Source: Photorhabdus heterorhabditis (GTDB lineage Bacteria; Pseudomonadota; Gammaproteobacteria; Enterobacterales; Enterobacteriaceae). Taken from it: a DNA stretch of 64,000 nucleotides. The DNA lies in NCBI RefSeq assembly GCF_018448905.1, contig NZ_RCWA01000022.1, positions 1-64,000 on the forward strand, in the 5' to 3' direction. Position 1 is the first letter of the stretch. Every line of letters starts with the position of its first letter. Both the position numbers and the translations under genes were made by a program. Positions 1 to 64,000 of this stretch are shown here, piece after piece. Under the pieces are notes generated by a model that saw nothing but the letters and a program-made list of their open reading frames with translations, was not told the DNA's origin and ran no database searches.

Positions 1-2
1 AT

Positions 3-119
3 TATATAACGGGTTATTATAGCCAGCTTCGCCCCCATGGGTACAACAATGGGTTGACACCCAACGAATCAGAACGATTATTTTGGGAAAACTCTAAGCT
101 AGTGACCAATTTTTATTGA
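3..119 (+). pseudogene. C-terminal tail of an IS3-type transposase (runs off left edge)
   Basis: An open frame enters from the left edge and stops with TGA at 117-119. Its last residues include YNNGLTPNESERLFWENSK, the kind of C-terminus seen in IS3-family DDE transposases (a Tyr/Asn-rich turn, then L-x-P, then an acidic helix with a Trp). Only about 38 codons are visible, so it cannot be told whether the element is intact. A 12-bp direct repeat (116-127 and 158-169) lies at and just after the stop and may belong to the element's end. Confidence 0.5.
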
Positions 120-264
120 CCACAACAGTATGGCTGGCTGTCAGTTCAGCCAACTCTTTGACCACAACAAGCGTCTCTAACATCAGTTACAACCGTAATT
201 GCTCTGTAAGAAGGCTCTCTTCCCGGCGACGATAGTGACATTGTGGGGCACAATATTGATGCAG

Positions 265-495
265 TCATCTCCAATATGACCAATGTAAGATCAGTTTTAT
301 TGTCTCTCCCGCTTTTTCAGGAGTAAATTTCCTTATATAATCAAAAATAAATATAAAAAAAGCCTGATGCAACATACCTCTTTGGTGAATATCAACTTTC
401 CCTGCTAAACCAATAAGATTGTCATATTTATCAGCAAAAGTAAGTATTTCATCCTTGTGAATAGTCTTTCTGTAAAATGATGTTAAGTACATCAC
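265..495 (-). CDS. hypothetical protein, 76 aa, coupled to upstream membrane ORF
   Basis: This is a small reverse-strand ORF beginning MMYLTSFYRKTIHKDEIL, with a hydrophobic, aromatic stretch FFIFIFDYI near residues 47-55 and a Trp-rich end. I do not recognise the family. Its start codon overlaps the stop of the preceding 60-residue membrane ORF by four bases (ATGA), the usual sign of translational coupling, which supports both being real. The following 145 bp towards the transposase tail are non-coding. It could be an immunity-type or remnant gene; the sequence does not decide. Confidence 0.4.
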   Translation of the reverse strand: MMYLTSFYRKTIHKDEILTFADKYDNLIGLAGKVDIHQRGMLHQAFFIFIFDYIRKFTPEKAGETIKLILHWSYWR

Positions 496-674
496 TCAAA
501 AACATTAGAACAAATTAATAATAAAAATACAATCCATATTCCATAAGTGAAAATAAATTTAATTAAAATATATAAAATCGAACCCAACACAATGATATGT
601 ATAAAAATAAAATATAAATCTACTATTTCATTATAACATGAATAAAGAATGCCAAATAAATTAACAGAAATCAT
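492..674 (-). CDS. small membrane protein, 60 aa, unknown
   Basis: The reverse-strand ORF encodes a very hydrophobic 60-residue protein with two likely membrane segments (about residues 17-38 and 42-57) and almost no charged residues after residue 20. It ends in an ATGA overlap with the next ORF, so the two would be co-translated. The surrounding DNA is extremely AT-rich, which makes chance hydrophobic ORFs common. The call rests mainly on the overlap arrangement. Confidence 0.35.
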   Translation of the reverse strand: MISVNLFGILYSCYNEIVDLYFIFIHIIVLGSILYILIKFIFTYGIWIVFLLLICSNVFE

Positions 675-916
675 ATTAATAAGTTAACTAAACTACATTA
701 AAATCGAACATATCTAATATTGCTCAATTTGTTACAATGGCATCAAGTATCGCACAAGGCTATAGCAACTTTCTTCACATTTTCTGTATACTTTTACAAC
801 GAAAAAACATCTCAGAAAACCAAACCAATAATAAACAAATAACAAAAACATCATTACTTCTTAAACACTCATTAAACAATTGTTGTTTTTTCCCCACAAA
901 AACACAAATACAAATT
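675..916. other. AT-rich intergenic stretch, no supported gene
   Basis: Two short forward ORFs (737-922 and 880-1122) are open here, but they have low-complexity Asn/Lys/Thr composition and the second overlaps the VirK-like gene. I see no coding signal. The right edge runs into the PhoP-box promoter. Confidence 0.5.
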
Positions 917-951
917 TGTTGAAGTTTTGTTTAACACTTAAATGGTATAAT
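917..951 (+). promoter_or_regulatory. PhoP box and -10 element of the VirK-like gene
   Basis: Two direct half-sites, TGTTGA (917-922) and TGTTTA (928-933), are separated by five bases and match the PhoP consensus (T/G)GTTTA-N5-(T/G)GTTTA at 11 of 12 positions. A perfect TATAAT lies at 946-951, twelve bases after the second half-site. This is the canonical spacing of PhoP-activated promoters in which the box replaces the -35 element. Transcription would start near 958, about 40 nt before the ATG at 998. In Salmonella, virK/ybjX-family genes belong to the PhoP regulon, which agrees. Confidence 0.75.
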
Positions 952-997
952 AAGTTAGTTAAATTGTTTTCCTCCTGTCTAGCTAGAAAGAAACGAA

Positions 998-1933
998 ATG
1001 GAATATATATATCAACCTGCAAGCTCAGGTATTCGATTGTTTACAGATTTAATCGGAAAAAAAATCAGTCCCAGCCCCCATTGGTATTCTGCGCAAAATC
1101 GCACCAAGTTTGCTTTGCGTAGCGCTCTGATGCCAATCTCAACACTAAAACTATTAAACCAGATAGTTAATACACCGTTTTATCTGGATATTTTGAAAAA
1201 ACAGCCATGTTTGCCATCTAAGCTACATCGCCCTTACCTGAGTATTAACTTCAATAGGGGGCAAACATTACGCGCAATAAATGAGCATTATCAACTCTTA
1301 TTTACCGGGTTAAATAAGTCTATTATTAATAAAATATTTTGTTCCAGTGCATATCCATTAGCGGTTATCAATGGTAAAAACGGAACTTACACTATTTTTA
1401 TAGATTCCATGGACTGTTTTAACAAGGAAGGTGAACTCGCTTTATTTATTAGCACAGAAGATAATAAAACTCTGGCAAAATGTGCCTTTACACTATTGAC
1501 TATTGCCGGTAAAAAGACACTGTTTATTGGCGGACTACAAGGTTCTAAAGAAGATGCAACCCTTGACATTATCCGCCATGCGACAAAAGATTGTTATGGA
1601 TTATTTCCAAAACGCTTACTGCTTGAATCCGTCTGCCGCTTTGCTGCTCACTTTGGATGTCAGCAAATTCTGGCAGCCAGCAATGATTCTCACATCTACA
1701 AAAGCCTGCGTTATTGGCATAAAAAGAAAGACAAATTAGTTGCTGACTACGACACTTTCTGGGAGTCATTGGGTGGGGAAAAGAAAAAAAATAAAGATTT
1801 TCATCTACCATTATCCATTGAAAGGAAATCTCTTGAAGATATAGCCAGTAAAAAACGTGCTGAATATCGCCGCCGTTATCAATTACTGGACGAACTGGAC
1901 AATGAAATGCGGGATTCCCTGTCTTCAAATTAA
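998..1933 (+). CDS. VirK/YbjX family protein (DUF535)
   Basis: The 311-residue protein has the length and sequence character of the VirK/YbjX (DUF535) family: a mid-protein block with LFIGGLQG, then the run from LFPKRLLLE through ILAASNDSHIY, and a charged Lys/Arg/Glu-rich C-terminus (KKRAEYRRRYQLLDEL). Members are PhoP-regulated in Salmonella and Shigella and linked to virulence, envelope behaviour or survival against antimicrobial peptides; the biochemical activity is unknown. The ATG at 998 follows a weak purine-rich AGAAAGAAACGAA. It stands alone, with a PhoP-box promoter upstream and a hairpin shared with the convergent acetyltransferase gene downstream. Confidence 0.85.
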   Translation: MEYIYQPASSGIRLFTDLIGKKISPSPHWYSAQNRTKFALRSALMPISTLKLLNQIVNTPFYLDILKKQPCLPSKLHRPYLSINFNRGQTLRAINEHYQLLFTGLNKSIINKIFCSSAYPLAVINGKNGTYTIFIDSMDCFNKEGELALFISTEDNKTLAKCAFTLLTIAGKKTLFIGGLQGSKEDATLDIIRHATKDCYGLFPKRLLLESVCRFAAHFGCQQILAASNDSHIYKSLRYWHKKKDKLVADYDTFWESLGGEKKKNKDFHLPLSIERKSLEDIASKKRAEYRRRYQLLDELDNEMRDSLSSN

Positions 1934-1940
1934 CATTAGA

Positions 1941-1973
1941 ATCAGGCCGTCAACTTTCTTAGGACGGCCTGAT
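1941..1973. terminator. hairpin between convergent genes
   Basis: There is a perfect 11-bp stem (1941-1951 with 1963-1973, containing GGCCGTC/GACGGCC) with an 11-nt loop. It sits 8 bp after the VirK-like gene and 14 bp after the convergent acetyltransferase gene. The U-tract is weak on both sides, so bidirectional termination is probable but not certain. Confidence 0.6.
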
Positions 1974-1986
1974 CTTAAAATTAATC

Positions 1987-2586
1987 TTACCTCGGCTTAA
2001 CCATCTGCCATTCAAGGTGAGTTTTAACTGTAGGACACTCACAACTAATTATGCTGTAAACACAAGTGTCCCTAATACTGCCATCTTTAGATAAAATATG
2101 ATTACGCAGAATTCCATCGAGTTTTGCCCCCAACCGTTCTATCGCTTTCCGACTCTGATGATTAAAAAAATGGGTACGGAATTCTACTGCAATACAATCC
2201 AATTCTTCAAAAGCATATTTCAGTAGCAGATATTTTGCTTCTGTATTGATATGTGTCCGCTGGGCAGAACTCGCATACCACGTGGAGCCAATTTCCACCC
2301 GGCGAGCATTAGGATCAATGCCCATATACGTCGTCATTCCAACTGCTTTACCTGTCCGGTGGTCAACAATAGCAAAAGGCAACATAGCGCCTTCTTCATG
2401 TAGAAGTAAACGACGATCAATCTCTTTACTTAGCTCAGCCGGTGCAGGAATGATGGTATACCACAATTTATGCAGTTCGCCCTCTTCAATTACCTGTATA
2501 AATTCATCATTCCTCTGGTATGTCAGAGGTTCTAGCGTAATATCTTTTCCTACCAAAGTTATCCATTCAGTCATCTGCCTTTTCAT
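1987..2586 (-). CDS. GNAT family N-acetyltransferase (RimJ/RimL type)
   Basis: The 199-residue protein resembles the RimJ/RimL branch of GNAT acetyltransferases: the N-terminal LEPLTYQRNDEFIQVIEEG, the central strands with VGMTTYMGIDPNARRVEIGSTWY, an acetyl-CoA-region NTEAKYLLLKYAFEELDC, and the late motif VEFRTHFFNHQSRKAIERLGAK. These enzymes transfer acetyl groups to protein N-termini or small molecules; the substrate is not evident. It is a single cytoplasmic gene convergent with the VirK-like gene. A second ATG four codons in (2574) is a possible start. Confidence 0.75.
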   Translation of the reverse strand: MKRQMTEWITLVGKDITLEPLTYQRNDEFIQVIEEGELHKLWYTIIPAPAELSKEIDRRLLLHEEGAMLPFAIVDHRTGKAVGMTTYMGIDPNARRVEIGSTWYASSAQRTHINTEAKYLLLKYAFEELDCIAVEFRTHFFNHQSRKAIERLGAKLDGILRNHILSKDGSIRDTCVYSIISCECPTVKTHLEWQMVKPR

Positions 2587-4993
<2,407 letters not shown>

Positions 4994-5039
4994 TAAAAAT
5001 GGTCATGTACAAGCCGTAACAATGTAATAGATACTCAAG

Positions 5040-5059
5040 CCGCGCCATTCCTGGCGCGG
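5040..5059 (+). terminator. terminator hairpin after fadH
   Basis: A perfect 8-bp GC-rich stem (CCGCGCCA / TGGCGCGG) with a TTCC loop lies 46 bp after the fadH stop and is followed by a T-rich stretch. It also lies beyond the end of the convergent sstT gene. Confidence 0.6.
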
Positions 5060-5113
5060 ACACTTTACTATTCTTACGCATCGTACCTATTACCCGCCAG
5101 AAAATTCTATTAA

Positions 5114-6361
5114 TCAATTACGACGAGTTAGCTGATCCAATGCCAGACGGTCATCCTCTGCCTGACACACAGCAGCGGTGAACAATACATCGGTAGAAGA
5201 ATTCAGGCCAGTTTCTGCTGAATCCTGCAATACACCAATAATCAAACCTACTGCCACAACCTGCATAGCAATTTCATTGGAAATACCAAACATGCTACAA
5301 GCCAGAGGGATCAGCAATAAGGAACCACCAGCCACACCAGAAGCACCACATGCACAAATTGCTGCCACCACACTTAGCAGCAATGATGTAAGTAGATCAA
5401 CCGGCATCCCAAGCGTATTTACCGCAGCCAGAGTTAATACAGTGATAGTTACCGCAGCCCCCTCCATGTTGATCGTTGCCCCCAAAGGGATGGAAACAGA
5501 ATAAGTATCTTCATGCAAATTCATACGGCGACACATAGCCATATTCACCGGAATATTTGCAGCCGAACTGCGAGTGAAAAATGCAGTTACACCACTTTCA
5601 CGCAGACAAGCAAATACCAGAGGATAAGGATTACGACGAATTTTCCAGTAAACAATCAATGGGTTTACAACAAGTGCCATAACCAGCATACAACCCAGTA
5701 GTACAATTAGCAGATAGATGTACCCCAACAACGTCTTAAAGCCAGTCTCTGCAATTGTTGAAGACACCAGACCAAAAATACCAATCGGTGCCAAACGAAT
5801 GACCAGCCGAACAACCTGAGTAACTGCTTCAGACATATCATGAATCAGGGATTTAGTTGAGTCCGTTGCATGACGCAGTGCGATACCAAGACCAATAGCC
5901 CAAGCCAGAATGCCGATATAGTTACCATTCAGTAATGCATTCACCGGATTAGCAACAACATTCACCAACATCCCTTTAATCACCTCCATAATGTTTTCAG
6001 GAGGAGACATCTGAGCATCATTGACAGCCAATACCAGTTGTAACGGAAACATAAAGCTACCAACCACAGCAACCAATGCAGCGGAAAAAGTACCCAAGAT
6101 ATAGAGGATAAGAATTGGGCGAATATTGGTTTTCTGACCTTCTTTATGGTTAGCAATTGAAGACATCACCAAAACCCATACCAATATCGGTGCTACTGCT
6201 TTCAGAGCACCAACGAACAACATCCCAAGCAAACTGATTGACTTAGCAACCGAAGGCGCCAGCCACGCTAGCAGTATCCCTGCTATTAAACCTACCAAAA
6301 TTTGTTTAACCAGGCTCCCCTGTGTAAAGTAATGCACGAAGCCACTCTTTTGTTTTTCCAT
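5114..6361 (-). CDS. sstT: serine/threonine:Na+ symporter
   Basis: SstT imports serine and threonine with sodium across the inner membrane. The 415-residue protein matches the family length (414 in E. coli) and is hydrophobic throughout. It shows the dicarboxylate/amino-acid:cation symporter hallmarks: a serine-rich re-entrant loop [13 protein letters not shown], the [21 protein letters not shown] helix, and the [20 protein letters not shown] hairpin. It is a single gene convergent with fadH. No strong Shine-Dalgarno precedes the ATG. Confidence 0.95.
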
Positions 6362-6590
6362 AGTTAACCCATTTTATTAACAGTTCTGTTAAATCTATAT
6401 TTTTTGTATTTGCTTCCCCAGTATAGGGAAGCCAAGAATGGTGAAAAACAGCAACAGTTAAAATATACAACCCAGCCGGCACTTATTAACAATATACTTA
6501 CATTTGTGTGATCAAAACGGCAATTTATACATTTATAAAACACAATTATTTGTTTCTATGTTTAACCACTTTTCAGCAAGTTAAGACAAA

Positions 6591-6624
6591 AAACCATATC
6601 CCCTTATTCAGAAAGATATGGTTT
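6591..6624 (-). terminator. rho-independent terminator of alx
   Basis: A perfect 10-bp stem (AAACCATATC / GATATGGTTT) has a 14-nt loop. On the reverse strand it is followed directly by a T run, 27 bp after the alx stop. Confidence 0.75.
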
Positions 6625-6650
6625 CCTATTAAAAAATAGTTGCTTGATTA

Positions 6651-7610
6651 CTAGAGCTTTTTGGCTTCGCGCTTATTTACCCAAATATTAATAATCATTG
6701 TTACTACCAAAATACCCGCTATCGTTCCTAGAGAAACCACCATAGGAATATGATAAACATCCATTATCAGCATCTTAATACCAATAAATACCAAAATAAC
6801 TGACAAACCATATTTCAACATTGTGAATTTCTCCGCCACTCCTGCCAATAGGAAATACATTGCACGTAATCCTAAGATAGCGAAAAGGTTAGAAGTTAAA
6901 ACAATAAACGGATCTGTGGTGACGGCAAAAATAGCAGGAATACTGTCTACGGCAAAAATAACGTCACTAATTTCAACCAGAATCAAGACCAAGATCAATG
7001 GAGTCGCATATAACAAACCGTTTTCTTTAACAAAAAAACGTTCACCATGGAGACTATCAGTCATACGAATATGCAATCTTAACCAACGGACAAAAGGCTT
7101 ATCTCCTACCGAAGAATCCCCCTCCTTTGCCAACGCCATCTTAACACCTGTTACCAGCAGAAAGATGCCAAACAAATAGAGTATCCAACTGAATTGAGAA
7201 ACCAACCAACTCCCCGCAAAGATCATCACAGTACGCAATACAATTGCGCCTAAAACACCATAAATAAGGACTCGGCGTTGCAAATTTGCCGGAATGGCAA
7301 AATAACTGAACAACATCAGCCAAACGAATACGTTATCAATAGCAAGTGCCTTTTCTAGCAAATAACCGGTAAGAAAAGCCATTACCTGGCTATTAGCGAC
7401 GGCCCCCCCTAAAGTTTCTCTGAAATACCACCACAACCCTAATGCAAATAAGAGTGATAAACTTATCCAAATTACACTCCAGACAGCAGCCTGACGAAAT
7501 GACATTACCTGCTCTTTCTTACGTCCCTGTAAGAATAGATCCAACAACAACATAACTGTAATTAAAACAGCGAAACTTCCCCATAAAACGGAACTACCCA
7601 CTGAGTTCAT
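6651..7610 (-). CDS. alx: TerC-family membrane protein Alx (manganese exporter)
   Basis: Alx is an inner-membrane TerC-family protein; in E. coli it is linked to manganese efflux and induced by alkaline pH. The 319 residues align along the length of E. coli Alx. The conserved acidic membrane motifs [15 protein letters not shown] and [19 protein letters not shown] are both present, with about nine hydrophobic segments. The start [11 protein letters not shown] at 7610 is preferred to an in-frame ATG 36 bp upstream because GAGAGGAAG precedes it and it matches the E. coli start. A manganese-sensing leader lies upstream. Confidence 0.93.
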
Positions 7611-7631
7611 TTTCTTCCTCTCACAAACAAA

Positions 7632-7663
7632 AACGGCCGAAATCACAGAAGACGCCAGCCGTT
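7632..7663 (-). terminator. possible leader terminator/expression-platform stem of alx
   Basis: On the reverse strand AACGGC (7658-7663) can pair with GCCGTT (7632-7637), followed by TTTTTG, between the riboswitch core and the alx ribosome binding site. This looks like an intrinsic terminator or start-region stem controlled by the riboswitch. The base pairing is read by eye. Confidence 0.4.
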
Positions 7664-7689
7664 GCTATATTTCTTTCCCACGTTATGGA

Positions 7690-7845
7690 GATGGATGTAT
7701 TGCAAGCAACCTCGCCTTCTGGCAAGGTCTCACTTACAACATAGAAAATGTACCACTAGGTATAAATTCAAGGTTGCCCGGCTACCGGATGCTATTGCAT
7801 CGTAATGACGATAAACCGGCTAAGGAAGTTACTCCCCTTTGCTAT
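7690..7845 (-). ncRNA. yybP-ykoY manganese riboswitch (PRE element) in the alx leader
   Basis: The reverse strand upstream of alx begins with GCAAAGGGGAGTAACTTCC, the conserved 5' signature of the yybP-ykoY class. It ends with GTGAGACCTTGCC paired to GGCGAGGTTGC, the conserved loop-bearing arm. This class senses Mn2+ and, in E. coli, pH, and controls alx and mntP. The core lies about 80 nt before the start codon. The 3' boundary is approximate. Confidence 0.85.
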
Positions 7846-8303
7846 GGTGAAAAATAAATCAAATTCACACAAGAATCAATCTGCCATAAAAAATATTAAC
7901 GCACAACCGAAAATATTAGAAAAATTAAACAAATAAAAAAGTTCCGTACTTCATATCTGTAAGCAGAAATCAACCATCATTAGATATATATAAACGACAA
8001 CAAACTACGAAGAAAACAGGTTAAAACAGTAGAAAAAATAGCAATTAGTTTAAATAAGAAATCTAACAAGCCAATCTCAATAGACCCATTTATTATTCGA
8101 TGACAGTGAATGTTCAATTGATCACCAAAATTTTCTGTTTAGTCATCCTTGATTTTGTTACAGTGTATCAGGCGCGTCATTTTCCTCTTTCAAGGGATTG
8201 GAAAGGCATCACAACCGGCCAAATAATTAAAACAGGATATAATTTAATCAGCTTAGCCTCATGCTTTCAGGATGAACGAATAAAGGCATTTTAGGAACAC
8301 CTG
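7846..8303. other. intergenic region between divergent alx and yqjA
   Basis: About 460 bp of AT-rich DNA. A 64-residue forward ORF at 8100-8294 has no recognisable features or good ribosome binding site and is not called. Confidence 0.5.
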
Positions 8304-8975
8304 ATGGAAATAGTAAAAGAACTTATATATGCACTTTGGCACCAAGATTATGAAACTTTGGCCAACCCATCCCTATTATGGGCCATTTATATCATGTTAT
8401 TCTTGATTCTATTCCTTGAAAGTGGCCTGCTTCCCGCTGCATTTTTACCTGGAGACAGCCTGCTTATACTGGTTGGAGTGCTAATCGCTAAAGGTACAAT
8501 GAGTTTCCCTGTAACGATTGCAATCTTGACTGCCGGAGCAAGCTTAGGCTGCTGGATAGGTTACCTTCAAGGAAAATGGTTAGGAAATACCAAAATAGTA
8601 CAAGGCTGGCTTTCTCACCTTCCAGCCCATTATCACCAAAGAGCTTACAGTCTTTTTCACCGCCATGGCCTATCTGCTTTGCTTATCGGCCGTTTCCTCG
8701 CATTTGTAAGAACCTTATTACCAACACTTGCTGGTTTGACGGGTTTGCAAAATAGTCGTTTCCAGTTTTTTAACTGGCTCAGTGGCCTCCTGTGGGTCGT
8801 TATCCTTACCTCTCTGGGCTATGCACTCGGCAAAACCCCTATCTTCCGTCAGTATGAAGATCTGGTAATGAATTTCTTGATATTACTACCACTTGCTTTG
8901 CTAATTATTGGTTTTAGCGGTAGTTTGTTAGTTGTATGGCGTAAAAAAGTTTGCCATTCCCCACAAAAAAAGTAG
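8304..8975 (+). CDS. yqjA: DedA-family membrane protein YqjA
   Basis: YqjA is a DedA-superfamily inner-membrane protein; in E. coli it supports proton-motive-force maintenance, alkaline tolerance and cell division together with YghB. The 223-residue protein is close to E. coli YqjA along its length, with [17 protein letters not shown] early and the DedA arginine motif [17 protein letters not shown] in the middle. Hydrophobic segments lie near both ends. In E. coli yqjB and yqjC follow; neither is seen here, and yqjD comes next after about 190 bp. Confidence 0.93.
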
Positions 8976-9169
8976 TTGATTCTTAAAAAACACAATACTC
9001 CTCTCTGTTGCAGATGATTGTATCGTTTGCAACAGAATAGTGAAATAACGCTAATGTTTTTCATTCATCTTCTAAAATATAAGCTATATTTAATGATAGC
9101 CTTTTCCACCACCAGGAAAAGCAACTAACGTAAGTTAAATATCCATATCTTATACGAGGAGTAGTCTAT

Positions 9170-9475
9170 ATGATGCAGAACAAAACTACTGAAGATTTAC
9201 ATGTTGAACTAAAATCACTTGCGGATACACTGGAAGAAGTGATCAAACATTCCGGTGATAAATCCAAAGTCGAACTGGAAGAACTTCGCGGCAAAGTAGA
9301 GGACGTAATCAAAGATACTCGCTCTAAGCTCGGTAATGCCAGTGATATTATCGTTAAGCAAACAAAAGATATGGCAGTCCGTGCTGATGACTACGTTCAC
9401 GATAAGCCATGGACAAGCATCGGTATTGGTACAGCCGTCGGCGCCATATTAGGTGTATTGTTAGCTAAACGCTAA
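9170..9475 (+). CDS. yqjD: ElaB/YqjD/DUF883 ribosome-associated membrane-anchored protein
   Basis: The 101-residue protein is mostly a charged amphipathic helix (about residues 5-75) ending in one membrane segment (TSIGIGTAVGAILGVLLAKR), the DUF883 layout. E. coli YqjD tethers ribosomes to the inner membrane in stationary phase and is RpoS-dependent. AGGAG stands eight bases before the first ATG at 9170; a second ATG follows immediately. One base separates its stop from yqjE, so yqjD-yqjE-yqjK form one operon. Confidence 0.9.
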   Translation: MMQNKTTEDLHVELKSLADTLEEVIKHSGDKSKVELEELRGKVEDVIKDTRSKLGNASDIIVKQTKDMAVRADDYVHDKPWTSIGIGTAVGAILGVLLAKR

Positions 9476-9476
9476 T

Positions 9477-9878
9477 ATGAGTAATTCATCCAAATCTCAA
9501 GGCCCCGGTAAAGGGGTCCTTGATATTCTTCAGCGCATTGCCACTATCGTTATCGAGATAGTGGAAACTCGCTTACAACTGATCGTTGTAGAGTTGGAAA
9601 AAGAGAAAGCAACTCTGATACAACTGATAGTCATAGCCAGCCTGACACTGTTATTTACCGCTTTCGGCCTGATGTGTCTGCTTGTAATAATTTTTTGGGC
9701 TATCGATCCCGCCTGGCGTTTTACTGTGTTGGTTAGTACCACTGGAACTTTATTTCTTCTGGCGCTTATTGGACTCATATGGACTATCAGAAAAGCGCGA
9801 AATTCAACATTACTTAGCGCAACGCGAAAGCAATTAAAGATTGATAGAGAAATGCTGGAGGATAACAACAATGAGTAA
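9477..9878 (+). CDS. yqjE: YqjE family (phage holin superfamily III-like) membrane protein
   Basis: The 133 residues carry an amphipathic N-terminal third (GVLDILQRIATIVIEIVETRLQLIVVELEKEK) and two membrane helices at about 45-70 and 78-100, the usual shape of the YqjE/DUF1469 family. Its role is unknown; it is paired with the ribosome-tethering protein YqjD in enterobacteria. It starts one base after the yqjD stop and overlaps yqjK by eight bases. Confidence 0.88.
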   Translation: MSNSSKSQGPGKGVLDILQRIATIVIEIVETRLQLIVVELEKEKATLIQLIVIASLTLLFTAFGLMCLLVIIFWAIDPAWRFTVLVSTTGTLFLLALIGLIWTIRKARNSTLLSATRKQLKIDREMLEDNNNE

Positions 9879-10131
9879 ACAGCGTCGGAAAAGAAAGCTG
9901 AAAAAACAGCAACTACTCAGAGATATCCAACAGCAACGGCTTGAACTCTCTAACAATACACAACTCTGGAAAAGTATCACCGAACCTTATGACAAAGGCT
10001 GGCAAAAGCTTTTGTCATTAAAACCTTATCTGCAACTTGGAGTCAGTGCTATTTCTTTATATGGGCTTCGCCATCCAGTGAAATTTTATCGTTGGTCGCG
10101 CTACATCATTCGAGTACTGAAATGGAAATAG
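9871..10131 (+). CDS. yqjK: YqjK-like protein
   Basis: The 86-residue basic protein begins MSKQRRKRKLKKQQLLRD and has a hydrophobic stretch around 55-65 (PYLQLGVSAISLYGLRHP), as in the YqjK family. Its function is unknown. ATG 9871 is chosen because GGAGGA precedes it, the yqjE stop overlaps it by eight bases, and E. coli YqjK starts the same way; a longer ORF begins 30 bases upstream. It is the third gene of the yqjDEK operon. Confidence 0.85.
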   Translation: MSKQRRKRKLKKQQLLRDIQQQRLELSNNTQLWKSITEPYDKGWQKLLSLKPYLQLGVSAISLYGLRHPVKFYRWSRYIIRVLKWK

Positions 10132-10350
10132 CAATAATTTTTCATAATATACCTTATTAATGATCACTTTGGTTGCTTACATTCAAAAACTTTGTATAAA
10201 ATTGTTAATAATCCTTGCTTACAACTAACCTCATCTCCCTCTAGTATACATTCTAATCCGTTAATGATTAGCAAATTGTACTATTTCAAGTTGGTACAAG
10301 TTAATTATCAAATAAACCATCGTGATTTACCTGTACATCTGGAGTTGTTA

Positions 10351-10746
10351 ATGAAAAAGTTTGAAGACATCGCCCTGTTAGTGGCCCGTATTTTAATGCC
10401 AATCCTGTTTATCGTTGCAGGCTATGGGAAATTAGGTGATTCTTACGCAGGTACTCAACAATATATGAGTGCTATGGGCGTTCCTGGTTTTCTATTACCA
10501 CTAACTATCTTACTTGAACTGGGTGGCGGCTTGGCAGTTCTGTTTGGTTTCTTAACTCGTACCACCGCGTTATTTACCTTTGGTTTTTGTATCTTGACTG
10601 CCGTTCTCTTCCACAGCAATTTTACTGAAGGCATGAACCAGACTATGTTTCTGAAAAATCTGACTGTTGGCGGCGGCTATCTGTTACTCGCTATCACAGG
10701 CCCCGGTAAATTTAGTATCGACCGACTGATGAATAGAAACTGGTAA
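10351..10746 (+). CDS. yqjF: DoxX family inner-membrane protein (YqjF-like)
   Basis: The 131-residue protein has four hydrophobic helices and the DoxX signatures LVARILMPILFIVAGYGKL and LLELGGGLAVLFGFLTRTTAL. It corresponds in length and gene position to E. coli YqjF, which sits after yqjK and before yhaJ. Roles in thiosulfate or quinone-linked stress have been suggested for the family; the specific role here is unknown. GGAG stands six bases before ATG 10351, and the 53 codons upstream of it in the same frame look non-coding. Confidence 0.85.
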   Translation: MKKFEDIALLVARILMPILFIVAGYGKLGDSYAGTQQYMSAMGVPGFLLPLTILLELGGGLAVLFGFLTRTTALFTFGFCILTAVLFHSNFTEGMNQTMFLKNLTVGGGYLLLAITGPGKFSIDRLMNRNW

Positions 10747-10814
10747 TATCCTGCCGAGAGATATAGAAAATCTTTCGGTTTACTTTAAATCCATAGACTC
10801 AACTTTTATTGAAT

Positions 10815-10849
10815 TATACCCGTTATCTTTTTGAAAGATAACGGGTATA
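10815..10849. terminator. perfect 16-bp palindrome between convergent yqjF and yhaJ
   Basis: A 16-bp perfect inverted repeat (TATACCCGTTATCTTT and its complement) has a TTG loop and a T-rich right flank. It probably terminates both genes. Each arm is the exact terminal sequence of the ERIC elements elsewhere in this window, so the hairpin may derive from ERIC ends. Confidence 0.75.
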
Positions 10850-10876
10850 TTATTTTATCGCTTACATAACTTCCAT

Positions 10877-11773
10877 TTACCGGCTAGCAAATAATTTAGG
10901 GATTTCCCGCAAACACCAAGACTTAGCTTCCCCCATACTGTCTCGTCGCCATGCCATAATAATATTTGCGTCCTGACTGTATTCAGAACTAATCACCCGC
11001 AAACGACCCGCTGTAATATCTTGTTCCACCATAGGATAAGGCATGGTTGCAACCCCCAATCCAGCTAAGAGAGCACGACGTTTATCTTCCAGAGAACTGA
11101 CCGTCAAACGCTGTTGTTTATCTAATAACTGAACCGTCAATACCGGGCGCTCCCTTGCTGTATCTGCCACAGCAATACCACGGTATTTCACTCGCGTCAC
11201 ATCAGACAAAGGTTCCGGTTCTTGGTGAATAGGATGCTCAGGGCTAGCTACATATACATTGGTAATGCTGTAAAGATGGCGCGAGTTAATTTCTGCCGAT
11301 GCGCGGAAATGCATATCTGGCGCAATAACAATATCCGCCCGGCCAGTTTCCAGTCGCTCCCATGAGCCAGCCAAAACCTCAGTCAACAAAGAGAGCTGGG
11401 TGTTCGATTTCTGAGCAAGCTTGCCCACTAGTGGAAATAATAAAGATGCTGGAACCAGTGCCTCACAAACGATTGTCAGATGAGTTTCCCAACCCCGCGC
11501 TAATGCCTCAGCATCAGCAGTTAATTTATCCGCAGCCTCAAGTAATTGACGCCCACGCTCAAGTAACATACGTCCAACATTGGTAAATTTGGTTCTATGA
11601 CCCGAACGGTCAAATAGCACCACATCCAACTCATCTTCCAGCTTTTGCATCGTATAGCTAAGTGCAGAAGGAACACGACCAAGTTCATCAGCTGCCGCAG
11701 CAAAACTTCCCCGCCGGTCAATCGCATCCATGACCCGTAGAGATTCCAGTGTAAGCGCTCGTTCTTTGCTCAT
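10877..11773 (-). CDS. yhaJ: LysR-family regulator YhaJ
   Basis: The protein has the same 298-residue length as E. coli YhaJ and is close along most of it: winged-helix N-terminus (ALTLESLRVMDAIDRRGSFAAAADELG, with PSALSYTMQKLEDELDVVLFDR), then a periplasmic-binding-like effector domain. YhaJ controls yhaK and yqj genes and responds to aromatic compounds in E. coli. It is divergent from yhaK, about 108 bp apart, the usual arrangement for LysR control of a neighbour. Confidence 0.93.
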   Translation of the reverse strand: MSKERALTLESLRVMDAIDRRGSFAAAADELGRVPSALSYTMQKLEDELDVVLFDRSGHRTKFTNVGRMLLERGRQLLEAADKLTADAEALARGWETHLTIVCEALVPASLLFPLVGKLAQKSNTQLSLLTEVLAGSWERLETGRADIVIAPDMHFRASAEINSRHLYSITNVYVASPEHPIHQEPEPLSDVTRVKYRGIAVADTARERPVLTVQLLDKQQRLTVSSLEDKRRALLAGLGVATMPYPMVEQDITAGRLRVISSEYSQDANIIMAWRRDSMGEAKSWCLREIPKLFASR

Positions 11774-11881
11774 ATTTTTCTCAATCAGGAAATTTGAATA
11801 TGGTGACCAGATTAACTGGCTAACATTTCGCCGTCCAGATAATTACTATTTTAGTGTGTGTTTTTTAAGGTAATCGCTATC

Positions 11882-12583
11882 ATGATTGTAAATAGAGAAG
11901 CAAAGCAATGTGGAAAAGCTGACTATGGTTGGCTACAAGCTCGTTATACATTTTCATTTGGTCACTATTTTGATCCAAAATTTTTAGGGTATGGCGCTCT
12001 GCGCGTACTTAATCAGGAAACTATCGCACCAAAAGCCGCTTTCCAGCCTAAATCTTATCCACATGTAGATATACTGAATATTATTCTACAAGGAGGAGCA
12101 GAATATCGTGACAGCGAAGGCAATCATGTCCGAGCTTACAAGGGAGAATGCTTACTATTCTCTACTCGTCAGGGTATCAGCTACAGTGAACATAATATCA
12201 GTGCCAATAAGCCACTAACTCGCTTACAGCTTTGGCTGAATGCCTTCCCTCAGCAGGAGAGTTTACCGTTGCAGCGGATGGAATTATCAGAACAACCATT
12301 AACTATGCTGGCCTCTCCAACTGCCGAAGATGGGAGTATGCAATTACGTCAGCAAGTGTGGGTCAACCATATTTCTCTTAATAAAAATCAATCTCATTGT
12401 CTGCAATTAAAAGGAAAAAATGCCTATCTGCAATCCCTAAACGGGAACATAAAAATAAAAGGTGATTCGAAGGATAACGCCTTGATTAAATGTGGAGATG
12501 GCGCTTTTATTCATGAAGAAAATCATCTGGCTTTAAAAGCAGATACTGAATTTCAAGGTTTATTAATTGATCTGTCAGCCTGA
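11882..12583 (+). CDS. yhaK: pirin-like bicupin YhaK
   Basis: YhaK is a cytosolic pirin-family bicupin, proposed in E. coli to respond to redox stress. The 233-residue protein matches E. coli YhaK from the first residues (QCGKADYGWLQARYTFSFGH) through the cupin strands HVDILNIILQGGAEYRDSEGNH to the GDGAFI block near the end. I use ATG 11882, not the ATG eight codons upstream, because the protein then starts like its E. coli counterpart. The Shine-Dalgarno AAGG is rather distant. Confidence 0.9.
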   Translation: MIVNREAKQCGKADYGWLQARYTFSFGHYFDPKFLGYGALRVLNQETIAPKAAFQPKSYPHVDILNIILQGGAEYRDSEGNHVRAYKGECLLFSTRQGISYSEHNISANKPLTRLQLWLNAFPQQESLPLQRMELSEQPLTMLASPTAEDGSMQLRQQVWVNHISLNKNQSHCLQLKGKNAYLQSLNGNIKIKGDSKDNALIKCGDGAFIHEENHLALKADTEFQGLLIDLSA

Positions 12584-12629
12584 AAAAGTGCAAGCCCCAT
12601 CAGGTAACAACCTAATGGGGCTAAATTTG

Positions 12630-13003
<374 letters not shown>

Positions 13004-13067
13004 GCGGCGGATTATAAGGGGTTTGCCTGACGATGTATAGGCGTTTACTGATTATCTGTCTTGTTTA

Positions 13068-13946
13068 TCAGCAACTGTCATTATCTTCATTTTGTCCCAG
13101 AGCATGACGATAAAGTGCATTTTTCTTCACACCATGAATCTCTGCTGCCAATGCAGCAGCTTTCTTCAGCGGCAATTCTTGCTGAAGAAGTTCCAGCGTT
13201 CTTAATGCCTCTGGAGATAAAGCATCATCAGCGGTTTTTTTATAACCTTCAACAATCAATACCATTTCACCACGGCGGCGGGTTTCATCTTCTTTAATCC
13301 ATACCAGAAGTTCACCTACCGACATTCCCTGAATTGATTCCCAGGTTTTTGTCAGTTCCCGCGCCAAAACGACATAGCGTTCAGCCCCCCACACTTCAAC
13401 CATATCTTCTAAACTATCGATCAAACGATGAGTAGATTCATAAAAAATTAAAGTACGTGGCTCCTGTTCCAAAGCCCGTAAAGTATCTTTCCGACTTTTA
13501 CTCTTAGCAGGCAAAAATCCTTCATAACAGAAACGATCAGATGGCAAACCAGCAGCAGACAATGCAGTTATAGCTGCACAAGGCCCTGGAAGAGGGACAA
13601 CGTGAATACCTGCTTCACGGCAACGACGAACGACATGATAACCAGGGTCGTTAATCAATGGGGTTCCCGCGTCAGAGACTAATGCAATGCTCTTCCCCTG
13701 CTGAAGTGTTGTAATTAATTGATCTGCTTTCTGCTGTTCATTATGATCATGAAGTGCGAACATACGCGCATTAATGGCAAAATGTTGAAGCAACAAGCCC
13801 GTATGTCGCGTATCTTCGGCCGCAATCAAATCGACATGCTTAAGAACTTCAAGCGCACGCTGAGTAATATCGCCCAAGTTTCCAATGGGGGTTGGCACAA
13901 CATATAGCGTGGATGTCGTAACCACTGCTCGATTGGGTTGATTCAT
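13068..13946 (-). CDS. rsmI: 16S rRNA (cytidine1402-2'-O)-methyltransferase
   Basis: RsmI 2'-O-methylates C1402 of 16S rRNA in the decoding centre using SAM. The 292-residue protein has the family features: [20 protein letters not shown] at the start, [33 protein letters not shown] and [27 protein letters not shown]. It lies between rnpB and the divergent lpoA, as in E. coli; its 5' end overlaps the longest possible lpoA frame but not the lpoA start chosen here. Confidence 0.95.
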
Positions 13947-14009
13947 TGTTTCATCCGAATGACCGATTTAAAATTGAGCATCTTTGAAAAAAACATCGCT
14001 GGATACAGT

Positions 14010-15701
14010 ATGCTTTCCTCAATTTTTGTGCGTATCAAAACTGGTTTAGTCTGTTCAGCTATGCTGGCAGTTATAATCATCGCAGGGTGTACCATGCCTG
14101 ACCAACAAGGGCAACAACCTTCGCAAACTCTGGACAAAGTCAGTACAGAAATCGCCCATTATCAATCCATCATTGATGCTGCCAATGGCGAACCTTCTCT
14201 TGATGTCATCCGTGCTTATATCGCTCAGGAACCTCTTCTGAAAGATGATACGATTCATCAAAAAAACATTGATGATACCTGGCAGATACTAACCCGCTTT
14301 TCTCCGCAAGATAGCCGTGGGTTAGTCATCAACGCTGATGAAAATGTTCTGCAAGGCTGGCTAGACTTACTCAGTACCTATCAGGATAACAAACAGGACT
14401 CCGACAAACTACAGGCAGCTATTCGTGACTGGAAAATTCGTTATCCGCAAAACCCGGCAGCACAATCACTTCCAACCCAGTTACAACCTGAAGCCACCCA
14501 ACCACAAGGTACTAACGCCCGTATTGCACTGTTCCTACCATTAAGTGGTCAAGCAAAAGTATTCGGTGAAGCAATCCGTCAGGGTTTTCTTGACGCTCAA
14601 TCGGGTTTACCAAGCCTACCAATGCCTACAGAGAATCCGGCAAGCTTACCTATCAATGAAGCTACACCGGCTGAATCAGCAATACCAACCGTTCAGTCAA
14701 CGCTTGCCATAGCAAATACACCAATTAACACGCAACCAGTCAAAATCTATGACACTGCAAGTCAGCCATTAGAAAATTTATTCATGCAGGCTGAACAGGA
14801 CGGGATGAATTTAGTTGTCGGACCGCTACTTAAACCTGACGTGGTTAAACTGGTTCAGATTAATACTCCACTAAACATGCTGGTGCTGAACGAATTAGAT
14901 AATGCACAACCCCAACCCAATATTTGTTATTTTTCTTTGTCACCAGAAGATGAAGCAAAAAATGCCGCAGAGCATATTTGGCAGCAACAGAAACAGAATC
15001 CTCTGATACTGGTTCCTCGCGGTAGCTTCGGTGACAGAATTGCTAAAGCATTCGCGGAAGAATGGCAAAAACAAGGTGGTCATGCCGTTTTGCAACAAAC
15101 CTTCGGCTCTTCTGCCGAACTGAAACAATCAATTAACAGAGGTATTGGTATTCGTCTAACTGGGACTGCCGTTGTTGTTCATGTAGCAAATCAGCCCATA
15201 CCAACCACTATAGGTAATCAGGAAATCCCTCAGATAAATACAGATGTGGTTTCCACCTCTGATGGTGCAGTAGATGCAGTTTATATTGTTTCCACCTTGG
15301 ATGAACTGACTCTGATTAAGCCAATGATTGATATGGCAATCAGTTCCCGCAATAAACCTGCTCTATATGCAAGTTCCCGTAGTAATCAGGCCGGTGCTGG
15401 TCCTGATTTCCGTCTGGAAATGGAGGGAGTACAATTTAGCGACATTCCATTAATAGCAGGTGCTAACCTGCCACTGATGCAGCAAGCAGCCGGTAAGTTT
15501 GCGAACGATTACTCTCTGATGCGCCTTTACGCTATGGGTATTGATGCCTGGTCATTGGCAAATCAATTCAGTCAGATTCAACTTCAAAGTGGTTTCCATC
15601 TCAATGGTGCTTCCGGTATGCTATCTGCTCAAGAAAATTGCACGATTTTTCGACAGCTCCCATGGATGCAGTATCATCATGGTCAAATCATTACCATTTA
15701 A
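14010..15701 (+). CDS. lpoA: outer-membrane lipoprotein activator of PBP1a, shortened N-domain
   Basis: LpoA is an outer-membrane lipoprotein that reaches through the periplasm to activate PBP1a. The start MLSSIFVRIKTGL at 14010 gives a 27-residue leader ending in the lipobox IIAGC, aligned residue for residue with E. coli. The C-terminal PBP-like domain is complete (RIALFLPLSGQAKVFGEAI through PDFRLEMEGVQFSDIPL). The N-terminal TPR-like domain is short: from Cys27 it goes almost directly to DAANGEPSLDVIRAYIAQEPLL, lacking roughly 85 residues. Total length is 563 against 678 in E. coli. yraN, diaA and dolP follow as in E. coli. Confidence 0.92.
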   Translation: MLSSIFVRIKTGLVCSAMLAVIIIAGCTMPDQQGQQPSQTLDKVSTEIAHYQSIIDAANGEPSLDVIRAYIAQEPLLKDDTIHQKNIDDTWQILTRFSPQDSRGLVINADENVLQGWLDLLSTYQDNKQDSDKLQAAIRDWKIRYPQNPAAQSLPTQLQPEATQPQGTNARIALFLPLSGQAKVFGEAIRQGFLDAQSGLPSLPMPTENPASLPINEATPAESAIPTVQSTLAIANTPINTQPVKIYDTASQPLENLFMQAEQDGMNLVVGPLLKPDVVKLVQINTPLNMLVLNELDNAQPQPNICYFSLSPEDEAKNAAEHIWQQQKQNPLILVPRGSFGDRIAKAFAEEWQKQGGHAVLQQTFGSSAELKQSINRGIGIRLTGTAVVVHVANQPIPTTIGNQEIPQINTDVVSTSDGAVDAVYIVSTLDELTLIKPMIDMAISSRNKPALYASSRSNQAGAGPDFRLEMEGVQFSDIPLIAGANLPLMQQAAGKFANDYSLMRLYAMGIDAWSLANQFSQIQLQSGFHLNGASGMLSAQENCTIFRQLPWMQYHHGQIITI

Positions 15702-15761
15702 TTTAACCGTTGATTGCCGCTTGTTATCAGGCGGCATTTAATTTAAGCAATCCATTTCAAA

Positions 15762-16142
15762 ATGAAAATAAAAAAGCCGACAAGTTATTTGCTGGGACGC
15801 AGCTATGAAACGCAGGCAAAGTTATTTTTACAAAAACAGGGACTATCTTTTATCGCTGCGAATGCGAAAGTACATGGTGGTGAAATTGACCTGATTATGA
15901 AAGACAAGCAGACTTGGGTCTTTATTGAAGTCCGCTTTCGTAAACTAGAGCAGCATGGCGATGCGCTCTCGACAGTCACCCGTAGCAAGCGTAAAAAACT
16001 ATTACACGCTGCCGCAGTGTGGTTATATCAACGAGGCGAATGTTTTGAAACTACTTCTTGTCGCTTTGATATTTGTGCTATTACTGGTCAAAGATTTGAA
16101 TGGTTACCAAATGCCTTCAATCAAAATGAGTTCACTCGTTAA
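15762..16142 (+). CDS. yraN: UPF0102 endonuclease-like protein YraN
   Basis: The 126-residue protein has the UPF0102 pattern: GRSYETQAKLFLQKQGL, the restriction-endonuclease-like core GEIDLIMKDKQTWVFIEVRFR (an E-x(8-12)-E-V-K-like arrangement), then SKRKKLLHAAAVWL. The fold is that of Holliday-junction-resolvase-like nucleases, but the cellular role is not established. It follows lpoA by 60 bp and precedes diaA. No clear Shine-Dalgarno precedes ATG 15762. Confidence 0.9.
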   Translation: MKIKKPTSYLLGRSYETQAKLFLQKQGLSFIAANAKVHGGEIDLIMKDKQTWVFIEVRFRKLEQHGDALSTVTRSKRKKLLHAAAVWLYQRGECFETTSCRFDICAITGQRFEWLPNAFNQNEFTR

Positions 16143-16166
16143 AATGATACTGAGTAGGTTATAAAC

Positions 16167-16757
16167 GTGCTGGATAGAATTAAAGTCTGTTTTACGGAAA
16201 GTATTCAAACTCAGATTGCCGCTGCAGAAGCATTACCTGATGCTATCTCTCGTGCTGCAATGACGATGGTTGAGTCATTACTAAATGGTAATAAAATCCT
16301 TTGCTGTGGCAACGGTGGTTCAGCCGCAACTGCACAGCGGTTTGCTGCCAATATGATCAACCGGTTTGAAACTGAGCGTCCAAGTCTTCCTGCATTATCA
16401 CTTAACGCAGATAATGTGGTAATAACTGCGATTTTAAGCAGTAAACAGCATGATGAAATTTATGCTAAACAGGTTCGAGCATTAGGTCAGCAAGGTGATG
16501 TGTTATTAGCTATCTCCACTCATGGTAATAGCCGTGACGTTGTTAAAGCTGTTGAAGCTGCTGTAAACCGAGATATGACGATTGTCGCCCTTACTGGCTA
16601 TGATGGTGGTGAACTTGCTGGTTTATTAGGGCCGCAGGACGTGGAAATTCGTATTCCATCTCATCGCAGTACCAGAATTCAGGAAGTTCATATGCTAACA
16701 GTTAACTGCCTATGTGACTTAATCGACAATACACTCTTTCCCCATCAGGATGACTAA
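16167..16757 (+). CDS. diaA: DnaA initiator-associating protein DiaA
   Basis: DiaA is a tetrameric SIS-domain protein that binds DnaA and promotes assembly at oriC. The 196-residue sequence is very close to E. coli DiaA, with the sugar-isomerase core [43 protein letters not shown] and [14 protein letters not shown], and ends FPHQDD. The start is GTG at 16167, 24 bases after the yraN stop; the E. coli protein begins at the same place. Confidence 0.95.
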
Positions 16758-16767
16758 GGAACCAATA

Positions 16768-17343
16768 ATGCGATTTCTCTCCCTATTAACTACGGTTTGT
16801 GCCGCGGTAATGTTACAAGGATGTATTGGTGCTACGGTAATAGGTTCTGCCGCCGTAGCGACTAAAACAGCCACTGATCCCCGTACTATCGGCCAACAGG
16901 TCGATGATGGCACACTGGAAGCACGTGTGAGTAATGCGCTTAACAAAGATAAACAACTCAAGGAACAAACCCGAATTATTACTACTGCCTATCAAGGGAA
17001 AGTTTTGCTGACAGGTCAAAGCTCAGATTCAAGCCTTTCAGACCGTGCTAAACAAATAGCATCACGTGTTAACGGAACGCAGGTTATTTACAATGAAATT
17101 CGTCAGGGTAAACCTGTTGAATTGGGTACTGCGTCTAAAGATACTTGGATCACCACCAAGGTACGTTCAAAAATCCTGGCGAGTGACTCAGTTAAGTCTT
17201 CCAACATAAAAGTTGTTACGGAAAACGGTGAAGTCTTTTTGCTGGGAATTCTGACTAAGCAAGAAGGCAATGCCGCAGCAAAAATTGCCAGCGAAACTGA
17301 CGGTGTAAAACGGGTAACAACTGCATTTACTTATTTAAATTAA
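16768..17343 (+). CDS. dolP: division- and outer-membrane-stress lipoprotein DolP (YraP)
   Basis: DolP is an outer-membrane lipoprotein of the sigma-E regulon that binds anionic phospholipid and supports BAM function and envelope integrity. The 191-residue protein starts with a lipoprotein leader ending LQGC (Cys19) and has two BON domains: about residues 45-115 (LEARVSNALNKDKQL) and 120-190 (TWITTKVRSKILASDSVKSSNIKVV). ATG 16768 follows AAGGA. An ATG 18 bases upstream in the same frame is less suitable because the leader would begin with acidic residues. It is the last gene of the lpoA-yraN-diaA-dolP run. Confidence 0.94.
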   Translation: MRFLSLLTTVCAAVMLQGCIGATVIGSAAVATKTATDPRTIGQQVDDGTLEARVSNALNKDKQLKEQTRIITTAYQGKVLLTGQSSDSSLSDRAKQIASRVNGTQVIYNEIRQGKPVELGTASKDTWITTKVRSKILASDSVKSSNIKVVTENGEVFLLGILTKQEGNAAAKIASETDGVKRVTTAFTYLN

Positions 17344-17391
17344 GTATGTTACAGGGGTGATATATAATAAAACTTTCCCCAGATATATTGA

Positions 17392-17415
17392 GCCGCGCCC
17401 ACTCTTTGGCGCGCG
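17392..17415 (+). terminator. possible terminator after dolP
   Basis: CGCGCC (17394-17399) and GGCGCG (17408-17413) can form a GC-rich hairpin followed by a T-rich run, about 50 bp after dolP and before the convergent mtgA end. Confidence 0.4.
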
Positions 17416-17469
17416 CGCTTTACTCTTTTATCGCCCAACGTCAAACCTAGTGACTTTGCTACCCTTCCC

Positions 17470-18195
17470 TTAATTATTTTTCATTAACTCATTTTTCTTA
17501 AGATAACTCACTCCTCCCAACAGCCTCATTTGCCGCAAAATCCATTGTTGACGCTGTAAAACATAAGCTGAAGGTGCATTAACTTTATAACGGTGTGGAT
17601 TAGGCAATACTGCTGCGAGTAAGGCTGCTTCTGACATTGTCAATTTACTAGCCGATTTATGGAAATAGTGTCTGGATGCCTCTTCAACACCAAAAATACC
17701 CTCCCCAAATTCTGCAATATTAAGATAAACAGTTAGAATTCTGCTTTTTGTCCATCCCAACTCAATGGCAAAAGTCATCCCTGCTTCCAACCCTTTCCTC
17801 AACCAGCTACGCCCATTCCACAAAAATAAATTTTTAACTGTTTGCTGAGAAATTGTTGAAGCCCCTCGGAGTCTTCCCAGGTCATTCTTATTATGCTCAA
17901 ATGCCTTTCCGATAGCATCCAAGTCAAATCCCCAATGCTGCGGAAATTTTTGATCTTCCGCAGCAATAACAGCTAATGCGATATTTGGCGATATTTGCTC
18001 TTGCTCTATCCAGATAGAACGATAAACATAAGAAAAATTAAATGATAACCAAGCATTAATCTGACGCTCAACCATAACCATAGATAATGGCGCTGGCAAA
18101 AATGAAAATGCAACAACAGAAACTATCCATAAGATAATGACTGAAATCACGATTTTTTTAAGCCAGAGCCATAAAAATTGCAAAGAATTTCGCAC
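17470..18195 (-). CDS. mtgA: monofunctional biosynthetic peptidoglycan transglycosylase
   Basis: MtgA polymerises lipid II into glycan strands at the inner membrane. The 241-residue protein has one N-terminal anchor (about residues 12-32) and a GT51 domain with the expected motifs: [12 protein letters not shown] (catalytic Glu), [20 protein letters not shown], and [25 protein letters not shown]. It starts with GTG at 18195, four bases after the elbB stop, so the two genes are co-transcribed as in E. coli. Confidence 0.94.
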
Positions 18196-18199
18196 TTAG

Positions 18200-18853
18200 T
18201 TACTCAGTCATTTCCAATACTTTTCTGACAAGTTTATCAATTCCTTCCTCTGCCTGAGAGATAGATTCAGCAAGCATATAGGCTGGAGTTGTAACAATTT
18301 TATTTTCTAAATCAACAACAATATCATTTACCTTACAAACTATATGTATTCCCCCCATTTTCTCTATTTGGGCAACTGTGTCGGGATCATCACCAATAGT
18401 TAATTTCACCGGTTTATTAAGTAGTTTCGGCAACATAACGGGAGCAATGCACATAAATCCCATTGGTTTATGTTGTTGGTGCATAGCTCTCACTAAACTT
18501 AATAAATCTTTATTGATTTCGCAGTCAACTTCTTTAATCGCAAAGTCACATAAATTCTTTGCAACACCAAATCCCCCAGGAATGATCAGGGCATCAAACT
18601 CATTTGCATTTGCATGTGACAAAGGCTTGATTTTTCCTCTTGAAATACGCGCAGATTCCTGTAAGACATTACGTTTTTCACCGGTTTCTTCACCATTAAT
18701 ATGATTAATAACATGAAGTTGTGGATCATCAGGAGCCAAAAAGCATGTCTTAACACCTGAACGATCTAAAGAAAGCATTGTTAATACTGATTCATGAATT
18801 TCACTACCATCAAATACACCACATCCACTTAAGACAACCGCAACTGATTTCAT
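18200..18853 (-). CDS. elbB: ElbB, DJ-1/PfpI-family isoprenoid-biosynthesis-linked protein
   Basis: ElbB (EsrB) is a DJ-1/PfpI-superfamily protein; the E. coli form affects isoprenoid yield and has reported glyoxalase activity. The 217 residues show VVLSGCGVFDGSEIHESVL at the start, the core ALIIPGGFGVAKNLCDFA and the nucleophile-elbow region GFMCIAPVMLPKLL. GGAGTGAGGT precedes ATG 18853. It lies between arcZ/arcB and mtgA, the standard enterobacterial order. Confidence 0.93.
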   Translation of the reverse strand: MKSVAVVLSGCGVFDGSEIHESVLTMLSLDRSGVKTCFLAPDDPQLHVINHINGEETGEKRNVLQESARISRGKIKPLSHANANEFDALIIPGGFGVAKNLCDFAIKEVDCEINKDLLSLVRAMHQQHKPMGFMCIAPVMLPKLLNKPVKLTIGDDPDTVAQIEKMGGIHIVCKVNDIVVDLENKIVTTPAYMLAESISQAEEGIDKLVRKVLEMTE

Positions 18854-18974
18854 ACCTCACTCCATTTGTAGTAGATTATTGCTTAACCCTTTAGGGGGTC
18901 AAACACCAATCTTCATCACAGATTTTAATGAATCTTGTAACAAAAAATCTTATCTTTGCTATGTTGGTACTTGT

Positions 18975-19100
18975 ATGATGTACGGAGAATTCCCCATTTA
19001 CTCGCCCCAACAAAGATGTATTAGATAGGCGTGTAAAAAGTTTTCCCTGGTGTTGGCGCAGTATTCGCGCACCCCAACCTCGGTTGGGGTTATTTTTTTT
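18975..19100 (+). ncRNA. arcZ: ArcZ small regulatory RNA
   Basis: Between elbB and arcB on the forward strand lies CCCTGGTGTTGGCGCAGTAT followed by TCGCGCACCCC, the conserved 3' functional segment of ArcZ, which pairs with rpoS and other mRNAs. A terminator follows (stem 19071-19079 with 19082-19090, then T8). ArcZ is an Hfq-dependent sRNA, about 120 nt and processed to about 56 nt from near 19043. It activates RpoS translation and lowers arcB mRNA. The 5' end is an estimate. The terminator overlaps the last codons of the convergent arcB. Confidence 0.88.
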
Positions 19101-21435
19101 CTGCATCTGCCAACCATTCCCCTAAAATTTCTGTATCGTTTCTCCATTCTTGTTTTAACTCATCAACCCATTCCTGAACATTATCCCACCATGCGGGTAA
19201 ATCCGGTGATTGGATCTGCTGAGCCAGTTGCTGTAAATGACGTAATCCGACCGAACCTGCGGCACCTTTTATCTTATGGGCTTCCTCCGTAATGCCTTTC
19301 TGGTCTTTAGCTGTCATATTCGAATCCAAAACAGATAGGTACCCCGGCATCATCTTTTCAAATACACTTAAACTATTGCGAATCAATTGAGGGCCAACGA
19401 GTTCTATGTATTGATTAAGCATTTCTGTATCAAGTAAATCTTCATCTTTTTTCATCAATCCCAACTCATCTTCCTTTGGCTTCATACAATATACAGACTG
19501 CTCTCCCCAGAATTGTTCAATAATGGCAGTTAACGCATTGACAGAAAGTGGTTTACTCAGTACTCCATCCATACCCGCATCTAAATATTCTTTTCTATCT
19601 TTTAAAACATTAGCAGTCAGCGCAATAAGTGGGGGCAGCCCCTGTTTGGTATAACGCTTACATAATTCACGAGCGATATCTAATCCGCTCATATCAGGCA
19701 GTTGAATATCAAGTAATACCAGATCAAACTCTCCCGGCTGGAACACGGCAAGAGCATCCTTACCATTCATTACTACCTCTACGCTGTTACCCAACTTTTC
19801 CAGTACTGAGCGAGCAACTATGACATTCAGCTCAATATCTTCTACCAACAGGATATGCAAAGCCGGAAGGGGATAATCTTCTGTATCTTCTTCACATGGA
19901 AGGTGCTCCTCCATAGCAGGCGCAATGATAGACAATGTGAATCGAGAGCCTTTTCCCGGCTCACTTTCCACCACAATATCTCCTCCCATACTTTGGGATA
20001 AGCGTTTGGATACAGCCAATCCAATACCCGTTCCTGTTGCTGGACAACCACCACTACTGCCTTTCACCTGATAATACATCGCAAAGATCTTCTCCTGCTC
20101 ATCAAGAGGAATACCAATCCCCGTGTCAGTGACTTCAAAAAGCAGACGATCTCCTTCTTCATACCAGATTCGAACATTAATCTCGCCTTCTTGGGTGAAC
20201 TTCACCGCATTACCAATCAGGTTCCATAAAATTTGGCGTAAGCGAGTACCATCTGTGAGAATTTTAGCGGGTAATGGCAATGCGGGTTCCATGACAAATC
20301 TAATACCTTTTGGCTGCACAAGAAGCCCAGAGAGGTTTTCGAGATCGGACATAAAACCGGTAAAATCAATTGGCTGATTATCAATCTGCACTTTGCGCCG
20401 CTCAATTTTATCCATTTCTATAATGTCATTAAAAATATTACCCAGCGTGATAGCACTGACATGAATCGTTTTCAGATAATTATTTTGCTCAGGAGTCAAC
20501 TCAGTATCGAGCAAGATGCGGCTCAAACCAACAATGCCATTTAAAGGCGTACGAAGCTCATGGCTAATCGTAGAGATAAAAGTCGTCTTATCCCTGCTGG
20601 CATTCTCCAAAGCGTCCTGATAGCGCTTACGTTCCGTTATATCGCGCCCAAACCCCATAAGCCCATGTCTCTTTCCTACCCGATCATAAAAAGGGACTTT
20701 CCGCAGTTCAAAACAGGCTTTTCGGCCATCGTGATAAACCAGCCATTGCTCATAAGTCAGCGCAACGTTATGACGGAATACTTTTTCATCAGTTTCCATC
20801 ACCTTACGAGCAACCTCTTTGTCATAAACATCATGGGGTGTCAGACCAATAAGCTGTTTCTGACTTTTGCCCGTCAGCAATTCCATGGCCCGGTTACAAC
20901 CAGAGAACTCATTATTTTCATTACGGTAATAGACCAAGTCAGGAGAAGCATCGAGAAAAGATTTCAGTAATACCGATTGCTGTTCCAGTTCAACCTGGGT
21001 CTGCTCACGGTGTTTCACCTCTTCTTGTAATTTATCCAACAACATCAGATGCGCCTGCTCTGCTTTTTCTCTTTCTGAGATCTCCTGATTAAGCTTAATA
21101 ATGTTATCTTTTAATTGCTGATTAAGTTCTCTATCGCGCTGACGCATAACTTCCAATTTTTCAACTAATCTGGATAATCGTTGTCGGGATTCTTCAAGCT
21201 GCTCAACAACAACCGAAAGGAAATAGACAGCCCAGGGAGTAATCAATAGACCAAAGAAGATTGAACGGACTAAATCAATACTTTGTACTCCTCCCTGAAG
21301 CAGGAAAGTCACTACCATCTGTACACCCATGGCAAGAACCACCAATGCAGATGCAAGCAGTAATGAGAAGCGAACTAACCCCAATTTCATCATTAAATCA
21401 ACATAATATTGGGCCAGGCCCCTGAGCAACTTCAT
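19090..21435 (-). CDS. arcB: aerobic respiration control hybrid sensor kinase ArcB
   Basis: ArcB senses the quinone redox state and phosphorylates ArcA under microaerobic conditions. The 781-residue protein (778 in E. coli) has two N-terminal membrane helices (about 22-45 and 58-78), a coiled coil with leucine-rich heptads, a PAS domain (SFLDASPDLVYYRNENNEFSG), an H-box (FISTISHELRTPLNGIVGLS), ATPase boxes (DTGIGIP, GTGIGLAVSKRL), a receiver with DLVLLDIQLPDMSGL, and a C-terminal HPt domain with EEAHKIKGAAGSVGL. AGGAG precedes the ATG. Its 3' end is convergent with arcZ. Confidence 0.97.
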   Translation of the reverse strand: MKLLRGLAQYYVDLMMKLGLVRFSLLLASALVVLAMGVQMVVTFLLQGGVQSIDLVRSIFFGLLITPWAVYFLSVVVEQLEESRQRLSRLVEKLEVMRQRDRELNQQLKDNIIKLNQEISEREKAEQAHLMLLDKLQEEVKHREQTQVELEQQSVLLKSFLDASPDLVYYRNENNEFSGCNRAMELLTGKSQKQLIGLTPHDVYDKEVARKVMETDEKVFRHNVALTYEQWLVYHDGRKACFELRKVPFYDRVGKRHGLMGFGRDITERKRYQDALENASRDKTTFISTISHELRTPLNGIVGLSRILLDTELTPEQNNYLKTIHVSAITLGNIFNDIIEMDKIERRKVQIDNQPIDFTGFMSDLENLSGLLVQPKGIRFVMEPALPLPAKILTDGTRLRQILWNLIGNAVKFTQEGEINVRIWYEEGDRLLFEVTDTGIGIPLDEQEKIFAMYYQVKGSSGGCPATGTGIGLAVSKRLSQSMGGDIVVESEPGKGSRFTLSIIAPAMEEHLPCEEDTEDYPLPALHILLVEDIELNVIVARSVLEKLGNSVEVVMNGKDALAVFQPGEFDLVLLDIQLPDMSGLDIARELCKRYTKQGLPPLIALTANVLKDRKEYLDAGMDGVLSKPLSVNALTAIIEQFWGEQSVYCMKPKEDELGLMKKDEDLLDTEMLNQYIELVGPQLIRNSLSVFEKMMPGYLSVLDSNMTAKDQKGITEEAHKIKGAAGSVGLRHLQQLAQQIQSPDLPAWWDNVQEWVDELKQEWRNDTEILGEWLADAEKK

Positions 21436-22167
21436 AAAGACTCCTGTTCATATGACCAATCCAAATCATACCGTAAAAAACCGACTACTTCGTTGAAGGA
21501 ATACAGAAATTGTTGACCCGATAAAACAATAGTATTACGTAATAGTTTAGGTTATAACTTCCCAAATATTATTCTGGCTTTTCATCTTTGCCGGCCTTTT
21601 TTCACAATCCAAATATGAATATATAATCATATTGACCGCCAAAATAAGCATAAAATTCTTTTTTACCATGTTGATAACCACGATGAGGATAAAACTTTAT
21701 TCTTATAAAGAAATAAAAATATATATTAATACTATATAGTTTTAGTTTGTCAGACTTTAAATCTGAAAAATAAACATTTAACAGTATATATAAAACAGAT
21801 ATCACACTAATATTAGTGAGATAGCTCACATTAAAATTCCAACATGATCTATATCACACAACACCAACATTACATTTTTTACTTAAAAATCATAAAATTA
21901 AATCAACATTTTACCGATTTCAGCCTTATCCCGGCAATATTTGACCTGATTTACATTTCTCGTTAATTTGGAAAGCCACTGGAAATCATCAGTCAGATCC
22001 TCATCTGAACCATAATTATGCAGTGACACAATATTGTTTGTATCACCTATTTCTAACAAACAAGTGATAGTTGATTAAGGACGCAATTCAGACACCCGTA
22101 AAAACATTAATCTCACAAATTTTTGTGAGTTTCTGTGAGAGTCGGACAGAACCTGGGGAGGTTCACT
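21436..22167. other. intergenic region between divergent arcB and gltB
   Basis: About 730 bp of AT-rich DNA holds the promoters of both genes. A CRP-type palindrome is at 21815-21830. A 75-residue reverse ORF (21602-21829) is rich in Tyr/Phe/Ile, has no recognisable domain, and is not called. Confidence 0.5.
21815..21830. promoter_or_regulatory. CRP-type binding site upstream of gltB
   Basis: AGTGA-GATAGC-TCACA matches the CRP consensus TGTGA-N6-TCACA at nine of ten conserved positions. It lies 338 bp upstream of the gltB start. gltBDF is influenced by CRP and Lrp in E. coli. Which of the two divergent genes this site serves is not clear. Confidence 0.5.
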
Positions 22168-25100
22168 ATGCTATATAACAAATCTCAAGAAAAGGATAAC
22201 TGTGGTTTTGGACTGATAGCCCATATCGAAGGGGAGCCAAGCCACAAAGTCGTTCGTACCGCTATCCATGCACTGGCGCGCATGCAACATCGTGGTGCTA
22301 TCCTGGCAGATGGTAAAACAGGTGATGGTTGTGGTTTATTACTGCAAAAACCCGACCGTTTTTTTCGTATGGTCGCGCAGGAGCAAGAGTGGCGTTTAGC
22401 TCGTAATTACGCAGTCGGTATGTTATTTCTCAGCCAGAACTCTCAGATTGCACAAGCCTGCCGGGAAATAGTCGAACAGGAGTTACAAAATGAAACTCTG
22501 TCAGTCGTTGGCTGGCGTGAGGTACCGACCAACATTGATATTTTGGGTGAAATAGCCCTTTCAAGCCTCCCCCGTATCGAACAGGTTTTTGTTAATGCTC
22601 CTGCTGGCTGGCGCGCACGAGATCTAGAACGCCGTCTCTTCATTGCCCGCCGCCGAATAGAAAAACGCATCAGCGACAGTGACTTTTATGTTTGCAGTTT
22701 GTCCAATCTGGTCACTATCTATAAAGGATTATGCATGGCGGCAGATTTGCCCCGCTTCTATCCTGATCTAGCTGATTTACGTCTAGAATCAGCTATTTGC
22801 TTGTTTCATCAACGTTTCTCAACCAATACAGTCCCACGCTGGCCACTAGCACAACCTTTCCGCTATCTCGCTCATAATGGTGAAATAAATACGATAAATG
22901 GTAACCGCGAGTGGGCACGGGCAAGAGCCTATAAATTCAAAACTCCGCTTATTCCTGATTTACAAACTGCCGCCCCTTTCGTAAACGAAACAGGATCAGA
23001 CTCCAGCTCACTCGATAATATGCTAGAACTGTTTCTCAATGGTGGAATGGATCTCATCCGTGCTATGCGGCTACTGGTTCCTCCTGCATGGCAAAACAAC
23101 CCTGATATGGATGAGGATCTGCGAGCTTTCTTTGACTTCAACTCCATGCACATGGAGCCATGGGATGGTCCTGCCGGTATCGTCATGTCAGATGGCCGCT
23201 ATGCTGCTTGTAACCTAGATCGTAATGGCCTGCGCCCGGCACGTTATGTCATCACAAAAGATAAACTGATCACCTGTGCTTCCGAAATCGGTATCTGGGA
23301 TTATCAGCCAGATGAAGTAATAGAAAAAGGACGAGTCGGTCCCGGTGAACTCATGGTGATTGATACCCGCCAAGGCCGCATTCTTCATGCAGAAGAAACC
23401 GATAACGACCTGAAAAGCCGCCATCCATATAAAGAATGGATGGATAAAAACGTTAAACGCCTTACCCCATTCGAAGAATTACGACAAGATCAATCGGGTC
23501 ACCGGGATCTGGACGATCAATCCCTGGCGGTTTATCACAAGCAATTTGCCTACAGCAATGAAGAATTGGATCAAATTATCCGTGTTCTGGGAGAAAACGG
23601 CCAAGAAGCAACAGGTTCAATGGGTGATGATACTCCGTTTGCTGTATTCTCCAGCCGCCCACGAATTATTTATGACTATTTCCGTCAACAATTCGCTCAA
23701 GTCACTAATCCACCCATCGATCCACTGCGCGAAGCACATGTTATGTCTCTCACAACCTGCATAGGACGTGAGATGAATGTATTTTGTGAAGCGGAGGGAC
23801 AGGCACATCGGCTAAGTTTTAAATCCCCGATTCTGCTCTACTCTGATTTTCATCAATTAACCACTCAGCAGAGTCCACATTACCGCACAGAACGCTTAGA
23901 CTTAACGTTCAATCCACAGGAAACCCATCTGCACAATGCCCTGCTTGTACTGTGTGACCAGGCTGAACAACTCGCCAGAGATGGTGCGGTACTACTGATA
24001 TTATCTGACCGCAATATTACACCAGAAAAATTACCAATACCCGCCCCCATGGCTGTTGGTGCTATTCAACATCGTCTGGTAGAAAAAAGTTTGCGCTGTG
24101 ATACCAACCTGATAGTAGAAACAGCCAGTGCCCGTGATCCGCATCATTTCACTGTACTACTGGGATTTGGTGCAACAGCTATCTACCCCTATCTGGCTTA
24201 CGAATCACTGGCAAAAATGGTCGATAATGGCACGATTAACAAACCTTATGCTGATGTCATGCTCAACTACCGCAATGGCATCAATAAAGGGCTATATAAA
24301 ATCATGTCGAAAATGGGTATCTCGACGATTGCTTCCTATCGTTGTTCTAAATTGTTTGAAGCCGTTGGCTTACATTCTGAACTCACTGAGTTTTGCTTCA
24401 ACGGTGTCATCAGCCGGATTGGAGGGGCTAACTTCAGTGATTTTGAGCAAGATCTGAGAAATTTATCCAAACGGGCATGGCTTGCCCGCCAGCCGGTTGA
24501 TCAGGGAGGATTGCTAAAATATGTTCATAATGGCGAATATCATGCTTATAACCCAGATGTCGTAAGTGCTCTACAATCTGCGGTTCATAGCGGTGAATAC
24601 AGCGACTACTTGAAATATGCTCGTCTGGTTAATCAGCGACCCATTACGACAATCCGTGATTTGCTGACGATAAAAACAAAAGATGAATCTATATCCATAG
24701 ATGAAGTGGAATCAGCCGAAGAGCTGTTTAAACGCTTTGATACTGCCGCGATGTCGATTGGTGCATTAAGCCCTGAAGCACACGAAGCTCTGGCTGAAGC
24801 AATGAATACACTAGGTGGCTTTTCCAACTCTGGTGAAGGTGGAGAAGATCCCGCGCGTTACGGTACAAAAAAGGTTTCCCGTATCAAACAAGTTGCTTCC
24901 GGTCGATTTGGCGTGACACCCGCCTATCTGGTCAACGCTGATGTGATTCAAATTAAAGTAGCACAAGGCGCTAAACCTGGGGAAGGAGGGCAGTTACCAG
25001 GTGATAAAGTGACACCTTATATTGCAAAATTACGTTATTCCGTACCAGGTATCACACTCATTTCTCCACCACCACATCACGACATTTACTCGATTGAAGA

Positions 25101-26625
25101 TCTCGCTCAGTTGATTTTCGATCTAAAACAGATCAACCCCAAGGCATTGATCTCAGTAAAACTGGTTTCAGAACCGGGAGTTGGCACAATTGCAACCGGT
25201 GTTGCTAAAGCTTATGCCGATTTAATTACTATCGCAGGTTATGATGGCGGTACTGGTGCTAGCCCATTGTCATCTGTGAAATATGCCGGATGCCCGTGGG
25301 AATTAGGATTAGTGGAAACCCAACAAGCTCTGGTTGCCAACGGATTACGCCATAAGATCCGCTTACAGGTAGATGGCGGACTGAAAACAGGCGTAGACAT
25401 CATCAAAGCAGCCATTCTTGGCGCTGAAAGTTTCGGTTTCGGCACTGGGCCAATGGTTGCCCTTGGATGCAAATATCTGCGTATCTGCCATCTAAATAAC
25501 TGCGCAACGGGTGTCGCAACTCAGGATGAAAAATTACGCCGTGACCACTACCACGGATTACCTGAACGGGTCATGAATTATTTCCGTTTTATTGCCCGTG
25601 AAACCAGAGAGATCATGGCTGAATTAGGTATCAGAAATCTGACTGATCTGATAGGCAGAACTGATCTACTTGAAGTATTGGAAGGCATCTCAGCAAAACA
25701 AAGCAAATTAAATCTTGAACCTCTATTGGCAACAGCGGAACCACATCAGGGCAAGACATTATATTGCACTGAAAACAACCCACCATTTGATGATGGAGTC
25801 CTGAATCAAAACTTACTGTCTCAAGCCGTCAGTTATATTGAAAATCAAAAAAGTAAAACTTTCTATTTTGATATCCGTAATACCGATCGCTCAGTCGGAG
25901 CTTCTCTTTCTGGCTTTATTGCTGAGCGATATGGTAATCAAGGGATCGCAGCGGCTCCAATAAAAATTCATTTTAATGGCACTGCGGGTCAAAGTTTTGG
26001 TGTTTGGAATGCTGGCGGCCTGGAACTCACACTTATCGGTGATGCCAATGATTATGTCGGTAAAGGCATGGCGGGTGGCTGTATTGTAATACACCCACCC
26101 GTGGGATCTGCCTTCAAAAGCCATCAAGCAACCATTATTGGTAACACATGTCTCTACGGTGCAACCGCAGGCAAGCTGTTTGCTGCCGGGCGTGCCGGAG
26201 AACGCTTTGCCGTTCGCAATTCAGGTGCGATTACCGTTGTAGAAGGTATTGGAGATAATGGCTGCGAATACATGACAGGCGGTATAGTCTGTATTCTCGG
26301 ACGTACTGGAATAAACTTTGGTGCAGGAATGACCGGCGGCTTTGCTTATGTTCTGGATGAAAATGCTGATTTTCGCAAACGAGTTAATCCAGAATTAGTT
26401 GAAGTACTGGCAGTAGATACCTTGGCTATCCACGAAGAACATTTGAGAGGGCTTATCACTGAACACGTTCTTTTGACCGGTTCCCAACGTGGTGAAGATA
26501 TTCTTGCTAACTGGCAACAGTGGCTGAGTAAATTTGCACTTGTGAAACCCAAATCCAGTGATGTAAAAGCCCTTCTGGGACATCGCAGTCGTTCTTCCGC
26601 AGAATTGCGAATTCAGGCGCAGTAA
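22168..26625 (+). CDS. gltB: glutamate synthase [NADPH] large subunit
   Basis: GltB hydrolyses glutamine and transfers the ammonia to 2-oxoglutarate, making glutamate. The 1485-residue protein carries the Ntn-type amidotransferase domain whose nucleophile Cys12 follows an 11-residue propeptide ([11 protein letters not shown], then CGFGLIAH), the central domain, the FMN-binding synthase domain with the 3Fe-4S cysteines in [15 protein letters not shown], and the C-terminal beta-helix of GXGXGG-like repeats. GGGGAGG six bases before ATG 22168 and the short propeptide favour this start over a GTG at 22135. gltD follows nine bases later. Confidence 0.97.
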
Positions 26626-28053
<1,428 letters not shown>

Positions 28054-28060
28054 TCAACAC

Positions 28061-28080
28061 AGGGAGCGTTTCGGCTCCCT
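28061..28080 (+). terminator. terminator hairpin after gltBD
   Basis: A 7-bp perfect stem (AGGGAGC / GCTCCCT) with a six-base loop lies 7 bp after the gltD stop and is followed by ATTTCC. Confidence 0.65.
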
Positions 28081-28287
28081 ATTTCCATTATCAATTCAAT
28101 AAATTACATTAATTAAATTACCCTTCACATATAGAGTAAGTATCTTAATGAACATTACGCATTTACTGCTGCCGTACTAAATTATCTGGAAATATTTCTT
28201 CTTATTATAACGAATTTTAAATAAAATATTTCAAATACTGATTCATATATCACCATACTTACTCAACTATAAATACTGGAAATATTA

Positions 28288-28794
28288 ATGCGACTAATAA
28301 AAGCTCTCATATTATTGTCCCCGACTTTGTTTACCAGTCTTCCGACACTTGCTTTATCACCAACCTTTACAGCCAATGATATTGCCAGAGAGATTACAAA
28401 CAGAGGTATTAACTCTGTTGTTGCAGAATTAGGAGAAATGGGCGTCAGGCAAGAAATTACTCACAAAATTACTACTGGTGATAGTAACTGGGTAAAGTTG
28501 GCCTTCAAATTAACTCAAAGTATGCATCTTGATTTTTCCAGAGAGATACGCTATGCACTCTCCATTGCATTAATCAATAATCCTGTTGATGTCCTTGCTG
28601 CCGCAGATAAAGAAAAAAATATATCATTAGCTGATATTTGTACCATCCCACCAGAACTTGAAACCAAAGAGCATAAAATAGAATTCGTCGATAAAGTCAG
28701 CAAGAGTTTAAAGTCCGTTACAGAATACGAAGCTAAAAACAGAGCAAAAGAATGTTTCTGGGAGTTAGAGAAAGCCTACAATGTGGAATTTTAA
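28288..28794 (+). CDS. exported protein of unknown function, 168 aa
   Basis: The protein begins with a signal peptide (MRLIKALILLSPTLFTSLPTLA, cleavage likely after residue 22). It is followed by an acidic/helical domain of about 145 residues with two cysteines (in ADICTIPP and AKECFWEL) that could form a disulfide in the periplasm. I do not recognise the family. It is the first gene after gltBD and marks the left edge of the accessory region, with no operon partner. Codon use looks normal and the frame is well formed, so it is probably a real gene. Confidence 0.65.
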   Translation: MRLIKALILLSPTLFTSLPTLALSPTFTANDIAREITNRGINSVVAELGEMGVRQEITHKITTGDSNWVKLAFKLTQSMHLDFSREIRYALSIALINNPVDVLAAADKEKNISLADICTIPPELETKEHKIEFVDKVSKSLKSVTEYEAKNRAKECFWELEKAYNVEF

Positions 28795-29377
28795 ATAAGT
28801 GCGCCCAGTATCGATCCACGTTGATCCATCTCCATTTATTTCCTGGAAATTGAGAATACAGTTCCCATCGATCTTCCAACGGTTCTCAATCATTGCCACA
28901 TATGCAGCATGAATGAATTGTCACTGTTTTACACAGTGACAATTCACTCGAACTGAAGTGGCTTCCCCCACCCTATCGAGGGCTTACGGCAGTTTTTGCT
29001 CAGTGATAACAGCAGGTACTGGGCTTATCGTAGTCATGATTTATGGGCGCAACAGCTTAATCACCGTCGTTCATATCAGCAAGTGATATTGCAGGAGCAA
29101 CCGGTGGTTCTACTACGCCCTAAAAGGGATGGCATTTACTATCACTAATGATTTACAGGAAAACCACGGTGAACTTGCTGAGAAACTGGATGAGCTAGAA
29201 GGAGAGTTACAAGAAAAAATCATCAATTGGCTAAAAGAGCATCGGCAAGATGGCGGTGCCATTAGCAACCTTACCAGTACAAATTACTCACAGATGCTCA
29301 ATAAACAACACATAACCACCGTATCCCCATCAGCACAGGGAACACTTTACTCTCATTACTTAACTCTTTTCTATTAT
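28795..29377. other. degenerate region between exported protein gene and CRISPR array
   Basis: No intact gene is evident. A frame open from 28957 to about 29148 encodes GLRQFLLSDNSRYWAYRSH and continues to LRPKRDGIYYH before a stop. A second frame from 29129 begins MAFTITNDLQENHGELAEKL, continues with GELQEKIINWLKEHRQDGG, and then runs into the first CRISPR repeats. The two look like pieces of one or two broken genes joined by a frameshift; I do not recognise them. Confidence 0.35.
28914..28946. repeat. perfect 13-bp inverted repeat
   Basis: TGAATTGTCACTG (28914-28926) pairs perfectly with 28934-28946 around a 7-nt loop. There is no U-tract, so it is not a simple terminator. It lies 120 bp after the exported-protein gene and could be a transcript-end structure or the relic of an inserted element. 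Confidence 0.5.
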
Positions 29378-30205
29378 CGGTTTATCCCCGCAAACACGAG
29401 GAACTCTTTTACCCTACCATCACTATAAAACCCGAATCAGGTTGATCCTCGTAGACCACAAGGAACGCATTGCCGTAGACAGGAATAGCTCTGTTTTTAG
29501 CGGTTTATCCCCGTAAGGACGGGGAACATGGTATATCTCGGCTGAATTAAACGCTAACTGTTCGGTTTATCCCCGTGAGCAAAGGGAACTCTTTCCCAAA
29601 CCGAAAATACATCAGTATCAGTTCGGTTCATCCCCGCATACAAGAAACGTTTACGAGTCACCTTTAGCCTGACATCCACAAAAGTAGTTATCCTCGTAGG
29701 AACAAGGAACACAGATTGCTACTAGTTACATCCCTGTTACTGTCCGGTTCATCCCATAGAGACAGGGAACGTAAGGAAGACAAATCAGTAGTGTCATTTT
29801 CGTACGGTTTATCCCCGTAGGTATACAGTTACAGGGAACATTTCCTTAGCTTGATGCTACTTAGAGCACTACTGGGTTCATCCCCGTAGAGACGGGGAAC
29901 ATTGAGCGAGCTTAACAAAGCATCACTCTTGACGCGGTTTATCCCCGTAAAGACGAGGAACATCTCAGAAAAATGATTTATCCATTTTAAATACTCTGGT
30001 TTATCCCCGTAAACACAAGGAACACTCAAATTCTCTCATTGATGAGGTTTATCGAGTTTGGTTTATCCCCGTAGGTACAAGGAACACTCATTAGCGCTAT
30101 CTCTCATCGTTAATTATAACGGTTTATCCCATTGAGCAAGGGGACATATTCTTTCTGGTCCAAACGTCACAGAGGTTTCTGTGCATCCCCACAAGCGTGA
30201 GGAAC
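29378..30205 (-). CRISPR. degenerate type I-E CRISPR array, 14 recognisable repeats
   Basis: Fourteen copies of a 25-28 nt repeat recur with about 61-62-nt periodicity, separated by unrelated 33-35-nt spacers. The starts are at 29378, 29440, 29501, 29563, 29624, 29684, 29744, 29804, 29873, 29934, 29996, 30058, 30119 and 30179. Read on the reverse strand the repeat is GTTCCCCGT-N4-ACGGGGATAAACC, the type I-E hairpin repeat, oriented for transcription away from cas6e. Nearly every copy differs from the others. The copies at 29440, 29624, 29684, 29744, 30119 and 30179 have lost hairpin positions, and the one at 29804 carries about eight extra bases. The best hairpins are at 29501, 29873 and 29934. 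Confidence 0.9.
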
Positions 30206-30561
30206 AGGGTAATCATTCTACCCATACCCTTCATCCTTCAAATTGCTGCTTTGTTGGCTGCGTTCACTTACCCCGGTCACATCGTTATCTATGCTCCTGG
30301 GGATGCGTTCTCTTGCCGCCGCGCTGCAAATTGAAATCTATTGGGTATATACTTTTTAGAATAGCGACTAATTCCCATTCTATCAAGGAAATCGCAATAT
30401 TAATGCATTAGTTAACAGTATTGCTTTTACCACGCGTTTGAATCATAAATGTGCCCTTTGTTAAGCTACAACCTAATAAGTTTTACGGACACAAACACTT
30501 TAACATCAATACGCTTATCCCAATCAAGATTATTGAATTACGATTTTCAATAAAAACGCCA
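30206..30561. other. region between array and cas6e: no cas1/cas2, no leader, ERIC inserted
   Basis: In standard I-E loci cas1, cas2 and an AT-rich leader fill this position. Here only about 355 bp remain: an ERIC element (30224-30349) starting 19 bp after the last repeat, then about 210 bp with no ORF resembling Cas1 or Cas2. Confidence 0.7.
30224..30349 (+). repeat. ERIC element 1
   Basis: The 126-bp element has the ERIC ends (ATACCC... and ...TTGGGTATA), the central CCCCGGTCAC and GCTCCTGGGGATGCG blocks and the imperfect overall palindrome. It is the most diverged full-length copy in the window and sits directly against the CRISPR array. Confidence 0.85.
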
Positions 30562-31236
30562 TCATACAGCTCTGATTAACATTAATCCGCATCCCATAGC
30601 CTTAGCCCGACCAAAACCTTTTGCGTACTGAGCCAAATACAAATCACTATTAGTAATGGTCAAAAGACCTTGAAAATCGACACTAGAAAATTGTATTTTC
30701 TGCCCTCTCTTTTTTACGCTTCGATGCTGGGTATAGCCTTCAATATCCAATAAATCATCAAACTGGATACCCCATTGCTGCATACGACGATTATTCAGGA
30801 GCCAATTACGGGCAGCATCCTCCATCATAACCTTTATTTTTTTCTGTCCAGTTTCCCCCCGCTGTTTTGCCTGAAACTTAGCATGCATCAAGACGTCATG
30901 ACGCCGGCGTTTACCAAAAGGATCGATAATACAGACTGTCGGATTGACACGTAATTTGAAAGCTAAACGTTGTCCCTCTTTTAAGAGGGGATAAAATGCC
31001 TTCGTTTGAACATCGAATAATGGTGATTCAGTTTGCGGTGAAGTTTTAGACAAAACATAAAACACAGGTAATCCTATCATTCCAATTTCTTGCCGAAATA
31101 AAAAATGACGTTTTTCGTCTGCTGAAAATAATTTCCATAACAATTGGTGAGAAGTATAAACACCATTTTCACCAAGTTTTTCCAATATATTTGCTGTCTG
31201 GCTTGATTGTCGGAGCATAATTTTAGATAGATACAT
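30562..31236 (-). CDS. cas6e: type I-E Cascade crRNA endonuclease Cas6e (CasE/Cse3)
   Basis: Cas6e cuts pre-crRNA at the repeat hairpin and stays on the crRNA in Cascade. The 224-residue protein has a ferredoxin-like N-terminal half (MYLSKIMLRQ), the basic central segment FKLRVNPTVC...KRRRHDVLMHAK, and the C-terminal glycine-rich loop KGFGRAKAMGCGLMLI typical of the family. ATG 31236 is chosen because GAGGAGGG stands six bases upstream and the family starts this way; the frame is open 75 bases further. It overlaps cas5e by 14 bases. Confidence 0.92.
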   Translation of the reverse strand: MYLSKIMLRQSSQTANILEKLGENGVYTSHQLLWKLFSADEKRHFLFRQEIGMIGLPVFYVLSKTSPQTESPLFDVQTKAFYPLLKEGQRLAFKLRVNPTVCIIDPFGKRRRHDVLMHAKFQAKQRGETGQKKIKVMMEDAARNWLLNNRRMQQWGIQFDDLLDIEGYTQHRSVKKRGQKIQFSSVDFQGLLTITNSDLYLAQYAKGFGRAKAMGCGLMLIRAV

Positions 31237-31969
31237 CAACACCCTCCTCAACAGAAAATTGATACATAATACGTTGCCTGAATTGCCAACGTCCTCGGTT
31301 AATCGGCTCATCCCAAGGATAGTTTATTAAGGTATTTGTAGAGATCATTTCATCTTTATTTCCTTCCCAAAAATAAGTAACAAAACCATCTGCTCTTAAC
31401 CATGATTTATCTTCTTTATCAGAATGAGTCAGCGATGGAAAAGGCGTATCCAATGCACCTTTTAATGTCGATAATTCAATCAATTTAGGGCAAAGAGGTA
31501 AAGCTGGCGGGCAAGATTTACGTCCAAGGTGCAAAACAAATACAGGTTTAAGTAAAGCATCCCGCAGTTGTTCAAGCGTAAAAGAAGCGTGCCCAGTTAA
31601 TGCAATAGCGACTATCCAAATACCATCACAACGATAATCACGATTCGATAATATGGTATTAAGTTTATCTGCACTTAATTCACTTTTACGGCTCTGATGA
31701 ACGACGTTATTATCGTGCGTCGGGACTTGTGTCGTATGGTAATCACGTATTAAAGAACCAGGAATAGTTTGCTTAATTGCTATCAATACACTTTTTTGTA
31801 ATTTTACTAACTCAGATTCATTATCTCGTCGAATACCTAACGCTGCCCCCAATAACCCCAAAATTGCAGAACGACCAGGATATAATCCCGTTGGCCTTTC
31901 TCCCCCAACCGCTGACTGGCCCCAACTTGCCATAGAACCATATAAGCGAAAGACTAAATACGCTTTCAT
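31223..31969 (-). CDS. cas5e: type I-E Cascade subunit Cas5e (CasD)
   Basis: Cas5e binds the 5' handle of the crRNA in Cascade. The 248-residue protein begins MKAYLVFRLYGSMASWGQSA and continues GGERPTGLYPGRSAILGLLGAALGI, the standard N-terminal signature of the I-E Cas5 subtype. The late segment ADGFVTYFWEGN is the family beta-hairpin region. No lesions are visible. The gene lies 12 bp after cas7e and overlaps cas6e. Confidence 0.94.
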   Translation of the reverse strand: MKAYLVFRLYGSMASWGQSAVGGERPTGLYPGRSAILGLLGAALGIRRDNESELVKLQKSVLIAIKQTIPGSLIRDYHTTQVPTHDNNVVHQSRKSELSADKLNTILSNRDYRCDGIWIVAIALTGHASFTLEQLRDALLKPVFVLHLGRKSCPPALPLCPKLIELSTLKGALDTPFPSLTHSDKEDKSWLRADGFVTYFWEGNKDEMISTNTLINYPWDEPINRGRWQFRQRIMYQFSVEEGVDVSI

Positions 31970-31981
31970 TCTGCCCTCCCA

Positions 31982-33016
31982 CTACCGAGCCACAAATTCA
32001 AGCAGTTCAGTCAAACGCCCTTCTCCGGTGAATGTGTTGAATGTATATCGCTCATCAGCACAATCACCATAAACCTTATCAATATTTTGCATTTGCTTTT
32101 CTAATGCATTAATTGCAGATAGGCCTTGGTTACTGTCATTTATCGGTTTTAAAAATGAGACAGATAAAGAACGAGGTTGTTGTTCACCTTTTTCAGCGAG
32201 AGCAAAACTGGCATAAGCACGAGAAGCGAAACTATTTTGTTTACCCGTTGGCGATATTTTTACAGCGGCTTCTGTCAATGCTTTAATCGCTTTATTAGCA
32301 AGCACTTCATCACCGCCCAAATTCTCTATCAATTGCGTTTTATTAATACAGATGTAGCTGTAAAACAGCGCAGCCGCAAAACCCGCCTCTCCAATATGGG
32401 CTGAACCCGTATCTACCTTACCATCATTTAAATCATCCACCGCCGTAAAATAGTCATCTTCAACGACAACAGTATGTACACTAATAGCATGAGCAACTTG
32501 GCAAGCGGCTTCGACGTTAAATGCAGGACTTGAAGCTAGCATTCGACCAAACAAAGCAATATCTACAGCAGTTTGCTCAGCTTTTAACAAATTAAGTTCT
32601 TCGGATGTCGGCGCTCGGCCTTCTTCTGCCAGCACTGCAACCAGCGACATAACAGACCGCTGCTCTGCCGGGCTGATATGTGCCAACTGTTCAATTTCTA
32701 AAGCATCTTTTTTAGTTTTTCCAAAAACACCAGCAATACTTGAAGCCAATGCCTTAGCTGATTTTTCTTTCACCCCAGCACTGATCAAAGCTTCAAATAC
32801 CTTAATACCAAAACGCTTTGTGCGAATGCCAATATTCTCTGATAACGCCTGCTCAAATAATTCAGAAGTACGCCAATGGCGTTTCAAACTTTGAGAACTT
32901 ACACGTAAACGTTCAAAACCACCCATTTTGGCTGTCTTAGGACGACCTAAATCATCGCGGTTAAGATTAGATGGCGCATAGGAAGTTAACAGGTGTAATT
33001 GAATAAACTGACTCAT
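31982..33016 (-). CDS. cas7e: type I-E Cascade backbone subunit Cas7e (CasC/Cse4)
   Basis: Cas7e forms the six-copy backbone along the crRNA spacer. The 344-residue protein starts with the near-invariant block FIQLHLLTSYAPSNLNRDDL, followed by GRPKTAKMGGFERLRVSSQS and LKRHWRT, and has the typical thumb and palm regions to the end. It appears complete and undamaged. It is separated from cse2 by 20 bp. Confidence 0.95.
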   Translation of the reverse strand: MSQFIQLHLLTSYAPSNLNRDDLGRPKTAKMGGFERLRVSSQSLKRHWRTSELFEQALSENIGIRTKRFGIKVFEALISAGVKEKSAKALASSIAGVFGKTKKDALEIEQLAHISPAEQRSVMSLVAVLAEEGRAPTSEELNLLKAEQTAVDIALFGRMLASSPAFNVEAACQVAHAISVHTVVVEDDYFTAVDDLNDGKVDTGSAHIGEAGFAAALFYSYICINKTQLIENLGGDEVLANKAIKALTEAAVKISPTGKQNSFASRAYASFALAEKGEQQPRSLSVSFLKPINDSNQGLSAINALEKQMQNIDKVYGDCADERYTFNTFTGEGRLTELLEFVAR

Positions 33017-33036
33017 AATGATTATCCTAAAATTAA

Positions 33037-33618
33037 CTAATGAAGATCTGATAAATCAATCGATTTTCCACTTGCAGCACGGTAATAATCCACAACCCAC
33101 TTCACATTAATACGCTTATTGGCCTCATAGGGTGGTAGTTGTCTATATTCAGCAAACCATTCCTCAATATCCTGAGCTAGGGCCAGAACCGAAATATTGC
33201 CCTTTACTTGTTGTAAAATTCGACGTAATTGGTGCAATAATTCGTTCGGTGTTCTGGCACTTTGTAGCTGTGAAAATCTCAATTCACTGACGACCGATCT
33301 ATTTCCACCGCCTTTCCTACCTGCTGCCACGGCGAATTTAATGTTACTGTTACTTTTAACATAAACTAATGACACCGCTATCGTTGCCCAATATTCTATT
33401 TTTACCGGATTGTTAGATAAGCTAATTTCATCAGGTAAGCTGAGCCATAAATCCCGAAAACTTTCGGTTAACATGGCCATTTCAATATTTTCACAGCGTT
33501 TTAGTTGAGCTTTATAAGTAGAAGGCGCTGGAGCAATACCTTTCTCTTTTAATTGTTCTGGCGACAAAAACATACTTTGCCACCAACGCAATAATATGGT
33601 TTCAATTTTACTGTCCAT
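33037..33618 (-). CDS. cse2: type I-E Cascade small subunit Cse2 (CasB/Cas11)
   Basis: Cse2 is the small helical subunit, two copies of which stabilise the R-loop in Cascade. The 193-residue protein is helical and basic, with LLRWWQSMFLSPEQLKEKGI near the start and the conserved FRDLWLSL and AQDIEEWF regions. Its ATG overlaps the cse1 stop (TAATG), showing translational coupling. Confidence 0.92.
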   Translation of the reverse strand: MDSKIETILLRWWQSMFLSPEQLKEKGIAPAPSTYKAQLKRCENIEMAMLTESFRDLWLSLPDEISLSNNPVKIEYWATIAVSLVYVKSNSNIKFAVAAGRKGGGNRSVVSELRFSQLQSARTPNELLHQLRRILQQVKGNISVLALAQDIEEWFAEYRQLPPYEANKRINVKWVVDYYRAASGKSIDLSDLH

Positions 33619-35222
33619 TACACTTCCTGTTTACCAGATTGAATATGGTTATTGGAAATAAATATTTTGATCTCTTTTAAAGCATATTGCCCATACAGCC
33701 CCATTATTAACTGCTGACGTGCCTTGATGCGTTTCGCCATTGAACGCTCATTGCCAAGCCCAGATAATGTAATATGTTCATCAAATAAATCTCTACAAAG
33801 ATGGCGCAATGTATTGAGCCAATGTTTAGCTTGCTCCTGCGTAAGAATAGGCTCATTCTGTTTTGTATTATCGATAAGTTGATGAATAACTGAAAAAAAT
33901 AAAGACTCACTGCGTTGCCAGAAAATAAGATCAATAAAAGAAATGTCGCCTTTTACATCAACAGGTTTTTCAAACCAAGCCGCTTTTATTTGGTTTCGGC
34001 ATAGCCAAATCACATTGGTTGCCAGCTTTTGTAGTTCTTTGACTTGATTCAGAACCTTTTCTTGTTGTTCAGGCAAGACAAAAAACAATGGCATAGTGAC
34101 AGAATACCAACAACGTGCTTTCATATTATCCATATCGTAGCCAAATACCCACAAACGAGGCATTACATTTTGCAATTCAGCAAAATCACGACATAAAGCA
34201 TAAAAATGACTGACTACAAGCGCACAACGTTGCCCTTTGTCACTATGACTAAAAACCAAAACATCCCAGATTTTGTATGTCACTCCTCCTGGCTGGCCTT
34301 TAATAGATAAATGTTCTGCTGTTTTTTTGGGGTCCCATTTATAAGGCGTTAACGGATGTTCCCAATTACCGGAATAATTACCACCATAGTTTTGTGTACG
34401 ATATTCAGAAACAGTGAATGTAGAACACTTACCTGAAATTTTACAAACCTGCTTATTTTTCTCCACCACAAGACGTATACGCCTCGGCATCGCCCAATAC
34501 ATATGTAAAGGATGAACATCAGCGGAATAAATTTCCGTCCCTTGCTCAACACTCGCTTTTGTTGGTTCTAACCAAGGAAAAACCTGTGCACTGGTTAAAT
34601 CAGGTTCTGAATAATGCCATGCGCTGCGATTAATGACGTTTAACCACAATTTTTGCCATAATGTTGCATCAGTTTGTTGTGGTAATACTAACGTGGTTAA
34701 TGGCCCTCCTCCCCGTAGCCCGACCCGATGTCCCACACCACCTGATGGCGCATTAATTTGTAAGGTAAAAAGTGCTAAAGCGGCCATTTCAAGAGACATA
34801 ACATCACCGATGCCTCGTTTAACAAAATGATCAGTATTAAGCTTTAATCCATTGGCTCCCGGCGCTTCAATTAACAGCCCAGCAACAGTGGTTAATTTTA
34901 TTTTTTGCAGCGGATCAAAATCCTGCATAAAAAGAGGACCTGTACCGGTAATATTGAAAGCATGTACGACTTTATTAAAAGCGTGTTGTAATGTTTTCTT
35001 ATCTGGTGATGTTTCATACAGGGCATACCATTGATATTTATCTTCAGGCGCAAAAACGGTTTGCAATAAACCAATAGCAAATTGGTAAGCTGCTCCTTGA
35101 AAATCAGCTCGCGGTAAAGCGAAGTCCACAACATCATGATCACATATCGTATTCATGGGCAGTACTTTTTCACTACCATCACGTAAGCGGAAAGGCAACC
35201 ACGGGTCCTGAACCAAGTTCAT
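33618..35222 (-). CDS. cse1: type I-E Cascade large subunit Cse1 (CasA/Cas8e)
   Basis: Cse1 recognises the PAM and recruits Cas3. The 534-residue protein has the family start MNLVQDPWLPFRLRDGSEKV, the GTGPLFMQDFD region, the LKLNTDHFVKRG motif and the glycine-rich INAPSGGVGHRVGLRGGGPL loop; the four-helix C-terminal bundle is present. It is somewhat longer than the E. coli protein (502). It starts 14 bp after cas3 ends, and an ACCTCCTG-complement ribosome site precedes it. Confidence 0.94.
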   Translation of the reverse strand: MNLVQDPWLPFRLRDGSEKVLPMNTICDHDVVDFALPRADFQGAAYQFAIGLLQTVFAPEDKYQWYALYETSPDKKTLQHAFNKVVHAFNITGTGPLFMQDFDPLQKIKLTTVAGLLIEAPGANGLKLNTDHFVKRGIGDVMSLEMAALALFTLQINAPSGGVGHRVGLRGGGPLTTLVLPQQTDATLWQKLWLNVINRSAWHYSEPDLTSAQVFPWLEPTKASVEQGTEIYSADVHPLHMYWAMPRRIRLVVEKNKQVCKISGKCSTFTVSEYRTQNYGGNYSGNWEHPLTPYKWDPKKTAEHLSIKGQPGGVTYKIWDVLVFSHSDKGQRCALVVSHFYALCRDFAELQNVMPRLWVFGYDMDNMKARCWYSVTMPLFFVLPEQQEKVLNQVKELQKLATNVIWLCRNQIKAAWFEKPVDVKGDISFIDLIFWQRSESLFFSVIHQLIDNTKQNEPILTQEQAKHWLNTLRHLCRDLFDEHITLSGLGNERSMAKRIKARQQLIMGLYGQYALKEIKIFISNNHIQSGKQEV

Positions 35223-35236
35223 AACACCTCCTGCTG

Positions 35237-37954
35237 TTATTTTTCACAAAAGCCTATTGTTGAAGAATAAGTAAAATTCGGATCTTTTTCTGGCAACCAA
35301 GGTTGCAAATATTTAATTTGATGGTACCGCTGTTGCAATCTATTGAGAGCCGGAATTAATTTAGTCGGAATTGGGGCTAATTTATCCGCATATTTATTTT
35401 TAGATAATTTAACCGTACTTAATGGCACTGAAAACTCTGCAGAATTTACCCATGGCACGAGTTGTCCTGAATCAGTCTGTTTAAGTAATAACACCTCAAC
35501 AGTTTCAATATCACAGTAGCGCGTATTAATACCTGAATCATCTTCATACCAACTATCAGCACTTCGATCACAGTAACCATATAACTGCCATTGCAACCAA
35601 TAAGATTTAGCTTTAGCTGCCTGACTTCGTTCTTCGCCAATTAACACATCTTCTCGATGTCTTAACGCTTCAGGTACTTGCTCATCATCATAACCATAAA
35701 CTGCTTCAATTAATTGACGAGCATCCATAGGCATACGTATTGCACCTAATTTTCTCAACACTCGCATGCCTAACCACAGACGTGCAGGAGATCGATAAAC
35801 ATATTGTGTGTTACGGAAATTATGGCTTAACCAATCTGATTCAGGGTTCTCCTTCCAGTCAGGAGCATGGACAAATAGTACTGGAGCAGGGCGTGAGTCT
35901 TTAATGCTATGTTGATAAATACCATCACTATCACGAGTATGGCGATGTAAACGTCCAGCTCGCTGAATCAGATCATCGATAGGACAAATATCTGAAATCA
36001 TGACATCAGCATCGGTATCTAAACTTTCCTGAAATACTCGCGTAGCAATTAACGCCTTACCCCGGCGCATCTCACCATAACTATTTTTACCAAAAATCGT
36101 CATCACACGACTTTCAATTTCTTTTCGATGTTGCAGTACAAATCGGCTATGAAATAATAAGCAACGTTCAGGTTCAGTAAGCAAATTTCGCAACACCTGA
36201 TAAGCTTCAATCGCATCGTCTACGGTATTTCGAATCCAAACTACGCATTGCCCTTGTACAATGGCGGCCAATACTTTTTCAACACAACTTCCAAAGCTAT
36301 TTAAGAATTCGACCTTAACTTCCCGATTAACGTCTTTTCGACTCGATAACGGTTGTTCAATAATGGGTGATACAGGGTTTAAATCTATTTTTGTTGCTAG
36401 CGGGAAATCAATTTTTTGCAGTAATTGAGAATTCAGTCCGCCGGCATTCAGCCAAATATCCGCTAAACGTTGACGCTGTTTAAGGGTCAGTGTTGCTGTT
36501 AATAAAATAGCCGAGCCACCTTGATAAATATGCAACGCTAATAAATTTTCCAGTAAATTAAACATAAATTCATCAGCTGCGTGGACCTCATCAACGATTA
36601 ATACCTTGTGATTAAGCCCAAACAATCTTAATGATTGATGGCGCCTTGGTAATACAGCCAATAACGCTTGATCAATGGTCCCGATCCCAACAGGCGCTAA
36701 CAATGCTTTTTTACGTGAATCGGCTAACCATTGACTGCACAGCACTGAAGCCGTGATATCTGTTTTACCATCGTTTCTATCTATATATCCTGAAACCAAG
36801 GCAGCGGCACAAAATTGCTCATTCATCTTCCATGTACCATGAGCTAAAACAATATCTGGCTTGCTACCATCTTCTGTTGATAGCATTTGTTGATAATGTT
36901 CAGCCATCCGGCTAAACATCGCATCGGACGTCGCCATACTAGGCAGACCGAAATAAAAACCATCGGCGGCTTTTGCTTGCATCAAACGATGTGTGAGCGC
37001 TAATGCCGCTTCTGTCTTTCCTGCCCCAGATACATCTTCCAAAATAAATAATTGAGGAGAATTATCTATTGGTATTGATTCAGCCCATTGTTGCAATGGC
37101 GTGGCGGCAAATCCGTAATATTCCTGAATGGAAATAAATGGTTTTACTATTGGCGCTTTACCTAATTCTGTCGCCATGACAGCTTTTTCTGCCACTGTTT
37201 GGGCATATTGCCAGTAATTCGTTAATGACATAGGTTCAGATTGATATTTAAAATAGTGATTATCAGAACCAATCCAATCCGCCAATACTGTAATACCGGC
37301 AAACTGCCAACTCACTTGCTCTAATCGCCGCCGCCATTCTTTGGATCGTAGTTTTTCAATGGGAAACTTAGGTTGTAATAATTCAATTAAATGGTGGGCA
37401 AAAAGTGTGACAGCATTAAAATTATGAGGTTCAGTAAAACATTTAATCACTTTATAGTCTGTTTTATCAATTGGCTGACCATGATGTCCTAATACACAAT
37501 CCATGAACACCATTAAGGTATCAAGCATTTCTTGCTGCTCTCCTTGCTCAATACCTTCAATATTAACCAGTCTCTTAAGTAACTTCGTTTTGATATTTTC
37601 CCAAAAATACAACCCCAGCCGAGCATGACCAAAATAACGACCATTATATTTCTTCAAGCAATAAGGTTGAAACAGACCTACTGCTTGATGGGAAAACAAT
37701 CTTTGAAAAGCAGACGCAAATTTACCAATATCGTGCAAAGCCAATACAAAAGAGATGATGCTTTGTAATTGCTTCGTAGATAATGCCAAAAAATTAGCAA
37801 GATCTTTGGTCAACGATCTTTCCAAAGAAAGCAGCTGTATTCCTACAGCCGCCACATCTAAACAATGATAAGGAAGTAGATGATAATCTGCATTATTAGC
37901 CTCTGGCTCACTCTTCGACTTACCCCAGTATTGAAAATAAATTGGTATTTCCAT
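35237..37954 (-). CDS. cas3: type I-E CRISPR helicase-nuclease Cas3
   Basis: Cas3 is recruited to the Cascade R-loop and unwinds and degrades target DNA. The 905-residue protein has an N-terminal HD nuclease domain (YHLLPYHCLDVAAVGI, ALHDIGKFASAFQ, and LGHHGQP) and an SF2 helicase with Walker A EDVSGAGKTEAAL, DEVH box VDEVHAADEF, motif III LLTATLT and motif VI LIQRAGRLHRH, followed by the Cas3 C-terminal domain. All catalytic motifs are present. AAGGA precedes the ATG. It heads the six-gene operon. Confidence 0.95.
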   Translation of the reverse strand: MEIPIYFQYWGKSKSEPEANNADYHLLPYHCLDVAAVGIQLLSLERSLTKDLANFLALSTKQLQSIISFVLALHDIGKFASAFQRLFSHQAVGLFQPYCLKKYNGRYFGHARLGLYFWENIKTKLLKRLVNIEGIEQGEQQEMLDTLMVFMDCVLGHHGQPIDKTDYKVIKCFTEPHNFNAVTLFAHHLIELLQPKFPIEKLRSKEWRRRLEQVSWQFAGITVLADWIGSDNHYFKYQSEPMSLTNYWQYAQTVAEKAVMATELGKAPIVKPFISIQEYYGFAATPLQQWAESIPIDNSPQLFILEDVSGAGKTEAALALTHRLMQAKAADGFYFGLPSMATSDAMFSRMAEHYQQMLSTEDGSKPDIVLAHGTWKMNEQFCAAALVSGYIDRNDGKTDITASVLCSQWLADSRKKALLAPVGIGTIDQALLAVLPRRHQSLRLFGLNHKVLIVDEVHAADEFMFNLLENLLALHIYQGGSAILLTATLTLKQRQRLADIWLNAGGLNSQLLQKIDFPLATKIDLNPVSPIIEQPLSSRKDVNREVKVEFLNSFGSCVEKVLAAIVQGQCVVWIRNTVDDAIEAYQVLRNLLTEPERCLLFHSRFVLQHRKEIESRVMTIFGKNSYGEMRRGKALIATRVFQESLDTDADVMISDICPIDDLIQRAGRLHRHTRDSDGIYQHSIKDSRPAPVLFVHAPDWKENPESDWLSHNFRNTQYVYRSPARLWLGMRVLRKLGAIRMPMDARQLIEAVYGYDDEQVPEALRHREDVLIGEERSQAAKAKSYWLQWQLYGYCDRSADSWYEDDSGINTRYCDIETVEVLLLKQTDSGQLVPWVNSAEFSVPLSTVKLSKNKYADKLAPIPTKLIPALNRLQQRYHQIKYLQPWLPEKDPNFTYSSTIGFCEK

Positions 37955-38481
37955 CTAAAATCCTTCACTTAAACACTTTTTCCGCATACCTTTAGAACAT
38001 AATGCGAAAATTTAGATCAAAAAAATACTACTTTCTGTTTTTTTAGGATAATTCTGTATAAAAACACCTTACCTAAACAGATTAAATTTCCTACTGACTC
38101 CTTCAAGCATCAGTCAGAATTAGAATGACATCGTATTGCAGTGAAACCACTTGACAGGCCCCTCCATAATTATACATTTGATAAATAAAGAAAATCTTAT
38201 GAAGGTTCTGTACCATTTCATCAAGAATTCACTTGGGTTGATTACCCTATCCATAAAATGTCAGGTCAATATGAGATGAAAGTACTGATGGGTGTTTAGC
38301 TCTGTCAATATACAAATAGATTTATGAATCACATTTCCAGTCATTGATCGTATAAATTTAAATCCTGGGGCAAAAACATAGTGAAGGAGTTAATTAATCA
38401 ATTTACCTGAATCAGCGGCATGATTAACATCAACACGCTTAACAACCACATGACCATTTAACCGAGTGAATGCAAAGATTA
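37955..38481. other. intergenic region upstream of cas3
   Basis: About 530 bp includes the cas operon promoter region (AT-rich, no clear operator seen). A forward frame ending in TAG at 38299 encodes GSVPFHQEFTWVDYPIHKMS without a start codon, and looks like the last piece of an unrecognised gene. Confidence 0.35.
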
Positions 38482-39126
38482 TCAGTGTATTCCCTTCCAT
38501 TGTTTAAATTGAGCAGGCCGAAGGCCATACCTCGCCAAAACACCTTCATGCAATCGCCGTAATTCCTCAATAACCCATGCTTTTAACGTGTCACATTCAG
38601 ATGGACTTAATTCATTGGAAATCAATTTATCTATAACCTCAATCGAATCCATTTCCGGTGTGACAACAACCTGATAGACAACCTGCTTAATAGTATTTCT
38701 ATATTGTAACCTTAACGGGTCTGGTTCAGTAATTTCCTGCTTAAGAACCAGATATTCTCGAGTAGAACGTTCGTAAGCCCATAAATAGAGATCTCGTCAC
38801 CATTCAACTTTGGTCATTTCATAAACACCAAGCATTGCGCGGCTATATGCCTCTTCCGGTACATCTAGAAAAGTCAACGGACATAGATTTGAACGAAGCA
38901 ACGGCAAATTAGCCGCCAGGCGGGAAGTTCGTTTATTTATATCTGCAAAAGGTTGTAAATACGGCAAGTGGACCATGATGAAAAATGATTGTTCAAATAG
39001 ATCTGAGATAACTTGAGCTTTCGCAAGCAACGAAGCTAAAACCTCACTAATATAGACCTCTCCCGATAACGGCCTGAAAACACTTTTTCCTATTTCAACC
39101 TGATGCTGACGGATACGTCCTTCATC
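38482..39126 (-). pseudogene. Fic-domain protein, broken by ERIC at its 5' end and a TGA
   Basis: The reverse strand reads as the C-terminal two thirds of a Fic-family protein: QHQVEIGKSVFRPLSGEVYI, then EQSFFIMVHLPYLQPFADIN with the fic-like motif KRTSRLAANLPLL, then DVPEEAYSRAMLGVYE. The frame meets an in-frame TGA at 38797-38799, in KVEW*RDLYLWAYERS where relatives usually have Leu, and then continues open for about 105 more codons to the natural TGA at 38482. The 5' end stops at the ERIC element beginning at 39127, so the N-terminal part is missing. Fic proteins transfer AMP or other groups to target proteins. Confidence 0.8.
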
Positions 39127-39270
39127 TATACCTATTACCTTTCAAGTTGCTTCTTTGGTGGCTGCACTCACTCATCCCGGTCACAGAATTATCTATGACA
39201 TAGTTATCTATGCTCCCGAGGATTCTCTCCCTTGCCGTCGCGATCCATCTTGAAATCTATTGGGTATATA
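39127..39270 (+). repeat. ERIC element 2 (with 15-nt internal insertion)
   Basis: A full-length ERIC with terminal TATACCTATTACCTTTC and TGGGTATA carries the extra segment GACATAGTTATCTAT between the CGGTCAC block and GCTCCC. The same insertion occurs in element 7. It interrupts the Fic gene. Confidence 0.88.
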
Positions 39271-40055
39271 CTTATTGAATATATTTAAGGATATTTATCT
39301 AAGAATCAACACGAACACCAAACCATATTATAGAAACGAAGCAACAGTATTATTCTGCAATTATTAATAAATATTAAAAAAATCTCCAGATTTTACACTA
39401 GTGATTCCATAGATATTAATGAACAAGAGTTAGTTAACCTGAATTTTCCATAAGGAAAATTAAAATAAAAAAGGAACTAATTACCTGAAAAACAATCAGA
39501 TATTTTACGATAAAAGTTGTCACACAGCTCTAAAGTAGAGATAATTTAGACGGAATTTATTGTGAAATTGATAGTTTTTATCCTTAACCTCCCCTCTTAT
39601 GACAATAATTATAATATTATTCCTAACACTCAAAGTCAACAATTACCCCTAACTTCAACTTTACCAGTTTGGATATAATATATTTAAAAAGCACATGTAA
39701 ATATTCAATTACATTTACATGTGCAATTAGAAATCATGGTAGGAAGAACATGCTTAGAATGAACATTACTATAATAATAACAATACATCCTATTGCTGCT
39801 ATATACCTGTTATCTTTCAAGTTGCTTCTTTGTTGGCTGCACTCTCTCACCCCGGTCACATAGTTAGCTATGCTCCCGGGGATTCGCTCCCTTGCCGTCG
39901 CGATGCATCTTGAAATCTATTGGGTATAGATTTAAAAGGGAATAACCAAATCCAAAATACACAAAGACATAAGGTTATTCCTATATGTATTATTCTCCTA
40001 AACTCACGGTAAATAAAAACAAAGAAACTTTTAATGAAATAAAAAATTTTTATCA
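39271..40055. other. AT-rich gene-free stretch
   Basis: Apart from ERIC element 3 (39802-39928) I see no gene. Short ORFs at 39669-39863 and 39868-40056 overlap the ERIC copy and look accidental. Confidence 0.5.
39802..39928 (+). repeat. ERIC element 3 (canonical 127 bp)
   Basis: This copy has exactly the 127-bp canonical length, ends TATACCTGTTATC... and ...TTGGGTATA, and all central blocks. Confidence 0.92.
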
Positions 40056-40289
40056 TTATTTGATCTGTTTGTTTAGCTCATAAATTATCCTCTCGTCCAT
40101 TTCGGTAGATAAATCACCGGAGCAATACATTTCAATTAAGTTCCCTAAATATGGTTCAATAAAATAATACATCATATCTAAATTATCTTTTCTTAATTTA
40201 TAATATAATTTAGGATATTTTCCTCCTAGTCTTCTTGAAGACGAGCTAATTTTATCAACTAACCCATAAATTGAAAAAGCTGATAATAA
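40056..40289 (-). pseudogene. 77-codon open frame lacking a start, probable gene remnant
   Basis: A reverse frame bounded by TAG at 40290-40292 and TAA at 40056-40058 encodes SAFSIYGLVDKISSSSRRLG, later LDMMYYFIEPYLGNLIEMYC and a charged end. The residue mix looks protein-like, but there is no ATG near its beginning and no ribosome site. I do not recognise it. It is likely the end of a lost gene. Confidence 0.3.
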
Positions 40290-40292
40290 CTA

Positions 40293-40582
40293 AACCACAC
40301 ATTAATACGATATTTACAAGTTTGTCAACGATAGAATAATTTCTTAAAAACTATAAGCTTTCATAAACCAAGAATTTAACTCTGTCACACGACAAAGAAC
40401 CACCTATATTAAATTCTCGATTGCTTATTTAAAGTTTGTATAATTTAGCTCTGCTAATGATAAATAAAAAGCCAATCTAATCAACGTATCCCCGCAAATT
40501 ATTTATTGGTAACGGAGAGTAATTACCTGTAACATACAAAAATGATAATGATTTGCATTTACATTGATGGAGTGGCATAAAA
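40293..40582. other. AT-rich leader region upstream of the sigma-factor gene
   Basis: About 290 bp without ORFs, ending in the Fur box and the start of the FecI-like gene. Confidence 0.4.
40544..40562 (+). promoter_or_regulatory. Fur box upstream of the FecI-like gene
   Basis: GATAATGATTTGCATTTAC matches the 19-bp Fur consensus GATAATGATAATCATTATC at 14 positions, including all of the left half-site. It ends 20 bp before the ATG, placing iron repression on the whole sigma/anti-sigma/receptor set. Confidence 0.75.
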
Positions 40583-41086
40583 ATGACCGTTAATGTTTTG
40601 GACACTCAACAGATCCAGTGGATGTACATCCACAATCATGATTGGCTATTTCGCTGGCTTAAGCATCGTCTTAACTGTGATGAAACCGCTGCCGATCTGG
40701 CTCAAGATACTTTTGTTAAATTACTTAGCTCGCCTTTACCACAGCAACTGAACGAACCCCGTGCCTATATCGTCACTATCGCTAAGGGGCTGATGATTAA
40801 TTGGTATCGTCGCCGCTCACTTGAACAGTCGTATCTGGATTTACTCGTCAGCCTGCCTGAGCAACTTATTCCTGCACCAGAGCAAAAATTGATTATCCTC
40901 GAAACTCTTCAAGAAATTGATATCATGCTTAGCCAGCTCGCCATACCCGTTCAGACCGTCTTTTTGCTTTCCCAGATAGAGGGAATGAAGTATGAAGATA
41001 TCGCAAATCACATGAATATTTCGCTATCTACGGTAAAGCGCTATATGAAACAAGGTTTCTATCAGTGTCTGATAGCAATGTCATAA
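40583..41086 (+). CDS. FecI-type ECF RNA polymerase sigma factor
   Basis: The 167-residue protein is a short ECF sigma factor of the iron-starvation type: region 2 with DWLFRWLKHRLNCDETAADLAQDTFVKLL and the -10-binding ARG/GLMINWYRRRS-like segment, and region 4 with LSQIEGMKYEDIANHMNISLSTVKRYM (helix-turn-helix). Such factors transcribe the adjacent TonB-receptor gene when the receptor binds its ligand. It lies behind a Fur box and starts a three-gene block with a FecR-like protein and an STN-type receptor. Confidence 0.9.
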   Translation: MTVNVLDTQQIQWMYIHNHDWLFRWLKHRLNCDETAADLAQDTFVKLLSSPLPQQLNEPRAYIVTIAKGLMINWYRRRSLEQSYLDLLVSLPEQLIPAPEQKLIILETLQEIDIMLSQLAIPVQTVFLLSQIEGMKYEDIANHMNISLSTVKRYMKQGFYQCLIAMS

Positions 41087-41095
41087 GGGATTAAT

Positions 41096-42076
41096 ATGAC
41101 TTCCACGGATACATCTCATTCATCAAGCACATCTTCTAAAACAATTTTGGCAGAAGCCGCAGAATGGTTGACCATTCTAAATGATAGTCATGTCAGCGAA
41201 GCTGACCGGAATGCTTGCGCTGCCTGGTGTGCACAAAGTCCAGAACATGCTCAAGCTTGGGAGCGGGCACAATGTCTGTTAACCCGGTTACAGCATCTAC
41301 CACCTCATATCGCCTCACCGCTGTTAAACAGTAAGCAAACTCTTTCCCGCCGAGAAACTATCAGCAAGCTTACTCTGATGTTGTTAATACCGGCTGGGGT
41401 ATCACTCTTCTGGCAATCTGATCAATTTAAGCTCCTCACTGGCGATTATCACACTAGGACAGGACAAATACAGCACTGGCCATTACCCGATGGCGGTCAA
41501 CTGACGTTAAATACACAAAGCGCAACAGATGTTGATTATGATAATACTCAGCGGTTTGTTCGTTTAAAGCTGGGAGAAATTTATATTGAAACTCATCAGG
41601 ATAGCCACCAGCCAGCACGCCCATTTAAAGTACAAACTAAACAAGGTTCTATTGTGGCACTGGGTACGAAATTCAGCATCCGCCAACAAGCCTCCCATAC
41701 TCAGGTGGAAATCGTGGAAGGGGCAGTCCGTATCATGCCAGATAATGGATCATCACAAATACTGTATGCCGGAGAAGCAACACATTTCACTCAATTTGCA
41801 GTTGCCCCACAACATCCCCGTTCAACCACATCTCTAAGTTGGTTACAGGGCATGATAATGGCAGATAACTTGCCGTTGGCAGCAGTGGTTACTGAATTGA
41901 ATCGCTATCGTTCCGGCGTGATCCGCTGTGATGATGCAGTAGCTAATCTGCGTGTCTCAGGTGCTTTTCCTATACAGGATACAGATTTGGCAATACAGAT
42001 GCTTTTACAGACTTATCCTCTCTCAATGCACAGCCTGACTCGCTATTGGGTTACCCTCTCTTCAGCCAATCGATAA
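41096..42076 (+). CDS. FecR-type anti-sigma/signal transducer
   Basis: The 326-residue protein has the FecR layout: a cytoplasmic N-terminal DUF4880-like segment (AEAAEWLTILNDSHVSEADR, then CAAWCAQSPEHAQAWERA), one membrane helix (about residues 98-115, LTLMLLIPAGVSLFW), and a periplasmic domain with RTGQIQHWPLPDGGQLTLNT, VKTKQGSIVALGTKFSI-like and VEIVEGAVRI motifs. It receives the signal from the receptor's N-terminal domain and controls the sigma factor. It starts nine bases after the sigma gene stop. Confidence 0.9.
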   Translation: MTSTDTSHSSSTSSKTILAEAAEWLTILNDSHVSEADRNACAAWCAQSPEHAQAWERAQCLLTRLQHLPPHIASPLLNSKQTLSRRETISKLTLMLLIPAGVSLFWQSDQFKLLTGDYHTRTGQIQHWPLPDGGQLTLNTQSATDVDYDNTQRFVRLKLGEIYIETHQDSHQPARPFKVQTKQGSIVALGTKFSIRQQASHTQVEIVEGAVRIMPDNGSSQILYAGEATHFTQFAVAPQHPRSTTSLSWLQGMIMADNLPLAAVVTELNRYRSGVIRCDDAVANLRVSGAFPIQDTDLAIQMLLQTYPLSMHSLTRYWVTLSSANR

Positions 42077-42160
42077 AAATAATTATTTTTGCTGACACTT
42101 TTTTCAATCTCATACGGCATAGAGATAAAAGAAGCTTAAAAAGCTGTGGAGAAATTATCT

Positions 42161-44743
42161 ATGCCATATCATGTTAACTGTCCGGGTTCACAACCACGTT
42201 GGCAGAAAAAGTCTTTAGCCCTCTTGTTGTTTCCATTGATGCTACTATCAGAAGCCCCCCTGTACGCAACCACACCAACAGTTCCCCTTTATCCGGTCAA
42301 CATTCCGGCGGGTTCATTAGGCAATTCTTTATCTTATTTTGCTGCTCAAACCGGTACAGCGCTCTCCTTCGATCCGAATTTAACCAACGGGTTAACCGCA
42401 CCTTCGTTAAACGGCAGTTTTACCGCTCATCAAGGTTTAGTACAACTGCTCACAGGCTGTCATCTACGCCTGTCCCAGCGTGCCGATGGCAGTTACACCC
42501 TGATAAAACTGGCAGAAAATATGACCAACAATGGTGTCATAGTACTAAATCCTCTTACAGTAGCAGGCAATCGCGGGTACACAGGAAATGAACCATTGCG
42601 TTTCGACAGTACCACTATCAAAGGTAAAGATATCGAAAAATTTGGTGTGATCCATCCTGTTGATATTTTTAAGACAACACCTGGAGTATTATCCGGCGAA
42701 GCACGCAGTTCAGGCAGCCTGGATGTGAATATTCGGGGCCTGCAAGGACAAGGGCGAGTTTTGACAACCGTTGATGGCGCATCTAACCAGACCGCCTTAT
42801 ACCGTGGTTATCAAGGTGTCTCCAACCGTTCCTTTATTGATCCCGATTTCATTGGCCGGGTAGATATCAGCAAAGGCCCGACAGGAAAAGGCGGTATGGG
42901 AGCTATTGGGGGGGTCGTGGAGATAAAAACCATCGAAGCCAGTGATATCCTGCTTGATGGACAAAAAGTCGGGCTTCGTCTGAAAGGCAGTCTGTTGAGC
43001 AACCATTCTAATCCTGACGATTATCAACGCAATGACTGGCCCTCCCCAGCAAAAACTTCTTTTTTTGATGCCAAGAATAGAACTGGGAGTATCGTTTTCG
43101 CCGTGGCCGAACCGTCTTATGAATTGCTATTTGGCGCCTCTCAGCGCAAACGTGGTAATTACCATTCTGGCAAACACGGACCGGGTGCCAAGGAACATGG
43201 GATGCCAGGCTATCTGTGTGAAAGCGATCCACAAGATTGCCGTATTCCACAATTCAGTGAACAGATGGCAGGTTATTCACTGTATGCAATGGGAGATGCC
43301 GTTCCTAATACTTCTGAAGATAGCCAATCGCTATTGGGTAAAGGAAAAATCCGTTTTGGTGATGGTCATGAAATCTCCGCTATCGTGAGTCATTACCAAA
43401 ATCTTTATGGGGAATCTTATGTTGCAGATATGGCAAGCCCAAGCCAAACCTTCATGATTTTAGATCAGGGGCCACTGACACGACTCAACATGAACAGACA
43501 CAACCTCAATTACAAATGGGAACCGGCATCAAATCCCTGGATTAATTTGGATATAGGCGTGTGGCAAACACGGGTTAACGACCGTCCCCGAACCTCAAAT
43601 AATACTCTCGGTGATAAAAAATTCATGCGTACAGTAGGAGTGAATCTGAATAACACCTCATTATTTGAACTTTCAAATCAAGATATTGAGTTGAACTACG
43701 GTGCCAGTTTTATCCGTGAACGTACTGGCCCAAGCGAAGGAAAATGGAAATACGCGGTTAACCGTGAAGGAGAGCGTAAGGAAAGCCATCTTTTCCTAAA
43801 TGGAAATTATTCTCCTATTGCACGATTAACTTTAATGGGAGGATGGGATTACAAGTCCTATCGAGTTGAAGATTACAGCCCAGCTCATTCTGGTAACCCT
43901 TTTTTACCGCAACTCACCTCAGGTAAGGTAAATAATAAGCGAGATCATGCCCACGGTTATTGGGTCGGCGCTAAATTTGATCTTACTCATGCAACAGCAC
44001 TGCATGCCAAATATGCCTATGCACCACGTTTTCCATCAATGGTTGAAGGTATTCGTGGCTACATGATGAATGTTGATGATCGTATAAAACCTGAAATCTC
44101 AAAAAATATAGAAGTCGGACTGACATCACGTTTCCCGAATGTCATTGCTAAAAATGACAGTTTCGATATTAAAATGTCCTACTTTGATAACCGGGTGAAG
44201 GACTATATCAACCGGTCATGGATGAATGATTACTGGAGTATGTACATCAGTAATATCAAAGCAGCGAAATTTGCAGGATTAGAATTAGCAAGTGTTTACC
44301 ACAGCGATCACTTTGACGCGCGTTTATCCATGAATTACTACACGAAAGTCAGATTCTGTACAGAAAATGCAGGTTGTGTTGCACGTAGCCTCCCTTCAGA
44401 TTATGCCACCAACCATATTCCCCCTAAATACGCCGTATCACTCGATCTGACACAAAGATTTTTAAACGACCAAATCTCTCTCAATGCAAGAGTCTCCCAT
44501 TATGGTCAAAGATCGGTGCCAGCCGGAAAACCGGGCCGAGGTTCTGCTACCTTGCTGGCACCTATTATTTGGCGACCAGCCACCGTGGCTGATATTTCTC
44601 TGACGGCCCGTGTGAATAAGCATGTAGAATTTGAATTTGGTGTGGATAACGTCTTTGATAAATATTATATCCAACCTCTCAGCCTGGGCTATATTCCGTC
44701 ACCGGGAAGAACATTCCGCGCGGGTATTACAACTTATTTTTAA
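42161..44743 (+). CDS. TonB-dependent outer-membrane receptor with STN signalling domain (heme/HasR-like)
   Basis: The 860-residue receptor has a signal peptide (LALLLFPLMLLSEAPLYA), an N-terminal STN domain (about 45-115: VNIPAGSLGNSLSYFAAQTG) that would contact the FecR-like protein, a plug with DVNIRGLQGQGRVLTTVDGA, and a barrel ending in GYIPSPGRTFRAGITTYF with terminal Phe. A segment APRFPSMVEGIRG followed by DDRIKPEISKNIEVGL resembles the FRAP/NPNL region of heme receptors, so heme or hemoprotein uptake is a reasonable guess. ATG 42161 is preferred to GTG 42146 because GGAG lies upstream and the signal peptide fits. Confidence 0.87.
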   Translation: MPYHVNCPGSQPRWQKKSLALLLFPLMLLSEAPLYATTPTVPLYPVNIPAGSLGNSLSYFAAQTGTALSFDPNLTNGLTAPSLNGSFTAHQGLVQLLTGCHLRLSQRADGSYTLIKLAENMTNNGVIVLNPLTVAGNRGYTGNEPLRFDSTTIKGKDIEKFGVIHPVDIFKTTPGVLSGEARSSGSLDVNIRGLQGQGRVLTTVDGASNQTALYRGYQGVSNRSFIDPDFIGRVDISKGPTGKGGMGAIGGVVEIKTIEASDILLDGQKVGLRLKGSLLSNHSNPDDYQRNDWPSPAKTSFFDAKNRTGSIVFAVAEPSYELLFGASQRKRGNYHSGKHGPGAKEHGMPGYLCESDPQDCRIPQFSEQMAGYSLYAMGDAVPNTSEDSQSLLGKGKIRFGDGHEISAIVSHYQNLYGESYVADMASPSQTFMILDQGPLTRLNMNRHNLNYKWEPASNPWINLDIGVWQTRVNDRPRTSNNTLGDKKFMRTVGVNLNNTSLFELSNQDIELNYGASFIRERTGPSEGKWKYAVNREGERKESHLFLNGNYSPIARLTLMGGWDYKSYRVEDYSPAHSGNPFLPQLTSGKVNNKRDHAHGYWVGAKFDLTHATALHAKYAYAPRFPSMVEGIRGYMMNVDDRIKPEISKNIEVGLTSRFPNVIAKNDSFDIKMSYFDNRVKDYINRSWMNDYWSMYISNIKAAKFAGLELASVYHSDHFDARLSMNYYTKVRFCTENAGCVARSLPSDYATNHIPPKYAVSLDLTQRFLNDQISLNARVSHYGQRSVPAGKPGRGSATLLAPIIWRPATVADISLTARVNKHVEFEFGVDNVFDKYYIQPLSLGYIPSPGRTFRAGITTYF

Positions 44744-44756
44744 GTCGATTAATTAG

Positions 44757-45067
44757 TATACCCGTTATCTTTCAAGTTGCCTCTTTGTTGGCTGCACTCT
44801 CTCACCCCGGTCACCAGGGCGGGATTCTACTTTGCGTAAAAATTATACATTTCGCAGATATTGATAATTTCTCACATTCAATACGATTTTATTGATAGGT
44901 TTTGATATCTGGCATGAACATTTATTGAGCTAGTAGAGGGTTGTTTTTATCCACAATAACCATATAGAAAATGTGAGATCCCGCCCTGCCCCGGTCACAG
45001 AGTTCTCTATGCTCCCGGGGATTCGCTCCCTTGCCGTCGCGATCCAGCTTGAAATCTATTGGGTATA
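44757..45067 (+). repeat. ERIC element 4, split by a MITE-like insertion
   Basis: The left part (44757-44814) and right part (44989-45067) join into a normal 127-bp ERIC once the 174-bp insertion and one copy of the 10-bp duplication are removed. It begins 14 bp after the receptor stop. Confidence 0.92.
44815..44988. mobile_element. 174-bp MITE-like element inserted in ERIC 4
   Basis: The insert has perfect 10-bp terminal inverted repeats (CAGGGCGGGA at 44815-44824 and its complement at 44979-44988); the similarity continues imperfectly for a few bases. It is flanked by an exact 10-bp target duplication, CCCCGGTCAC (44805-44814 and 44989-44998). It has no ORF of useful length, so it must be moved by a transposase in trans. 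Because it interrupts a known repeat, both boundaries are fixed to the base. Confidence 0.9.
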
Positions 45068-45443
45068 GTACTTTGTTGTTGTTAAATAAACGTTTCGCTT
45101 AATTTTTGTGATTAAGCTCAAATGTTTTTAGCACTTTCTTTATTTTTTAAAATATCTGTATTTATTTTTTATTCCATATTTTTCATTTCTGACTCAAACA
45201 GTCATTTATTGGCTTTATTGACCGTTTTTTTATAAAAAAATTATACGGTCATTTTCATGACCAAATTAAATAAAAAGAAAAGATAAACGAGCATATGTAA
45301 TAGGTTTATTTCAGTGATTAACTTCACAATTTAGCGGCATTAATAAATAAATGTGATTTAGATCCCTTTATCATCTCATAGATGACTAAAAATACTACTA
45401 CTGCGGAAGGGCTTACAATATCAGCTGTAATGTAGAGGATGCT
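45068..45443. other. promoter region of the fuc remnant
   Basis: About 375 bp of very AT-rich DNA upstream of fucP' with two CRP-type motifs (45313-45328 is the better one; a half-site TGTGA starts at 45352). No ORF. Confidence 0.45.
45313..45328. promoter_or_regulatory. CRP-type site upstream of fucP'
   Basis: AGTGA-TTAACT-TCACA matches the CRP consensus except at the first base. It lies 115 bp before the fucP start. E. coli fucPIKUR is CRP-activated, so this is the expected control of a sugar operon. Confidence 0.55.
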
Positions 45444-46391
45444 ATGAGTAACATATCGATACAATCAAATATAGCTCGAAACAATAAAAAAAACAGAGGT
45501 TATTTAATTCCTTTTGCTATTTTTTGTTCTCTCTTCTTTTTATGGGCGGTGGCAAATAATTTAAATGACATATTACTACCTCAGTTTCAAAAAACGTTTA
45601 CCTTAACAAATTTCCAGGCAGGGCTAATCCAATCAGCATTTTATTTTGGCTATTTTATTATTCCTGTTCCTGCGGGCATATTAATGAAGAAGTTAAGTTA
45701 TAAAGCGGGGATAATGACTGGATTATTGTTTTATATTGCGGGTGCTGCTCTTTTTTGGCCTGCGGCAGAAGCGATGAATTATACACTATTCCTATTTGGG
45801 CTTTTTATTATCGCCGCTGGGTTAGGCTGCTTAGAAACAGCGGCTAACCCTTTCGTCACCGTCTTAGGACCTGAAGAAACCGGGCATTTTCGAATTAATC
45901 TGGCACAAACGTTTAATTCATTTGGGGCAATTATCGCCGTTGTTTTTGGACAAAGCTTAATTTTATCTAACGTTCCTCATTTACCCCAAGAAACACTTGA
46001 TAAAATGACCGTCAAACAGCTTGATGCTTATAACCATAGCCTCGTTTTGGCGGTACAATCCCCTTACATGATTATCGTTGCCGTCGTTTTAATCATTACC
46101 TGCTTAGTTTTATTGACCAAATTTCCAGTAATACACAGTGACGCACATGACAATAACAGCTCATTCTTTAAATCTTTGAGACGTATTATCAAAATCAAAC
46201 ACTGGCGCTGGGCGGTATTAGCTCAATTTTGCTATGTCGGGGCACAAACAGCTTACTGGAGTTACCTTATACGTTATGCCATTGATGAAATTCCGGTTAT
46301 TTCCTCTGGACATGATACACAATTTGCTTTATTCGGTTCAGGCGCTGATTTAAATCAACCTATCTTATCTTCGGGTACCTGGGAAATCTGA
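45444..46391 (+). pseudogene. fucP: fucP'-'fucK deletion fusion (truncated L-fucose permease joined to L-fuculokinase)
   Basis: Residues 1 to about 285 match E. coli L-fucose:H+ symporter FucP (438 aa): [40 protein letters not shown], and [20 protein letters not shown]. At IDEIP (around 46289-46296) the sequence changes to the fuculokinase FucK segment [14 protein letters not shown] through LSSGTWEI, then stops at 46389-46391. The last third of the permease, all of fucI and the first half of fucK are missing, about 3 kb by comparison with E. coli. ATTCCGG-type microhomology is plausible at the joint. AGAGGA precedes the ATG. Transport by this fragment is unlikely. Confidence 0.9.
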
Positions 46392-47035
46392 TGGTACGTA
46401 CCCCTTATGTAAACACCGGTATTTTACCTTATTATGCTGGCTCTACCTGTGAATTGGACGCGAGAAAAGGACTTTTTAACCCAGGATTGCAATGGCCAGC
46501 TTCCGGGGTACTTGAATGGATCAGACGGCTTTTCTGGAAAGACATTCCTCCTTCGGAAGCCTATCGCAAAATGATCCATGAAGCTTCATCTGTTTCTCCT
46601 AGTTCGAATAACTTAAGAATGAATTGCCGTTTATTAACCACCAGGGCGGGATGGTATGGAACAACATTGAATACTGAGCGCCGTCATTTTTATCGTGCTG
46701 CATTAGAAGCTTTGGGGTATCAGTTAAAACAAAACCTGTCTATTTTAGAGAAAATAAGCGGGTTTCATGCTAAAGAATTAGTGCTAGTAGGTGGAGGCAG
46801 CCGCAATCATCTCTGGAATCAAATAAAAGCAGATATTCTAAACCTGCCAATAAAAGTACTTAATGAAGCAGAAACGACTGTACTCGGCGCTTCTTTCTTT
46901 GCCTGGTCTGGTGCTGGTTGCTATGAATCGTCTGAAAAAGCCCGTGAACAGTTTTCTTATCACTATGAACTTTATACACCCGGTGAACACCAAAAAACTT
47001 ATAATTCATTAGCTCAAGATTTTATCCACGAGTAA
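46391..47035 (+). pseudogene. fucK: 'fucK, C-terminal half of L-fuculokinase, frameshifted
   Basis: The frame continues fuculokinase after the upstream stop: MVRTPYVNTGILPYYAGSTC, ELDARKGLFNPGLQWPASGV, HFYRAALEALGYQLKQNL, VLVGGGSRNHLWNQIKADIL and AETTVLGASFFAW, the FGGY C-terminal domain. At the junction the DNA reads GAAATCTGATGG where GAAATCCTGATGG would restore one continuous frame, so a single missing C explains the break. The N-terminal half, including the sugar-binding lobe, is gone through the fucP-fucK deletion. Kinase activity is not possible. Confidence 0.9.
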
Positions 47036-47045
47036 ATAATTCTAC

Positions 47046-47190
47046 GTTAAAAACAATCTCCCTATTTGTTTAACGTCTCCGTCTCTTGGAAAAATAGTGT
47101 CTGAAATGGGAAATGGTCACTTTTTTGCTATCATTGTCACAGGGAAAACGGCTAATCATGGAAAGAATTGCTAAAAAGACATGGTTTCTT
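47046..47190 (+). pseudogene. fucU: 'fucU' remnant (fucose mutarotase), internally deleted and frameshifted
   Basis: Pieces of FucU are visible in forward frames: LKTIS at 47048, then in another frame SPSLGKIVSEMGNGH (like SPELLKVLAEMGHGD of E. coli FucU), joined directly to FFAIIVTGKTANHGKN (like AFAIVITGERAKYGN near the FucU C-terminus). About 90 central residues are missing and stops follow. The position between fucK and fucR agrees with the E. coli operon order. Confidence 0.65.
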
Positions 47191-47223
47191 AATTGGACGG
47201 AAAAATCCTATTCCGTCACGATA

Positions 47224-47353
47224 TATACCCTATGGATTTCAAGGATGGATCGCGACGGCAAGGGAGCGAATCCCCGGGAACATAGATAACTCTCTGTGAC
47301 CGGGGTGAGTGAGTGCCGCCAACCAAGAGGCAGCTTGAAAGATAACGGGTATA
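47224..47353 (-). repeat. ERIC element 5, directly upstream of fucR
   Basis: A reverse-oriented ERIC of 130 bp, with GGGAGCGAATCCCCGGGA and GTGACCGGGGTGAGTGAGTG in the centre, ends 14 bp before the fucR start. Any transcript from the fuc promoter would carry it. Confidence 0.92.
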
Positions 47354-47367
47354 AAAGAGATTCCCCT

Positions 47368-48069
47368 ATGAGAAACGAGCGCCATCAAAAAATTATCGAT
47401 CTTCTTCATCAACATGAATCATTGACAACGACTGAACTTTCCGAAGTTTTACAAGTCAGTAGAGAAACAATACGTCGAGATCTTCGATTTCTCCAGGAAC
47501 GTGGTAATCTCCTTCTTTTACATGGAAGGGCAAAAAGCTTAAATAGAGAAACACAAGATAATGGAGACCCCTTTAATACTCGAGTTAAAAGCCATTTTTC
47601 AAGTAAATCTCTTATTGCTCAGCAAGCCGTGACCTGGATAAGCGAAGGAATGATCATTGCACTTGATGCAAGTTCAACATGTTGGTATTTAGCCAAACAA
47701 CTACCTGATATTAATATCACTGTTTTTACGAATAGTATTCGTATTTGTCATGAATTATCAAAGAGAAAAAGCATTCAATTAATCAGTTCAGGGGGAATTC
47801 TTCATCGTAAATATGCTTGTTACATTAGTTCATCACTTATTGTACAATTAAAAAATTTAGATATCGATCTCTTTATTTTTTCCTGTGATGGCATTGATGC
47901 AAATGGCGATTTATGGGATTCGAATATTGATAACGCAACATTCAAAGAGATTCTTATAAAACGAGCATTACAATCCATTTTATTAATTGATAAGAGCAAA
48001 ATTAACCGAAAAAGTGAAATTAAAATAGAAAATCATGGAAATATCACTGATATAATATCAAATTATTAG
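47368..48069 (+). CDS. fucR: DeoR-family L-fucose operon regulator FucR
   Basis: The 233-residue protein matches E. coli FucR (243 aa): DeoR helix-turn-helix LTTTELSEVLQVSRETIRRD with LRFLQERGNLLLLHGRAK, then DPFNTRVKSHFSSKSLIAQQ, IALDASSTCWYLAKQLPDIN, LFIFSCDGIDANGDLWDSN and the ILLIDKSKINR end. It activates the fuc genes in response to fuculose-1-phosphate in E. coli. Here the frame is open, though its target operon is broken. It stops three bases before ERIC element 6 and is about ten residues short at the C-terminus, so the end may have been trimmed. The upstream leader is an ERIC. Confidence 0.9.
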   Translation: MRNERHQKIIDLLHQHESLTTTELSEVLQVSRETIRRDLRFLQERGNLLLLHGRAKSLNRETQDNGDPFNTRVKSHFSSKSLIAQQAVTWISEGMIIALDASSTCWYLAKQLPDINITVFTNSIRICHELSKRKSIQLISSGGILHRKYACYISSSLIVQLKNLDIDLFIFSCDGIDANGDLWDSNIDNATFKEILIKRALQSILLIDKSKINRKSEIKIENHGNITDIISNY

Positions 48070-48072
48070 ATA

Positions 48073-48154
48073 TATACCCTATGGATTTCAAGATGCATCG
48101 CGGCGGCAAGAGAACGCAGCCAACCGAGGGGCAACTTGAAGGATGAAGGGTATA
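48073..48154 (-). repeat. ERIC element 6, internally deleted (82 bp)
   Basis: Both ERIC ends and the GGCGGCAAGAGAACG and CAGCCAACCGAGGGG blocks are present, but about 45 bp of the centre, including the CCCCGGTCAC block, are missing. It lies directly after fucR. Confidence 0.88.
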
Positions 48155-48569
48155 GTTGTTAACTGTGATAATTATTCCTAAGACTTGCACATAACAAGTC
48201 TGATACTGACCTCTATCAACCTTCATATTTTCCATTAACAGTTTTCATCTTCATTGACCACTTCCTGTACCTGACAACACTTAGTTCACATTGAAAAAGA
48301 ATAATCATGATAAGAATACATTTCGAAATATAAGTAGAAGGAAATTTTAAAACAGGAAAATAATTCATTTATAATTTATTATTTTTAAATGACCGCATGT
48401 AAAAATACATATAAACATATGGGGTTTTATAATGTAGCATCACGATCATCTGACACCTTTACGGATCATAAACGAACATCAAATAGAATATTAATGCAAA
48501 GACTTAAATATCTTGCTTATTAAATGATAATTTAGTGAACCCCCAAAATTATTTTTAAAGAGAATATAT
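48155..48569. other. promoter region of the first lectin gene
   Basis: About 415 bp of AT-rich DNA without ORFs. The last 90 bp (from about 48480, with TTGCTTATTAAAT...TTAGTGAA) resemble the region just before the second lectin gene, showing that the promoter was duplicated with the gene. Confidence 0.5.
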
Positions 48570-49679
48570 ATGCAACCCATTAATACATCAAATCCAGATA
48601 ATACCGAGTCCTATATTAAAGACGAGGTAGAAATCGCAAGTTCTACAATCGCGTTGTCTGAAATTGTCTCAGTGGTAAACACCTCTGACGGTCGGCTTGA
48701 GGTTTTCGGTGTAGGTACTGACAATGCTGTGTGGCGCAACAGGCAAATGGCACCACATACAGGCTCTACCTGGTCCGGCTGGAGTTCACTTAACGGACAG
48801 GTGACCAGCAAACCCGTCGTTTACATCAATACAGATGGTCGATTGGAAGTATTCGTACGTGGCACAGACAATGCGTTATGGCATAACTGGCAGCTCACTC
48901 CCAATGCCGGTTGGTCAGGCTGGCAATCTTTAGGTGGAGTGATTACCAGTAACCCTGCGGTATATGCCAACACGGATGGCCGCCTTGAAGTTTTTGCACG
49001 CGGCGCCGATAACGCACTCTGGCACATCTCACAAACTACCGCGCATGCCGGTCCATGGTCGAGCTGGACCTCGTTGAATGGCGTGATCACCAGCAACCCA
49101 GCAGTCCATATCAACTCCGACGGTCGGCTTGAGGTCTTTGCCCGTGGTACCGATAACGCACTCTGGCACATCTGGCAAACCGCTCCTGATTCCAACCTGT
49201 GGTCAAGTTGGGAGTCACTCAATGGCGTAATTACTAGTGACCCTGTGGTCATTGGTACCGCTGATGGTCGGCTTGAAGTCTTTGCACGTGGCACTGATAA
49301 CGCACTCTGGCACACCTGGCAGACCATTCCTCATTCCGGTCCGTGGTCGGGTTGGCAATCTTTAAAAGGCGTAATTACCAGCGCCCCTGCTGTAGTGAAA
49401 AACTGCGACAACCGGCTTGAAGTCTTTGCGCGCGGTACTGATAACGCACTTTGGCACATCTGGCAAACAGGTTTCCATAACGGTCCATGGTCTAACTGGG
49501 CCTCGTTGAATGGCGTGATCACCAGCGCACCAACGGCGGTGGAAGATTCCGATGGTAAGCTTGAAGTCTTTGCGCGTGGCTCCGATAACGCGCTCTGGAA
49601 CATCAGGCAAGCCCCATTATCGTGGTCCACCTGGGCATTCCTCGGTGGTTCTTTAATCGACGCTTCCGCGATTAAATAA
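48570..49679 (+). CDS. PLL-type seven-bladed beta-propeller lectin 1
   Basis: After a 30-residue acidic lead, the 369-residue protein consists of seven repeats of about 48 residues with the pattern DGRLEVFARGTDNALWH, WQ, WSxWxSLxGVITSxP. This is the architecture of the Photorhabdus lectin family PLL/PHL, seven-bladed propellers that bind L-fucose and O-methylated sugars; family members interact with host glycans and haemolymph components. There is no signal peptide. The repeats differ by 10-30 percent, and the last is shorter and ends in GGSLIDASAIK. It lies 500 bp after fucR. Confidence 0.92.
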   Translation: MQPINTSNPDNTESYIKDEVEIASSTIALSEIVSVVNTSDGRLEVFGVGTDNAVWRNRQMAPHTGSTWSGWSSLNGQVTSKPVVYINTDGRLEVFVRGTDNALWHNWQLTPNAGWSGWQSLGGVITSNPAVYANTDGRLEVFARGADNALWHISQTTAHAGPWSSWTSLNGVITSNPAVHINSDGRLEVFARGTDNALWHIWQTAPDSNLWSSWESLNGVITSDPVVIGTADGRLEVFARGTDNALWHTWQTIPHSGPWSGWQSLKGVITSAPAVVKNCDNRLEVFARGTDNALWHIWQTGFHNGPWSNWASLNGVITSAPTAVEDSDGKLEVFARGSDNALWNIRQAPLSWSTWAFLGGSLIDASAIK

Positions 49680-50195
49680 TCTGGAAGGAACCCGTTTTAC
49701 CCAACACGAACGTCATCTTCTGGCCCAATATGCTTCACTGCGCTATATCGGGCCAGTGATATAACCTAATTTTCTGGAATTAGCCCAGTATTCAACTTAT
49801 GAAATATAAGTAAATCAGGGTCTATGCCCTCCAATAGCCAGATGACGAATTGTGTTCTTTAACAAGGACTATTAGATATTTTTAATAAAAACAAAATCAC
49901 CACGAAAATAATATGAAAAAAAATAGAAACCAAAATAAATTTTAAAATAAAAAAACAGTTTATATAATTAATTTTTTGGTACTTATATTTAAAAAGGTAT
50001 ACCAACACATATAACGTTATAATGTAAGACAACATTTTTATGATAATTTAATAATCGAAAGTGAACTCCAAATAAAATATTAACCACTAACTTTTCAAAT
50101 AAAAGGATGTGAACAAAAACATTAATATTAAATATTTTGCTTATTAAATTACCGCTTAGTGAATATAAAAAATTATTTTAAAAAAGGATACATAT
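49680..50195. other. intergenic region between the two lectin genes
   Basis: About 515 bp of AT-rich DNA. CTGGCCC (about 49718) and GGGCCAG (about 49748) can form a hairpin just after lectin 1. The right end repeats the promoter-proximal sequence of lectin 1. No ORF. Confidence 0.5.
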
Positions 50196-51311
50196 ATGCA
50201 AAAAGAACCTATTAAAACATCAAATCCAGATAATGCCGAGTCATATGTTAAAGACGAGGTAGAAATCGAGAACGCTGCAATCGCATTGTCCGCAATTGTC
50301 TCGGTGGCAAACAACTCTGATAATCGGCTCGAGGTTTTCGGTGTGGGCACCGATAATGCGGTATGGCACAATTGGCAAACCGCACCATACGCAAATTCTT
50401 CCTGGTCCGGCTGGAACACACTTGGCGGAGGAGTGACCAGCAAGCCCGCTGTTTACACCAATTCAGACGGTCGATTAGAAGTGTTTGTACGTGGCGGAGA
50501 TAATGCGTTATGGCATAACTGGCAGACAGCCCCCAATTCCGGTTGGTCAGGTTGGCAGTCGTTGAATGGCTCAATTACGAGTAACCCAGCAGTATTTGTC
50601 AACTCTGATGGTCGGCTTGAAGTCTTTGCACTCGGCGGGGATAACGCGCTCTGGCACATCTGGCAAACCAAACCTCATAACGGTCCATGGTCTAACTGGG
50701 AATCATTAGGCGGCGGAATTACCAGCAATCCAGCGGTACATATCAACGCCGACGGTCGGCTTGAAGTCTTTGTACGCGGCGGGGATAACGCGCTCTGGCA
50801 CATCTGGCAAACCAAACCTCATAACGGTCCATGGTCTAACTGGGAATCATTAGGCGGCGGGATCACCAGCGACCCTGCGGTATATCTCAACTCCGATGGT
50901 CGGCTTGAAGTCTTTGCACGCGGCGGGGATAACGCGCTCTGGCACATCTGGCAAACCAAACCCTATACTGGTCCATGGTCTAAATGGGATTCATTGGGTG
51001 GCGGAATTACCAGCAATCCAGCGGTACATATCAACGCCGACGGTCGGCTTGAAGTCTTTGCACGCGGCGGGGATAACGCACTCTGGCACATCTGGCAGAC
51101 CAAACCTCATGCCGGCCCGTGGTCTAACTGGTCCTCATTAGGTGGCGGGATTACCAGCGCCCCGGTAGTAGGGAAAAATGCCAACGGCCAACTTGAAGTC
51201 TTTGCGCATGGCAGTGATAACGCACTCTGGCATATCTGGCAAACCACATCATCGTGGTCCGCTTGGGCATCCCTAGGTGGCTATTTGATCGATGCTTCAG
51301 TGATCAAATAA
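50196..51311 (+). CDS. PLL-type seven-bladed beta-propeller lectin 2
   Basis: The 371-residue paralogue of the preceding lectin starts with nearly the same lead (IKTSNPDNAESYVKDEVEIE) and has seven blades of the type DGRLEVFARGGDNALWHIWQ, WSNWESLGGGITSNP, ending GGYLIDASVIK. The loop after RG is GGD rather than the TD/AD of lectin 1, so the ligand preference may differ. Blades 3 and 4 share about 80 identical bases 144 bp apart (50635-50716 and 50779-50860), a sign of recent exchange between blades. AAGGA precedes the ATG. There is no signal peptide. Confidence 0.92.
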   Translation: MQKEPIKTSNPDNAESYVKDEVEIENAAIALSAIVSVANNSDNRLEVFGVGTDNAVWHNWQTAPYANSSWSGWNTLGGGVTSKPAVYTNSDGRLEVFVRGGDNALWHNWQTAPNSGWSGWQSLNGSITSNPAVFVNSDGRLEVFALGGDNALWHIWQTKPHNGPWSNWESLGGGITSNPAVHINADGRLEVFVRGGDNALWHIWQTKPHNGPWSNWESLGGGITSDPAVYLNSDGRLEVFARGGDNALWHIWQTKPYTGPWSKWDSLGGGITSNPAVHINADGRLEVFARGGDNALWHIWQTKPHAGPWSNWSSLGGGITSAPVVGKNANGQLEVFAHGSDNALWHIWQTTSSWSAWASLGGYLIDASVIK

Positions 51312-51352
51312 TCTGGCAAGAAACAGCTTCGCACAAGAAAAGCATAACCTTC

Positions 51353-51398
51353 TGGCCTGATGCGCTAAAGAGAACATTTATTGTGCTGCATCAGGCCA
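51353..51398 (+). terminator. hairpin after lectin 2
   Basis: A perfect 11-bp stem (TGGCCTGATGC / GCATCAGGCCA) has a 24-nt loop, 42 bp after the lectin stop. A similar shorter hairpin follows lectin 1. Confidence 0.5.
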
Positions 51399-51405
51399 AT
51401 GATGC

Positions 51406-51649
51406 CTATTTGCGTGGCTTAAGATTAACTAAACCCGCAGCATGTTCAAAAGAAAACGATACGGGCATAACATCTAAAACTTCATAAATCCCCCATTCAA
51501 GTATGCTGGCTTTTAGCTGGTTTCCTTTAATTTCAACATTTATCAGGTATTTCTTATCAAGGCAGGGATAGCTTCGGGCTAGAAAGCAAAAACCCGTCAA
51601 CATTGGGAAATGTTTTAAGCCATTTCGGCAACGCCGCTTTACCTTCCAT
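51406..51649 (-). pseudogene. frameshifted small gene remnant, unknown
   Basis: On the reverse strand an ATG at 51649 opens MEGKAALPKWLKTFPNVDGF, running to LLSSPKLSLP before a stop. In another frame the reading continues YLINVEIKGNQLKASILEWG, IYEVLDVMPVSFSFEHAAGL, ending at 51406. One frameshift near 51562 would join them into a protein of about 80 residues. I do not recognise the family. Confidence 0.35.
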
Positions 51650-51962
51650 ATAGAACCAGATCTTTTGCTACTTTAACTGTAAATAATGAAAACAGTCTTG
51701 GTATACCAGACTGGTAAACCTCGCTAAATTAACCAGTTTAATTTTGATGACATATTCTCTGTTATTTTTTTACTTTCAATTTTACCGCGCGGTAGCAGTA
51801 TATCTGTCCTTAATTTCCGATTTATTCAGATCCTTACAATTTAACAAGACTAAAATCCAACTAAATTTGCGAATTACTTCCAGATTTTACTTGTGTAAGT
51901 TTAAAGCTTGGTGCGATACCATAACGGAAGAATTGATTCACAAACTTAACTAAGACAACTGC
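51650..51962. other. intergenic region upstream of mutS
   Basis: About 310 bp. A 69-residue ORF at 51744-51953 is Phe/Leu/Tyr-rich with no recognisable domain and is not called. It contains the mutS leader. Confidence 0.4.
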
Positions 51963-54518
51963 ATGATTAATACAGAAACTTTCGACACCCACACGCCCAT
52001 GATGCAGCAATATCTCCGTCTTAAAGCACAGCATCCTGATATCCTGTTGTTTTACAGAATGGGAGATTTCTATGAGCTATTTTATGACGATGCCAAAAAA
52101 GCCGCAAAACTACTGGATATCTCGCTGACCAAACGAGGGCAATCAGCCGGTAACCCGATTCCAATGGCAGGCGTGCCACATCATGCAGTAGAAAACTACC
52201 TAGCTAAGTTGGTTCAATTGGGTGAGTCAGTCGCTATCTGTGAGCAAATTGGTGATCCTGCCACCAGCAAAGGCCCTGTTGAACGCAAAGTCGTTCGCAT
52301 TGTTACCCCCGGAACGGTGACAGATGAAGCGTTATTGCAGGAACGGCAAGATAACCTGCTCGCCGCTATCTGGCACGATAATCAAGGATTTGGTTACGCC
52401 ACGCTGGATGTAACCTCCGGTCGCTTCCAAATATCTGAAATGGCAGAACAGGAAACGATGGTCGCCGAATTGCAACGTACCCGTCCCGTTGAATTACTCT
52501 ATCCTGAAAGCTTTGAACACATGGCTCTGATTGAACATTGCCATGGCTTACGCCGTCGCCCTTTATGGGAATTCGAACTGGATACAGCAAAACAGCAACT
52601 GAATCTGCAATTTGGTACCCGTGATCTGGTTGGCTTTGGTGTGGAAAAAGCAGCACTCGCTCTGCGTGCCGCAGGCTGCTTATTGCAATACGTCAAAGAT
52701 ACTCAGCGCACAGCTCTACCACATATTCGTGGTATCACCATCGAACGCCAGCAAGATGCGGTTATTATGGATGCGGCAACCCGTCGTAATCTGGAACTGA
52801 CACAAAACTTGTCTGGTGGTACAGATAATACTCTTGCTTCCATTCTTGATCTGTGTGTTACCCCAATGGGTAGCCGAATGTTGAAACGCTGGTTGCATGC
52901 TCCTGTCAGGGACTGCCAAATATTAGAAAATCGTCAACAAGCTATTGCTACCTTGCAGGAAATTGGGTTGGAGTTACAGCCATTCTTGCTACAAGTAGGT
53001 GATCTGGAACGTGTATTGGCGCGCCTGGCTCTACGTTCAGCCCGACCACGGGATCTGGCAAAAATGCGCCATGCATTCCAGCAATTACCGGATATCCATC
53101 AAATTATGGACTCCTCAGATTCCCCCTACATCAAGCAATTGCAGAAAAATATCGGCAGGTTTGATGAATTACAGGAATTGCTTGAAAAAGCGATTGTAGA
53201 AACACCACCGGTATTGATTCGGGACGGTGGTGTAATCGCACCGGGTTATAACAGCGAACTGGATGAATGGCGCACACTGGCTGATGGTGCCAGTAACTAT
53301 CTGGAACAACTGGAAATCCGCGAACGAGAAAAACTGGGTATCGATACTCTAAAAGTCGGCTTTAACGGTGTTCATGGTTACTATATTCAAGTTAGCCGAG
53401 GGCAAAGCCATCTGGTGCCAATTCATTATGTCCGCCGCCAGACACTGAAAAATGCTGAGCGTTATATCATCCCCGAGCTAAAAGAATATGAAGATAAGGT
53501 TCTGACTTCTAAAGGGAAATCTCTGGCAATAGAGAAAGCGCTTTACGAAGAATTATTTGATCTGTTGCTGCCTCATTTGGCCGAATTACAAGCCAGCGCC
53601 GAAGCACTGGCTGAACTTGACGTGTTAGCAAATCTGGCAGAACGTGCTGAAACCCTGAATTATGTTTGCCCAACATTGAGTGATAAACCGGGAATTCAAA
53701 TTGCCGGTGGCCGCCATCCCGTTGTTGAGCAAGTTCTGAGTGAACCTTTTATCTCCAACCCGCTTTCTTTATCCTCACAACGACGTCTGTTGATTATTAC
53801 CGGTCCAAATATGGGTGGTAAAAGTACTTATATGCGTCAAGCAGCATTGATTACACTTCTGGCCTATATCGGTAGCTTTGTACCTGCTGAAAAAGCCATC
53901 ATCGGCCCGGTTGATCGCATATTTACCCGTGTGGGGGCTTCCGATGATCTAGCATCTGGCCGTTCAACCTTTATGGTGGAAATGACAGAAACCGCTAACA
54001 TTCTGCACAATGCAACAGAACAAAGCTTGGTCTTGATGGATGAAATTGGCAGAGGCACATCAACCTACGACGGTCTTTCTCTGGCCTGGGCATGTGCAGA
54101 AAATCTGGCAAACCGCATTAAAGCAATGACCTTATTTGCCACTCACTATTTTGAACTAACTACGTTGCCGGAAAAACTCGAAGGTGTGGTCAACATTCAT
54201 CTGGATGCGGTAGAGCATGGAGATACTATTGCATTTATGCACAGTGTACAGGATGGTGCGGCAAGTAAGAGTTATGGGCTGGCAGTCGCTTCCCTCGCCG
54301 GGGTTCCCCGTGAAGTTATCAAACGGGCGCGTCAGAAACTTAAAGAACTAGAATCGCTATCCAACCATGCAACCGCAAGTCATGTCGATACACCGCAACT
54401 TGCGTTATTAACAGAAGAGATATCACCGGCAGTCGAAGCATTGGAAAATCTCAATCCAGACTCACTGACTCCGCGTCAAGCTTTGGAATGGATTTATCGG
54501 CTAAAAGATATGGTGTAA
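51963..54518 (+). CDS. mutS: DNA mismatch repair protein MutS
   Basis: MutS recognises mismatches and, with ATP, recruits MutL. The 851-residue protein (853 in E. coli) has the mismatch-contact Phe-x-Glu in [17 protein letters not shown], the connector and lever domains, and the ABC-type ATPase with Walker [35 protein letters not shown], Walker [17 protein letters not shown] and the His switch ATHYFELT. The C-terminal tetramerisation segment is present. It marks the right edge of the accessory region and is followed by miaE after 3 bp. Confidence 0.97.
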
Positions 54519-54521
54519 AAA

Positions 54522-55283
54522 GTGTTCAATAAAAGCCTCTTACAACCAATATACCGTTTTTTGCAGTGTGAAACCCCAGACTTATGGGTAGATAAAGCAA
54601 AACAGCCTGAAAATTTACCGGTGCTTCTACGGGATCATCTGTTATGCGAACTAAAAGCAGCACAGAGCGCAATGTATTTGATCCGCAAGTATGCAGTAGA
54701 TCAGCGAAGTGCGGATACACTTCTAACATGGTTTAAACCCTATGAAGATTTTGCCTATAAGAAGATTGGCGATCTCAATTCATTAAGAAGTCAGAACCAA
54801 GCGACCAAACAGATCACCGCCAAAGCTAATTCCCCATATGGTCAAGATCTGATTGATAAAATGGTATTGCTGATTAAAGAAGAGTTACATCACTTCTATC
54901 AGGTGCTAGAAATCATGAATGCACGCGATATCAGCTATGAAAGCATCAGCGCCAGCCGTTATGCTAAAAGAATGCTCAGCCACATCATCAACCACGAACC
55001 TTATACACTGATAGATAAGCTGATTATCGGGGCTTATATTGAAGCACGCTCCTGTGAGCGCTTTGCTAAACTAGCACCACATCTGGATGAAGAATTGAGT
55101 AAATTTTATATCTCACTACTTCGCTCTGAAGCACGCCATTACCAGGACTATCTTGCACTGGCACAATCTATCGCTAATGAAGATATTACCGAACGAGTTA
55201 ACTATTTTGGCCGTATTGAAGCTGAGTTGATTCAAAATCCAGATAGCGATTTTAAATTTCACAGTGGCATTCCTGTAGTTTGA
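54522..55283 (+). CDS. miaE: tRNA 2-methylthio-N6-isopentenyladenosine hydroxylase MiaE
   Basis: MiaE is an O2-dependent diiron enzyme that hydroxylates ms2i6A37 in tRNAs reading U-starting codons. It occurs in Salmonella and many gamma-proteobacteria but not E. coli. The 253-residue protein shows the four-helix ferritin-like pattern: HLLCELKAAQSAMYLIRKY, the EExxH-type KEELHHFYQVLEIM, GAYIEARSCERFAKLAP, and SEARHYQDYLALA. It starts with GTG at 54522, three bases after the mutS stop, and is probably read through from mutS. Confidence 0.92.
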   Translation: MFNKSLLQPIYRFLQCETPDLWVDKAKQPENLPVLLRDHLLCELKAAQSAMYLIRKYAVDQRSADTLLTWFKPYEDFAYKKIGDLNSLRSQNQATKQITAKANSPYGQDLIDKMVLLIKEELHHFYQVLEIMNARDISYESISASRYAKRMLSHIINHEPYTLIDKLIIGAYIEARSCERFAKLAPHLDEELSKFYISLLRSEARHYQDYLALAQSIANEDITERVNYFGRIEAELIQNPDSDFKFHSGIPVV

Positions 55284-55305
55284 ATATAGCAATGTCACAT
55301 TGATT

Positions 55306-55335
55306 AAAAAAGGTGAGCCAATACTCACCTTTTTT
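55306..55335. terminator. bidirectional rho-independent terminator
   Basis: A 12-bp perfect stem (AAAAAAGGTGAG / CTCACCTTTTTT) with a 6-nt loop has T runs on both strands, between miaE and the convergent zinc-ribbon genes. Confidence 0.85.
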
Positions 55336-55361
55336 TAATTTAATCTGTTGTTAAACCCAAA

Positions 55362-55691
55362 TTAAGCTTTTGGACGGGTAAGGAGCACAAATATCCCTAA
55401 AATAATATCGCCAACAAGCCAAATCCCCATAATCATTGCAGCACCTAGTCCTGTACCGATAGCCGCGCCAATCTGTTCCGCATTAGATAATTGATCCATA
55501 TTTTCAGTAGCTGCATTCATGCCACCAATGAGCCAATAGGCCATCAGCACATTAAACGCGATAAATATCCATTTAATGATCTTGCCAAAAAAGCTCCGTT
55601 TAGGTTTTCTCAATTGAACACCACAAGTCGGGCATTTAATCGAAGTGTCACTAACACTATTTGAACATTCAGGGCAATTTATTAATGCCAT
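55362..55691 (-). CDS. zinc-ribbon membrane protein, 109 aa
   Basis: The protein opens with a CxxC-x(n)-CxxC zinc ribbon (CPECSNSVSDTSIKCPTCG, residues 6-24), a basic linker (RKPKRSFFGK), and two membrane helices at about 37-57 and 80-105 (GAAIGTGLGAAMIMGIWLVG, then DIILGIFVLL). The function is unknown. A second gene with the same kind of N-terminal ribbon lies 9 bp upstream on the same strand, so the pair forms an operon in the mutS-rpoS interval. Confidence 0.75.
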   Translation of the reverse strand: MALINCPECSNSVSDTSIKCPTCGVQLRKPKRSFFGKIIKWIFIAFNVLMAYWLIGGMNAATENMDQLSNAEQIGAAIGTGLGAAMIMGIWLVGDIILGIFVLLTRPKA

Positions 55692-55700
55692 TTTTTATCC

Positions 55701-56408
55701 TTAGTTAACAGTTTTCACCGAGAAAAATTTAAATAAAAATTCTGGATTCTTCATAGATCCATCAGTAGTCAGACTCTTTTCTTCGAAAAAATCAATCGAT
55801 GACGAAAATAAATACCCGGAAAATTCGACTTTCTGTCCAACAGATAAAGAAAAGAGTTCATCGTAAACAGTAGAGTCTTTTTCAATTAACGTATCCGAAC
55901 GAATATCAGAAAATTCATTATTCCATGTTGCCAACTCAATATTTGGCGACACTTTTACCGACAAAATAGCTTTCCCGTCATTGTTCGTTTTCAACTCAGT
56001 TATTGTACCAATCCAAGAATTAATAGAATTTTGAGTAAATGCATCAGCAAGTGCAACTCTCCGCTGTTCCCTTAATGATGATTTTTGGAGTTCGTTTTTT
56101 GCACTAGAATATTTATCCACGAAAGATGATACTATCTGGACAAATTTAGCCTGATCGGATGGTATAGTGGCTTCATGTTTTTTTACCACAGTTTTAGTAT
56201 CAGAAGCAGTATCTGATTGAAGCTTTCCATCATCCTCACTCCAACTCGCGATTATCTTAATCAATATCAAGATGGCAATGCATAAAACAAAAATTTTAAT
56301 AAAATTTGCTTTTTTTATCTTTACACCACATCCTGGACAAGAATTAGCTGTTTTACTAACATCTTTTCCGCAGGCTTTACATTTCTTAAAAAGACTCTCG
56401 CTACTCAC
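55701..56408 (-). CDS. zinc-ribbon protein with membrane anchor and extracytoplasmic domain, 235 aa
   Basis: Residues 10-28 form a zinc ribbon (CKACGKDVSKTANSCPGCG). A basic linker and a single membrane helix follow (about 35-53, FIKIFVLCIAILILIKIIAS), and then some 180 residues, probably periplasmic, with a helical part (FVQIVSSFVDKYSSAKNELQ) and a beta-rich part (WIGTITELKTNNDGKAILSV, and VGQKVEFSGYLFSS) suggestive of an OB-like fold. I do not know the family. It is the first gene of the two-gene operon. The layout resembles a cytoplasmic sensor or anchor joined to an envelope domain. Confidence 0.75.
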   Translation of the reverse strand: MSSESLFKKCKACGKDVSKTANSCPGCGVKIKKANFIKIFVLCIAILILIKIIASWSEDDGKLQSDTASDTKTVVKKHEATIPSDQAKFVQIVSSFVDKYSSAKNELQKSSLREQRRVALADAFTQNSINSWIGTITELKTNNDGKAILSVKVSPNIELATWNNEFSDIRSDTLIEKDSTVYDELFSLSVGQKVEFSGYLFSSSIDFFEEKSLTTDGSMKNPEFLFKFFSVKTVN

Positions 56409-57445
56409 TAAACCTCCAATCCAATACCATCAACATGTAATCGTTTCATTCCTTAATTTACTTATTTATTAATACTGCTAGATACACTTGGCACCTTATC
56501 TTTATAAACACAAGTCAATAAAGGAATGTCAGATTATAGGTTTTTGCACGCTCAAAACTATACCGTATTAGATGCTGTTTTTTCGCGAAGAGAATTCATA
56601 TCTTTCACAATAGAAGAGATATGAATAATACTTAAGCAATACTCTCTTCTCCGATAAAAGCCAAATCGAAAAAATCCGTAGAATACGGTTTATAGCATAA
56701 TAAGCTGCTGAAAAAACTGAGTATTTGATTATTCAATAACCCACTACCTTATGAAAAATGGCTGTATCGCACATTCCAGTGCTAATATCCTCTATAGATT
56801 TTGTTTATTTCGCTGATATTCATTTACCCACAAAACTAAGGGATAATTGTTATCGCTCTGTTTTTTCCACCATTAGCAATATTACACAGCGAATCTGACT
56901 CCTATTCTATCAGTCAATAGCTTATTTCTGCTTTCACTCATAAAACCGGCCCTATATTATCAGCAAAAATATATTTGTCATTAAATTTATTAATGCATAA
57001 CAGAATCGATTATAAGTAAAGTTTCCCATAAGGATAGTCAGTTGCTATAGCAGGCATCTTTCTCGCCAACGAAAATGCACTATAGCCTATAAGCGATTGA
57101 CCGAAACAGAAAGATAACCGATTTCATGGTAATAGAAAACACAACATCTATGACAATAAACTCACAATTCTCTTACATAAACTCGTTACTAATATCATTT
57201 AAATTGCTTTGTAGACGCTGCGATATGGGTAGGTAGGCCGATCGATTCTGTAAGTACAGATAAAATCTTTGGTGATTACTAATAGAATGATAAGAAACTC
57301 GCTTATAATTATAACCCGTGTAGACCGCTCTAGATTAGAGATAATTAACCACCGGGTACTGAAGAACCTGATAATACCAAGCATCAACAATGCAAAAACA
57401 GGGATAACAGCTCTTCAGAACCCAAGTAGCTAAACTACTCAACAA
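56409..57445. other. gene-free stretch of about 1 kb upstream of zinc-ribbon genes and downstream of rpoS
   Basis: No convincing gene is seen. A 63-residue reverse ORF (57199-57390) is Ile/Arg-rich without recognisable features. A 9-bp inverted repeat (TTCATATCT at 56595-56603 with 56617-56625) is present. The mutS-rpoS interval is known to be variable among enterobacteria, and this may be the relic of a replaced segment. Confidence 0.45.
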
Positions 57446-58444
57446 TTAAGTACGGAACAATGATTCAATATTCAAACCTTGGGTTTGCATAATATCTTTT
57501 AAACGTCGCAAGCCTTCGACCTGGATCTGACGCACTCTTTCCCTTGTCAAACCGATCTCTTTGCCCACATCTTCCAAAGTTTCCGCTTCATAGCCCAAGA
57601 GACCAAAACGACGCGCTAATACTTCACGTTGCTTCGAATTTAATTCAAACAACCATTTGACGATACTCTTTTTCATATCATCTTCCTGTGTTGTTCCCTC
57701 CGGCCCTGTTTCATTCTCATCTGATAAAACATCCAATAGTGCTTTGTCAGAATCGCTACTAATTGGTGTATCAACCGAAATAATACGTTCATTCAATCGC
57801 AACATACGACTGACGTCATCAACCGATTTATCCAGTTTTTCTGCTATCTCTTCTGGACTGGGTTCATGATCTAATTTATGGGCAAGTTCTCTTGCAGTAC
57901 GCAAGTAGACGTTAAGTTCTTTAACAATATGAATAGGCAACCGGATAGTACGAGTTTGATTCATAATAGCCCGTTCAATAGTCTGCCGAATCCACCATGT
58001 TGCATAGGTAGAAAACCTGAATCCACGTTCCGGGTCAAATTTCTCAACAGCACGGATAAGACCAAGATTACCTTCTTCAATCAAATCAAGAAGGGCTAAG
58101 CCTCTGTTGCTGTAACGGCGGGAGATTTTAACAACCAATCGCAAGTTACTTTCAATCATTCTCTGGCGGGCCAATACATCACCACGTAATGCCCGCCTTG
58201 CAAAAAAAACCTCTTCTTCTGCCGTCAACAGAGGAGAAAAACCAATCTCTCCGAGATAAAGCTGTGTTGCATCAAGAACTCGCTGGTTCATACCCTGCAA
58301 TACATCTAAGTCATTCTCAAGATCAGTTAGGTCACCCTCACCATTCTTCAATAATTTCTCATCGAAGTCGTCAGCTTCAATACCGCTTTCATCTAAATCC
58401 GCATCATCATACAAATCACTAACTTTCAGCGTATTTTGGCTCAT
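57446..58444 (-). CDS. rpoS: RNA polymerase sigma factor RpoS (sigma-38)
   Basis: RpoS directs stationary-phase and general stress transcription. The 332-residue protein (330 in E. coli) has region 1.2 ([20 protein letters not shown]), region 2 ([38 protein letters not shown]), region 3 and region 4 with the helix-turn-helix [20 protein letters not shown]. In E. coli its main promoter lies inside nlpD and its translation is helped by ArcZ, which is also encoded in this window. It is the last gene of the conserved reverse block. Confidence 0.97.
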
Positions 58445-58495
58445 AAGCTGCCCCTACCCGAGATAATGCAGGCAGAATTCAGCATTCTGCCCAGT

Positions 58496-59482
58496 TTATC
58501 GCTGCGGAAGATAACGCAGCGGGTTTACGGATTTTCCCTTGTAACGAATTTCAAAGTGTAATCTTACAGAGCTAGTACCGGTGCTACCCATAGTGGCAAT
58601 TTTCTGCCCTGCTTTAATATCCTGTTGCTCACGAACCAGCATTGTATCGTTATGAGCATAGGCACTCAGGTAGTCATCGTTATGTTTTATAATTATCAGA
58701 TTTCCATATCCACGTAAGGCATTTCCGGCGTATACCACCCGACCACCTGATGTCGCAAATACTGACTGACCACGACTACCTGCAATATCAATCCCTTTGT
58801 TACCCCCTTGGGTATCAGAGAAATTCTCAATCACTTTACCTTCAGCAGGCCACATCCAATGACTAACAACACTGCTTACGGTTGTCGTCGGTGACTTTAC
58901 ATACGTATTGTTTATTGTTGAGGTCGTTGCCTGTGGCAACATTTTTACACTCTTTTGTTTTCCAGAATTTGCAGGATACGCATTAGTTGATTGAGAATCA
59001 ACCAGGGTTGTTTGAATTTGATTATGGTTATAAGTGGTTAAAATCCCACTATTACCCGTCCTCAAAGTCTGCCCCACCGTTAGACTATAAGGTTCTGAAA
59101 TATTATTTTTGCTCGCAAGATCACGAAAATCATTGCCAGTAATCCATGCAATATAAAACAGAGTATCACCATGTCTTACTGTGTAAGTATTGCCGTTATA
59201 GCTACCTTTAGGAATATTTTCATAATTGCGGTTATAAACTATTCCCCCTTGTGAATCTCCACCAGTAGCACTAATTGATGAAGGTGAAGATGCCATTGGT
59301 GTAGATATAGCAGAGCTGCCAGAAGATATTACCGGACGACTGATACTCCGATTTTGTTCCTGATCGACACTGGTGATAGGCGCAGGGCGAGTCGGTGTAT
59401 TTGCACAGCCGACTAACCAGATTCCTATCAATGAACAAGTTACAATCCGCTGTATTTTTTTCATTGGGCTTCCTGAATTCAT
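58496..59482 (-). CDS. nlpD: murein hydrolase activator NlpD
   Basis: NlpD is an outer-membrane lipoprotein that activates the amidase AmiC at the septum. The 328-residue protein has a lipoprotein leader ([11 protein letters not shown]), a low-complexity Ser/Pro linker, a LysM domain ([20 protein letters not shown]), a long Thr/Ser linker, and a LytM domain ([40 protein letters not shown]) that lacks the zinc ligands, as expected for an activator. ATG 59482 follows AAGGAAG and is preferred to an ATG 45 bases upstream. The rpoS promoter probably lies within it. Confidence 0.94.
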
Positions 59483-59632
59483 ACTTCCTTCCCCCATAAC
59501 GGCAAATATAAGCGTAAAAACCAACAATTCTTAAAGATCATACATAACCACAAAAATCTCAAAACAAAAATATTTCGCTTATTAAAGCAGATATAACCAT
59601 TAATTGAAAAATAGTTGTAATAGGCTAAGAAA

Positions 59633-60262
59633 TTAAGCTAATTCCCCTTGCACAAGAGGGACAAAACGTACAGCTTCGATCACTTCGCTATGAAAACCAT
59701 TGCCATGACGTTTCACCGACTTAAGAAGCTGTGTATGCTCACCAACGGGCAAAACCATAACACCACCATCAGAAAGCTGGGACATAAGTTCTTGTGGGAT
59801 ATACGGAGGCGCTGCGGTCACAATGATAGCATCAAACAACCCACGCGACGGCCACCCTTGCCAACCATCGCCATGACGGGTTGAAACATTATGTAAATCA
59901 AGCTGTTTCAACCTACGTTTAGCCTGCCATTGTAAACCTTTTATCCGCTCTACCGAGAAAACATGTTTAACCAAACGAGCTAATATTGCCGTCTGATAAC
60001 CGGAGCCGGTACCAATTTCCAGCACCTTAGCATCCGGTGTTAATTGAAGCAGTTCAGTCATGCGAGCAACAATATAAGGCTGAGAAATCGTTTGCCCATA
60101 ACCTATAGGTAAGGCGGTGTTTTCATAAGCTTTATGAGCCAGCGCTTCATCGACAAAACGTTCTCTGGGCACAGCTGAAATAGCTGCCAGTAAACACTCA
60201 TCGTTTACTCCCTGCTGGCGCAATTGTGTCAGCAAATTTTGCATTGCCCGACTACTCAGCAT
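59633..60262 (-). CDS. pcm: protein-L-isoaspartate O-methyltransferase
   Basis: Pcm methylates isoaspartyl residues in aged proteins so that they can revert to aspartate, using SAM. The 209-residue protein matches E. coli Pcm (208): [34 protein letters not shown], the SAM motif [38 protein letters not shown] and the end [12 protein letters not shown]. Its ATG overlaps the surE stop by seven bases, so they are coupled. Confidence 0.95.
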
Positions 60263-61020
60263 TCTCCATTAACCTCAGCTTTAATTAACCAATCTTTCAC
60301 TAATTCCTGCGCTTTATACGCAGTCAGATCTACCTGCAATGGCGTAATGGATACATACCCCTGCTCTACAGCTGCAAAATCTGTTTCAGGACCGGCATCA
60401 CGTTTATCTCCTGGCGGCCCCAACCAGTAAAGTGTATTCCCTTTTGGATCTTGCATGGAATAGACTTCTTCCGCGGCATGACGACTACCACAACGTGTAA
60501 CTCGAAAACCTTTAATTTGCTCAAGTGGCAGATCAGGAACATTCACATTCAGAATATTACCCGCTCTCAAAGACGTTGTTTGTAACATTTGCAGCAAACG
60601 ACATGTGATTTCTGCCGCTGTTTCGTAATGCCGTTCGCCATCAAGTGAAATAGCCAAAGCAGGTAATCCCAAGTGACGGCCTTCCATTGCAGCAGCAACT
60701 GTACCGGAATAAATCACATCATCCCCAAGATTAGGACCTCGATTAATACCAGCAATAACAATTTCCGGGCGAGGGAGAACCAGGCGATTAACGCCAAGAT
60801 AGACACAATCTGTCGGTGTACCGTCCAATACCGATATATCGCCATTCTCCAGCGTATTAATTCTTAACGAACGATCAAGTGTCAATGCATTTGATGCACC
60901 ACTCCGGTTACGGTCAGGCGCAATAACCTGCACATGATAACTTTCCCGTAAAGCTGCTGCTAAAACCTGAATCCCTGGTGCAGTGACACCGTCATCATTA
61001 CTCAGTAATATTCGTAACAT
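60256..61020 (-). CDS. surE: 5'/3'-nucleotidase SurE
   Basis: SurE is a metal-dependent nucleotidase that also releases phosphate from short polyphosphate and contributes to stationary-phase survival. The 254-residue protein has the metal-binding start [42 protein letters not shown] and [20 protein letters not shown]. Start ATG 61020 (or 61023, one codon earlier) is used because E. coli SurE begins [11 protein letters not shown]. It overlaps the end of truD by about 23 bases and pcm by seven. Confidence 0.95.
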
Positions 61021-62047
61021 CATTTTGATCCTGCTTGATGATTTCCCTGACCACACTGGTAGCAAAACTACCAGCTGGCAACCAGAAACTGATTTTTACA
61101 GTGGCATTATCTAACCATTCCCAGCTCAAGTGCTGAGGTTGCACCAGTATGGCTCTGCGGGAGCAATCCACTCTTTCACGCTTAATAAGCTCCCATAACG
61201 ATTCATAGGGCTGCAAACATTGCCGCTCAAAATCCGCAGATTGATGCAATGTTCCCAATTCACCATGACCAGGCAGAGGAGCCGTTATCCGTAGTTCATT
61301 GTCAATTACCCGCTGTTGCAATACAGGCAACTCAACTTCATTAGCAACAAACCAACTGCCACGCCCTGTCAATTGTAAAGCATCACCATTAATCACTTGC
61401 CGCTGCTGATCCCGAGCAATCCGCGCACTGACCACCGTATTAAACATAGCACTGCGACTGGCTGATAGGTAAAAACTGCGTTTATTTCTCTCTCTTACCC
61501 GAATCTCATTATTTGCCCAACGCTGCGCCTGAACCAGATTTTGTCCATCATGCCCAAAACGCTGTTCACCAAAATAATTAGGAACTCCACCTTGCTGAAT
61601 CAGCTGTAATCTGTTTTCAACAAACTGGTGATGACTGATTTCGCGTAAAATCAGTGTGAATGAATTTCCTTTCAATGCGCCGATACGAAGTTTACGTTTC
61701 TGACGTTCTGTCGCCAGAATTTCACACCCTTCAAGCTGAAACGATGCAAAATCAGGGTTCTGTTTACCCGGTAGGTGTAAGCAAAACCACTGTTCTGTCA
61801 CTGCATTACGGTCTTTTAAACCCGCATAGCTAACCGATTTAGAGGATACTCCAGCAAAACGGGCGAGATTATCTGCAACACATTGAGTATTACAACCCGT
61901 TTTACGGATATGTACCATCAAGTGTTCTCCTTCTCCGTCAGGAGAAAACCCCAAATCTTCGCAGACAATAAAATCTTCCGGCGAAGCTTTTAATATTCCA
62001 GTTGCTTCCGGTTGTCCATACAGCCAGTTTAATTCAGCTAATACCAT
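60998..62047 (-). CDS. truD: tRNA pseudouridine(13) synthase TruD
   Basis: TruD makes pseudouridine 13 in tRNA-Glu. The 349-residue protein carries the TruD signature with catalytic Asp in [21 protein letters not shown], the [19 protein letters not shown] segment, [18 protein letters not shown] and [19 protein letters not shown] 62047 follows AAGGA; a TTG directly before it opens the same frame. It begins four bases after the ispF stop. Confidence 0.95.
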
Positions 62048-62050
62048 CAA

Positions 62051-62524
62051 TTATTCCTTAACCAGCAAAGCAACCGCTTCGCAAGCAATACCTTCTTTAC
62101 GCCCAACAAATCCCAATTTTTCGGTGGTTGTGGCTTTTACATTGATATCATCAAGGTGGCATTGCAGATCTTCAGCCAAATTGACTCTCATTTGCGGAAC
62201 ATGCGGCAGCATTTTTGGTGCTTGCGCAATAATCGTGATATCCAGATTACCAATCCGGTAACCCTTTTCTCTGATACGACGGTAGGCTTCACGTAATAAC
62301 TTACGGCTATCCACCCCTTTAAATGCGGGATCAGTATCAGGAAATAATTTACCGATATCACCCAATGCCGCAGCTCCTAACAAGGCGTCTGTTGCTGCAT
62401 GTAGCGCAACATCACCATCAGAGTGCGCCAGTAGTCCTTGTTCATAAGGGATGCGGACACCACCGATAATAATCGGCCCTTCACCACCAAATTTATGCAC
62501 ATCGAAACCATGTCCGATTCTCAT
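62051..62524 (-). CDS. ispF: 2-C-methyl-D-erythritol 2,4-cyclodiphosphate synthase
   Basis: IspF catalyses the cyclisation step of the MEP isoprenoid pathway as a zinc-binding trimer. The 157-residue protein has [20 protein letters not shown] (metal ligands Asp and His), [20 protein letters not shown] (His ligand) and the [20 protein letters not shown] phosphate-binding loop. Its ATG overlaps the ispD stop by four bases. Confidence 0.96.
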
Positions 62525-63273
62525 GATGCCTGCTCCTTACATTTTCTGGACAGATAAAATTCTGCCAATGCCAAATCCTCAGGGCGCGTAACTTTTATAT
62601 TGTCAGAACGCCCGTTAACCAATACTGGTTGATAACCACAATACTCCAATGCAGAAGCTTCATCAGTGATGTTGACGTGTTGCGAAAGTGCTTTTGACAA
62701 GCAATCTCTCAGTAACATCAATGGAAAAAGCTGCGGTGTCAGTGCATGCCAGAGATCTTGACGTTCTACCGTATGGTCAATAACCGCCTGATCAACCCGT
62801 CCACGTTTCATCGTATCGCGGACCGGAGATGCCAAAATACCACCACATGCCATATTTCCCCGCACCTCTGCTTCTGTTAGTTGTAGCAAACGTTCAAGAT
62901 CGTCGTGGTGTAAACAGGGGCGAGCTGCATCATGTACCAAAACCCAGCAATGATTATTTTCGGCCAAATGAGCCAAATAATTTAAACCAGCTAATACAGA
63001 ATCTGCACGCTGTTCACCACCGGTTACCGTAGTAATGCGTGGATCTGAAGCAACGTCAAGGAATTGAAACTGAGTGTCAGCGGGATTTAAAACAACCACA
63101 ATGCGCTGAATACGAGGATGACCAAGTAATGCAGCTAAGGTATGTTCAATAACAGTTTTTCCAGCAATAGACAGATACTGCTTTGGGCAATCCGAATTCA
63201 TTCGGCTGCCAATACCCGCAGCTGGTATCAAAGCAATAATATCAGCACAGGAACGAAGTAATAGATTGTTCAT
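62521..63273 (-). CDS. ispD: 2-C-methyl-D-erythritol 4-phosphate cytidylyltransferase
   Basis: IspD activates MEP with CTP, two steps before IspF. The 250-residue protein has the nucleotidyltransferase start [35 protein letters not shown], the [20 protein letters not shown] motif, [16 protein letters not shown] and the [17 protein letters not shown] end. It lies between ftsB and ispF, five bases after ftsB, as in E. coli. Confidence 0.96.
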
Positions 63274-63278
63274 TTTGA

Positions 63279-63599
63279 TTATTGAGTATTATTAGGTGTC
63301 GAGGGCAGTGAAGTGTTTTCTTTAGATTTATCAGCGATTAAACGATAGAAGGTCTCACCAGGTTTTACCATACCCAGTACACTACGGGCTCGTTCTTCAA
63401 TAGCTTCCTGCCCACCATTGAGATCATTAATTTCCGCCGATAGCTGAGCATTGCGCACTTTAAGTTTACTGTTCTTGCGTTCTTGCGCAGCAACATCATT
63501 CTTAATCTGCACATAATCATGAACACCGTTTTTGCCAAGCCACAGTGAATACTGTAACCATCCGAGTAAAACCAGTAATAGCAGCGTTAGCTTACCCAT
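63279..63599 (-). CDS. ftsB: cell division protein FtsB
   Basis: FtsB is a bitopic inner-membrane protein that bridges FtsQ and FtsL in the divisome. The 106-residue protein has one membrane helix at residues 3-21 ([20 protein letters not shown]), a periplasmic coiled coil (about 30-65, [20 protein letters not shown]), and the conserved [20 protein letters not shown] segment. GGGGGCGGAA precedes the ATG. It heads the ftsB-ispD-ispF-truD-surE-pcm run. Confidence 0.95.
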
Positions 63600-63733
63600 T
63601 TCCGCCCCCTGAAATATCTGTCAATCATCCCATAACTCAAAGAATGACGCTACTATCACAAAACATGATAGGGGAAAAAATAGTTGAATGAAGTTATTAC
63701 ATAAGCACATCACAGAAGTTTAATAATGTGCTT

Positions 63734-63875
63734 TATACCTGTTATCTTTCAAGTTGCCTCTTGGTTGGCTGCACTCACTCACCCCGGTCACAGAGTTCTC
63801 TATGACATAGTTATCTATGCTCCCGGGGATTCGCTCCCTGGCCGTCGCGATCCATCTTGAAATCTATTAGGTATA
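63734..63875 (+). repeat. ERIC element 7 (with 15-nt internal insertion)
   Basis: A 142-bp ERIC lies between ftsB and cysC, with ends TATACCTGTTATC and AGGTATA. It carries the same extra GACATAGTTATCTAT segment as element 2. Confidence 0.9.
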
Positions 63876-63883
63876 TATGAATG

Positions 63884-64000
63884 TTATGCGTTATTAACTG
63901 TTAAACGTATAATTCCACGCTTTTCCAGTTCCATCAGCAACTGTTCCACCGATGCTTCAACAGGTTGTTGGCCTGAAAGGTAAATTTCCGGGTGCTCAGG
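63884..64000 (-). CDS. cysC: adenylylsulfate kinase CysC, C-terminal end (runs off right edge)
   Basis: A reverse frame enters from the right edge and ends at 63884. The visible 37 residues, PEHPEIYLSGQQPVEASVEQ through RGIIRLTVNNA, resemble the CysC C-terminus of E. coli (APESAEIHLNGEQ... and NDIIRS). CysC phosphorylates APS to PAPS in sulfate assimilation. cysC next to ftsB-ispD is the enterobacterial order (ygbE lies between them in E. coli). Confidence 0.8.
   Translation of the reverse strand, partial: PEHPEIYLSGQQPVEASVEQLLMELEKRGIIRLTVNNA

Follow-up and report, generated by a model that had tools for sequence, protein, structure and literature searches.

A type I-E CRISPR locus without adaptation genes, probably kept in Photorhabdus as a fixed set of Cascade guides

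The NilD crRNA of Xenorhabdus nematophila is reportedly a nematode symbiont crRNA with a role outside defence, a single element of one species with no known target; the set of guides in Photorhabdus is instead genus-wide and has a measurable guide footprint. A canonical type I-E system is found in Xenorhabdus beddingii, with the same interference genes in the same order as in Photorhabdus, cas1e-cas2e located after cas6e, and five repeats at 61–62 nt spacing, four of which are 94–100% alike, whereas the locus described here is without acquisition genes, its repeats all differ, and its spacers are found genus-wide. In the CreA/CreR/CrePA systems, as described in passages of PMC12055562 and PMC12737573, crRNA-like RNAs direct Cascade to a promoter, which is then repressed but not cut, with CreA acting by partial complementarity. 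The systems described in these passages have a single unit in the cas locus that represses a toxin or the cas operon, but the Photorhabdus locus has a full array of about 13 units, adaptation genes are absent, no match is present in the 480 nt upstream of cas3, and the one likely target is a small-RNA gene elsewhere on the chromosome. The type I-E* system of Klebsiella pneumoniae is proposed to repress its own gene hutT via a partly matching spacer, and it keeps cas1-cas2 and two arrays, unlike the Photorhabdus locus, which is without cas1e/cas2e; the hutT self-match concerns one spacer in one strain, with no selection test in the passages of PMC12188710 used here.

Interference genes and missing adaptation genes

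The window, that is the whole 64-kb stretch of DNA analysed, contains six interference ORFs encoding Cas3, Cse1, Cse2, Cas7e, Cas5e and Cas6e. All are open, as the preliminary description of this DNA had claimed, and each exceeds its curated NCBIfam cut-off (Table 1). By gene order and orientation they constitute a type I-E interference module, Cse1 and Cse2 with Cas7e, Cas5e, Cas6e and Cas3, in a putative operon. Two NCBIfam models, cas3_core and cas3_HD, are passed by cas3, and the true start of cas6e is probably near 31236, since the profile match begins at residue 26. In a search for the module in viruses, no viral contig gave a match to peptide patterns of Cse1. The cas genes are under purifying selection, with a median pairwise dN/dS of 0.090–0.156 per gene among 14 species, and the mean dS per gene in the same species is 0.39–0.52.

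Stretches from 14 Photorhabdus species were compared, namely the window, 21 kb from each of eleven relatives, 14.7 kb (L013) and 17.5 kb (L109). All six genes and the degenerate array are present in 12/12 named Photorhabdus loci and in one further congener. Neither Cas1e nor Cas2e is found in any of the 14 stretches, window included, where tblastn with the Cas1e and Cas2e of X. beddingii as queries gave nothing in the entire 64 kb. Cas1e does not exceed the cut-off in any of 13 genomes of the genus, all of which have cse1. In the genome of the window the sole Cas1 detected by PF01867 is a protein of 326 aa encoded on another contig, and it is of type I-F, with 535 bits for TIGR03637 and 108 bits for the I-E model, which has a cut-off of 215.6. 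A genome-wide search for Cas2e (PF09707), covering the window's own genome only, gave none in the whole draft, with a model that matched only 2/14 control genomes and missed the E. coli control. The absence of cas1 and cas2 from the locus noted earlier is thereby confirmed, and the locus lacks the Cas1e and Cas2e of a complete adaptive type I-E system. The same state without cas1e/cas2e in the stretches of all 14 species indicates that the loss is old, and the very recent loss that the preliminary description had offered as an alternative is excluded.

The array and its guide footprint

The 15 repeat-like units are spaced by 59–69 nt, with a spacing of 61–62 also seen in a repeat search; the weakest of them, which share 15–16 of the 23 consensus bases, are identified by this spacing. 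All 15 repeats of the window differ from one another; the preliminary description had counted 14 repeats with almost no two agreeing, and its divergence holds while its count does not. It had further called the array eroded, and had thought of gene regulation by a few surviving crRNAs. This picture has to be given up, as the units are orthologous across the genus with spacers common to the species, and thirteen units, each present in 6–14 species, are conserved at the seed positions. Identical repeats and strain-specific spacers, as in a complete adaptive I-E array, are not found. Some species have lost U1, U6, U7, U12 or U14, or have them out of register. Pairing in the repeat stems is slightly above that of reshuffled halves (5.02 of 6, with a maximum of 4.91 in 5,000 reshuffles), and poorly paired stems are those of U2, U6, U7 and U12 (3.3–4.5 of 6). 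A second array was searched for in the draft genome of the window with a 26-nt pattern allowing up to 3 mismatches, and all 6 matches are located at 29379–30085, with 0 for the reversed control. This pattern catches 6/15 known units and the draft consists of 226 contigs, which means that another array of similar divergence could have escaped; within these limits the arrays elsewhere suggested by the preliminary description were not seen.

Table 1. Features of the type I-E locus, with positions in the window
Feature	Position	Strand	Remarks
Frozen array, 15 repeat-like units	29318..30205	-	same orientation as the cas genes; spacers of 12 units in register with other species
U14	29346..29407	-	in 6 species
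U13	29407..29468	-	seed GATTCGGGTTT; position 6 varies between species (A/G/T)
U11	29469..29530	-	seed CTAAAAACAGA at 29500-29490; 6S RNA promoter is its likely target
U10	29531..29592	-	seed AACAGTTAGCG; ten pairing positions invariant in 14/14 species; positions 6 and 12 variable
U9	29592..29653	-	seed AACTGATACTG; variable at position 12, not at 6
U7	29713..29774	-	seed GACAGTAACAG; variable at positions 6 and 12
U6	29773..29834	-	array unit
U5	29842..29903	-	array unit
U4	29903..29964	-	conserved to about position 18
U3b	29965..30026	-	seen in the window species and, among the relatives, in L008 and L009 only; left out of profile
U3	30027..30088	-	array unit
U2	30088..30149	-	array unit
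Repeated element, ~125 nt	30224..30352 (ends approximate)		between cas6e and array; from alignment
cas6e ORF	30562..31311	-	TIGR01907 164 bits; Pfam PF08798
cas5e	31223..31969	-	TIGR01868 165 bits
cas7e	31982..33016	-	TIGR01869 337 bits; median dN/dS 0.090, lowest of the set
cse2/cas11e	33037..33618	-	TIGR02548 99 bits
cse1/cas8e	33618..35222	-	TIGR02547 528 bits; present in 13/13 genus genomes
cas3, HD nuclease-helicase, 905 aa	35237..37954	-	cas3_core 186.8 bits, cas3_HD 95.7 bits; Pfam Cas3_HD; median dN/dS 0.136 (14 species)

Cascade flips the guide bases 6, 12, 18, 24 and 30 and kinks the guide at -1, according to passages of PMC5965380. Among the 14 species, the number of changes per site is 0.25 at the conserved spacer positions 1–5 and 7–11, 1.42 at positions 6 and 12, near the value of four-fold synonymous sites (1.63), and 1.76 at positions 19–30, which are free. 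The mean pairwise difference at positions 1–5 and 7–11 is 0.065 compared to 0.058 at second codon positions, and it reaches 0.305 for positions 6 and 12, compared to 0.310 at four-fold sites. By parsimony, positions 6 and 12 take 37/69 changes within positions 1–12 (p = 2.7e-12), with 17 changes at position 6 and 0 at positions 5 and 7, and permutation within units reached the observed contrast in 0/100,000 trials, and that of position 6 alone in 2/100,000. In the handle, base -1, which is also kinked by Cas5, is freer (0.174) than -2, -3 and +1 (0.020–0.030), and handle positions -5, -6 and -8 vary too. Exceptions are position 6, which is invariant in U1 and U9, and position 12, invariant in U6 and U12. 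The profile was built from recognisable units only, with 15 false best hits dropped by hand, and this may inflate the conservation generally, though not its six-base phase. The first 11 nt are conserved except for the flipped-out positions 6 and 12, indicating that Cascade pairing and not DNA decay sets the evolution of the array, and this pattern (1–5 and 7–11 held, 6 and 12 free) is the one expected of Cascade-guided regulatory RNAs. The spacers are thus under selection for guide-target pairing over about 11 nt, a length that is too short for normal interference and suited to promoter binding.

Candidate targets and the 6S RNA gene

6S RNA is a stationary-phase regulator of RNA polymerase, and its gene ssrS, identified by Rfam, is located on another contig (G000:C2) than the array. 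In 13/13 genomes U11 matches the ssrS sequence between the -35 and -10 regions, with the ten pairing positions and the PAM, which is AAA and not AAG/ATG, invariant in all of them. Position 6 of the site is A in 7 genomes and G in 6, corresponding to 5 changes there and 0 at 13 other sites, and in the whole spacer between -35 and -10 the only further change (1) is at one base by the -10. The probability that all 5 changes hit position 6 among the 14 sites is 1.9e-6 if rates are equal per site, a post hoc value that concerns the placement of the changes only and not the discovery of the site by genome scan. In three genomes examined for open frames of 80 codons, none covers the site. The ssrS gene of Proteus mirabilis has the -35 region TTGCTT and the same -10, with an unrelated spacer, and the 6S gene of E. 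coli, taken as a further outgroup, is not preceded by any counterpart of the promoter that stands out by eye. It is likely, judging from these sequences, that the U11 guide binds between -35 and -10 of ssrS, where it would tune 6S RNA. A second match of U11, at the 3' end of a coding gene of 168 aa (28733–28743 in the window; three genomes), was set aside as it probably reflects coding conservation.

A chromosomal target is thereby proposed for 1 of the 4 guides searched (U11, not U4, U9 or U10). Exact-seed scans with U10 and U9 in three genomes gave no non-coding target common to all three, and for U10 with no PAM required the array alone was common to the three. When a G was required before the seed, U10 gave 50 matches in 13 genomes, 13 of them being the arrays; among the 47/50 matches read, the widest other site is present in 8/13 genomes and was rejected, lying inside a long open frame. 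All 47 matches of U9 include one non-array site common to three genomes, but this site, with GGT before it, is part of a long open frame. With 2 mismatches allowed for U4, the near-exact multi-copy matches among those listed come from one repeated region within long open frames, with CCG or CTG before the site, and were rejected as a chance match to coding sequence; the matches listed are otherwise scattered (genome G011 partly covered, G012 not included). Within the 14 loci there are 8 exact seed matches outside the array, and 5 of these 8 have a canonical PAM, compared to 1/14 for reversed seeds and about 7% for near-matches; this enrichment is unproven, since the sites are not conserved and the next set did not repeat it (2/21 exact matches). 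Two of the exact sites (L008 and L010) are in or beside an upstream repeat family of what we take, by our own reading, to be type VI secretion cassettes. The family has 50 matches in 12/13 genomes, and an exact seed with canonical PAM occurs in only 2 of the 47 loci, covering most of it, that were scanned, so it was rejected as a general target.

A probable fixed guide set and its alternatives

The locus is probably a type I-E system whose ability to acquire spacers was lost before the radiation of Photorhabdus, and which has been maintained from then on as a fixed Cascade guide set. It is best read as a putative domesticated, vertically inherited bank of natural CRISPRi guides, which probably control the bacterium's own genes rather than remember viruses. 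Among the roles proposed in the preliminary description, one needing no new spacers is the best reading, and the continued use of the cas genes that it suggested is borne out by dN/dS values of 0.09–0.16. The array would be transcribed, the transcript would be cut by Cas6e, and each crRNA-Cascade would bind a short PAM-flanked chromosomal site; binding would then repress transcription, as about 11 nt of pairing should not suffice for R-loop locking and recruitment of Cas3. What speaks against a role in repression only is the conservation of cas3, which equals that of the Cascade genes although pure repression has no need of it. The further proposal of a hard-wired CRISPRi regulon, with about a dozen inherited 11-nt-seed Cascade guides each checking a chromosomal promoter, one of which is that of 6S RNA, and with Cascade as a global stationary-phase or symbiosis regulator and bacterial counterpart of microRNA control, we regard as evenly balanced between right and wrong.

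Neutral decay after a recent loss of cas1/cas2, with genes intact only for want of time, might account for repeats that differ mutually and for several units being damaged or lost in single species, but it is refuted by the same state in 14/14 species at this dS and by the six-base pattern, in which the seeds show the conservation of second codon positions and 6 and 12 are left to drift. The constraint on cas3, which is similar to that on Cascade and accompanied by matches to its HD and helicase models, fits an innate-like defence in which fixed guides still recognise invariant phage or plasmid sequences and Cas3 destroys the target, and tolerant recognition could explain conserved seeds with free 3' ends. 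This is nevertheless improbable, since interference normally needs far more than 11 paired bases for R-loop locking, 11 bases fixed genus-wide are unexpected for a moving phage target, the U11 site in ssrS is chromosomal, and the array showed no convincing match among 50,697 phage records (3 records, best E 0.3). Addiction or autoregulation, where some units are CreA- or CreR-like and keep the locus in the genome by repressing a toxin or the cas promoter, is in agreement with the degenerate, unit-specific repeats and with the action of CreA/CreR, which resemble crRNAs and bring Cascade to promoters (PMC12055562 and PMC12737573). We hold it to be quite improbable too: none of the seeds of the 13 units aligns better than permuted seeds in the 480 nt upstream of cas3, so that no CreR-like guide is found for this putative promoter region, the exact seed matches within the loci are few and none is at a conserved place, and the CreA/CreR units described in these passages are single and not a multi-unit array.

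Even with a real footprint, the match of U11 to ssrS might be a coincidence with a conserved promoter. The pattern scans give 7–19 exact matches per genome for each seed, the array included, so some chance matches to conserved sequence are to be expected; no such site exists for U9 and U10, and the whole ssrS region is slow (0.16–0.53 changes per site), with -35 and -10 also invariant or nearly so. The promoter spacer is, however, invariant in the 13 genomes apart from position 6 and the base by the -10, yet unrelated in Proteus, and the placement of all five changes on position 6 is not readily given by chance under equal rates; a coincidence is therefore doubtful, although it deserves to be taken seriously.

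When interference genes lack cas1/cas2 and adjoin a degenerate array, they can easily be mistaken for relics. The six-base flip-out footprint here distinguishes an array in use from a dead one on the basis of its sequence, and it offers a general test that can be applied to regulatory crRNAs of any genus. Should the regulatory reading be true, this would to our knowledge be the first multi-guide, genus-wide domesticated CRISPR array, and a surface-level search of the open-access literature found no earlier report of one. Cascade would then also be linked to 6S RNA, a global RNA polymerase regulator, in bacteria that alternate between insect killing and nematode symbiosis.

Two minor features of the region can be added. 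The cse1 product in L008 is 530 aa with a slightly shorter C-terminus, and the element of ~125 nt between cas6e and the array is not at this place in 12 aligned relatives, with similar copies located at other places.

Gene content and the missing acquisition genes

Intact type I-E interference genes without cas1 and cas2, and the eroded array beside them, led the preliminary description to suggest continued use; the same arrangement is found in the relatives. Features of the window and of the relatives' loci are collected in the table, where U1–U14 and U3b are the array units (repeat plus spacer) and the seed is the spacer start next to the 5' handle.

Location of features in the window and in related loci
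Feature	Location	Strand	Remarks
cas3, cse1, cse2, cas7e, cas5e, cas6e	window, 37954 to 30562	minus	all six exceed curated NCBIfam cut-offs
Array, 15 repeat-like units	window, 29318-30205		downstream of cas6e, read in cas-gene direction
Unit U11	window, 29469..29530	minus	proposed guide for the ssrS promoter (on another contig)
MITE-like short repeated element	window, 30224-30352		inserted between cas6e and array in the window species
Near-invariant stretch	window, 37991-38062		~70 nt upstream of cas3; conserved in 14 species, exceeding surrounding non-coding DNA
Gene for 168-aa protein	window, 28288-28794		no Pfam/NCBIfam match
Exact U11 seed in this gene	window, 28733-28743		AAG flank, near 3' end
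Exact U13 seed	window, near 58026		preceded by GTG
Another I-E module, Xenorhabdus bovienii (L031)	L031, 12440-12560		no cas1e/cas2e in examined stretch
Dispersed upstream repeat	Photorhabdus locus L010, 14741-14960		
Dispersed upstream repeat	Photorhabdus locus L011, 19655-19860		

Cas1e and Cas2e queries from X. beddingii give no match anywhere in the 64-kb window, and the sole Cas1 in its genome (PF01867 search), located on another contig, is type I-F by model score (TIGR03637, 535 bits). Cas2e is not found genome-wide with a model that is silent in the E. coli control too, and no second array is found in the draft genome with a repeat pattern allowing 3 mismatches, which recovers only 6 of the 15 units here. 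A GTDB genome scan with Cas7e gave 86 relatives, and 80 loci were retained. All 12 named Photorhabdus loci have the six genes, with protein identities of 78–94%, and a degenerate array downstream of cas6e; relatives of Cas1e/Cas2e are absent from the examined stretches of these loci, the window and the congener L109, and are encoded by most Xenorhabdus, Vibrio and Photobacterium loci in the same comparison. The whole-genome set comprises 13 genomes, the window's own and 12 others, 11 of which map to named loci, G007 being a further one-per-species genome. All 13 contain cse1, and none has Cas1e above the cut-off. A weaker, sub-cut-off match to the Cas1e model is present in 10 of 13; that of the window's genome is the type I-F Cas1, and type I-F is assumed for the remaining nine from their similar scores. 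Since the six genes and a degenerate array without Cas1e/Cas2e are common to all, acquisition was lost ahead of the divergence of these Photorhabdus species.

Three genomes (G007, G008, G009) have no Cas1e-model match, not even a weak one, and I-F adaptation may vary within Photorhabdus too. The X. bovienii module is followed by a single repeat-like remnant after cas6e, with no direct repeats of at least 20 nt in 12400-16000. The near-invariant stretch upstream of cas3 probably serves as promoter of the cas genes or as a site for a regulator.

Constraint on genes, repeat stems and spacers

The six cas genes show a median dN/dS of 0.090–0.156, with cas3 constrained equally to the Cascade genes. 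The repeat stem is maintained above chance, if modestly: pairing averages 5.02 of 6, and 5,000 reshufflings of the 5' and 3' halves reach at most 4.91. Pairs 1–3 are paired in 95–96% and pairs 4–6 in 70–72%, the poorly paired stems being U2, U6, U7 and U12, and some units have changed on both sides, for example U1 (CAC/GTG replacing CGT/ACG).

The region 3' of cas6e was aligned, followed by every unit by its 5' handle. The spacers are identical in order and orthologous across 14 species, barring sporadic unit losses, and the species share repeat changes that are specific to single units. The profile consists of 13 units, each found in at least six species, with 15 false best hits removed by hand and U8 (2 species) and U3b (3 species) excluded; no register was found for U1 of the window, L008 and L009. 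L008 carries two insertions of a short repeated (MITE-like) element within its array, one near position 17 in the spacer of U5, the other separating U8 from U9, and the seeds are spared.

Counting from the first base after the 8-nt handle (ATAAACCG), pairwise differences average 0.065 at positions 1–5 and 7–11, 0.305 at 6 and 12, and 0.22–0.45 at 19–30; for the same species the six cas genes give 0.058 at second codon positions, and 622 four-fold sites give 0.310. None of the 13 units varies at position 5 or 7, whereas 11 vary at position 6 and 11 at position 12. When positions 1–12 were permuted within units (100,000 trials) the observed contrast was reached 0 times, and that of position 6 alone 2 times. 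On the cas-gene tree 37 of the 69 changes at positions 1–12 fall on 6 and 12 (p = 2.7e-12), and the changes per site are 0.25 for the seed positions, 1.42 for 6 and 12, 1.76 for 19–30 and 1.63 for four-fold sites. Past position 12 the constraint weakens; U1, U3, U4 and U5 are exceptions, with a longer constrained stretch. To our knowledge no DNA-level or protein-coding cause would free exactly bases 6 and 12. In Cascade, according to the account in PMC5965380, the guide is kinked at -1 and bases 6, 12, 18, 24 and 30 are flipped out. Handle position -1 is variable in 7 of 13 units (difference 0.174, with only 0.020–0.030 at -2, -3 and +1), which also fits the kink; positions -5, -6 and -8 vary as well (0.12–0.23). 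The footprint is that of selection on guide pairing within Cascade over about 11 bases.

A candidate site in the putative ssrS promoter and a proposed mechanism

As the pairing is conserved, the targets are expected to be conserved as well. In an exact scan of three distant genomes with the U11 seed (CTAAANACAGA), two sites besides the array are common to all three, one within a coding gene and the other outside any 80-codon open frame. The latter lies between the 6S RNA gene (ssrS, Rfam RF00013) and an ORF that we read as zapA, whose E. coli counterpart has this annotation. The site is flanked by TTG[AC]TT and TACAAT, which are separated by 16 bp and look like a promoter with its putative -10 ending 36 nt upstream of the 5' end of 6S RNA. 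The 16-bp spacer, TCTGT[A/G]TTTAGTTT[C/T]A in 13/13 genomes, corresponds to the complement of the U11 seed plus TTT, i.e. an AAA PAM on the opposite strand, which differs from the consensus I-E PAM. Among the 14 nt of seed match and PAM only position 6 is free, with A in 7 genomes and G in 6, and on the tree it has 5 changes and the other 13 sites 0; the surroundings are slow too, with 0.25 changes per site in the 40 nt upstream and 0.53 in the 38 nt downstream. The pairing ends at position 11 or 12, equal to the conserved length in U11. At ssrS, Proteus mirabilis has TTGCTT as -35 and the same -10 as Photorhabdus, but the spacer is TCTACAATTAAAATAA. Cascade bound at this site should block RNA polymerase. 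The U11 seed in the gene of the 168-aa protein is kept in three genomes.

Genes, stems and seeds are conserved in these comparisons, and in the mechanism that we consider most likely the array would be transcribed by read-through or from a local promoter, Cas6e would cut the transcript, and each guide would load a Cascade; on finding a PAM with an 11-nt match in a promoter, this complex would block transcription, with no part for Cas3. The constraint on cas3 is more than repression can account for: cas3 may be kept for leftover defence or because it belongs to the operon, or the pairing of some guides may be longer. NilD of Xenorhabdus is reportedly a related single case. For Cascade-guided repression, the nearest known mechanism is CreA/CreR, where a single crRNA-like unit directs Cascade to a promoter as described in PMC12055562 and PMC12737573, whereas a set of about 13 is proposed in Photorhabdus; hutT in Klebsiella, as presented in PMC12188710, is another related single case. 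Searches of open-access papers brought up no earlier report of this locus or of a conserved regulatory array. Cascade-guided self-regulation is a kind already known; what would be new here is that it involves an entire array, throughout the genus, which has lost acquisition and in which selection can be read at single bases.

Searches with the other guides

For U10 and U9 no exact-seed non-coding site is common to the same three genomes. The U10 matches in the 13 genomes, and those listed for U4 with 2 mismatches, are coding coincidences and scattered hits, and both were rejected. The 480 nt upstream of cas3 hold no seed match beating permuted seeds, and a PAM enrichment at seed matches near the loci, hinted at initially, was gone in a second set. 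The exact U13 seed lies inside an apparent sigma-factor coding region, which by our own reading reads as rpoS-like; added to the match at 6S RNA, this would give a second stationary-phase link, but it is likely a chance match. The dispersed upstream repeat family, with two copies listed in the table, has 50 matches spread over 12 of the 13 genomes and adjoins apparent type VI secretion effector cassettes.
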